From positions 1-37,265 of the forward strand of contig CAKZHE010000243.1 in the NCBI GenBank assembly GCA_936920195.1: a stretch of 37,265 nt of DNA, written 5' to 3'. This document shows, one piece after another, positions 1 through 37,265 of this stretch (the first letter of the stretch is position 1; each line of letters starts with the position of its first letter). Below the pieces are notes generated by a model. It did not search any database and was not told the DNA's origin. It was given only the letters and a program-made list of their open reading frames with translations. The position numbers and the translations under genes were made by a program. The stretch comes from an uncultured cyanobacterium (GTDB lineage: Bacteria > Cyanobacteriota > Cyanobacteriia > Cyanobacteriales > FACHB-T130).

Positions 1-2
1 AG

Positions 3-170
3 ATGGCGAAAGATGGCGAAGCTATATATTTTTATGGGGCAGAAACCATCTGTAGCCGACATTTAGAGAATTGGTATTACATAGGTTCTGTCTTTTGCAG
101 TGCAAAAGACAGAACCTATCAGGAACTCAATCCTAAAATACTGAGACAGCAGAGACAGCAAGGGTTTTAA
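3..170 (+). CDS. possible 3' end of an upstream gene (or 55-aa ORF), unknown
   Basis: The third frame is open from the first base of the window to a TAA at 168-170. It could be the C-terminal end of a gene that begins outside the window, or a small ORF starting at ATG 3. The first part (DGEAIYFYGAETICSRHLEN) looks protein-like but is not a family I recognise. The second part is encoded by the perfect palindrome at 81-119 and ends in a Gln/Arg-rich tail. The frame therefore reads straight through the repeat, as if the repeat had been inserted near a 3' end. A tandem 10-mer (AGATGGCGAA twice) lies at 1-20. Status as a real gene is uncertain. Confidence 0.25.
   Translation: MAKDGEAIYFYGAETICSRHLENWYYIGSVFCSAKDRTYQELNPKILRQQRQQGF
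81..119. repeat. perfect 19-bp palindromic hairpin
   Basis: ATAGGTTCTGTCTTTTGCA at 81-99 is followed by one base and then its exact reverse complement at 101-119. Such an element can fold into a very stable cruciform or RNA hairpin. It resembles the small dispersed palindromes of filamentous cyanobacteria. It could also end transcription from the upstream gene, although no T-tract follows. The rest of the interval to 280 shows no gene I can support. Confidence 0.8.
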
Positions 171-280
171 GGAAATGAATCGATTTGACTCTATTCCTCC
201 CTTCATAAAGGCTCTAACCATAATTATAGCATGGGCGATCCCAAATCGTCCATAGTATTGCAATGTATAAGAATTACACA

Positions 281-309
281 TTGACAGAATAACGAAATAG
301 TGCTAAACT
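281..309 (+). promoter_or_regulatory. sigma70-type promoter of the polysaccharide locus
   Basis: TTGACA at 281-286 and TAAACT at 304-309 are separated by exactly 17 bp. The likely transcript start is about 316, about 23 bases before ATG 339 and 35 before ATG 351. This is the only good promoter seen ahead of the first polysaccharide gene. Inferred from sequence only. Confidence 0.6.
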
Positions 310-338
310 AGACTGCATACTGTGAAACGTGTAAAAAC

Positions 339-2255
339 ATGGGAAAATCAATGCTTGTTTCTGATTTAAGCAAGAAAATATTTATATTTTCTTGCTTTGT
401 TCTAGTGTTATCCTTAATATATTTGCCTCAAATATCTAATGGATATGTTTATCATGATGATTACTATCTTTGGACTTGGGACAAAAAAAGCTGCTGGGAT
501 TACCCACTATCTGCATTTCCATTAATACTAGGACGGCCTATCCCAGCAATATTTCTATGCCTATCAGGAAAGCAAATTGAATATGTAAAAGATGTTGCTT
601 TATTTAGGTTTCTAAGCTTGATATTGATTGGTATTGTCTCAACTATTTTATACAACTGGTTAAAATTATTTAATGTCAAGCTGGTAATGAGATGGTTGTT
701 TTGCTTGGCAATTATAACTTTGCCAAGTTTTCAATTTTATGCAGGTGGTTTTGCAGTAACTGCTCCTTATATGCCCTTTGGTATAATGCTCTCAGTTGGT
801 GCAGCAATGATTTTGTGGCAGCCAGTTTTTGAGCCTGAGAGATTTAAAATTACTAATAATAAGTTTAAAATAATCCTAGCATTATTAATGTTAACCATAT
901 CTTTTCTTTCTTATCAAGCTAATGCTTTTTATTTTATGTCATTAGTTTCAGTGCCGATTCTCCAGAAAAAAATTAGCAAAATCTCAGAATTGAAAAGATT
1001 TATAATATATTATTATTCAGTTTTTGCTTCTGCACTTATAATACACACTGGCATATTTAAACTTTTCTTATATTTTACTTTAAAAGGTAAAGAAACAAAC
1101 CAAATTCCTTATATAGGAGGTGTAGTAAAAGATATTTTTGGAAAATTAAAATGGTTTTTTTCAGAACCTTTTGTCAATGCTTTAAATTTATGGAACTTAT
1201 GGCCTTCAACTAAAGTTACTATTTTAGTTTTATTGGTAATTACTAGCGGTATATTTTTAGAAATAATTGAAGAATCATCTGAATTCAGCAAAGATAATAA
1301 ACCTAAAGCTATTATTATAAATTCTGGAATTAAATATGGTTTAATATTAAGCCTAATCCCTATCACATCCTTACTGAACTTAATTGTAGAAACAAATTTT
1401 CCTGTTTACAGAACAACCGGATCGCTTAGTACATTATTATTAATATTGTTTATATTTAGCCTTCAAAGATCTTTATATTGGATATTTGGGAATGTTTTTA
1501 AACTTTATCCTTTCAGACAAAAACTTGCGCTCATAACCACAGTTTTTGTGGTATCGTTAGGAGTATTAACAGCTAGCTACAACTCTCGCTACTTGTTTGC
1601 TGAAAATAGTGTTAAAGAGTTGAACTATATTGAACTAGAAATATCAAGGCATATATCCGAATATGGGAAGGAAAGTCTTTACCACATTCATGTTATTAGA
1701 CCCATAACTTCGATATTTTATAATTACCGTTACGATGAAATTGGTTCATCAACTACATCTTTCTGGCAAGATATTCCAGGAATAATTAGATGTGCAATGA
1801 AAGAATTGAGGATAGATACAAAATATATAAACAAAATAAAGATAACAAGTAGCTCCCCTAATACAAATACTCAAGTAGTAGACGATCAGAAAATACCTAA
1901 AGATCCAATTGCTCTGATTATTGATATGAATAATCCGCTAGCCGCGAGATTAATGAAAGAAGATGATATTAATCAATTGTTAAATCTAGAAACCATGAGA
2001 CTAAATCATCAGCGACTGAATACAGATAATACAGATAATACTGATGTATTTCCTCGTTTATTTCAATCAAACTATCTAGGATTTAATATTGTAATATATA
2101 AGAATGAATTCTATGCCTTAGCAATGTCGTTAGGATCTATCGACTTGATGACTGTGCCTCCATCTACTTTAAAAGATTGCCAGCAAAAACGTCAGTGTTT
2201 CGTTGCTAATTCTCTGAAAGACCTGAGACAAGTGATAAACAAACACTCTGAATAA
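339..2255 (+). CDS. polytopic GT-C-like glycosyltransferase (GtrII/ArnT-type topology)
   Basis: This is a 638-residue integral membrane protein with about ten hydrophobic segments in the first ~430 residues and a soluble C-terminal part of ~200 residues. The first predicted extracytoplasmic loop carries an acidic pair in YHDDYY (Asp40-Asp41), the position where GT-C enzymes of the GtrII type keep their catalytic or metal-binding aspartates. GT-C enzymes use polyprenyl-phosphate sugars as donors on the outer face of the membrane. The neighbours include a GtrB/ArnC-like donor synthase and a small flippase-like protein, which fits this role. ATG 339 has no Shine-Dalgarno sequence. ATG 351 has GGGA six bases upstream and may be the true start. 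The gene is AT-rich and lacks HIP1. Donor and acceptor are unknown. Confidence 0.65.
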   Translation: MGKSMLVSDLSKKIFIFSCFVLVLSLIYLPQISNGYVYHDDYYLWTWDKKSCWDYPLSAFPLILGRPIPAIFLCLSGKQIEYVKDVALFRFLSLILIGIVSTILYNWLKLFNVKLVMRWLFCLAIITLPSFQFYAGGFAVTAPYMPFGIMLSVGAAMILWQPVFEPERFKITNNKFKIILALLMLTISFLSYQANAFYFMSLVSVPILQKKISKISELKRFIIYYYSVFASALIIHTGIFKLFLYFTLKGKETNQIPYIGGVVKDIFGKLKWFFSEPFVNALNLWNLWPSTKVTILVLLVITSGIFLEIIEESSEFSKDNKPKAIIINSGIKYGLILSLIPITSLLNLIVETNFPVYRTTGSLSTLLLILFIFSLQRSLYWIFGNVFKLYPFRQKLALITTVFVVSLGVLTASYNSRYLFAENSVKELNYIELEISRHISEYGKESLYHIHVIRPITSIFYNYRYDEIGSSTTSFWQDIPGIIRCAMKELRIDTKYINKIKITSSSPNTNTQVVDDQKIPKDPIALIIDMNNPLAARLMKEDDINQLLNLETMRLNHQRLNTDNTDNTDVFPRLFQSNYLGFNIVIYKNEFYALAMSLGSIDLMTVPPSTLKDCQQKRQCFVANSLKDLRQVINKHSE

Positions 2256-2278
2256 AAATAACAATCTCGTACTAACTT

Positions 2279-3019
2279 ATGAAAGGAATAATTCTAGCTG
2301 GAGGGAGAGGTACTCGTTTAGCACCATTAACAGAGGTGACAAATAAGCATCTTTTGCCTGTGGGAAAAGAACCGATGATTTGGCATTCTGTTAAACAATT
2401 AGTTCTTTGCTGTGGCATTATGGAAATTTTGGTAGTTACTTCTACCCACCATATGGGAGATATAGTCAACTCCCTAGGTTCTGGTCAGCGATTTGGCTGT
2501 GAGTTCACTTACCGAGTTCAAGAAGAACCGAATGGGATCGCCAAAGCTCTTTTATTGGGCGAACAGTTTTCTCAAGATCAGCAAATTATTGTCCTGTTAG
2601 GGGATAATATTTTTGAGTATTCCATCAAACCCCATGTAGAAGCCTTTAAAAAACAGCAAATTGGTGCTAGGATATTGCTTAAGGAAGTGGGAGAACCAGA
2701 GAGATTTGGTGTTGCCGCTTTAGATGAAAAGCAAATAATTTCCATTGAGGAAAAACCCAAGCACCCTAACAGTAATTATGCTGTTGTTGGATGTTATATG
2801 TACGATTCTCAAGTATTTCAGTTGATTCGCAAACTTAATCGGTCACCAAGAGGAGAATTTGAAATTACGGAAGTGAACAATCTCTATATCGAACAAGGAG
2901 AATTACAATATAGTTTTGTGCAAGGTCAATGGATGGATGCCGGTACTTTTGAATCCTGGTATGAAGCTAACGAAATTTTGCTGGCAAATAACAATTTTAT
3001 TCTCCCACAACAAGAGTAG
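2279..3019 (+). CDS. rfbA: sugar-1-phosphate nucleotidyltransferase (RmlA-type, short form)
   Basis: Predicted to couple a sugar 1-phosphate (most likely glucose 1-phosphate) to dTTP, giving the dTDP-sugar used by RmlB in this cluster. The N-terminal signature GGRGTRLAPLT (residues 8-18) with Lys23 and LLPVGKEPM is the nucleotidyltransferase P-loop. LLGDNIFE holds Asp109 (metal), EEKP at 157-160 is the second family motif, and QWMDAGTF near residue 220 is also typical. At 246 residues it is shorter than classical RmlA (about 290), lacking the C-terminal helical part. Short members can have different nucleotide or sugar preference, so the dTDP-glucose call rests partly on the RmlB/WecE context. 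It starts 23 bases after the GT-C gene. Confidence 0.8.
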   Translation: MKGIILAGGRGTRLAPLTEVTNKHLLPVGKEPMIWHSVKQLVLCCGIMEILVVTSTHHMGDIVNSLGSGQRFGCEFTYRVQEEPNGIAKALLLGEQFSQDQQIIVLLGDNIFEYSIKPHVEAFKKQQIGARILLKEVGEPERFGVAALDEKQIISIEEKPKHPNSNYAVVGCYMYDSQVFQLIRKLNRSPRGEFEITEVNNLYIEQGELQYSFVQGQWMDAGTFESWYEANEILLANNNFILPQQE

Positions 3020-3051
3020 TAACCTGTTCGCAACACCTGTGTGGTAAAACA

Positions 3052-3993
3052 ATGCAATCAATTTCAGTAGTTATTCCTGTATATAAAGCCGAAGGCTGTT
3101 TGCATAAACTTTACAATCGACTGATAAATTCCTTGGAAACAATTACTGGCAACTTTGAGATTATTTTAGTTGAAGATTGCGGCGGCGATCGCTCCTGGGA
3201 AATCATTGGAGAGCTAGCAGAAAAAGATCAGAGAGTTAAAGGAATTCAATTTAGTCGCAATTTTGGTCAACATTATGCTATTACTGCCGGCATAGATCAT
3301 TGTAATGGCGATTGGGTAGTAATCATGGATTGTGATTTGCAAGATCTACCAGAAGAAATTCCGCACTTATACGCTAAAGCTTTAGAAGGTTACGATGTAG
3401 TTCTAGCTAAAAGAGTAAACCGCAAAGATTCACCAGTTAAAAAATTTAACTCCTGGTTGTTTTATAAGATATTTAATTATCTTGCTGATCTTAACTACGA
3501 CGGCAGTATAGGCAACTTTAGAATAATTTCCCAAAAAGTAGCAAAAAACTTTCGCCTTATGCGCGAACAATTGCGTTTTTTTGGTGGCTTAGTAGATTGG
3601 ATGGGATTTCCTACTACTAGTATTGAAGTGGAGCATGGGAGCAGATTAAATGGCAAAAGCACTTATACATTTCGCAAGTTATGGAATTTGGCAATGGATA
3701 CAATCATTGCTTATTCTGATAAGCCACTAAAAATAGCAATAAACCTAGGATTTATGATATCTTTATTCGCTTTCATCTATGGCGCATACATATTTTTCTT
3801 AGTATTGTTTCACGGTTCTCCTGTATCTGGGTGGAGCAGCCTTATCGTTTCCATCTATTTCTTAGGTGGAATCATTATTTCTATCCTGGGTATTATTGGA
3901 GTTTATCTAGGCAAAACATTTGACGAAACGAAAAAAAGACCACTCTATTTAATTAGAGGAACAGAAAATATATGGCAACCTCACAAAATATAA
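3052..3993 (+). CDS. GT2 polyprenyl-phosphate sugar transferase (GtrB/ArnC/DPM1-like)
   Basis: This 313-residue GT-A enzyme is followed by two membrane helices at about 228-252 and 264-287, the layout of GtrB, ArnC and bacterial DPM1 proteins. These move a sugar from a nucleotide donor onto undecaprenyl phosphate at the cytoplasmic face. Visible motifs are SVVIPVYKAE at the N-terminus, EDCGGDRSW, the DXD at Asp93-Asp95 in MDCDLQDLPEE, and the typical FGGLVDWMGF segment. The next gene overlaps its 3' end by 22 bases, so the two are translationally linked. ArnC acts on an N-modified 4-amino sugar, which matches the WecD/WecE genes next to it. Donor identity is inferred. A HIP1 octamer lies at 3185-3192. 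Confidence 0.85.
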   Translation: MQSISVVIPVYKAEGCLHKLYNRLINSLETITGNFEIILVEDCGGDRSWEIIGELAEKDQRVKGIQFSRNFGQHYAITAGIDHCNGDWVVIMDCDLQDLPEEIPHLYAKALEGYDVVLAKRVNRKDSPVKKFNSWLFYKIFNYLADLNYDGSIGNFRIISQKVAKNFRLMREQLRFFGGLVDWMGFPTTSIEVEHGSRLNGKSTYTFRKLWNLAMDTIIAYSDKPLKIAINLGFMISLFAFIYGAYIFFLVLFHGSPVSGWSSLIVSIYFLGGIIISILGIIGVYLGKTFDETKKRPLYLIRGTENIWQPHKI

Positions 3994-4721
3994 TACTAGA
4001 TAAAAATAATAGCTTTACTATTAGGGTAAATCCTTGGGATACCTCTGTATTTGAATTTACAGTCACCGAAGTTTTTGATCTTAATTATACAGATGAAAAA
4101 ATTATTTTTAAAGAAATTGATCGAATCAACTTGATTTTGTCTTCTCAATTATGCTGCTTGAGGCATAATAGTAAAGATATCAAAGCAAAAAAAAGTTTGT
4201 TGGCTAATGGATTTTATGTAGCCGAGAATTCTTTACAGGCTAATTTTAATTTAAAAAAAACTAAGACAAAAAAATATTTTGATTTTTATCTTGCAGAAAC
4301 TAAACAATTATCTGATTTGCAAGTAATTGCAGCCAGAGATTTTCATTACAGTAGATTTCATGAAGATCCATATATTGATATAGAGAAAGCAAAATTAAGA
4401 TATGTAAACTGGATAACTAGCTTGGTTGAAAGCGCTAATTGCTGGATTGCACAAAATCAAGAAGAAAAAATCATTGGTTTTTTTGCCTATACCGTTGATA
4501 GTGATATAATTAATATAAACATAGTGGGTATAAACTCGCTGTTTCAAGGATATGGCTTATTCTTTTTTTCTTCAATGATGGAGTTTCTCAAAGCGAGGGG
4601 TACAACAGCAAAAGCTAGATTTTCAGCAGGTAATACAGATGTATTAAATGTTTATGCAGGTTTAGGATTTACATTTAGTAATAGCTTAATTGATTACCAT
4701 AAATGGTATACTAAGCCTTAG
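3972..4721 (+). CDS. GNAT-fold N-acyltransferase, WecD-like (4-amino-4,6-dideoxyhexose N-acyltransferase)
   Basis: This 249-residue protein has the GNAT C-terminal pattern: IIGFFAYTV (strand 4), then GYGLFFFSSMMEFLK in the cofactor-binding loop region, then NVYAGLGF near the end. The segment AARDFHYSRFHEDPY (about 120-134) followed by RYVNWI resembles the SRF...W region of WecD, which N-acetylates dTDP-4-amino-4,6-dideoxygalactose in enterobacterial common antigen synthesis. The pairing with wecE supports this. The start ATG at 3972 lies inside the previous gene and has AGAGGAA upstream. An acyl carrier protein gene follows directly, so the acyl donor may be an acyl-ACP rather than acetyl-CoA (inference). 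The coding region is strongly AT-rich. Confidence 0.65.
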   Translation: MATSQNIILDKNNSFTIRVNPWDTSVFEFTVTEVFDLNYTDEKIIFKEIDRINLILSSQLCCLRHNSKDIKAKKSLLANGFYVAENSLQANFNLKKTKTKKYFDFYLAETKQLSDLQVIAARDFHYSRFHEDPYIDIEKAKLRYVNWITSLVESANCWIAQNQEEKIIGFFAYTVDSDIININIVGINSLFQGYGLFFFSSMMEFLKARGTTAKARFSAGNTDVLNVYAGLGFTFSNSLIDYHKWYTKP

Positions 4722-4750
4722 TTTTATCTTTTAATATGGGGAGAAAGTTA

Positions 4751-5038
4751 ATGCAAATTGCTGAAGATTTTATTTATCCGGCTATCGACAAAATTAGTTC
4801 TCGGAAATTTCCAAAATCACCAGAAATAAATTTGTCAGGCGAAAACTCAATTTTTGATTCTTGGGAGTTATTCGATTTAATTAGGGCGATTGAAGAACAA
4901 ATTGAAACCAAAACAGGTTTAAAAATAGCCGTTGCAAATGAAGACTCTCTTTCTCAAATAGATAGTCCTTTTGAGACAGTAGCTTCTTTAGAAAATTATA
5001 TTGCAAACCTCTTAGAAAAGCATCAAATGGTAGAGTGA
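4751..5038 (+). CDS. free-standing acyl carrier protein
   Basis: A small acidic protein of 95 residues from ATG 4751. FDSWELFDLIRAIEEQI matches the ACP phosphopantetheine site: the Asp-Ser pair is present (Ser37 from this start), the usual Leu after Ser is Trp, and helix II follows with LIRAIEEQI. ETVASLENYI near the C-terminus fits helix IV. I prefer ATG 4751 because GGGGAGAAAG lies just upstream of it, whereas ATG 4736 has no ribosome binding site and would encode that sequence. It lies 29 bases after a WecD-like acyltransferase and before WecE, so it probably carries an acyl group for the amino sugar. It is not in a fatty-acid synthesis context. A phosphopantetheinyl transferase would act in trans. 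Confidence 0.75.
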   Translation: MQIAEDFIYPAIDKISSRKFPKSPEINLSGENSIFDSWELFDLIRAIEEQIETKTGLKIAVANEDSLSQIDSPFETVASLENYIANLLEKHQMVE

Positions 5039-5049
5039 TAGAAGAGGAA

Positions 5050-5140
5050 TAAGCTGTTCACCATTTAAACCTCATATTTGTGGAAATGAAACTCTTTGCT
5101 AGTTGATCTAGCTTTTAAAATTTAAATGGTGAACAGCTTA
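5050..5140. mobile_element. MITE-like element with perfect 20-bp terminal inverted repeats
   Basis: TAAGCTGTTCACCATTTAAA at 5050-5069 is matched base for base by its reverse complement at 5121-5140, enclosing 51 bp of AT-rich sequence with no ORF. The outermost dinucleotide at both ends is TA, as for IS630/Tc1-mariner-type elements, but TA is self-complementary so this is weak evidence. It lies between the ACP gene and wecE and could also act as a terminator or processing hairpin within the transcript. Confidence 0.6.
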
Positions 5141-5182
5141 ACTCTTTAATATTAGTTGCAGAAATTTAGGAAACTGCTGGTG

Positions 5183-6328
5183 ATGACTAAAATTTCAATT
5201 CCCTTTAACAAGCCCTTTTATAGTGGCAAAGAACTTGAATATATCCAACAAGCTATTGATGGGGCTCATCTTTCCGGCAATGGTAAATTTACTAGCCAAT
5301 GCCACGCTTGGCTAGAAGCTAACATCGGCTGTCAGAAAGCACTTTTAACTCATTCCTGCACCGCTTCCTTAGAAATGGCAGCTATCCTCGCTAATATCCA
5401 GTCTGGGGATGAAGTGATTATGCCTTCTTATACTTTTGTGTCTACAGCTAATGCCTTTGTATTGCGTGGTGGTATTCCAGTTTTTGTCGATATCCGTGCT
5501 GATACTCTAAATATTGATGAGTCTAAAATAGAAGCAGCAATTACCTCTAAAACTAAAGCAATTGTTCCGGTACATTATGCTGGCGTAGGGTGTAATATGA
5601 CAGCGATCGCCTCTATTGCCCAGCACTACAAACTATTAGTAATTGAAGATGCTGCCCAAGGTATATATTCAACTTATCGTGGGCAACCCCTAGGCAGCAT
5701 TGGACAGTTAGCAGCCCTCAGTTTCCACGAAACTAAAAATATTATTTGTGGCGAAGGTGGTGCTTTACTGATTAACGACCCCGACTACATTTCTAGATCT
5801 GAAATTATCCGCGAAAAAGGCACAAATCGCAGCCAGTTTTTTCTAGGTCAAGTGGATAAATACACTTGGGTAGATATTGGCTCTTCTTATTTGCCCAGCG
5901 AAATTAATGCCGCTTTTTTATGGGCGCAATTGGAAGCATCAGAAACAATAACTTACCAGAGACTGAGTATATGGCAGAACTATTATCAAGCCTTTGCAGA
6001 TTTAGAAACTGTCGGCAAAGTCTGCCGTCCGATCATTCCAGAGGAATGTCAGCATAACGGCCACATATTCTATTTAATTTTGCCAGACTTAAACACCCGT
6101 ACTGCTCTGATCGAAAAATTAAAACTAGCTGGTATTAACGCGCCCTTCCACTATGTACCCCTCCATTCATCTCCTGCTGGCAGGAAATATGGCAAAACTA
6201 GTGGCAGTTTATTAGTGACGGAAGATTTAAGCGATCGCTTAGTCCGCCTCCCTCTTTACAATAACTTATCCTCTGTAGACCAACAATTGATTATTGATTT
6301 AGTTCAAGATTTTCTGATTCAGCAATAA
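5183..6328 (+). CDS. wecE: dTDP-4-amino-4,6-dideoxygalactose transaminase
   Basis: PLP-dependent aminotransferase of the DegT/DnrJ/EryC1 family. It converts dTDP-4-keto-6-deoxyglucose (product of RmlB) to dTDP-4-amino-4,6-dideoxygalactose with glutamate as amino donor. Very close to WecE along its length: HSCTASLEMAA, GDEVIMPSYTFVSTANAFV, PVHYAGV, IEDAAQG, FHETKN with the PLP lysine before CGEGGA, IREKGTNRSQFF and VDKYTW are all present. From ATG 5183 it has 381 residues, the normal length, and begins IPFNKP as expected. A TTG at 5156 would only add a tail without family match. It overlaps the end of the convergent rfbB by 10 bases. HIP1 lies at 5603-5610. Confidence 0.93.
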   Translation: MTKISIPFNKPFYSGKELEYIQQAIDGAHLSGNGKFTSQCHAWLEANIGCQKALLTHSCTASLEMAAILANIQSGDEVIMPSYTFVSTANAFVLRGGIPVFVDIRADTLNIDESKIEAAITSKTKAIVPVHYAGVGCNMTAIASIAQHYKLLVIEDAAQGIYSTYRGQPLGSIGQLAALSFHETKNIICGEGGALLINDPDYISRSEIIREKGTNRSQFFLGQVDKYTWVDIGSSYLPSEINAAFLWAQLEASETITYQRLSIWQNYYQAFADLETVGKVCRPIIPEECQHNGHIFYLILPDLNTRTALIEKLKLAGINAPFHYVPLHSSPAGRKYGKTSGSLLVTEDLSDRLVRLPLYNNLSSVDQQLIIDLVQDFLIQQ

Positions 6329-7404
6329 TCTTGATATTCTGTTGATAGTAGCGGCATCCACCAGTCTTGGTGAGTTAGATACCAATCAACTGTTTGCCGC
6401 AATCCTTCCGCAAATGTAACCGATGGAGTCCAACCAAGTTCAGTTTTTATTTTATTACTATCAATAGCATAGCGACGATCGTGTCCCAATCGATCCTTGA
6501 CAAAAGTAATTAATTGATTACTAGGACGAACTGGTAATGATGGAGCTAATTCGTCTATTAACTGACAAAGCATATTAACTAAGTCAATATTTCTAACTTG
6601 ATTATTGCCACCAATATTATAAGTTTTACCTACTTTTCCTTGGTGAATCACGATATCTAACGCTGCACAATGATCGTTCACATATAACCAATCTCGAATA
6701 TTTTCTCCATCTCCGTAAACTGGCAGAGATTTGCCTCTTAAGATGTTAATACATATTAAGGGAATGAGCTTTTCAGGAAACTGATAGGAGCCATAATTGT
6801 TGGAACAATTAGTAATAATTGTTGGCAAGCCGTAAGTATGATGATAGGATCGAACTAAGTGATCGCTGCCTGCTTTGGATGCAGAATAAGGACTATTAGG
6901 AGCATAAGGGGTAGTTTCTGCAAAGGCTGGCTCGTTAGGTAACAGGCTACCGTAAACTTCATCGGTAGAGACATGAAGAAAAACGCCTTGGCGGGCAATT
7001 TGATTCCAGTGCTGGCGATAGGCTTCTAGTAGAGTAAAAGTTCCAACTATATTGGTTTGGATGAAAGTATCTGGCTCAACAATAGAGCGATCGACGTGGG
7101 ATTCAGCGGCAAAGTGGGCAATTGTATCAATATTTTCGACTTGTAATAGGCGATCTACTAGAGAGCGATCGCATATATTGCCTTGAACAAACTGAAAACC
7201 TTCTTTTCCCTCCAGATCTGCCAAATTACCCCGATTTCCGGCATAAGTTAAGGCATCAAGTACAATGATCCTGTCCGAGGGATAGCGATCGCGCCAATAC
7301 CGCACAAAATTTGAGCCGATAAATCCTGCGCCGCCAGTGACTAGCAACTGCCGAGGTTGGAAAATTTCATCTTTATTTATGCTGCTTTTCATTGGTTCAA
7401 CCAT
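6319..7404 (-). CDS. rfbB: dTDP-glucose 4,6-dehydratase (RmlB)
   Basis: Extended SDR enzyme that forms dTDP-4-keto-6-deoxyglucose, the substrate of WecE. The NAD motif TGGAGFIG is at 23-30, the catalytic Thr147-Asp148-Glu149 in VSTDEVYG, and YSASK gives Tyr173 and Lys177. VRSYHHTYGLP, NCSNNYG and PVYGDGENIRDWLYV follow, as in all RmlB proteins. 361 residues with a short unconserved leader; ATG 7390-7392 (Met5) is an alternative start. It is encoded opposite to its pathway partners, tail to tail with wecE and divergent from the small membrane protein at 7469, so its expression is separate. It holds several HIP1 sites. Confidence 0.95.
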   Translation of the reverse strand: MVEPMKSSINKDEIFQPRQLLVTGGAGFIGSNFVRYWRDRYPSDRIIVLDALTYAGNRGNLADLEGKEGFQFVQGNICDRSLVDRLLQVENIDTIAHFAAESHVDRSIVEPDTFIQTNIVGTFTLLEAYRQHWNQIARQGVFLHVSTDEVYGSLLPNEPAFAETTPYAPNSPYSASKAGSDHLVRSYHHTYGLPTIITNCSNNYGSYQFPEKLIPLICINILRGKSLPVYGDGENIRDWLYVNDHCAALDIVIHQGKVGKTYNIGGNNQVRNIDLVNMLCQLIDELAPSLPVRPSNQLITFVKDRLGHDRRYAIDSNKIKTELGWTPSVTFAEGLRQTVDWYLTHQDWWMPLLSTEYQDYC

Positions 7405-7468
7405 ATGTTACCATTAATTGAATGCTAGTCTTAAATCTACTTGCTGTAGTTCTTTGGGGAAATTATTA

Positions 7469-7831
7469 ATGGCTCATTTGTATATATTCATAACAATTTT
7501 TCTCACTGTCTACGGGCAAATTACGATCAAATGGCAGGTTAGTTTAGCAGGAATGCCTCCAATAGTTCCAAGCGAAAAATTATGGTTTATCCTAAAATTA
7601 CTACTCAATCCTTGGATTATTAGTGCATTATTAGCTGCTTTTCTAGCATCATTATCCTGGATGGGGGCAATGTCTAAATTTTCCCTCAGCTATGCTTATC
7701 CATTTACTGGCATGACCTTCATCCTGGTAATCATTGGCAGTGCAATTTTTTTACATGAAAGCATTACGTTCCCTAAGCTAATAGCAATGTTTTTGATTGT
7801 ATCCGGAATAGTCATAGGAAGTAAAGGATGA
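7469..7831 (+). CDS. four-helix SMR/EamA-type membrane protein, ArnE-like flippase candidate
   Basis: From ATG 7469 this is a 120-residue protein with four hydrophobic segments (about 3-22, 48-68, 73-95 and 101-118). LTVYGQITIKW in helix 1 and the ending ESITFPKLIAMFLIVSGIVIGSK are typical of the small multidrug resistance/ArnE branch of the DMT superfamily. ArnE/ArnF flip undecaprenyl-phosphate-aminoarabinose. The neighbouring GtrB/ArnC-like and GT-C-like genes make a sugar-lipid flippase the best guess. GGGGA at 7456-7460 fits ATG 7469; the TTG at 7418 would add an unlikely cysteine-rich leader. Its stop codon lies within the leader of the next gene, so the two are cotranscribed. Drug efflux is a less likely alternative. 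Confidence 0.65.
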   Translation: MAHLYIFITIFLTVYGQITIKWQVSLAGMPPIVPSEKLWFILKLLLNPWIISALLAAFLASLSWMGAMSKFSLSYAYPFTGMTFILVIIGSAIFLHESITFPKLIAMFLIVSGIVIGSKG

Positions 7832-7834
7832 AAA

Positions 7835-8284
7835 ATGTTTTCTCAAAAAGTAGCCGATGACCGGACTAAAATCAGAGCGGGGGTAGGAGTGATCCTGCAA
7901 AACGCCCAAGGAGAGATTTTGCTAGAAAAAAGAAGCGATTGCGGGTGGTGGGGACTGCCTGGAGGGAGAATTGAAGCAGGGGAATCGGTTCTAGAAACCG
8001 CTTTGCGGGAAGTCAAAGAAGAAACTGGATTAGCGATCGCCATTACCAGTTTACTAGGTATTTATTCTGAACCAACCGATCGGATCGTCACCTATCCTGA
8101 TAATATAGTCCAGCTAGTGGATGTCATCCTAGTGGGAACAATTGTATCAGGCACGCTGTCTTGCAGCCACGAAAGCGAAGCTTTACAATTTTTTCAGCCA
8201 ACTGCCTTGCCTGCGGAGATTGTGCCACCTGCCTTGGCTCCCCTCCAGGATTTTATTAACGGACTGACTGGGATGATTCGGTGA
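7835..8284 (+). CDS. NUDIX hydrolase
   Basis: A 149-residue protein with a full NUDIX box at residues 44-66: GRIEAGE, then seven residues, then REVKEETGL, so the metal-binding glutamates are present. NUDIX enzymes cleave nucleoside diphosphates linked to another group, such as nucleotide sugars. WWGLPGG before the box and the generic C-terminus do not identify the substrate. AAAGGA six bases before ATG 7835 overlaps the end of the preceding gene, and the HddA-like kinase starts 14 bases after its stop, so the three genes form one tight transcript. A housekeeping or sugar-nucleotide turnover role in the locus is inferred. HIP1 at 8033-8040 is the last before a long HIP1-free stretch. Confidence 0.88.
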   Translation: MFSQKVADDRTKIRAGVGVILQNAQGEILLEKRSDCGWWGLPGGRIEAGESVLETALREVKEETGLAIAITSLLGIYSEPTDRIVTYPDNIVQLVDVILVGTIVSGTLSCSHESEALQFFQPTALPAEIVPPALAPLQDFINGLTGMIR

Positions 8285-8297
8285 CGAGGAACAATTG

Positions 8298-9359
8298 ATG
8301 ATTATTAGTAGAACCCCATATCGGATTTCATTTTTTGGCGGCGGCACCGACTATCCCGCCTGGTATCGCCGACATGGTGGTGCCGTTCTCGCCTCCACCA
8401 TCGATAAATACTGCTACCTCACTTGTCGTTATTTGCCGCCCTTTTTTGAGCATCGACTGCGGATTGTCTACTCCAAAATTGAAAGCTGCCACAACATCGA
8501 ACAAGTAGAACATCCTGCCGTCCGCGAAATTCTCCGCTACCTGAAGATTGACCGAGGACTAGAAATTCACCATGACGGCGACTTGCCTGCTCGGAGCGGT
8601 ATGGGTTCTAGTTCAGCTTTTACGGTAGGTTTATTGCACGCTATGTATGCGCTGCAAGGGCAAATGCCTGGAAAGCAGCAACTAGCCAAGGAAAGCATTC
8701 ACATCGAACAAGACCGTCTGGAAGAAACGGTTGGTTCTCAGGATCAAGTTTGTGCTGCCTACGGGGGATTGAATCATATTACCTTTTTACCCAACGGCGA
8801 AATTTCCGTTCGACCAGTGACGCTTTCCCGTCAAAGAATTTCTGAGTTGAGTTCCCACTTGATGCTGTTTTACACCGGGATTAAACGCACAGCTTCCAAC
8901 ATTGCCCAAAGCTACGTTCAAGACCTGCACACCCGCAAACGCCAGCTGCGGATTATGAAAGACTTAGTAGAAGAGAGTCTATCAATTCTGAGCAGCGGTC
9001 AAGACCTGATTCATTTTGGGGAACTGCTACATGAAGCTTGGCAAGCCAAACGAAGTTTGAGCGCTCAAGTCTCCAATTCAGAAGTAGACGATTTGTATTC
9101 CCAAGCCCAAGCTGCCGGAGCCATTGGTGGTAAACTTACTGGGGCAGGAGGGGGAGGCTTCCTATTATTGTTTGTTCCGCCAGAAAAGCAATCCGCAGTC
9201 AAAGCTCAACTGAATCAACTCATCCATGTCCCCTTTGAATTTGAATTTGCGGGCAGTCAAATCATCTTTTTTGACCAAGGAACAGATTACTCTGCCGAAG
9301 AAAAAGCTCGCGACAATCAACCAATTGAAGCTTTTCGGGAATTAATCCCAAATTCATAA
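8298..9359 (+). CDS. hddA: GHMP sugar kinase, HddA-like (D-glycero-D-manno-heptose 7-phosphate kinase family)
   Basis: A 353-residue GHMP kinase. RTPYRISFFGGGTDYPAWY at residues 5-23 is the substrate-binding start typical of HddA, PARSGMGSSS (97-106) is the ATP-binding GHMP motif, and KLTGAGGGGF near 275-285 is the third motif. HddA phosphorylates C1 of D-glycero-D-manno-heptose 7-phosphate on the way to GDP-heptose. No isomerase (GmhA), phosphatase (GmhB) or guanylyltransferase (HddC) is in this window, so they may be elsewhere or the substrate may differ. GAGGA seven bases before ATG 8298 supports that start over TTG 8295. Base composition is more GC-rich than the genes at 339-5038. Confidence 0.8.
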   Translation: MIISRTPYRISFFGGGTDYPAWYRRHGGAVLASTIDKYCYLTCRYLPPFFEHRLRIVYSKIESCHNIEQVEHPAVREILRYLKIDRGLEIHHDGDLPARSGMGSSSAFTVGLLHAMYALQGQMPGKQQLAKESIHIEQDRLEETVGSQDQVCAAYGGLNHITFLPNGEISVRPVTLSRQRISELSSHLMLFYTGIKRTASNIAQSYVQDLHTRKRQLRIMKDLVEESLSILSSGQDLIHFGELLHEAWQAKRSLSAQVSNSEVDDLYSQAQAAGAIGGKLTGAGGGGFLLLFVPPEKQSAVKAQLNQLIHVPFEFEFAGSQIIFFDQGTDYSAEEKARDNQPIEAFRELIPNS

Positions 9360-9411
9360 GCTGTAGCGGGGGGATTGACCCTACAGGATTTCACGTAAAT
9401 GGAGAGGAGTA

Positions 9412-10335
9412 TTGGAAAAACAGTCAAAAATCTATGTAGCTGGGGGCGAGACGCTGATTGGAGCGGCTTTGTTGAGACAGTTGCAACAGCAGCAATACAC
9501 CAACTTAATTTCCCCTCATTTAGAGCCGCCCCTGACGGATGGCAAACTGGTAGCAGAGTTTTTTGCCGAACATCAGCCGGAATATGTTTTTCTGGCGGCC
9601 GGAAAATCTGGGGGAATTTTGGCGAATCAGCGATATCCGGCGGAACTAATGCTGGATAATTTGCTGGTAGAGTGTCATATAATTCAAAGTGCCTATAGCA
9701 ATGGAGTGAAGAAACTGCTGTATTTAGCGAGTTCTTGCAGCTATCCCAAGTTCGCTCCGCAACCCATTGAGGTGAAATCTTTGCTGACTGGCGCTATAGA
9801 ACCCACTAACGAAGCCTACGCTGTGGCTAAAATTGCCGGAATTAAGTTATGTCAAGCCTATCGGCAACAATATCGGGCAAATTTTCTAAGTGTTATTCCA
9901 GCTAATGTTTTCGGACCGGGTGATGATTTTAGTTCAGAAGGATCCCATGTGATTCCAGCACTGATTCGCAAGATGCACGATGCAAAAATTGCGAATGCCC
10001 AGTTTATTGACATTTGGGGAACTGGGACTCCCAAACGAGACTTCCTTTTTGTTGAAGACTTGGCAGATGCTTGTATACTGACTATACGAGAGTTCGATGA
10101 TTGCTCTGTGATTAACATTGCCAGTGGGTCAGGAATATCGATTCAGGAACTTGCGGAACTAATCAAACAAGTGGTAGGTTATTTAGGCGAATTGCGTTTC
10201 GACACTACCAAGCCAGATGGGATGCCGTTGAAGATACTTGATACCAAAAAACTCCAGCAGATGGGTTGGGAACCAAAAACTTCGCTTCGAGACGCACTAA
10301 AAATCACATTTGAGTGGTTTTTACAGACAAAATAG
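9412..10335 (+). CDS. fcl: GDP-L-fucose-synthase-like epimerase/reductase (Fcl/ColC/MlghC type)
   Basis: Short-chain dehydrogenase of 307 residues close to GDP-fucose synthase. Catalytic residues sit at the same numbers as in E. coli Fcl: Ser107 and Cys109 in ASSCSYP, Tyr136 and Lys140 in YAVAK, and His179 in GSHVIPALI. Cys109/His179 drive C3/C5 epimerisation, so both epimerase and NADPH-reductase steps look possible. The nucleotide-binding loop is altered (GGETLIG instead of GHRGMVG). Substrate may be GDP-4-keto-6-deoxymannose, its 3-deoxy form (colitose route, given the ColD-like gene at 13004) or a GDP-heptose derivative (given hddA). The only start in this frame is TTG 9412, preceded by GGAGAGGAG; an ATG at 9399 is in another frame. 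Confidence 0.82.
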   Translation: MEKQSKIYVAGGETLIGAALLRQLQQQQYTNLISPHLEPPLTDGKLVAEFFAEHQPEYVFLAAGKSGGILANQRYPAELMLDNLLVECHIIQSAYSNGVKKLLYLASSCSYPKFAPQPIEVKSLLTGAIEPTNEAYAVAKIAGIKLCQAYRQQYRANFLSVIPANVFGPGDDFSSEGSHVIPALIRKMHDAKIANAQFIDIWGTGTPKRDFLFVEDLADACILTIREFDDCSVINIASGSGISIQELAELIKQVVGYLGELRFDTTKPDGMPLKILDTKKLQQMGWEPKTSLRDALKITFEWFLQTK

Positions 10336-10353
10336 TAAGGAGTATCTATAATT

Positions 10354-11226
10354 GTGTTTTCAGTGAAGAATAAAACAGCCAATATGTCAATAGCCATTCC
10401 ATTGCTAGAAAAGAAAGCACGCCAGTTAAGGGCTACATGTGTTCAAATGGCTCACGATGGTAAAGAAGGTCATTTAAGTTCAGCATTAAGTTGTATGGAT
10501 CTACTCGTTGGACTCTATTACCATTGGCTGAGAATCGATCCTAAAAATCCTAAAGACCATAAGAGAGATCGCTTTATTTTCAGTAAAGGACACGCCTGCA
10601 CAGCTCTTTATGCTGTTATGGCAGATCGGGATTTTTTCCCCAAGAAATGGCTATATCGTTATGCTCAGAATGATTCGCCGTTACCAAATCATCCTTGTAA
10701 GCATTCGTTACCTCTACTAGAATGTTCTTCCGGGAGTTTAGGACATGGGCTTGGCATTGGAACTGGTATGGTTTATGGCTTAAGGCTTGATGGGGTTGAT
10801 GCTCGTACAGTTGTATTGATGAGTGATGGGGAATGCAATGAGGGAAGTGTTTGGGAAGCAGCAATGTTTGCTGCTGCCAATAAATTCGAGAATCTGCTGG
10901 CGATTGTTGATTACAACGGCGTTCAGGCGGTTGGGAGAAGCGATCAATTAATGGGATATACTTCACTAGAAGAAAAATTCAAAGCATTTGGGTGGAATGC
11001 CCTAACTATAAATGGGAATAATCTCAATGAAATAATTGCTGCTTTAGATACTTTTCCATTTGAAAAAGGTCGGCCTTCTGCTATTATTGCCAAAACTACA
11101 GCAGGTTCAGGAGTCCGCTTTATGGAAGATCAGGTGCTTTGGCATTATCGAGTGCCTTCAGACGAAGACCTAAAACTAGCTTTAGAGGAATTAAAAGAAG
11201 TCGCTATTCATTTAGAGGAAGTATAG
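10354..11226 (+). CDS. transketolase, N-terminal (TPP-binding) subunit
   Basis: A 290-residue half-transketolase. EGHLSSALSCMDLL (His40) and FSKGHACTALY (His80) are the N-terminal histidine motifs. SGSLGHGLGIG and the TPP motif MSDGECNEGSVWEA ending at Asn188 in VDYN are clear. It needs the C-terminal subunit encoded next to form the active site and moves a two-carbon ketol unit using thiamine diphosphate. GTG 10354 follows AGGAG at 10338-10342; ATG 10384 is another possible start. Split transketolases are common outside central metabolism, and the location between sugar-modifying genes points to a dedicated role, either supplying sedoheptulose 7-phosphate for heptose or adding a two-carbon branch to a keto-sugar. 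Confidence 0.88.
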   Translation: MFSVKNKTANMSIAIPLLEKKARQLRATCVQMAHDGKEGHLSSALSCMDLLVGLYYHWLRIDPKNPKDHKRDRFIFSKGHACTALYAVMADRDFFPKKWLYRYAQNDSPLPNHPCKHSLPLLECSSGSLGHGLGIGTGMVYGLRLDGVDARTVVLMSDGECNEGSVWEAAMFAAANKFENLLAIVDYNGVQAVGRSDQLMGYTSLEEKFKAFGWNALTINGNNLNEIIAALDTFPFEKGRPSAIIAKTTAGSGVRFMEDQVLWHYRVPSDEDLKLALEELKEVAIHLEEV

Positions 11227-11228
11227 TT

Positions 11229-12152
11229 ATGAGGAAAGCCTTTGTAGAGACCCTCACTCAAGTAGCGGCTGAAAATTCCCGCCTGATTTTCCTGACTGGA
11301 GATCTGGGATTTCAGGTTTTTGACAATTTCCGGGAACGCTTTAGTTCCCGCTATATAAATGTGGGAGTAGCTGAAGCTCAGATGATATGTGCCGCAGCAG
11401 GATTAGCGCTGGAGGGATGGCGTCCAGTTGCTTACTCAATCGCCTCTTTTGCTACAGCCAGAGCTTTTGAGCAAATCCGCATATCTGTAAGTTACCCTAA
11501 TCTGCCTATTCTTGTAGTAGGTGCAGGTGGAGGATATACCTATGCAGCCAGCGGGGTTACTCATCATGCGGCAGATGACCTAGCTCTGATGTCTATTTTG
11601 CCTGGAATGACAGTGGTAGCTCCAGGAGATAGCAATGAAGTAGCAGCTCTTTTGCCGGAGCTTTTACAACTTCCAGGCCCTTCCTATATCAGAATTGGTC
11701 GATATGGTGAGCCAAGCTACTATGCCAACGAACCTGCGGTATTAGGACGCGCCCGTCTCTTAAGAGACGGAGAACGTATTGCGCTTGTGAGTACAGGAGA
11801 TCTAGCTGTACCTGTGCTAGAAGCACTGGAAGTATTGAAAGCTGATGATATTTGGCCAATAGCTTACCAAATGCACACTGTTAAACCACTAGATACAACT
11901 ACTTTAGACCAATTATCCCAGCGGGTAGAAACAATTATTACAATTGAGGAACACCTACCATCTGGAGGATTGAGCGCTGCTGTTAATACGTGGCGAACTA
12001 CCTGTGAAAAGTCAATAAAATTACTTAGGCTTGGGCCAGTAGATGCCTTTGCCCTTGGCAATCTTGAGAGAAATGAGCTACGGCATCGGCTAGGATATGA
12101 TGCGGAGGCGATTGTCAAAACTGTTCGTTCGTTGTGGGACAAGTTAAAGTAA
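11229..12152 (+). CDS. transketolase, C-terminal (pyrimidine-binding) subunit
   Basis: This 307-residue protein pairs with the preceding gene. GVAEAQMICAAAG holds Glu49, the residue that activates the thiamine ring, and SFATARAFEQIR is the usual pyrimidine-domain motif. GGGYTYAASGVTHHAADDLALM and EEHLPSGGLSAAV belong to the PYR and C-terminal domains. ATG 11229 lies two bases after the stop of the first subunit. The frame stays open upstream to 11139, but that part overlaps the first subunit and is not coding. The combined 597 residues are somewhat shorter than a fused transketolase (about 660). Confidence 0.9.
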   Translation: MRKAFVETLTQVAAENSRLIFLTGDLGFQVFDNFRERFSSRYINVGVAEAQMICAAAGLALEGWRPVAYSIASFATARAFEQIRISVSYPNLPILVVGAGGGYTYAASGVTHHAADDLALMSILPGMTVVAPGDSNEVAALLPELLQLPGPSYIRIGRYGEPSYYANEPAVLGRARLLRDGERIALVSTGDLAVPVLEALEVLKADDIWPIAYQMHTVKPLDTTTLDQLSQRVETIITIEEHLPSGGLSAAVNTWRTTCEKSIKLLRLGPVDAFALGNLERNELRHRLGYDAEAIVKTVRSLWDKLK

Positions 12153-12199
12153 GATCTGGTTAAATCAGAAATATAGCTGAAAAATAAAGGAAACAAAAA

Positions 12200-12952
12200 A
12201 TGAGTGCAGATTTTAACATTGTTACTTTTGGCAATGAATCAGAGAAAGATCGGCGAAGCCAGTTTGTAGAGCTTATGAGGAGATGCCCAATTCCAGATAC
12301 TGAATTACTGATGAATTTGGGATTGTTTCTAACTCCTCAAACCCTCTCACGGATATTATTCATGGATTTTCTGTACAAACAGATAATTGAGGTTCAGGGA
12401 ATCGTAGTTGAATTTGGTTGCCGTTGGGGTCAAAATGTATCTCTGTTTACTGAATTGAGGGGGATTTACGAACCGTTCAACAGACTGAGAAAAATTGTTG
12501 GTTTTGACACTTTTGCCGGATTTCCCAACGTATCTGAAAAAGATGGTAGTCTGATGGTAAAAGGCGGTTACTCGGTTGCCCCAGATTACGAAAAATATCT
12601 AGAGGAAATTCTGAGATTTCAAGAACAAGAAAGTCCTCTATCTCATATCAAAAAGTATGAAGTTGTAAAAGGAGATGCAACAGTAACTCTAGATAATTAT
12701 TTAGAAAGACACCCGGAAACAATAATTGCTCTTGCGTATTTCGATCTTGATATTTACGAGCCAACTTACAAGTGCTTGTCTAAAATTAAGAATTATTTAA
12801 CTCGCGGAAGTGTGATTGGGTTTGATGAACTGAATGACCAAGCTTGTCCAGGTGAAACTACTGCCCTCAAGGAAGTATTTGGATTAAATCGCTATGCAAT
12901 CAAGAGATTTCCCTATAACTCCCGGACTTCATACATAATTATTGATGATTGA
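12200..12952 (+). CDS. TylF/MycF-like SAM-dependent methyltransferase
   Basis: A 250-residue class I methyltransferase. VEFGCRWGQN (70-79) is the SAM-binding motif I, GFDTFAGFP (101-109) carries the acidic residue for the SAM ribose, and AYFDLDIYEPTYKCL (about 179-193) with IGFDELND (206-213) matches the metal-binding aspartates of the TylF (macrocin O-methyltransferase) family. Members methylate sugar hydroxyls, usually on a finished glycoside, and some cyanobacterial relatives act on polysaccharide sugars. AAAGGAAA before ATG 12200 is a good ribosome binding site. It lies between the transketolase pair and the ColD-like gene, so O-methylation of the rare sugar made here is likely but unproven. 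Confidence 0.78.
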   Translation: MSADFNIVTFGNESEKDRRSQFVELMRRCPIPDTELLMNLGLFLTPQTLSRILFMDFLYKQIIEVQGIVVEFGCRWGQNVSLFTELRGIYEPFNRLRKIVGFDTFAGFPNVSEKDGSLMVKGGYSVAPDYEKYLEEILRFQEQESPLSHIKKYEVVKGDATVTLDNYLERHPETIIALAYFDLDIYEPTYKCLSKIKNYLTRGSVIGFDELNDQACPGETTALKEVFGLNRYAIKRFPYNSRTSYIIIDD

Positions 12953-13003
12953 TGATGTGATGTCTTTTTCTTTCGTATTTTACAACAGGAAATAATTCTA
13001 GAG

Positions 13004-14209
13004 ATGTTAAACGATACCATTAGTTCTGCACTCCAGACCGACCTTGATTGGCCTTTGATGAAGAACAATATTTCCAGGATAGATCTGGATGCAGTTATTG
13101 ATTTTTTACAATCAGATCAAATAATTCTAACTCAATCAAAACAGGTAGAAATATTTGAGGAAGAGTGGTCTAATTGGCTAGGAATGAAATACAGCGTTTT
13201 TGTGAACTCTGGTTCTTCTGCTAATCTCCTAACAATGACTGCTTTAAAAGAGAATTATGGTCTAGGGGAAGTGATTGTACCAACACTGACTTGGGTGTCA
13301 GATATAGCATCAGTAATTCAGTGTGGATTTACCCCAGTCTTTGTTGATGTTAATCCTAACAATCTAGGCATGGACAATGAGCAAGTAATTAATAAAATTA
13401 CCCCACGAACTAAAGCAGTCTTTATAACCCATGTACTCGGCTATAATGCACTTAGTCAAAAACTTTTAGATGAGTTAGAAAAGCGAAGTATTCCCTTGAT
13501 TGAAGATGTTTGTGAATCACATGGAGCAACTTTTAAGGAAAAAAAGTTAGGAGGATTTGGATTAATGTCTAACTTCTCATTTTATTATGCTCATCACATG
13601 AGTACCATTGAAGGAGGTATGATATCGACGAACGATAAAGGTCTATATGAAATATTAAGAATGCTGCGCTCTCATGGGATGGTGCGAGAATTAAAGTCAA
13701 GTAAACTCAAGCAATCCTATTACGAAAGGCATTCAGACCTAAACCCAGATTTTATTTTTGCTTTTCCTGCTTATAATGTACGCAGTACAGAAATTAACGC
13801 AGTGATTGGGCGCTCACAATTGAAGAGGCTTGACGCTAATAACAAAATCCGAACGAAGAATCTGGTATTATTTCTAGAGAATTTAAACCCTAACAAATAC
13901 CAAGTTGACTTTGAAACGGAAGGTAGTTCTAACTATGCGTTTACTCTTATCCTGAAACACCCAGATGAAAAACTTCGCGATCTGGTTATGCACTCGTTGC
14001 GCCAAGTTAAGGTAGAATTCAGGCGGGGGACTTCTGGTGGTGGAAACCAACTGCGACAACCTTATTTGAAGAAGTTGGTAGGCGAGTTTGAATATCAAAA
14101 TTATCCCTGTGTTGACCATATCCACTTTTATGGTTTTTACATCGGTAACTATCCAGAATTAGAGCCAGAGAAAATTATTAATCTGTGTTCTATTTTAAAC
14201 CAACTCTAA
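13004..14209 (+). CDS. ColD-like PLP-dependent sugar 3-dehydratase (DegT fold, Lys to His)
   Basis: A 401-residue DegT/DnrJ/EryC1-fold protein. The PLP lysine is replaced: FSFYYAHHMSTIEGGM has His197 where WecE in this same window has the lysine of FHETKN. That change defines the C3-dehydratases (ColD, and DdhC/E1 for CDP-sugars), which use PMP to remove the 3-hydroxyl of a 4-keto-6-deoxy sugar. DdhC carries an iron-sulphur cysteine cluster; I see none here, and the length and segments such as IEDVCESHGATF, LRSHGMVRE, PDFIFAFPAYN and FRRGTSGGGNQLRQPYL favour ColD, which acts on GDP-4-keto-6-deoxymannose. A Gmd-like enzyme at 25595 would supply that substrate. The product is a GDP-4-keto-3,6-dideoxyhexose. 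Confidence 0.82.
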   Translation: MLNDTISSALQTDLDWPLMKNNISRIDLDAVIDFLQSDQIILTQSKQVEIFEEEWSNWLGMKYSVFVNSGSSANLLTMTALKENYGLGEVIVPTLTWVSDIASVIQCGFTPVFVDVNPNNLGMDNEQVINKITPRTKAVFITHVLGYNALSQKLLDELEKRSIPLIEDVCESHGATFKEKKLGGFGLMSNFSFYYAHHMSTIEGGMISTNDKGLYEILRMLRSHGMVRELKSSKLKQSYYERHSDLNPDFIFAFPAYNVRSTEINAVIGRSQLKRLDANNKIRTKNLVLFLENLNPNKYQVDFETEGSSNYAFTLILKHPDEKLRDLVMHSLRQVKVEFRRGTSGGGNQLRQPYLKKLVGEFEYQNYPCVDHIHFYGFYIGNYPELEPEKIINLCSILNQL

Positions 14210-14323
14210 CTTTATCTCAAAAAGTAGTTTTGAAGAATGGTGAAACTAAAATGCTTTTAACAGTGATGTAGTGAGATACCCAACATAATTGGCATTTATC
14301 AAAAATCAGAGGAAATTAAGGCT

Positions 14324-15829
14324 ATGACTACACAAAAGAAACTGGATTTGGTACTTATTAATCCAGCTAATCGCAAGCAAATATATCAGTCACTCAGTTA
14401 TGAGTTAGCTGCTATTGAGCCACCAGTATGGGCAGGATTAATGGCAACTTTTGTACGCAAACAGAGATTTTCAGTTCAAATTATTGATGCAGCAGCAGAA
14501 AATTTTGACCCCCAAGAAACGGCTGACTACTTGGCAGAATTAAACCCAGTATTAACTGTGATTGTAGTTTATGGCCAGCAGCCTTCTGCGTCTACTCAAG
14601 TGATGCCAGGAGCAAGTGCAATTGCAACAACAATTAAACAGAGTTACCCAGACCAAAAAGTTCTCTTGGTAGGAGGTCACGTTGCTGCTTTGCCAGAGCG
14701 GTCCCTTAGAGAAGAAAATGCAGATTTTGTGGCAACTGGAGAGGGTTTATATACCATACTAGATCTGATACAAGCCTTAAAATCAGATCAGCCAAATTTC
14801 AGCAAAGTTCGGGGTTTATGGTATTGGGAAAATCAGCAAGTTAAATCAAACTCCAGCGCCCCCTTGCTCCAAGATCTAAAAGGTGAAATGCCAGGGATTG
14901 CGTGGGATCTACTGCCAATGGAAAAATATCGCGCCCACAACTGGCATTGCTTTGATGGCCTCCAGCGTCAGCCTTATGCTGCTCTTTATACTACTCTAGG
15001 TTGCCCTTATCATTGCAGTTTCTGCTGCATTCAAGCTCCCTTTAAAAGTGGGGAAAAGGAGTTAGGCTACAAAGAAATTACTAATAGCTATCGAAGTTGG
15101 AATCCAGAAGCTGTAATATCTGAAATAGACCTGCTAGTCAACAAATATGGGGTACGTAATCTTAAGATTGCAGATGAGATGTTTGTACTGAATCCCAAGC
15201 ATATATTGGGTATTTGTGACCTAATAATTGAACGCGGTTATGACTTGAATATGTGGGCTTATGCGAGGGTGGATACTGTAAAAGATGATATGCTGGATAA
15301 ACTTAAGCAGGCTGGTTTTAACTGGTTGGCTTTTGGAATTGAAGCAGCGAGCGATCGCGTGCGAGACGATGTTGATAAAGGGTTTGCCAAAGAGAAAATT
15401 AGTCAAACCCTGGAAAAAGTTAAGGCAGCAGGAATCCATATTGCTGCAAATTACATTTTTGGTTTGCCAGAAGACGATTTAGAAAGTATGGAAGCAACCT
15501 TAAAATTAGCGATTGAACTTAATACTGATTGGGCAAATTTTTATTCTGCAATGGCTTATCCTGGGTCGCAACTCTACGATCTCGCTGTTAAGGCAAACTG
15601 GAGATTGCCAGATACTTGGTCAGGTTATTCTCAGCATTCTGTAGATACTTTGCCCTTACCTACTAAATATCTTTCTGCCGCTGAAGTACTAGGTTTTCGA
15701 GATCGGGCTTTCCAAACATATTTCAAGCACCCTAATTACTTAGATATGATTGGGAAGAAATTTGGAAGCAAAACTGTACAGCATATTCAAGAAATGACAT
15801 CCCATAAGCTTAAAAGACAATATGCCTAA
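14324..15829 (+). CDS. B12-binding-domain radical SAM enzyme
   Basis: A 501-residue protein with an N-terminal Rossmann-like cobalamin-binding domain (about 1-150; VLLVGGHVAALPE and FVATGEG are typical) and a radical SAM domain from about 215. The cluster motif CPYHCSFC gives Cys227, Cys231 and Cys234, and GFNWLAFGIEAASDRVRDDV and NYIFGLPEDDLESM are later radical SAM features. Class B members often methylate unreactive carbons or phosphorus; others do ring or mutase chemistry. AGAGGAAA lies ahead of ATG 14324. The position after the ColD-like gene suggests C-methylation or another change to the sugar, but no substrate can be read from sequence. HIP1 at 15351-15358 ends the HIP1-free stretch. 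Confidence 0.85.
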   Translation: MTTQKKLDLVLINPANRKQIYQSLSYELAAIEPPVWAGLMATFVRKQRFSVQIIDAAAENFDPQETADYLAELNPVLTVIVVYGQQPSASTQVMPGASAIATTIKQSYPDQKVLLVGGHVAALPERSLREENADFVATGEGLYTILDLIQALKSDQPNFSKVRGLWYWENQQVKSNSSAPLLQDLKGEMPGIAWDLLPMEKYRAHNWHCFDGLQRQPYAALYTTLGCPYHCSFCCIQAPFKSGEKELGYKEITNSYRSWNPEAVISEIDLLVNKYGVRNLKIADEMFVLNPKHILGICDLIIERGYDLNMWAYARVDTVKDDMLDKLKQAGFNWLAFGIEAASDRVRDDVDKGFAKEKISQTLEKVKAAGIHIAANYIFGLPEDDLESMEATLKLAIELNTDWANFYSAMAYPGSQLYDLAVKANWRLPDTWSGYSQHSVDTLPLPTKYLSAAEVLGFRDRAFQTYFKHPNYLDMIGKKFGSKTVQHIQEMTSHKLKRQYA

Positions 15830-15895
15830 ATTATTGGTGATTTTTCTCGAATTCTATTGATCTTCGCAAAAACGTTGATTGCTAAAGAGAACAAA

Positions 15896-15909
15896 AGTTT
15901 TCGAAAACT
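15896..15909. promoter_or_regulatory. 14-bp perfect palindrome, possible operator
   Basis: AGTTTTCGAAAACT reads the same on both strands and lies 36 bases before the start of the following gene, within the 116-base gap after the radical SAM gene. It may be a protein-binding site or merely a chance AT-rich palindrome. No promoter hexamers are clear around it. Confidence 0.2.
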
Positions 15910-15945
15910 ACTTTTGAACAATGTTTGTGTAATGGGATATTGGCG

Positions 15946-18444
15946 ATGATTAGTTCTAATTCACACCCAGTAGAGATCGAAAAACTATTTGATACTGGAG
16001 ACTATGTTACTGTTGCTACCAAAGGTAGTAAGGGTGATTGGCGAACTTACGCAGCATTAGGATTAATAGGCAAAACTGAAGAAGCCATTCAAGGCTTGAG
16101 TTGTTTTAATACTCAAGAAGCTAGTTTTTATTTGGCAGTATCTTATTGGATGGCAAATGAAGAAGATAAGGCAGTAGAGATTCTTAAAACAATCTCTACT
16201 TCTCACGCCCAAAATCTATTATCTCTAATTAATAAACCAAAAATTCAGGTTTTAGCTCAGTTACCTTGGAGCAGAAATGCTGGGTGGGATTTACTAACAG
16301 CAGCATCGCAAGATAGTAAATTTCAAGTGAAGAATATTAGTTTTCATCCTGAAGATTTGCCTAATGAACCTTACGCTGATATTCATAAATTTTATCACCC
16401 TCAAAGCCCACCTGATTTTTATGTTTGTAGTATGGTGGAGTGGCATTTGATTCCTCCTAATTTGCAACAGCTATCTTGCCCAATTTTTGGCAATACCTCT
16501 GATTATGATGTTCATATTCAAACCGTTTATCCTTGGCTGCAAATATTTGACGAAATAGTAGTATTGGCATCTTCAGAATGGCATATTTTGCAAAAATTAG
16601 CCCCTAATATACCAATATCAGTTTATCCAAAATGTTTGGGCGTACCAGATCGGCTAATGCCTATTAACAATCAGTCTCGGGAATTAGATTTATTTTTGTC
16701 AGGAACAATGCTCCATCCTTATCATCCTGACAAAACAGAACTATTGCAACAGGTTTTGACAATTCCAGATATCAAAATTCAAGTTGTCAATGGATTTGAA
16801 TCACAATCCGACTATTATAAAAACCTAAGCAGAGCTAAAGTTTGCTATACTTACGTAAGATTTGCTAATCGCAGTTTTCCAGATGCTAGTATTGGGATTG
16901 TAACTAGGGGATTGGAAGCTTTGAGTATGGGATGTGCGGTGGCAGTCCAAGCAGGCAGTGCTTTAACAATATATACTGACGAAGAGCATGGTGTGCTAAC
17001 TTATCAGCCAGATAATAATGATTTACCGCTAATTATTCAAAAAATTCTTCGGCAGTGGCCTGAATTCAAGGAAAAAGCAAAACGAGGTGCTGAAATTATT
17101 CGTCGGGAATTTGCTATTTCTAAGGTAGCATCTCAATATCTACGCTTTTTGACATTTTTAGCTGCTAAACCACGCGGAGATCGCCAATTCCAACCAGTAG
17201 AAAAATTGGTTCAAAAACGCGCCATCTTGCAAAAAGGATGGTTGCCCAATTATGACTTAAACCACAGTCAAATTTTGAAATGGGTCGGAGCGTCAAATCA
17301 TGAACGGCTGCAAGCTCAAGTCAATACTGGTAAACTTTCTAGCCACCTATTTATTGATTTAGCACGGGAATCAATTCTTTATAATTATCATCGCGCCCTC
17401 TATAATTTGATTCCAGTCCAAGAGTGGTTTGCTGAAGTAATTAAAATTTATCAAACAGGTTTAGAAAAGTTTCCTCAATCCCTAGTTCTCAGATTTAATT
17501 ATGTCCGGGCTGTTTTGCACTTTGGTCAACCCTCAGAGGTTTCAGAAGTGCTAGAATTAGCCCTGGAAACGTTGCAAGAGGAGCGCGATCGCTGGCAAAT
17601 TAATGTCATGGAAGATGTTTTTCCGTGGGACTTCTGCGACAGCTTTTTTAACTATCGAAGTTACTTCGATCTGGTTACGGAACATTTAACCACTGGCAAA
17701 TCAGTAGAATCTGCTTTGTGCCAGTTAATTTTAGCTTCCCTATCTTACTACTATGGATTTTATGCCCCTTATCAGGGATACTATCCAGGCAGCTTAGATT
17801 ATTTTCGCCAAGCAGCAAAACTAGATCCAGCCTTTCCTTACTACAAATTCGACTATGCCAAGCAACTGATAGATGAAGGTTTCCCGGAAGACAACGCCGC
17901 AGCTGGAAAAATATTAATAGAGTTGGCATCAAGCTCAATTCTGTTTTTGGACGCTTTGAAGCTCTTAGAGTTGTTAGAAGCAGATCGGCGGTTTGCCAAT
18001 CCCCAGATAGAAAGGTTAGCAAATGCTATCAATCAAGTTAAACCCCAAATTGAGTTTTTGGAAAGCATTCCATCTGTGGTGCTAAAGCCAAGTTTAAACC
18101 AGGCCAGTGCAGGGATTGACCCCAATGATTTAAAAATTCAGCCAACTCACTTAGAAAAAGCCCATCGGAAGCAAAAACTTCAGGAATTAGAGGAATTGCA
18201 TCAAAAAATTCGAGGAATAGAGAGTAGTAAGTTTTGGAAACTCAACGCGGCTTTAATTCCTTCCAAGAGACGGATTAAGTTAGCGAATAAAGATGTGCAA
18301 TACTATATGATCTACAACCCAGAAGAGGGGGTTAACCAATTGCAAGCTATAGTGCAAGCAATGGAAAAAACTAAAGCTTGGCAGATTCGCCAAATTTGGT
18401 TTAAGTTAAAACGAGCCTTGAAATTAACGGCAGCTAAAGATTAA
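15946..18444 (+). CDS. large glycosyltransferase with helical repeats and C-terminal SKFW module
   Basis: An 832-residue cytoplasmic protein from ATG 15946. Residues ~1-100 look like TPR-type helices (FYLAVSYWMANEEDKAVEIL). Residues ~110-420 resemble a CgeB/GT4-type glycosyltransferase: LDLFLSGTMLHPYHPDK, AKVCYTYVRF, then RGLEALSMGCAVAVQAGSAL and a C-terminal GREIIRREF-like segment. Residues ~470-700 return to helical repeats (YFRQAAKLDPAFPYYKFDYA). The C-terminus has RGIESSKFWKL and a second looser copy, AMEKTKAWQIRQIWFKLKRAL, a module shared with the next two genes. TTG 15925 in the same frame would add seven residues. HIP1 at 17585-17592. Acceptor and sugar are unknown. Confidence 0.65.
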   Translation: MISSNSHPVEIEKLFDTGDYVTVATKGSKGDWRTYAALGLIGKTEEAIQGLSCFNTQEASFYLAVSYWMANEEDKAVEILKTISTSHAQNLLSLINKPKIQVLAQLPWSRNAGWDLLTAASQDSKFQVKNISFHPEDLPNEPYADIHKFYHPQSPPDFYVCSMVEWHLIPPNLQQLSCPIFGNTSDYDVHIQTVYPWLQIFDEIVVLASSEWHILQKLAPNIPISVYPKCLGVPDRLMPINNQSRELDLFLSGTMLHPYHPDKTELLQQVLTIPDIKIQVVNGFESQSDYYKNLSRAKVCYTYVRFANRSFPDASIGIVTRGLEALSMGCAVAVQAGSALTIYTDEEHGVLTYQPDNNDLPLIIQKILRQWPEFKEKAKRGAEIIRREFAISKVASQYLRFLTFLAAKPRGDRQFQPVEKLVQKRAILQKGWLPNYDLNHSQILKWVGASNHERLQAQVNTGKLSSHLFIDLARESILYNYHRALYNLIPVQEWFAEVIKIYQTGLEKFPQSLVLRFNYVRAVLHFGQPSEVSEVLELALETLQEERDRWQINVMEDVFPWDFCDSFFNYRSYFDLVTEHLTTGKSVESALCQLILASLSYYYGFYAPYQGYYPGSLDYFRQAAKLDPAFPYYKFDYAKQLIDEGFPEDNAAAGKILIELASSSILFLDALKLLELLEADRRFANPQIERLANAINQVKPQIEFLESIPSVVLKPSLNQASAGIDPNDLKIQPTHLEKAHRKQKLQELEELHQKIRGIESSKFWKLNAALIPSKRRIKLANKDVQYYMIYNPEEGVNQLQAIVQAMEKTKAWQIRQIWFKLKRALKLTAAKD

Positions 18445-18477
18445 ATTTAGATTTGGTTGAGGATGTAGTAGGAAAGA

Positions 18478-20256
18478 ATGACAGACAAGATAATTAATGA
18501 CTACCCTAAAAGGACAGAAAACAAGTGGCTGTCTGTGGTTTTAGTCTGTCGAAATGACAACTACATGGGCAACTACAAATACCGCTTAACTACCAGCATC
18601 AACTACCTAGCGCGCAATCTAAAGCAGATTGGCAGGTTGGAAGAAGTGGAAATATTGGTGACAGATTGGAATAGCGAAACTCCCATTGCCAAAGTTTTAC
18701 CCTTGTCAACGGAGGCGGGAGAAATTACCCAATTTATCTATGTGCCACCTACCGTAGCAGCAAAATTCCAACAACCAGATCAAGTTTTTCATTCTTCCTG
18801 TTCGATGAATGTGGCTTTGCGCCGAGCCACCGGGGAATTTTTAATGGTGGTGGATGCCGATACTTTGATGCCTTTGCTTTCTTTGAAGGCAATTTGCGAA
18901 TTTCTGGAAGGCAAAGTTGCGCTGCCACTCGATAGGCAAAGGTGCTTCTTTTTGGGAAATCGCAGACATATTCCTTGGGAGGTGGTACAACGGGAACTTA
19001 GTTTAGAGGAATGGGATGTATACTTATTACTGAATGCTGGGGAGTTAGTGCGCGATCGCGGTTGGCCTGGTTTAGGAGTTTGTCAAATTGCTTGGTTAGC
19101 CCACAGATCTATTTGGCATGAATGTCAAGGCTTCAATCAGCAATTGCATTATTGGGGTTGGAATGATGCAGAATTAACTTTGCGAATTACCCAAAATTAT
19201 CCCTGGATTAATCTAGAAAGTTTGGGAATATTGTTATTTCATATGGAACATTGGCCTTACAATTACCGCACAGTTCCGTCCCTCTACAATCCTCACATTG
19301 TTAGCCCTGATTTTGCTGCCAATGACTGCAATTGGGGGCTGGCAGATTTTTCCCTAGAAATCCAAACTGGAGAAAATATCTGCCAGTTAAGAGAATTGGT
19401 TCAGCCGCAATCTGAAGCAGTTATCCCGTGGCAGCAAACCCTAGAACAACTGCTGGCACAGATTCACAGTGAACCAGTCTGCCAGCATTTAGAAACAGTT
19501 GGGCAAATAGCCCCGGCAACGCCGGAGGAGGCGGGCAGTTTAGAGGTGTTAGCTTGGTATAGTCTGTACCACTATCCCCGCACTTATCTAGAATTTGGGA
19601 TTAGCCGTGGCAGTGCCGCAGCAGTGGTAGCGGCAGCTTGTCCCAGCGTAACAATTTATGGGCTTGATTCTTGGCAAGAGAGCGATCGCGCCCCTCTACC
19701 TCCAGATTACGCTATGGGACTGTTGAAAAAAATCGACTACCAAGGTTATACTCGCTTGGTAACTGGAGAACTCTCGACAGCCTGGAGCCGCCTGCTAGAA
19801 TCTTCAATTGGCAAGCTTTCCCTGGATTTAGTCTTCCTCCGCTGCGATTTGTTGGCGGGCAGTGCCTGGGAACAATTGAGCAGTTTGATATTGCACTTAG
19901 CACCAGGGGGGGTTATTGTTTTGGCTACTGGCAATAATGCAATCAACGATCCTGTCTGGAATCAGATGCAAGAACAGTTTCCCCAACATACCTACTTAAA
20001 ACTCAATGCCAACACGAGGGCAGTCTTGGCGGCATCTTTGCGTGACATCTCCTTGACACCAGCATTTAATGAAGAATCGAGCCAGAGAGATAAGCAAGTA
20101 ATGCCAATGTCATTTCAAGAAACTGATGTTTGGAAAAATTTCCAATTAGAGCAAGCTCAAGATACTATCAAAGGTATGGAAAGCAGTAAGTTCTGGAAAT
20201 TGCGGACAATTTGGTTTGGATTGAAACGAGCGATCGCCACATTTATAGCCAAATAA
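18478..20256 (+). CDS. bifunctional GT2 glycosyltransferase / SAM-fold protein with SKFW C-terminus
   Basis: 592 residues in two parts. The N-terminal ~300 residues are a GT-A enzyme: LSVVLVCRND, DXD at 126-128 in VVDADTLM, and the galactosyltransferase-type acceptor motif HYWGWNDAELTLRI. Residues ~370-515 form a class I methyltransferase-like fold: YLEFGISRGSAAAVVAA and IYGLDSWQES for SAM binding, then LVFLRCDLL and LAPGGVIVLATGNNA. The end, KGMESSKFWKLR..WFGLKRAI, repeats the module of the flanking genes. AGGAAAG precedes ATG 18478. It may extend a glycan and methylate it, or the SAM fold may be a non-catalytic hydroxylase/CmcI-like relative. Donor and acceptor unknown. Confidence 0.7.
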   Translation: MTDKIINDYPKRTENKWLSVVLVCRNDNYMGNYKYRLTTSINYLARNLKQIGRLEEVEILVTDWNSETPIAKVLPLSTEAGEITQFIYVPPTVAAKFQQPDQVFHSSCSMNVALRRATGEFLMVVDADTLMPLLSLKAICEFLEGKVALPLDRQRCFFLGNRRHIPWEVVQRELSLEEWDVYLLLNAGELVRDRGWPGLGVCQIAWLAHRSIWHECQGFNQQLHYWGWNDAELTLRITQNYPWINLESLGILLFHMEHWPYNYRTVPSLYNPHIVSPDFAANDCNWGLADFSLEIQTGENICQLRELVQPQSEAVIPWQQTLEQLLAQIHSEPVCQHLETVGQIAPATPEEAGSLEVLAWYSLYHYPRTYLEFGISRGSAAAVVAAACPSVTIYGLDSWQESDRAPLPPDYAMGLLKKIDYQGYTRLVTGELSTAWSRLLESSIGKLSLDLVFLRCDLLAGSAWEQLSSLILHLAPGGVIVLATGNNAINDPVWNQMQEQFPQHTYLKLNANTRAVLAASLRDISLTPAFNEESSQRDKQVMPMSFQETDVWKNFQLEQAQDTIKGMESSKFWKLRTIWFGLKRAIATFIAK

Positions 20257-20305
20257 ATTCTAATTTTAACCATTTACTCAAGTTATCCCTATATACTCCA
20301 GATCA

Positions 20306-22774
20306 ATGTCTAGCGAAATTAGCAAATCAGAAATTGAACATTTAATTCCCCCAGAAATAAAAGATGATGAATTATATTTAGCTATTCAAAAAATTGCTGC
20401 AAATAATAGCATTAAGACTATTTTGGAAATTGGTTCGTCTTCTGGGGAAGGTAGCACCCAAGCTTTAGTTGCTGGAATGCAAGAAAATTCTAGCCAACCG
20501 AGTTTATTTTGCTTAGAAATTTCCCAAGCGCGGTTTGCTCAGTTGCAGAAACACTATCACAATAATTCTTTTGTTCGGTGTTATAATGCTTCCTCCGTTT
20601 CCTTAGAAAAGTTTCCCAAAGAAATAGAAATTAGAGAATTCTACCAGAATACTCAAACCGCTTTAAATAATTATCCTGTGGAACAGGTAATTGGGTGGTT
20701 GCAACAGGATATCCAATATCTTAGCAGCCAAGAGATTCAAGAAAATGGGATTCAAATAATTAAGCAAGAAAATCAAATTAACTATTTTGATTTTGTCTTA
20801 ATAGATGGCTCTGAATTTACTGGCATAGCAGAATTAGATGAGATTTATGGAGCTAATTTCATTGCCTTAGATGATATCAATACTTTTAAAAACCACAGCA
20901 ACTATCATAAGTTGTTGGCAGACAAAAACTATATTTTAATTGCTGAAAATTATTCCCTGCGCCACGGTTATGCTATTTTTCAAAAAAATCAACCTAATTC
21001 TCACCTGCCAATCCACTTTTTCACCATTGTCCTCAACGGCGAACCTTTCATCCGATATCATCTTGATATATTCAAGCAATTACCCTTTAAATGGCACTGG
21101 CATATTGTTGAAGGAGTAGCAGAATTAAACCACGATACTGCCTGGAGTATTAATAATGGGGGAAGAATTGCTAACTACTTTCATAATCAGGGACTTAGCA
21201 ATGACGGAACCTCAGAATATTTAGATGAATTAGTCCAACTTTATCCTCAAAATATTACTCTTTACCGTCAACCAGAGGGAATATTTTGGGATGGAAAGCA
21301 GGAAATGGTTAATGCGCCCTTAGCAAATATTTCTGAAGAGTGTTTGTTGTGGCAAGTGGACGCAGATGAACTGTGGACAGTTGAGCAAATTAAAACCGCT
21401 TGGCAAATGTTTGTTAAGTATCCTGAAAAGAGAGCAGCTTTCTACTGGTGTCAATATTTTGTTGGCGATAATTTGATGGTTAGTACGCGGGATTGTTATT
21501 CTCAAAATCCCGATCAAGAATGGCAGCGGACTTGGAGATTTAAACCAGGAGGATTCTGGCAAACTCACGAACCTCCTAGACTAGTTGAACTTTTGCCCGA
21601 TGGAGAATTGCAAAATCTGGCAGAACAGGATATTTTTGATCATGCAGAAACGGAGAAAGCCGGATTAGTTTTTCAGCATTTTGCCTATGTGATTTTAGAG
21701 CAGCTACACTTTAAGGAACATTATTATGGCTATCAAAATGCTATTTGGGAATGGGTGAATTTACAGGAACAAACTAATTTTCCTCTGAAGCTAAGGGATT
21801 ATTTTTCTTGGGTATCAGATGATAAAACTATGGTAGATCTGGCAACTAACTGTGGGGTAATGCCGCTGGCATCTAAAGAACAAGGCAGCGATCGCTGGCT
21901 ATTTACTGGTAGAAAAGATTTACCCCAACCTGCCACACCATTAGAACAGTCATTTCCTAAAATTATAATTGATGGGGTATATTTTCAATTCTTTCATACC
22001 GAAATTAATTTAGCTTGGCAGTCCTGGTTAGAAGAATGGCAAAATAGTATTTTTGCACAGCATATTGTGTTCCTCGATCGTGGTGGGACTGCCCCCAAAT
22101 TTTCAGGCATTCGCTGTCGTTCGATGCCCTTATATGCTACAGACAAAGCTGGATCTGATGCCAAAATATTAGATCGTATCTGTGAAGAAGAAAAAGCTGA
22201 TTTATTTATTTCCAGCTATTATACCGCTCCCATATTAACCCCATATATATTAATACTGGGAGATTTGCCAGAATTAACCAGTTTTAAGATCATGTCATCC
22301 ACAGAGAGAGAAAAATACTATGCAATTTTATATGCCTATGCCTTCGTGGGAATTTCAGAAGATATCACTTTTAAGTTGATGGATATTTTTCCCCATATAT
22401 CTCTGCATACGGTAACTACAATTGATGGCGGGGAGAAAACTGGTTCGCAAACGGCGGCCACTTTAGCTAAAACTTTTATTCAGGTTGCCAAACAAGCTAA
22501 GAACGATAATAAGCGGCAAATTCCTTTTTTTTGGAAAGAATTTAGACAAATGCAAGGTCAATTGCAGCAGACTAAGGCAAATCTGGAGCGATCGCAAACT
22601 CAGAGGCAACAGGTTCAGACGGAATTAGAGCGATCGCAAACTCAACTGCAACAGACTCAGGCTGAACTCCATCAAGCCCAACAAGAAATTCTTGGTATGA
22701 AATCTAGTAAGTTTTGGCAAATGCGATCGCAATGGTTTAAACTGAGGCGCGCCCTTGGGTTAAAATCTGAATAG
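20306..22774 (+). CDS. trifunctional SAM-fold / GT-A / GT4-like protein with coiled coil and SKFW C-terminus
   Basis: 822 residues. Residues ~1-220 are a methyltransferase-like fold: ILEIGSSSGEGSTQALVAGM, FCLEISQ, FDFVLIDGSEF, IALDDINTF. Residues ~230-480 look like a GT-A glycosyltransferase: FTIVLNGEPFIRYHL, and QVDADELW as the DXD motif. Residues ~555-735 resemble the donor half of a GT4 protein (YYAILYAYAFVGISEDITFKLMDIFP). Then comes a Gln-rich coiled coil (~745-795) built on a 14-residue repeat, and finally LGMKSSKFWQMR..WFKLRRALGL. No strong ribosome binding site is seen before ATG 20306, so translation may depend on the upstream gene 49 bases away. Exact reactions are unknown. Confidence 0.65.
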   Translation: MSSEISKSEIEHLIPPEIKDDELYLAIQKIAANNSIKTILEIGSSSGEGSTQALVAGMQENSSQPSLFCLEISQARFAQLQKHYHNNSFVRCYNASSVSLEKFPKEIEIREFYQNTQTALNNYPVEQVIGWLQQDIQYLSSQEIQENGIQIIKQENQINYFDFVLIDGSEFTGIAELDEIYGANFIALDDINTFKNHSNYHKLLADKNYILIAENYSLRHGYAIFQKNQPNSHLPIHFFTIVLNGEPFIRYHLDIFKQLPFKWHWHIVEGVAELNHDTAWSINNGGRIANYFHNQGLSNDGTSEYLDELVQLYPQNITLYRQPEGIFWDGKQEMVNAPLANISEECLLWQVDADELWTVEQIKTAWQMFVKYPEKRAAFYWCQYFVGDNLMVSTRDCYSQNPDQEWQRTWRFKPGGFWQTHEPPRLVELLPDGELQNLAEQDIFDHAETEKAGLVFQHFAYVILEQLHFKEHYYGYQNAIWEWVNLQEQTNFPLKLRDYFSWVSDDKTMVDLATNCGVMPLASKEQGSDRWLFTGRKDLPQPATPLEQSFPKIIIDGVYFQFFHTEINLAWQSWLEEWQNSIFAQHIVFLDRGGTAPKFSGIRCRSMPLYATDKAGSDAKILDRICEEEKADLFISSYYTAPILTPYILILGDLPELTSFKIMSSTEREKYYAILYAYAFVGISEDITFKLMDIFPHISLHTVTTIDGGEKTGSQTAATLAKTFIQVAKQAKNDNKRQIPFFWKEFRQMQGQLQQTKANLERSQTQRQQVQTELERSQTQLQQTQAELHQAQQEILGMKSSKFWQMRSQWFKLRRALGLKSE
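22585..22668 (+). repeat. 42-bp in-frame tandem repeat containing HIP1
   Basis: GAGCGATCGCAAACTCA occurs at 22586-22602 (as part of GGAGCG...) and again 42 bases later at 22628-22644. The unit encodes 14 residues starting LERSQTQ and forms two heptads of the predicted coiled coil. Each unit carries the HIP1 octamer. It looks like a recent in-frame duplication. Confidence 0.7.
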
Positions 22775-22820
22775 TTAACAACTTGATGAAAGTTACAAAC
22801 TTGTAGGGACAACCGAGTAA

Positions 22821-24575
22821 ATGCAAATTCTCATTAACTGCGTCAATCTGTTAAGCGGAGCCAAAGGTGCTGGAGGAGCCGGAAAATATGTTTTGGCTTT
22901 GGTGGCAGCATTAGCCAAGACAGAAACCATTAGAATTTTAGTTAGTCCTAGCAACTTTGGGCAATTTCAACAAATTCCTGGTCTGCAAGTTGTGCCGCTG
23001 CTAGCTAATGATAGTATCTCTATTCACGATCATTTGAATTGGTGCGATCTTTACTTTTGCCCTTTAAATGAATTAGTGCCAACTTGCATTCATGCCGCTG
23101 CCCCTGTCGTTAGCTGCATTCTCGACTTGCAGCACGAAGTTTATCCCCAATTTTTTAAACCAGAAATTTATGCCGCTAGGCGCAAATATTACGGCTATGC
23201 GATTTCTAGAGCTAATGGGATTGTGACTATTTCAGAACATGAAAAATCTCTGATTCAAAAAATTTATGGCAAGCAAGAAGTATATGTAACTCCTTTGGCA
23301 GGGTATTTGGCGGAAGAAGTTCATGAGGATGGGGCTAAATTTGACTTGCCAAATTCCCCCTATATGATTTATCCGGCTATTCCTTGGCGGCATAAAAATC
23401 ACTATCGCCTCTTGGAAGCTTTAGCGATTTTAAACAGCCAATATCAGCAAAATTTCAAATTAGTTTTAACTGGAGCCAGAGAGCATCAACTGAAAGCCTC
23501 AACTGTAGATAAAATTATTGCCAATTTAGGCTTGTCAGCAGCAGTAGAAATTAAAGGCTTTATCAGCGATGCCGAATTAGCGCAGTTAATTAAAAATGCT
23601 GAATTGATGGCTTTTCCTTCCTTGTATGAAGGGTTTGGTATTCCTTTAGTGGATGCCATGAATTTAGGCACGCCAGCGATCGCCTCTCCTGTGGCAGCAG
23701 TGCCGGAAATGTGCGGCGAGGCGATCGCCTACTTCCGCAATCCTTGGGATAGCAAAGCGATCGCCGCTGACTTATTTGCCTTGCTCGCAGATAAAGCAAA
23801 GCTCGCTCAATTAGCTGCTGCTGGCAAAATTCAAGGCAGTAAATATTCAGCGCAAAAGACAGCCGCCGCAACTTTAGCCGCATTCCATCAAGTTGTCGCA
23901 AAATATCGATCTGGCAGTCCCATCAGTTTTGTTAGCGCTAAATTTGCTCCAGCTAATTTAGGTCAATCTACCAAAAGAGTGACTTTAATTCTTGACGCTT
24001 TATCTGAAAATAATCCAGACCAACTAAAGTTACGCCAGCTAGCAGAGATAATTGAAAAAATCCCTGCATCTACTTGGGAATTAATTAAAGTTATAGACTT
24101 AACTCCCCTCAATTCCCCTGGAATTAATTTCGCCAATTTCAACTTGGCAGAATTGGATTTAAACCATATTTATGCCGACCGCCAGCAATCGGCTTACTAC
24201 TTTAATGCCCTCAATTACCTGATTGATACAGGTATTAATACAGATTATCTCATGTATTGGGATTTATCTACCGCTACCAACTTAGATCGGCTAGATTTGA
24301 CTAGCGCGATCGCCACATTAGACGTGATGGACAATATTAGCGCTGTAGCCTTTACCGATAGAGTACAATCCCCGCAAGAAATTTCCCCGTTAACTGGGAT
24401 AGAATTGATTAAGCAATATAACTTTTGGAAATCCAAAAGATTAGAATTTTTTCATCTCAAGCTAATTAGAAGTAACCTGCAAGCTGAAGACAACCATATA
24501 GGAACCTACAAATTTCTTAGCACCTTCTTGTCTGAAGCTACCTATCTACATTACCCCATTACCAGAGGAAAATAA
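22821..24575 (+). CDS. GT4 glycosyltransferase with an extra C-terminal domain
   Basis: The first ~370 of 584 residues are a GT-B, GT4-family enzyme: GAGGAGKYVLALVAAL in the N-terminal loop, AISRANGIVTISEHEK, YPAIPWRHKNHYRLLEAL, and the donor motif SLYEGFGIPLVDAM with Glu270 and Asp278 (usually Glu) eight apart. Residues ~385-584 are an added domain. It begins RVTLILDALSEN and includes DYLMYWDLSTATN, resembling a worn-down GT-A domain without an intact DXD. AGGGA lies ahead of ATG 22821, and the next gene starts four bases after its stop. It contains closely spaced HIP1 sites around 23680-23765. Linkage formed is unknown. Confidence 0.8.
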   Translation: MQILINCVNLLSGAKGAGGAGKYVLALVAALAKTETIRILVSPSNFGQFQQIPGLQVVPLLANDSISIHDHLNWCDLYFCPLNELVPTCIHAAAPVVSCILDLQHEVYPQFFKPEIYAARRKYYGYAISRANGIVTISEHEKSLIQKIYGKQEVYVTPLAGYLAEEVHEDGAKFDLPNSPYMIYPAIPWRHKNHYRLLEALAILNSQYQQNFKLVLTGAREHQLKASTVDKIIANLGLSAAVEIKGFISDAELAQLIKNAELMAFPSLYEGFGIPLVDAMNLGTPAIASPVAAVPEMCGEAIAYFRNPWDSKAIAADLFALLADKAKLAQLAAAGKIQGSKYSAQKTAAATLAAFHQVVAKYRSGSPISFVSAKFAPANLGQSTKRVTLILDALSENNPDQLKLRQLAEIIEKIPASTWELIKVIDLTPLNSPGINFANFNLAELDLNHIYADRQQSAYYFNALNYLIDTGINTDYLMYWDLSTATNLDRLDLTSAIATLDVMDNISAVAFTDRVQSPQEISPLTGIELIKQYNFWKSKRLEFFHLKLIRSNLQAEDNHIGTYKFLSTFLSEATYLHYPITRGK

Positions 24576-24578
24576 TTA

Positions 24579-25616
24579 ATGTCGCTAACAGTAGCAGCAG
24601 TTGTTCCCGTCAGAAACCGCAAAGATAAAACTCTGAGATTTTTACAAGAGTTTGCCAAACAAACTTACCCGCATATCTGCACAATTGTAGTAGATTCTAA
24701 TTCTACTGACGGCACTCAAGACGAAATTATTAGCAGCTTCCCTCAAGTAACTTTACTGCACGCTGACGACGAGTGCTATTGGACAGCAGCAACAAACATT
24801 GGCATTCAGAGAGCGCTACAACTGAAATGCGACTATATCTTAACTATTAATGACGATGCTTTTGTTATGGATCATTATGTGGGAACATTAGTAGGCATTG
24901 CCCAAAAACACAATTTACCCATCCTCGGAAGTCGCGTTGACTATTTAACCAATCCTGGATTAATTTGGTCGCTAGGTGCTTATTCTGTCTGGGGAACTAA
25001 GCATTTATTTCAACTGCGCTATAATCAAAATTGGGAAGATGATTTACCAGCAAGCGTAGAGCAAAACGAAGCTTTTGAAGTAGAAGCCTTAGCAGGTAAT
25101 GGCGTATTAATTCACCGCTCTGTTTTCGACCAAATTGGCTTGTATAACTACCACTTTTTGCCCCATTACCATGCGGATTCAGAATTAATTATGCGGGCTA
25201 AAAGTCTCGGCATTCAACCTTTTGTCACTCCTACGGCGATTGTATATAACGACTGTCCTTCACCATTCCAATCCCCACGAAAATCAGATGATTTAGAGTT
25301 GCCAAATTCACTCTGGAAAGATTTTTATTTTAATTTTTTTCATAAAAGATCTCATTTATTTTTACCGCCAACTATATATGTTATTGCTAAGTATTGCCCA
25401 AATCACCAGAAAATTCCAACTTTTTTAAAAGCAGTAATTATTTATCCCGTATATTTCTTACTAGCTAGTATTTTAAACAAGAAATTTGGCATCAATCCTC
25501 ACCAAATTAAAGCCAGGGTAAAAAAAGCATTGAAATCAACTATTCACTGGCCAAATCGTTTGCTAGGATTGAGAATGGTAATAGAGGAAAATACATGGCA
25601 AACAAAAAAGCGCTAA
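24579..25616 (+). CDS. GT2 glycosyltransferase (rhamnosyltransferase-like)
   Basis: A 345-residue GT-A enzyme: VAAVVPVRNRKDKTLRFL, VVDSNSTDGTQDE, WTAATNIGIQRAL and the metal motif INDDAFV (Asp-Asp in place of DXD) are in family order. ALAGNGVLIHRSVFDQIGLYN followed by HYHADSELIMRAKSLG is the usual acceptor-side region of rhamnosyl/galactosyltransferases. A hydrophobic stretch near residues 290-305 may be a membrane-associated helix. AGAGGAAA precedes ATG 24579 and its end overlaps the Gmd-like gene by 22 bases, so these two are translationally linked. Sugar specificity cannot be read from sequence. Confidence 0.82.
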   Translation: MSLTVAAVVPVRNRKDKTLRFLQEFAKQTYPHICTIVVDSNSTDGTQDEIISSFPQVTLLHADDECYWTAATNIGIQRALQLKCDYILTINDDAFVMDHYVGTLVGIAQKHNLPILGSRVDYLTNPGLIWSLGAYSVWGTKHLFQLRYNQNWEDDLPASVEQNEAFEVEALAGNGVLIHRSVFDQIGLYNYHFLPHYHADSELIMRAKSLGIQPFVTPTAIVYNDCPSPFQSPRKSDDLELPNSLWKDFYFNFFHKRSHLFLPPTIYVIAKYCPNHQKIPTFLKAVIIYPVYFLLASILNKKFGINPHQIKARVKKALKSTIHWPNRLLGLRMVIEENTWQTKKR

Positions 25617-26566
25617 TTACAGGTTTAACTGGACAGGATGGCTCTTATTTAGCCGAACTGTTATTAGAAAAAAACTATCAAGTATTTGGTTTAGTACGTC
25701 GTTCTAGTTCTAGCAATATTAGCCGGATCGATCATTTATCAGGTAATCTGAAAATTATCTCTGGAGATTTGTTAGATCAGTGTTCTTTGATGGATGCGAT
25801 CGCCGACACCCAACCCGACGAAATTTACAACCTCGCCTCCCAAAGTTATATTCCGGTATCATGGACGCAACCCGCTCTCACCGCCGAATATACCGCCTTG
25901 GGAGTATCTCGCTTGCTGGAATCCATCCGTCGTTGCTATCCTCCTGCCAAGTTTTACCAAGCCTCTAGCAGCGAAGTTTTTGGACAACCAGATGAATCTC
26001 CCCAAACCGAGCGTACCGCCTTTCGCCCCCGCAACCCCTATGGCGTTGCCAAAGCCTACGCGCACTGGATGAGCGTTAACTATCGCCAGCAATACCAGAT
26101 GTTTGCTAGCTGCGGTATTACTTACACTCACGAATCTCCCCGACGCGGCACAGAATTTGTGTTTCGGAAAATTACCCGTGCCGCCGCTGCGATTAAACTT
26201 GGTTTAGCCCAAGATTTAAAACTTGGCAATTTAGAAGCTCGCCGCGATTGGTGTTATGCCAAAGATGCAGTCCGGGCGATGTGGATGATGTTGCAACAAG
26301 AAAAGCCAGATGATTATATCATTGCCAGTGGTGAAACTCATACGGTGAAAGAGCTAGTAGAATGCGCCTTTAATTACCTAGGTTTAAATTGGCAAGATTA
26401 TGTTTCCGTCGATCCCGCTTTTTACCGTCCAGATGAACCCGTAGAATTAGTTGGGTGCATTGATAAAATCACGGCTCGTTTAGGCTGGAAACCAGAATAT
26501 TCTTTTCAACAATTAGTCGAATTAATGGTTGAAAATGATCTCAAAGAACTCAGCAATCATCAATAA
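25595..26566 (+). CDS. gmd: GDP-mannose 4,6-dehydratase family enzyme
   Basis: Extended SDR of 323 residues producing GDP-4-keto-6-deoxymannose. GLTGQDGSYLAELLLEK (10-26) is the NADP motif with the Gln-Asp typical of Gmd, LVRRSSSSN binds the cofactor phosphate, SSSEVFG (124-130) carries the catalytic Ser/Glu, and NPYGVAKAYAHW gives Tyr149 and Lys153. HESPRRGTEFVFRKIT is the strongly conserved Gmd segment. Shorter than E. coli Gmd (373) but within the range of bacterial homologues. The SSSEVFG form also occurs in GDP-6-deoxyheptose dehydratases, so a GDP-heptose substrate is possible. It starts inside the previous gene with GAGGAAAA upstream. Its product can feed the fcl-like (9412) and ColD-like (13004) enzymes. 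Confidence 0.88.
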   Translation: MANKKALITGLTGQDGSYLAELLLEKNYQVFGLVRRSSSSNISRIDHLSGNLKIISGDLLDQCSLMDAIADTQPDEIYNLASQSYIPVSWTQPALTAEYTALGVSRLLESIRRCYPPAKFYQASSSEVFGQPDESPQTERTAFRPRNPYGVAKAYAHWMSVNYRQQYQMFASCGITYTHESPRRGTEFVFRKITRAAAAIKLGLAQDLKLGNLEARRDWCYAKDAVRAMWMMLQQEKPDDYIIASGETHTVKELVECAFNYLGLNWQDYVSVDPAFYRPDEPVELVGCIDKITARLGWKPEYSFQQLVELMVENDLKELSNHQ

Positions 26567-26612
26567 GTACTGAAAAATAAATAAAATGACTAATTGCAGC
26601 ACTAGCAATAGA

Positions 26613-26695
26613 CGTAGCTTGGGTTGAAACGATAGTGAAAACCCAACATTTATCAGTGGTTTGTTGGGTTTTGCTCTCTAGCAACCCAACCTACG
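26613..26695. repeat. dispersed palindromic repeat (GTAGGTTGGGTTG family), full copy
   Basis: CGTAGCTTGGGTTG at the left end and CAACCCAACCTACG at the right end (26682-26695) are inverted repeats with one mismatch. Inside, AAAACCCAACA pairs with TGTTGGGTTTT. The first 41 bases recur near the window end (36979-37019) with four differences. It fills the 154-base gap between gmd and the next glycosyltransferase and has no ORF. Confidence 0.75.
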
Positions 26696-26720
26696 ATTAT
26701 AATCAAGTTATTGAAGCCTA

Positions 26721-27887
26721 ATGCTGGAAATTACCATCGATGCTACGCCGATTCAACCTCAATCTAGTGGGGTGGGATTTTACGTTACGAACTTAATTCA
26801 TGCGCTCGCCCAATTGCAAGAGCATGAAAATTTTCAACTTAGTCTGGCTTATCAACCTCGCTTAAAGAATTGGTTGCGTTGGGACTTTTCTTTACCAGAT
26901 GCGATCGCTACCTATCCCCGCACCAATATTCTACCAATTCCAGTTCGAGTTTCTAACTTACTTTTGGCTGCACCTCATCACCAATTAGTCACTGCCTATT
27001 TTGATTATTACTTGCGATCGCCTACCATCTTTCACGGCACTAATTTCGCCCTTTTCCCTGGTAAAAATAGCCGTAAATTGATTACCATTTACGATTTAAC
27101 CTTTATCAAATATCCCCATTATGCCGATGCGGTGATGAAAACATATACTCAAAAAACCAGGCAGTGCTTGCAGCAAGCAGATGCCGCGATCGCCATCTCT
27201 GAAAATACTAAAAAAGAAATAGTTGCACATTTCAATTTTGACCCCGATCGCATTTATGTCACCCCTTTAGCCAGCCGCTATCATCCCAAATATCTTTCCG
27301 AAGAACAGGCAAACAAAATTCAGTCATCCCTCGCCTATGATTTTTCTCGTCCCTATATCCTGTTTGTCAGCACCATTGAGCCGAGGAAAAATATTATTAA
27401 TTTAGTTCATGCCTTTAATTATTTGAAGGAGCGATCTAAAATTCCTCACAACTTAGTTTTAATTGGGCAAAAAGGCTGGAATTATCAGGATATATTTAGC
27501 GCGATAGCCTCCTCCCCTTGGTGCGAACAAATTCACCACCTCAACTATTTATCAGATGAATTAGTTGCCCTATTTTATTCCAAAGCAGATGCCTTTGTTT
27601 ATCCTTCTTATTATGAAGGATTTGGTTTACCTGTGTTGGAAGCTATGACATTAGGAACACCTGTAATTACTTCTAATACTTCCTCCCTCCCAGAAGTCGG
27701 AGGAGATGCCGCAATCCTAATCGATCCTGATGATGTAACTGCCTTAGCAGAAGCAATTTTAAAAGTAATTAGCGACTCCCAGTTGCGCCAGGAATTAATC
27801 CAGAAAGGTCAACAGAGAGCCAAATTATTTTCCTGGGAAAACACTGCCAGAGAAACTCTTAAAGCCTATCAATCCCTGCTGCCATGA
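26721..27887 (+). CDS. GT4 glycosyltransferase
   Basis: A 388-residue GT-B enzyme. TPIQPQSSGVGFYVTNLI is the glycine loop of the acceptor domain, ADAAIAISENTKKEI is the inter-domain region, FVSTIEPRKNIINLVHAF opens the donor domain, and YEGFGLPVLEAM gives the EX7E pair Glu299/Glu307. TSSLPEVGGDAAILIDPDD follows as in mannosyl/rhamnosyl GT4 proteins. The next gene overlaps by four bases (ATGA) and encodes a paralogue. There is no strong ribosome binding site; the repeat at 26613-26695 lies upstream. Donor unknown. Confidence 0.88.
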   Translation: MLEITIDATPIQPQSSGVGFYVTNLIHALAQLQEHENFQLSLAYQPRLKNWLRWDFSLPDAIATYPRTNILPIPVRVSNLLLAAPHHQLVTAYFDYYLRSPTIFHGTNFALFPGKNSRKLITIYDLTFIKYPHYADAVMKTYTQKTRQCLQQADAAIAISENTKKEIVAHFNFDPDRIYVTPLASRYHPKYLSEEQANKIQSSLAYDFSRPYILFVSTIEPRKNIINLVHAFNYLKERSKIPHNLVLIGQKGWNYQDIFSAIASSPWCEQIHHLNYLSDELVALFYSKADAFVYPSYYEGFGLPVLEAMTLGTPVITSNTSSLPEVGGDAAILIDPDDVTALAEAILKVISDSQLRQELIQKGQQRAKLFSWENTARETLKAYQSLLP

Positions 27888-28978
27888 AGAATATCCATCC
27901 CTTGCTGATTAATTTATCCTTTGTATTTTCTAAACCTACTGGGATTAGTAACTATGCAACTAACTTATTTCCCTATCTTCAAGCTCTCAACCCAATCTTA
28001 TTAACGGCACAAAGTGTAGACAATTATACTTGCCATCCAGTCCCATCTAATCTCACCCCAGCCCAAGGATCAAAGGGACATTTGCAGCGCTTATTATGGA
28101 CGCAGTGGCAGATTCCCAAAATTTATCGAGAAAAGCGATCGCATCTCCTTTTTTCCCCAGTTCCTGAAGCACCACTTTGGTCTGGGTGTCGGTATATCAT
28201 TACAGTTCATGACCTCATTCCTTTGCGCTTTCCCCGAAACCTTTCTCCCCTGACTAATTACTTCCGCTATTACTTGCCCCAAGTCCTAGCTCAAGCAGAG
28301 CATATTATTAGCGTTTCCGAAACTACAGCCAAAGATATTACTAAATTTTTTGACATTCCATCTGATAAAATCACCCCCATTCTGCACGGTTACGACTGCG
28401 ATCGCTTTCGTTTTCTCAACTTACCTACCAGAGAAAGTATGGGGGAATCTCCCTACTTTTTATATTTTGGTCGTCCCGATCCTTCCAAAAATCTGCCCCG
28501 CTTAATTACCGCCTTTGCCGCCTTAAAAAATAGCGATTCCGAATTGTGGCTAGTGGGACCGAGCGATCGCCGCTATACGCCCTTCTTAAAAGTCCAGGCA
28601 GAGCATTTAGGCATCGGCGATCGGGTAAGATTTTTAGAGTATGTCCCCGCTGTCGAATTGCCGATCATAATTAATCAAGCGATCGCCCTAGTTTTTCCTA
28701 GTCTTTGGGAAGGTTTTGGCTTTCCAGTCCTAGAGGCAATGGCTTGCGGCACACCAGTAATTACTGCCAATACTTCCTCCTTGCCAGAAGTGGCAGGTGA
28801 TGCCGCCTTATTAATTAATCCAGAAAATTTGGGAGAAATAACTGCCGCGATGCAAGCTATATTAGTTGATGGCTCGCTGCGATCGCATCTCCGACAAGCA
28901 GGTTTGGATCGAGCCAATCAGTTTAGTTGGAAAAAAACTGGTCAAGCCACTGCTGCAGTCCTGGAAAAATATTTATAG
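27884..28978 (+). CDS. GT4 glycosyltransferase, tandem paralogue
   Basis: 364 residues of the same family as the preceding gene. FSKPTGISNYATNLFPYL is the acceptor loop, ISVSETTAKDITKFF and FGRPDPSKNLPRLITAF the domain junction, and WEGFGFPVLEAM gives Glu276/Glu284. NTSSLPEVAGDAALLINPE is almost the same as in the upstream paralogue. The N-terminal half, which binds acceptor, differs more than the donor half, so the two probably use related donors on different acceptors. Start and stop overlap (27884-27887) shows translational coupling. This is the last gene of the polysaccharide block. Confidence 0.88.
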   Translation: MKNIHPLLINLSFVFSKPTGISNYATNLFPYLQALNPILLTAQSVDNYTCHPVPSNLTPAQGSKGHLQRLLWTQWQIPKIYREKRSHLLFSPVPEAPLWSGCRYIITVHDLIPLRFPRNLSPLTNYFRYYLPQVLAQAEHIISVSETTAKDITKFFDIPSDKITPILHGYDCDRFRFLNLPTRESMGESPYFLYFGRPDPSKNLPRLITAFAALKNSDSELWLVGPSDRRYTPFLKVQAEHLGIGDRVRFLEYVPAVELPIIINQAIALVFPSLWEGFGFPVLEAMACGTPVITANTSSLPEVAGDAALLINPENLGEITAAMQAILVDGSLRSHLRQAGLDRANQFSWKKTGQATAAVLEKYL

Positions 28979-28995
28979 TTATTATTATTAATTTA

Positions 28996-29112
28996 ATGCT
29001 CAGAAATAAAACTTTATCAGCTACTTTACCACCTCTGTTCATCTGTCTAGCATTTATTCTTTGCTCTGCTATTGGAATGTGGTTATTTCCCGATGCCTTG
29101 CATAGATGCTGA
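28996..29112 (+). CDS. possible 38-residue membrane peptide
   Basis: ATG 28996 opens a short frame with one strongly hydrophobic stretch (LPPLFICLAFILCSAIGMWL) flanked by a basic N-terminus. It has no ribosome binding site and no recognised homologue, and lies in the 196-base gap after the last glycosyltransferase. Could be a small membrane protein or chance. Confidence 0.18.
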   Translation: MLRNKTLSATLPPLFICLAFILCSAIGMWLFPDALHRC

Positions 29113-29113
29113 G

Positions 29114-29142
29114 TTTTCAATCTCCCAGGCTTGTCTTATAAT
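29114..29142 (+). promoter_or_regulatory. sigma70-type promoter of the PPC-domain gene
   Basis: TTTTCA at 29114-29119 and a consensus TATAAT at 29137-29142 are 17 bp apart, placing the transcript start near 29149, about 26 bases before ATG 29175. It marks a new transcription unit after the polysaccharide locus. Confidence 0.6.
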
Positions 29143-29174
29143 GTAGGCGGTTAAGCTTTTGAACCAAAATTTTT

Positions 29175-29630
29175 ATGACTAATGCCTTGGCTGCTCGGTT
29201 CGTCTCTGCCTTGTTTGTTCCTGCCACTGCGATCGCCATCAGTTTAACTGCTCCTGGGTTAGCAAAGGCTGAGAGTCAGCGGGTTTATCACCCCATTCCC
29301 CTGCCAGAAAGTAATGAAGTTTCTGATACCCTCACTGATAAGGATATTCCCACTGGCGAAGGTGGTTTCGCTAGAGATTATACAGTCAAGTTAGAAGCTA
29401 AAGACCAAGTATCAATTGACCTCACCTCCGAAAGTTTCGACACGATTGTAACTTTGATGAAAGACGGCGTTAACGTTGGTCAAAATGATGATGGCTCAGA
29501 CGGCAGTACCAATTCTCTGCTATTTACCCGGATTAAGGAGGCAGGGATTTACACAGTGCGGGTGCGTGCCTTCGGGGAAGCCGCCGGAGGTAGTTTTAAA
29601 CTTAAGGTAACGCGGTTAAGGCCAATTTAG
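29175..29630 (+). CDS. secreted PPC-domain protein
   Basis: 151 residues. An N-terminal signal peptide (hydrophobic from about 8 to 28, likely cleavage after AKA at 32) is followed by one bacterial pre-peptidase C-terminal (PPC) beta-sandwich. The marks are YTVKLEAKDQVSIDLTSE, SFDTIVTL, NDDGSDGSTNSLL and AGIYTVRVRAFG. PPC domains usually accompany secreted proteases or stand alone as surface proteins. It has its own promoter and faces the CHAT gene tail to tail. No catalytic domain is present, so a structural or binding role is the most that can be said. Confidence 0.78.
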   Translation: MTNALAARFVSALFVPATAIAISLTAPGLAKAESQRVYHPIPLPESNEVSDTLTDKDIPTGEGGFARDYTVKLEAKDQVSIDLTSESFDTIVTLMKDGVNVGQNDDGSDGSTNSLLFTRIKEAGIYTVRVRAFGEAAGGSFKLKVTRLRPI

Positions 29631-29635
29631 CTCTT

Positions 29636-29663
29636 GCTGGCTCTCTGGTTTAGGGGAGCCAGC
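29636..29663. terminator. hairpin between convergent genes
   Basis: GCTGGCTC (29636-29643) and GAGCCAGC (29656-29663) form a perfect 8-bp stem with a 12-base loop, five bases after the PPC gene stop and 26 bases before the end of the convergent CHAT gene. No T-tract follows on either side, so termination strength is uncertain. Confidence 0.45.
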
Positions 29664-29688
29664 CCAGTCTTGGGGATTCCGTCAACAT

Positions 29689-32600
29689 TTACCAAGGACT
29701 GCCAATCATGGTAAACCCACTCCAGTAATAAGGATGGGTAAGATTTCTGTCTCCCAGCCTAACCAATTCTGGCGGTAAGGGAAAGTTTCCTGATGGAGTA
29801 ATTAATTGTCCTCCTACTAACCGCACCTCACCCTTGAGCATTGCTACTTGCGTCTTTCGCAGGGCTTCGGCTTTAATGGGAGCGCGTTGCAATTCCTCAT
29901 AAAAAGTAGTCATCAGTGCCAAAGTTCCTACATCTGAAACATACCACAAACTGCCCATTGCTGACTTGACTCCTGCCATCACTGCTAACCCCGCAAACCC
30001 CAATTCTGCCTGCTCATCTCCGATGGCTGTGCGACAGGCACTTAAGACAAACAATTCTAGCGGAGGATCGTTTAATTGCAATTGCCGCAATTGATTGAGG
30101 GGCAATTTACTGTGATTAAACTGAATATAAGATTTACTAGCATCGCCAGATTTAAATTCCGCATGGGTAGCTAAATGGAGAATACCAAATGGTTGACTAG
30201 AGCGGGCAGATTGCAAATTTTCTAAAGTAAAATCGGAGTTGAGAAAAAACTTACCTTGCCACAACCGATTGGTAATTAAAGATAACTCTAATGGCACGGC
30301 AGGTAAAGGATTTTGCTCGGCAAATTTTTCCGATCCCATAGCTAGAATTTGCCGATCTTTCAAGCTGACATAGCGCTTGTCAGTCAAGGAGAAACTGGGA
30401 ATTAAAGCTACGCTATATTTTTCGACAATAAACTTTTGTCCATCGTGCATCGCCGCCATGGGAATAGAACGCAAACCTGCATCCATCACAAACAAAAGAT
30501 TATTAATTTTTTGTGCTTTTAAATCCTGTTCAATGGGAGTGATTATCCATTGATAAAGTTGTTGAGATGGAGCGAGATAGGCGCGAGGATAGCGGATATC
30601 TGTAACTTGGCGAAATTGTTGAATAACTGGCATAACTTGCGATCGCGTCACCCCTTCAATTCGCCTTTGAATAATTTTACCTTGGGAAGTAACTAGCACT
30701 ACTTCCAATTCATCTGTAGGCAACGCCTCTCGATTAGCTGCACCTACTCGTTCTTGTAAATTGCTCAAACCGCGCCGATTGAATTGCCAAAGAATTTCCC
30801 CTTTTTTGCCTTGATTGGGCTGGAAAAAGACATAGATTATGGCAGGTTTTAATCCTGTAAATTCTTCAATTTGGCGCAACTTATTTTGTGCTTCTGGCAG
30901 AGAAAAAGTATAGGTATCGCTCAATCCCAAGTAGGCGGCAAATAAGCTAGTAGAATTTTCTTCTATTTTAGTAACGCTCTCTTCAGCTAAATGTTCTGGG
31001 TCGGTTTTAATTAACGGTATCTCTAATTCTTTAGGAACAGGATTGGGAGAAATTTGAACCTCTTGCCCAATTTTAGTCAAGTCGATACTAATAATCTTAA
31101 TATTGCCTTCAGTATGGGTGAAGTAAAATGATTGTTGGGGAGCAACTGTATAATTGCCGCTAGTAATCGTTCCCGCTGTGCCATTAACAGTAGCATCGCC
31201 GACGATAAAGGGGATTAAACCATTACCGCCGTGACGAATGGTAATTGCCCCACCAGTTGTTCTGCCAGTGCTGGAAATGCTAGCATTGATATTATTGCGA
31301 TCGCGAAATGTCCCTGTTGCCTGAAAAAATTGCCCAGTGGTAATATCTACAGTGCCGCCGCTGCCGCTACCAAAACTTTGGGCATTAATCACGTTAGTAG
31401 CAATATTACCAGGCGCGGATAGAGCGATCGCGCCGCCATTGCCCCCGCGAGAGAAAATATTCAAATTTCCCGCAATAGTATTAATTGCCCCTTGGCTAGT
31501 TAGAGAAATAGTCCCGGCATTGCCATTACCATTATTAGCTGCCCAAAGATTGCTAAGAGCAGTAATATTGCCCCCAGCTTGGACTAAAACTGTCCCAGCA
31601 TTACCATTACCTGAAGTGCTGCGAGCCGAGGCATCCAAACTGTTAGTAGTAACATTACCAGAACTAGCAGTAATCTTGATAGTCCCCCCATTACCAACAT
31701 TATTCCCAAAGTCAGTTAAAGCGGCTAAAACTCCAGTATTAATATTGCCTTGGGTACTATCAATGGTAATATTGCCAGCATTACCAGAACTACTAGAAAT
31801 AGCTAAGATGTTGCTAGTAGTAATATTCCCAAGGGCAGATAAAGCGATCGCGCCACCATTTCCGGCCGCTGTTGTATCTAAAAGTCCCCCACTGGTATTG
31901 ATACTGCCGCTAGTGCTGGTCAGATTAATTGCCCTACCGCTATTAGTAATATTGCTAGTAGTAATATTTTGATTGGCTGTTAAATTAATCGTAGCATTAT
32001 CAGTACCAGTTAAAGTAAACCCGGTAGTATTGATGGAACCGAAATCGATAGGCGATCGCAGAGTTACCGGATCTTGAAAAGTAGTATTCCCCGCCAAACT
32101 AATTGTGCCGCTACTATCAGTTCGACCAATGAAGATTTGGGAGAAGCCATTTTGAATCGCATTTAATTTGCTGGTATCCAAATTCAAACTTGCATCGGTG
32201 ACAGTGCCACCTACAGTAATTCCCAAGCTTGGAGTTATTGGTTGGATCTGAAGCATTCCAGATCCCTTAATTTGTGTAGTTCCAGTAATATACAATTCGT
32301 TGCTTTCCAGAGTTACCGTACCGCTACCCGCAGCAGTTGGATTAATCAAAGTGTCGTATAAATTGATGCCCTGATTGCTATTAACAGCGGTTCCAGTAAA
32401 AGTAATATTTCCAGAAGTCGATTGGACAACGCTGTTACTCCTTAACTCAATTCCCGGAGTATTAGTACCAGTAGCAATATTTTTACCAATAATTTGAATA
32501 TTACCGCTAGCAGAACTGATTGTAGAACTGCTATTAGTAAAAGTCCCGCTAGCACTTGAACCACCACCGCTAGTACCATCAAGAGTAATATTTCCGGTTC

Positions 32601-34833
32601 CGGTTGCCGTAACTAAGGTACTGTTGGTGAGAGTAATCCCATCATTATTATTCCCAGATGTAGCATTACTGCGACCAGTTAAAGTTATATTTCCCGTTCC
32701 AGTTGTTTGTACTTTACCCCCAGTACCGCCAGCACCAAAAATAATGCCAGAATTGCCATTTCCAGTCCCTTGACCAGTACCTACCAGATTGATATTACCA
32801 TCCTGAGAACTAATTAGGGAACTCGCCCCCAAAACGTGAATGCCGTAGTTATTGCTTGTCCCGCTACTGCTACCAGTACCATTAAGATTAATTGTGCCAG
32901 TAGTAGATTGGACAGTGCTATTAAAAAAATAAATGCCAGATCCTCCTGTGCCTGTGAAGTTAATATTGCCATTCCCGGCATTAACAGTGCTGTTGCTAAT
33001 ATTCACGCCGTGAGTAGCAGCAGAAGTAGTCCTACCAATTCCGGTAATATTTCCCCCGCCTGTATTAATTGTGGCGCTGGTAATGTTGAGAGTGCCGACA
33101 CCGCTATTATCTGAATCAGCATTGAATACTAGATTGAGCGTATCTCCAGTTCCGCCGCTAATATTGGCATTAAGATTAATGTTATTATGAGCATTCAGCG
33201 TCAGAGTTCTGCCCGTACCGATGCCGCTAAAATCTAGACCGACAGTAAGATTAATATCCCCAACTTCGGAATTTGTCCCGGCGGTAGCAGTAGAAATAGT
33301 CACATCTCCAGACAGCAAAGCGGCTCGAATTAGGTTAACTCCCAGTTGGGCGGTATCGTTGGTAGTAGTAAAGGGATTGCTAGTGATGTTGGTAGATCCA
33401 CTTGCTACAATGTCAATATTGTTGGGGTCAATTAACCAAGTTCCGCCTGTGCCTGCGGGAGCAGAAATATCTGGAGTGGTGGTAATATCTAAAAATTTCT
33501 GGCTGCTAGTTTCGACAAAGCCGCCGTTACCAGAATTAGAAATGGCAGCGGCACTAATTTTGCCATAAATGCGGGTGGCAAGATCTGACCAAATCATTAT
33601 TCGTCCGCCATTGCCAGAGGCCATCGCATCCGCTTTAATTACCGTATCTGGACTAATAAAAGTAACAGCCGCATTGGGTACTGTTCCCAAACCTTGATAA
33701 TCGCCACCCATCAAGATTGTACCGCCGCCGTTAGTGCCGCTAGCATTAATTTGAGATGCGATCGCGCCAACTTTGTGACCCAAAATATTGATTATACCGC
33801 CCGTATTCCCAGAAACATCAATATTGCCAGAAACAATTGTCGTTCCCGTCTCCGTCGGTATATTTATTCCCGAACCTGTTAAACTTACCGTACCATCGGG
33901 ATTCACCGTCAATCTCGTAGCGTTGCCCACATTTCCCCCGGCAAGTAATTGGGGTAAAGATAGGGGGGCAATCAATTGTCCATGACTATTAATATCCTGT
34001 TGAATTTGGGTAGGGAATTCCAGACTCAACAAACTACCTTGAGGAGTCACCCTGACTAATTTTTCCCCCGGCACAGCCGCAATCGTAATTTGACCGCTAG
34101 GGGTAGATATTGTCCCCGTATTGATAACTATCCCACCTAACAAAGTGATCCTTTGTCCCGGCGCTACCGTTAAATTACCTGCATTAATAATTGCGCCAGA
34201 TTGATTGGTCGCAAAAGCAAAAGCATTAGGATTCCCAACTAAATTAGCATAATTATTATTGCCTATGGCCTGAAACCAATCATTGCCAATCCCAATCCCA
34301 TTCGCAGTTGTGGCGGTAAAGGAAGCTGGCACATTTAAACTAGCATTCTGCCCAAAAATAATTCCGGCAGGGTTGAGCAGAAATAGGTTAGAATTTCCCC
34401 CACTTACTTGAATTAACCCATTAATTAAGGAAGGCTCGCCGCCCACTACTCGCCCCAGGATATTCTGAATATTGGGATTGCTGAGAAAGTTAGCAATTTG
34501 TTCCTGGCTGAGATTAAATTGTTCAAAACTGTGAAAGAGATTAGCTCCCGCTTGAGTACCGCCACCAATATCAAATTGATGGGGATTGCTGCTGTCAGGA
34601 ATAACCGTTGTCCCCGTACCATCACCAGCGGGAGTAATGGGTTGAGCTTGGACAGGAATTGCCAAAGTGACGGCTAGGACTACAGGTACAAATTTTGAAT
34701 TCAAAATGCCAAATGCCAAATTAACAATGAAATTGTCTTTAATTTGGATCGACGGATATCCGTTTGTCTTTAATTTTGAATTTTGAATTTTGAACTTTGA
34801 ATTGGAGCGAAGCGACTTGGCTATTTTGTCCAT
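29689..34833 (-). CDS. filamentous-haemagglutinin-type beta-helix protein with C-terminal CHAT protease domain
   Basis: A 1714-residue predicted secreted protein. After an unusually long leader and a signal peptide ending near PVQAQ comes a TPS/haemagglutinin N-terminal domain ([26 protein letters not shown]). This is the region that TpsB-type transporters recognise in two-partner secretion. The middle (~300-1230) is a Gly/Asn/Thr-rich beta-helix with repeated G-N-I-T and GNGGTI turns. The last ~300 residues are a CHAT domain: HLATH with His1557 and SACRT with Cys1600, so the caspase-like dyad is intact. AGAGG lies before ATG 34833. It follows cobS by 41 bases on the same strand. No TpsB partner is in the window. 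Substrate unknown. Confidence 0.85.
34691..34805. repeat. dispersed AATTCAAAATTC-type repeat inside the CHAT gene leader
   Basis: The plus strand shows AATTTTGAATTC and CCAAATGCCAAATT near 34691-34723, and TTTTGAA iterated three times near 34773-34795. This pattern is usual in cyanobacterial intergenic repeats. Here it is read in frame on the minus strand as [12 protein letters not shown] and GILNSKF, ahead of the signal peptide of the haemagglutinin/CHAT protein. Confidence 0.5.
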
Positions 34834-34874
34834 AAAAGCCTCTTTTGGCGAGAAAATAGCACTATGAGAATTAC

Positions 34875-35636
34875 TTACCTAGGACTTATCCAACTAAATG
34901 TTAACCAGCAAAGAATAAGTGCTTCTGTCCACTCAACTACGGCTCCGTAACTATCTCCAGTATGACCGCCTAATTGCCGATTAAACCAAGCTCCGACCAT
35001 CAAAGCGATCGCTCCTCCCATTGCCCCGACTAATCCTAAAATTTCCCGGTGTAGTAAAATCGGAATGCCACTGAACGCAAGTAATAATAAGCCGCCAAAT
35101 AGCGAATCTGGTAAAGGTTGTAAATGAACTTTGTGAAAAGCACCTTTGCCTGTAGGTTTAAGATAGGGATAAAGGGCGATCGCCATTACTTGTCCCCAAC
35201 GTCCCCAACCTGCCGCTACCATTAGTATCCACCAGCGATGATTTGATAAATCGCTCAGAGCAGCGGTTTTTAAAAACAATAAAACTATTCCTGCCATTGC
35301 CCCAAATGCCCCAGTAGCGCTGTCTGCCATCACTTGCAGTCGGCGCTCTGGATTTTGGACTGCCAACCCGTCGGCAGTATCCATCACTCCATCCAAATGC
35401 AATCCTCCTGTAATGGCAATCCATCCCCCCACCACCACCGCCGAACGGGTGAGAATTGGCATTCCCAAGAATTGCAAGCCCCCATCTAACAATCCCAATA
35501 ACCCCCCAACCAGTAATCCTACCAAGGGAGCATAAACAGCGACTCTTTCAAACTCTAACGACCATTGGGCAGGCACTGGTAAGCAAGTATAAAAGGCGAT
35601 CGCTGCCATAAATTGTCGCCAATGTAAAAGTTTCAT
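34875..35636 (-). CDS. cobS: adenosylcobinamide-GDP ribazoletransferase (cobalamin synthase)
   Basis: 253-residue integral membrane enzyme that joins adenosylcobinamide-GDP and alpha-ribazole (or its phosphate) in the last steps of corrinoid assembly. The acidic motif [14 protein letters not shown] (77-90) with SATGAFG (106-112) is diagnostic, and FYTCLPVP near the N-terminus is typical. Length is normal. Only cobS is present; other cob genes are not in the window. No B12 riboswitch was seen in the 230 bases upstream. The haemagglutinin/CHAT gene follows on the same strand after 41 bases. The radical SAM enzyme at 14324 needs cobalamin, but a functional link is not implied. Confidence 0.94.
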
Positions 35637-35711
35637 AAAGCTTTAGGAAACCAAATTCAGTAAATTATCGTAGAAACCGATCGGAAATCTTGGGCTAATA
35701 TAGTGTCGTGG

Positions 35712-35757
35712 TGGCTCAGATTCAGATCCAATTGCTATCAGTAGTGTATCTGAGCCA
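35712..35757. other. inverted repeat upstream of cobS
   Basis: TGGCTCAGAT (35712-35721) and ATCTGAGCCA (35748-35757) form a perfect 10-bp stem with a 26-base loop in the gap between the divergent cobS and the 35869 gene. A further short palindrome GGGTC-A-GACCC lies at about 35785-35796. Either could be regulatory or a repeat remnant. Confidence 0.4.
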
Positions 35758-35868
35758 TCTAAGCTAGCTATTCTTCTTACTCCATCTCAATGAAGGGTCA
35801 GACCCTACTTTTGCCTTAGCCTAGTGCATGGCAAGATCGGCCTCATTTGCACCAACCGCTGTTTTTCC

Positions 35869-36318
35869 ATGAGTCACGACCAATCCCCCACCCGGCTCCC
35901 CGCCCCATGCATCATTGATGCTGGCATTGTTCTCAACAAGCAAGATATCAAACGACTGTTGACCGATTTAGGCCGCGTTCGCTACATCCATACCCTCGAT
36001 GGTAAACTTCAAAGTCAAGGCGAAGGCTGCATCCTAGAAGTGTTTGCTGACGCTCAACGGTCTACTTTGATTGCCAACCATGCCCTATATCTCAACGTCC
36101 AGAGTTTTGATTATCTCCAACTCCAGCCGTCAGCAGAGGCTGAAACCTATTTTGATTTAATTCAAGATCGTCGCCAATTGCGTTTAATTCCCCTTTCCAA
36201 TCCTTTGCAAGAGCAATCTCATCGAACAATGAATGTGGAGGCACTAGAGGCGATGGTCACGCAGGTACTATCAGCAAAGTGGGATGTGCAAATGGATGAC
36301 GACAGCGATAATTTCTAA
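35869..36318 (+). CDS. conserved-looking protein of unknown function
   Basis: From ATG 35869 this is a 149-residue soluble protein with no signal peptide or membrane segment. It has mixed alpha/beta character (LLTDLGRVRYIHTLDGKL, CILEVFADAQRSTLIANHALYLNVQSFDYLQL) and an acidic C-terminus ending DDDSDNF. I do not recognise the family. GTG 35824 in the same frame would add 15 residues; MSHDQSPTR is the more usual looking start. No ribosome binding site is clear for either. It is divergent from cobS and convergent with the 36373 gene. Confidence 0.65.
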   Translation: MSHDQSPTRLPAPCIIDAGIVLNKQDIKRLLTDLGRVRYIHTLDGKLQSQGEGCILEVFADAQRSTLIANHALYLNVQSFDYLQLQPSAEAETYFDLIQDRRQLRLIPLSNPLQEQSHRTMNVEALEAMVTQVLSAKWDVQMDDDSDNF

Positions 36319-36321
36319 ACC

Positions 36322-36337
36322 AGTTGCCGGAGCAACT
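36322..36337. terminator. short hairpin between convergent genes
   Basis: AGTTGC and GCAACT form a 6-bp stem with a 4-base loop just after the 35869 gene, before the end of the convergent gene at 36373. No T-tract; weak. Confidence 0.3.
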
Positions 36338-36372
36338 AAGGATGGGTAAGTAGTTCGGCGAGATGTTTATGG

Positions 36373-36945
36373 CTATCCCAGAAAATCGCCACAAAAAATC
36401 TCGGTTACGATCCCATTTTCAATGGAAATACTAAAAAAAACTGGAGATTCACTATCAACCTGAACTTGATAATTAAAATTATTATCATGGCTTTCTTCCG
36501 TATTTCCGTAAGTGGCAATTACTTTTTCCAGAGAATCTCCTACCTTAATCCCATCGACAGTGGCATATTCCGGACTGGTAGATTCTATTTGATAAACATA
36601 AAATCCGCCTTTACTGGAATTTTCTAGTAAGTCAATATTCAGTCCTGGATATCTCAAAGTACGGCTATAATCTCCGGCAATTGGTAGATACCAATCTTTT
36701 TCTTGTTTAATCGGTTTGCCTAAAATTTTTCTAACTTCTGCTTCCTCCATAGAAAGGGTTATGCCACCAACGCTGACACGATGGTAAGGGATGCCTTTCT
36801 GTGGGCTATTCTGAGCAATTTGATGATTAGTTGTTTGATGGCTGGAGAGAGCAGTAACAGGTAATGGTTGTAATGGGGCGAAATAAAATAGCGGTACAGC
36901 TACCAGTAAAAGTTGCTGAAATCGTTTTTCGTAATATTTAGTCAT
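36373..36945 (-). CDS. secreted protein with internal repeat, unknown function
   Basis: From the ATG at 36943-36945 this is 190 residues. A basic N-terminus and hydrophobic stretch (about 10-25) form a signal peptide or anchor. The mature part has two copies of a motif of the form G-I-x-x-x-x-x-E/D-x-x-V-x-x-x-L/Y-G: GGITLSMEEAEVRKILGKP (60-78) and DGIKVGDSLEKVIATYGN (131-148). Such paired motifs recur in secreted bacterial proteins of unknown role and recall BamE-like folds. The frame is open a further 33 codons upstream, but that part translates a dispersed repeat (36979-37019) and is not used here. Confidence 0.7.
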   Translation of the reverse strand: MTKYYEKRFQQLLLVAVPLFYFAPLQPLPVTALSSHQTTNHQIAQNSPQKGIPYHRVSVGGITLSMEEAEVRKILGKPIKQEKDWYLPIAGDYSRTLRYPGLNIDLLENSSKGGFYVYQIESTSPEYATVDGIKVGDSLEKVIATYGNTEESHDNNFNYQVQVDSESPVFFSISIENGIVTEIFCGDFLG

Positions 36946-36978
36946 AAAAAAATCTGGGATGTTTGGAAACTCAGAAAT

Positions 36979-37019
36979 CGTAGGTTGGGTTGGAACGACA
37001 GTGGAAACCCAACATTTAT
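36979..37019. repeat. dispersed repeat, half copy
   Basis: 41 bases beginning CGTAGGTTGGGTTGG match the left half of the element at 26613-26695 with four differences. The right half is missing. It lies just upstream of the secreted-protein gene and forms most of an apparent N-terminal extension of that frame. Confidence 0.7.
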
Positions 37020-37067
37020 AGAATGTCTCTATATTCAAACCCAATAAATTAAGTTAAAGGCATTAGC

Positions 37068-37091
37068 AGGGACAATTTATCAATTGTCCCT
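37068..37091. repeat. 10-bp perfect hairpin
   Basis: AGGGACAATT and AATTGTCCCT are separated by four bases. The stem is typical of the small dispersed hairpins of cyanobacterial intergenic DNA. No gene was seen from 37045 to the window end. Confidence 0.6.
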
Positions 37092-37193
37092 AGCCCCAAT
37101 CCGGAGGGCTGAAGCTAGGCTGTTGATTTTGCGAGTTTTTTAGCAATTTTATTCATGCAATAACTGTGTCTGATATTTACTGACTGGTTGACT

Positions 37194-37265
37194 GGTTCCC
37201 AGGCTCTGCCTGGGAACCGATATCCAGAGGCTCTGCCTCGCTTGGCGCTCATACGAGGCAGAGCC
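37194..37265. repeat. double hairpin repeat, continuing past the window end
   Basis: GGTTCCCAGGC (37194-37204) pairs with GCCTGGGAACC (37208-37218) over a 3-base loop. Then GGCTCTGCCTCG (37229-37240) pairs with CGAGGCAGAGCC (37254-37265), which ends at the last base of the window. The two stems share the words GGCTCTGCCT. It is a compact repeat family of the REP type, not a CRISPR array. Confidence 0.75.

Follow-up and report, generated by a model that had tools for sequence, protein, structure and literature searches.

The window, by which we mean the whole 37,265-nucleotide (37-kb) contig of an uncultured cyanobacterium that was analysed, encodes a set of sugar-nucleotide and membrane enzymes together with an acyl carrier protein (ACP). 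The genes and features are the following:

339–2255, + strand: GtrII-type membrane glycosyltransferase (Pfam PF14264, 43.1 bits, above the cut-off of 30)
2279–3019, + strand: RmlA-like nucleotidyltransferase, 246 aa (PF00483, E 3.4e-59)
3052–3993, + strand: GT2 glycosyltransferase, PgfS/ArnC-like, missing from the first-pass annotation (NF047588 and PRK10714, both under cut-off)
3972–4721, + strand: WecD-like GNAT N-acyltransferase (PRK10975, E 5e-10, under cut-off)
4751–5038, + strand: ACP, 95 aa, with Asp36-Ser37 (from relatives, AlphaFold2 and Foldseek)
5050–5140, no strand: perfect 20-base inverted repeat with a 51-base spacer, between the ACP and WecE genes
5183–6328, + strand: WecE, dTDP-4-amino-4,6-dideoxyhexose transaminase (TIGR02379 and PRK11706, above cut-off)
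6319–7404, − strand: RmlB, dTDP-glucose 4,6-dehydratase (TIGR01181, 505.9 bits, cut-off 365.1)
7418–7831, + strand: SMR/EamA-type small membrane protein, ArnE/ArnF-like (EamA, 25.3 bits, cut-off 28.2)

In the ORF listing the GtrII, RmlA-like, GT2, GNAT, ACP and WecE genes share one strand; RmlB is on the opposite strand and the small ArnE/F-like protein comes next. By their coordinates the GNAT ORF and the GT2 gene share 22 bases. The full ORFs of the ACP and WecE run from 4736 to 5038 and from 5156 to 6328 (both + strand), and later starts were preferred from reading the sequence: the ATG at 4751, directly after GGGAGAAAGTTA, which gives an ACP of 95 aa beginning 29 bases past the GNAT stop, and the ATG at 5183 for WecE. 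The hairpin formed by the inverted repeat is mobile-element-like and has an RNA fold z-score of -7.4; the genome contains one further copy of it, which has diverged (72%).

The transaminase scored well above both NCBIfam cut-offs for WecE (TIGR02379, 604.5 bits against 434.85; PRK11706, 616.1 against 375), and its product is probably the galacto isomer, judging from its closeness to its best PDB matches, 6blg and 4piw. The RmlA-like protein fell below the cut-offs of TIGR01208 (231.9 against 320.25 bits) and TIGR01207 (230.5 against 360.65); these were nevertheless its two best families, and we infer that the enzyme uses dTTP. The GT2 protein is likely to be a polyprenyl-phosphate sugar transferase, scoring under the cut-offs of the PgfS model NF047588 (244.3 bits against 500) and the ArnC-type model PRK10714 (174.6 against 529), and the SMR/EamA-type protein is likely to be a flippase (ArnF, 28.8 bits, E 1.3e-6, against a cut-off of 99; ArnE, 24.4 against 92). 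The GtrII-type enzyme would then be the likely acceptor-side transferase.

No close homologue of the window ACP was found. Eleven of the 387 other Cyanobacteriales genomes contain relatives of it, and Asp36-Ser37 is invariant in the alignment with them. An AlphaFold2 model (mean pLDDT 86) has four helices, one of which (residues 37–55) begins at Ser37, which puts the Asp-Ser attachment site where helix II starts, as in acyl carrier proteins. When this model was searched with Foldseek, four of the six best matches were titled as ACPs and another entry includes one, all weak at E of at least 0.098; the top match was the ACP 1x3o (TM 0.60, E 0.098, likewise weak). The Pfam PP-binding model gave no match to the window ACP at a limit of E 10 (of matches weaker than roughly 0.1, most are discarded by the filters of HMMER) and none at E ≤ 0.001 to four of its relatives (L121, L015, L084, L118), and a PDB sequence search with the single ACP returned chance matches only. 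In plasmids, tblastn gave just three weak Rhizobium matches for the ACP and nothing for the GNAT; scans of viral contigs for relatives of either protein found none. A chance ORF is ruled out by the relatives in 11 of 387 genomes, the conserved Asp-Ser and the confident predicted fold, and the alignment and the model together suggest a working carrier. The five genes named by the first-pass annotation (RmlA-type, RmlB, WecE, WecD-like GNAT and ACP) are real and lie where it had placed them, with an Asp-Ser site as intact as it had claimed. WecE and RmlB pass their family cut-offs, and the RmlA-type and WecD-like labels hold as family likeness but not at the curated cut-offs, below which both proteins score.

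The GNAT scored far below the WecD models (PRK10975/NF008212, 39.6 bits against 219; TIGR02382, 19 against 195.1). No Pfam model matched it at E ≤ 0.001, while all three of the GNAT relatives tested passed the Acetyltransf_1 cut-off, and a search of PDB sequences with the GNAT alone gave chance matches and no GNAT at E ≤ 1. A profile built from the window GNAT and five relatives aligned residues 6–229 with residues 17–230 of the WecD chain 2fs5 (E 8.5e-12), which was third by E-value among 154 profile matches, the two above it covering the C-terminal half only. By this profile comparison the window GNAT is a distant relative of WecD. The residues R128-F129, W147, N221 and Y228 are invariant across the six GNATs, and Y228 aligns with a tyrosine of chain 2fs5 in the profile match. 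The catalytic tyrosine of WecD is given as Y208 in the part of the published account available to us (PMC4964394), and from the 11-residue offset in chain numbering we infer that this is the 2fs5 tyrosine matching Y228. Position 6 of the CoA-binding P-loop is Ala or Gly in all eight relatives and Phe, with a two-residue gap (Phe or gap), in the window GNAT, a comparison which depends on an alignment at the 16–27% identity that separates the protein from these eight relatives. Single-sequence structure prediction of the GNAT was of low confidence (pLDDT 36).

The surroundings of the ACP relatives support a family which accompanies sugar modification. Of the 15 loci compared, 13 encode a ketoreductase with an AMP-ligase just 3' of the ACP relative and 13 encode a DegT-type aminotransferase within 9 kb, counts which ignore kinship (L014, L015, L016, L122 and L168 are mutually close, as are L118–L120). 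KASIII genes are also present in some. The 15-locus count rules out a family residing in loci unrelated to amino sugars. Nine ACP loci came from a one-pattern scan of genome contigs, a thin sample; two of them (L084, L085) are in the 15 and the other seven (L079, L080, L081, L082, L083, L086, L087) were left out of the count. L079 and L087 resemble the counted loci, and L080, L082, L083 and L086 are on contigs equal in length to those of loci in the count. At L017 and L085 the ACP, again of this family, is accompanied by a short GNAT and an aminotransferase, the GNAT and an FdtA in L017 being identified by Pfam. At L020 the relative of the window GNAT is encoded between an AMP-ligase and a LuxE gene, and an ORF resembling an ACP lies some 1.6 kb off. 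Among the 29 proteins of the window no AMP-binding or short-chain-dehydrogenase match was found at E ≤ 0.001, and the best AMP-ligase anywhere in the window's genome is 29% identical and stands alone on another contig (C259).

The WecD-ACP-WecE order pointed out by the first-pass annotation was seen in the window only: a neighbourhood search found it in none of the 53 other WecE loci nor in nine other GNAT loci. An ACP of this family occurs in two of the 54 WecE loci, the window included, and in none of the nine GNAT loci. Six of these nine (L019, L021, L022, L147, L148, L060) also contain WecE, and such WecE-linked GNATs seem to manage without an ACP of this kind. A common unit of GNAT and this ACP is therefore ruled out, since the ACP is present at 0/9 GNAT loci and 1/53 other WecE loci, that one without a WecD-like GNAT. 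The WecE counts ignore kinship (genome G487 contributes two loci), 12 of the 53 loci are shorter than 15 kb since the contig begins or ends there, and the greedy gene caller skips overlapping ORFs such as the SMR gene of L007/L022.

What does recur is the cassette around WecE. Thirteen WecE loci have a GT2 gene (identity 55% or more) no further than 9 kb away, 12 of them with an acyl- or formyltransferase-type gene and one with WbqC only; SMR relatives occur over the same distance from WecE at 12 of the 53 other loci (51–67% identity in 11, 38% in one). The GT2 proteins of 12 other cassettes are 68–75% identical to that of the window and the WecE proteins 60–72%, against the 16–27% between the window GNAT and its eight relatives. 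In the acyltransferase position of the 12 loci with such a gene there are six GNATs, five left-handed beta-helix (LbH) enzymes and one formyltransferase, labels for which the reference sequences were taken partly from the same loci; four weak GNAT labels (L064, L066, L070, L156; 18–25% identity) were left out of the GNAT cassettes. Because these genes vary among cassettes, the slot looks exchangeable.

Four of 388 genomes in the order have both the ACP and WecE, and the two lie together in the window's genome and in G667; in G415 and G423 they are apart, the WecE of G423 being at a contig edge. The G667 cassette (L121) contains a GT2 (73%), an LbH acyltransferase (Hexapep 26.7 bits, just below the cut-off of 27), an ACP (40%) directly 3' of the acyltransferase gene, a ketoreductase and an AMP-ligase which both pass Pfam cut-offs, an SMR protein (59%) and WecE (62%). 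It shares with the window relatives of GT2, SMR, WecE and ACP in one cassette; it differs in having an LbH-type acyltransferase rather than a GNAT, in the presence of the ketoreductase and ligase, and in methyltransferase-like genes which separate SMR from WecE. The presence of this ACP family within the WecE cassette of G667 ties the ACP independently to the window's sugar.

The best explanation we can offer, which we regard as having an even chance of being correct, is that the ACP donates an acyl group to the GNAT and that the resulting N-acylated dTDP-4-amino-4,6-dideoxyhexose is passed to polyprenyl-phosphate. The RmlA-like enzyme, a putative member of its family, and RmlB, a member by its score, would make dTDP-4-keto-6-deoxyglucose; WecE, which also belongs to its family by score, would aminate C4 to give a sugar probably of the galacto form. 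The WecD-like GNAT would then acylate the 4-amino group with the phosphopantetheine-bound acyl group of the ACP encoded beside it, and not with acetyl-CoA. Polyprenyl-phosphate would receive the sugar through the PgfS/ArnC-like GT2; the SMR-type protein would flip the product, and the GtrII-type enzyme would pass the sugar to a surface acceptor. With no ligase or ketoreductase nearby, loading of the ACP would depend on an enzyme encoded elsewhere or on the pool of fatty acids. The first-pass annotation had already suggested a non-acetyl group delivered by the ACP. The link of ACP to sugar (13/15 loci, G667) and the differing GNAT loop speak for the delivery; the non-acetyl nature of the group does not gain in the same way, as acyl-making enzymes are missing from the window and the genome's best ligase is only 29% identical. 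Also in favour of the preferred explanation are the exchangeable acyl slot, the strong divergence of the window GNAT, the ACP-GNAT-aminotransferase groupings of L017 and L085, and L020. Weighing against it are the failure to find the gene order elsewhere, the GNAT loci lacking an ACP of this family, the low identity beneath the P-loop comparison, and the LbH enzyme that G667 has in place of a GNAT.

More tentatively, and with the balance leaning against it, we propose that the donor of a WecD-family GNAT has changed from acetyl-CoA to an acyl-ACP dedicated to it, its P-loop being remodelled, and that the enzyme occupies the exchangeable slot of a widespread polyprenyl-phosphate 4-amino-sugar cassette, installing a non-acetyl acyl group from the acyl pool of the cell with no local ligase. 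If so, a swappable enzyme slot decides which N-acyl group a surface amino sugar carries in an otherwise conserved cyanobacterial cassette, and a GNAT in that slot can change to an ACP donor, which would be a small example within the GNAT superfamily of a change of donor. Unusual N-acyl sugars would then be predicted on cyanobacterial surfaces.

The missing partner genes and the low identity of the best ligase in the genome also suit an explanation which we consider unlikely but deserving of weight, namely that the ACP is the leftover of a G667-like ACP-ketoreductase-ligase module that has been partly lost, and that the GNAT uses acetyl-CoA in the ordinary way to make an N-acetylated sugar like that of enterobacterial common antigen. 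The nine GNAT loci without such an ACP and the hairpin adjoining the ACP gene fit this too. The ACP frame, however, is intact, with the Asp-Ser site kept and the fold confidently predicted; the gene appears on reading to have its own ribosome-binding-like stretch in the short interval past the GNAT stop, and the GNAT loop is unlike that of all eight relatives. That the ACP is active, receives its acyl group from an unlinked ligase and serves some other acyltransferase or a different product of the 37-kb cluster without ever meeting the GNAT, we hold to be improbable: the stand-alone AMP-ligase on C259 could be such a ligase and the ACP is apart from WecE in G415 and G423, but the window gene sits within the operon with GNAT and WecE on either side, and in G667 the cassette acyltransferase gene immediately precedes that of the ACP. 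Very improbable is a carrier holding an amino acid or other non-fatty acyl group, giving an aminoacyl or similar amide, for although the ACP sequence does not reveal the substrate and two contigs (C179, C279) carry large NRPS-like ORFs with PP-binding and AMP-ligase matches, the ketoreductase and occasional KASIII beside ACP relatives are as expected for beta-hydroxyacyl chains.

Acylation of the sugar from the ACP, as we prefer to read the locus, can be set beside several known systems. The ArnC/ArnE/ArnF and Gtr/Pgf polyprenyl-phosphate systems share with it a GT2, a small flippase-like protein and a membrane glycosyltransferase, but the window GT2 and SMR proteins score below the family cut-offs and the sugar differs. 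The viosamine island of Pseudomonas syringae is said to combine an aminotransferase, an acyltransferase, an ACP and KASIII in making N-(3-hydroxybutyryl) 4-amino-4,6-dideoxyglucose, and reportedly differs from the window in its gluco sugar and in having KASIII. To our knowledge no ACP takes part in the E. coli WecD/WecE route to enterobacterial common antigen, which shares with the window the transaminase family and, by profile, a GNAT of WecD layout, the window GNAT being far under the WecD model cut-offs. The donor for E. coli WecD is acetyl-CoA in the available part of the published account (PMC4964394). In enterobacterial flagellin glycosylation islands Acp, LuxE, LuxC, CaiC and FabG are encoded and a liposugar component has been suggested; as in the window an ACP, there with fatty-acid enzymes, accompanies DegT aminotransferases in glycan islands, but the WecD-ACP-WecE order is not among the features described in the portion of that paper available (PMC4875605). 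A search of the open-access literature, judged by titles and the start of abstracts, recognised no report in which a WecD-type GNAT has an ACP of its own.

The arrangement had been put forward by the first-pass annotation as an unfamiliar one, but close counterparts exist, for example the wfpD/wfpG prediction for Flavobacterium psychrophilum in the accessible part of that study (PMC6519341). For the wfpC-wfpG genes the same part of the text gives a 3,5-dihydroxyhexanoyl group shown by NMR, the ACP route being the authors' prediction (PMC6519341). As in our proposal for the window, the N-acyltransferase is accompanied by an ACP of its own, the substrate is a 4-amino-6-deoxy sugar linked to a nucleotide and acylated at the 4-amino position, and the acyl group is not acetyl. 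As far as that text goes, F. psychrophilum differs in using UDP-Qui2NAc4N and a PglD-type acyltransferase, where the window has a dTDP sugar and a GNAT, in encoding ketoacyl-ACP synthases and a reductase of its own, and in its product, an O-antigen where we propose a polyprenyl-phosphate monosaccharide (PMC6519341). Seen in this company, the window looks like a variant of an already known pathway type.

The assembly that holds the contig under study (C243) comprises 5.7 Mb in 326 contigs and is 95% complete. Around the acyl carrier protein (ACP) gene, the following features were placed in the window.

339-2255, operon: GtrII, curated cut-off passed
2279-3019, operon: RmlA-like, best placed in its NCBIfam family, under cut-off
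3052-3993, operon: GT2, best placed in its NCBIfam family, under cut-off
3972-4721, operon: WecD-like GNAT, best placed in its NCBIfam family, under cut-off
4751-5038, operon: ACP
5183-6328, operon: WecE, curated cut-off passed
6319-7404, strand opposite to the operon: RmlB, curated cut-off passed
7418-7831, after RmlB: ArnE/F-like small membrane protein (SMR), best NCBIfam placement, under cut-off

The observation in the first-pass annotation, an ACP gene placed between the acyltransferase and transaminase genes, was confirmed. The stretch separating the ACP gene from WecE holds a perfect 20-base inverted repeat (5050-5140) that resembles a small mobile element and has one diverged copy (72%) elsewhere in the same genome (G000:C165:17202-17295). 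Further along, the minus strand at 29689-34833 encodes a protein of 1714 aa whose N-terminus is a TPS secretion domain and whose C-terminal domain is CHAT protease-like.

The window ACP gave no PP-binding match in Pfam with the limit set at E 10 and, since four of its relatives also lacked such a match at E 0.001, Pfam seems to miss this ACP family. Among other genomes, 5 of 385 from the phylum and 11 of 387 from the order had relatives, and a named collection yielded nine loci. Two alignments revealed Asp36-Ser37 and a downstream NE...SQ..SPF stretch common to the relatives. The predicted model (mean pLDDT 86) contained helices at residues 3-15, 37-55, 64-68 and 77-94, and its top Foldseek match was an ACP (1x3o, TM 0.60), all E-values being at least 0.001. 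A profile search of PDB sequences (E ≤ 1) returned three weak matches (E 0.065-0.61), two of them named ACPs and one an uncharacterized protein. In one related locus a 190-aa ORF (L014:9609-10181) is a fusion of two ACP-like domains that both carry an Asp-Ser site; in related genomes these are separate genes, and an ORF of the same length is present in L122.

Genes around 15 ACP-relative loci, several of them closely related to each other, were labelled by BLAST to reference genes. A ketoreductase at approximately 0.5 kb and an AMP-ligase at approximately 1.5-2.4 kb downstream were observed in 13 loci, and a DegT-type aminotransferase within 9 kb likewise in 13, although in L118-L120 only at 8.6-8.7 kb. 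The exceptions were L018, a divergent ACP without either feature, L122, with KASIII and an aminotransferase but neither ketoreductase nor ligase, and L016, where the contig stops before any aminotransferase. Based on these neighbours, the ACP family appears to serve acylated amino sugars. The related loci L017 and L085 carry a short GNAT and an FdtA-like gene in addition (proteins checked for L017).

For WecE, the corresponding figures were 29 of 385 genomes in the phylum (E ≤ 1e-100) and 30 of 387 in the order (E ≤ 1e-120), again counting genomes other than that of the window; the two samples overlap. The labelled set comprised 54 WecE loci from 53 genomes, window included. Because some label reference sequences were drawn from the same loci, cassette labels are descriptive and no blind test. 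A GT2 with 55% identity or more lay within 9 kb of WecE in 13 of the 54 loci, again including the window; the other 12 cassettes were 68-75% identical to the window in GT2 and 60-72% in WecE. Twelve of the 13 also had an acyl- or formyltransferase-type gene: a GNAT in six (window, L019, L021, L022, L147, L148), a left-handed beta-helix acyltransferase (LbH) in five (L057, L121, L149, L156, L167) and a formyltransferase in L146. The thirteenth, L056, had WbqC. The acyl slot of the GT2-WecE cassette thus looks exchangeable. The formyltransferase in the slot of the like cassette (L146:7509-8393) scored above the PF00551 cut-off. WbqC-family genes lay within 9 kb of WecE in seven of the 54 loci (L053, L054, L056, L058, L071, L145, L155; label Pfam-checked for L054) and may represent a further enzyme used in the acyl slot or in an adjacent sugar step. 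One WecE cassette (L148:13374-14995) has two distinct WecD-like GNAT genes close together, the second of which (14321-14995) lacks its C-terminal end.

Two of the 54 WecE loci contained an ACP of the window's family: the window itself and L121 from genome G667, whose genes run GT2, LbH, ACP, ketoreductase, AMP-ligase, SMR, two methyltransferase-like genes and WecE. Four genomes of the order sample had both ACP and WecE, together in two of them; in G415 they were apart, and in G423 WecE was at a contig edge with its upstream side unseen. The earlier suggestion that a non-acetyl group is delivered from the ACP is partly supported, a link between the ACP family and the cassette having been seen independently once (L121).

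GNAT relatives (E ≤ 1e-5) turned up in 4 of 291 further genomes from the phylum and in 4 of 147 further relatives, with 25-33% identity over matched parts. Nine GNAT loci (these eight and L060) were checked for an ACP of the window's family, and none contained one. In an alignment with eight relatives, one of them (L148_14321) truncated, the window GNAT was 16-27% identical to them; it keeps the tyrosine, Arg-Phe and Trp positions that six members of the family share and that can be aligned with WecD. Position 6 of the CoA-binding P-loop is Ala or Gly in each of the eight aligned relatives, whereas the window has Phe and a two-residue gap; the Acetyltransf_1 cut-off was passed by all three relatives tested, while the window GNAT did not match this model. 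This picture, which depends on a weak alignment, would fit a changed donor, and a switch of the GNAT to ACP would be plausible. In L020, a relative of the window GNAT is flanked by an AMP-ligase and a LuxE-type acyl-protein synthetase, approximately 1.6 kb from a 79-aa ORF in which Pfam finds nothing and which we read as a putative ACP. This run (L020:7573-15961) also has ketoreductase-like and KASIII-like genes and a split transketolase pair, the latter also found in the window (10354-12152).

In the proposed pathway dTDP-glucose would be made and converted to a 4-keto-6-deoxy sugar, which WecE would aminate and the GNAT would acylate with ACP as presumed donor. GT2 would then move the sugar to polyprenyl-phosphate, SMR would flip it and GtrII would transfer the flipped sugar. 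Family membership is established for WecE, RmlB and GtrII, and we infer the remaining steps. ACP loading is the gap in this pathway. At E ≤ 0.001, AMP-binding and short-chain-dehydrogenase models had no match among the 29 window proteins, and the genome's best ligase was 29% identical; the ketoreductase search covered the window, and 95% assembly completeness leaves room for a missed partner. Elsewhere in the genome, a run resembling aromatic ammonia-lyase, AMP-ligase, ThDP enzyme and KASIII was observed (L104:4071-10711, G000:C259), the Pfam check covering the AMP-ligase only.

Acetyl-CoA is the donor of WecD (PMC4964394). For the F. psychrophilum O-antigen, the authors predict that the ACP wfpD feeds a PglD-type acyltransferase, wfpG, giving a 3,5-dihydroxyhexanoyl amide (PMC6519341), whereas the window has a WecD-like GNAT. 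Enterobacterial flagellin islands carry ACP, LuxE, LuxC, ligases and FabG alongside aminotransferases (PMC4875605). Given these precedents, the general kind of system is already known; the variant here is that a WecE/GT2 export cassette pairs an ACP, with no loading enzymes nearby, with a GNAT of the WecD-like type.
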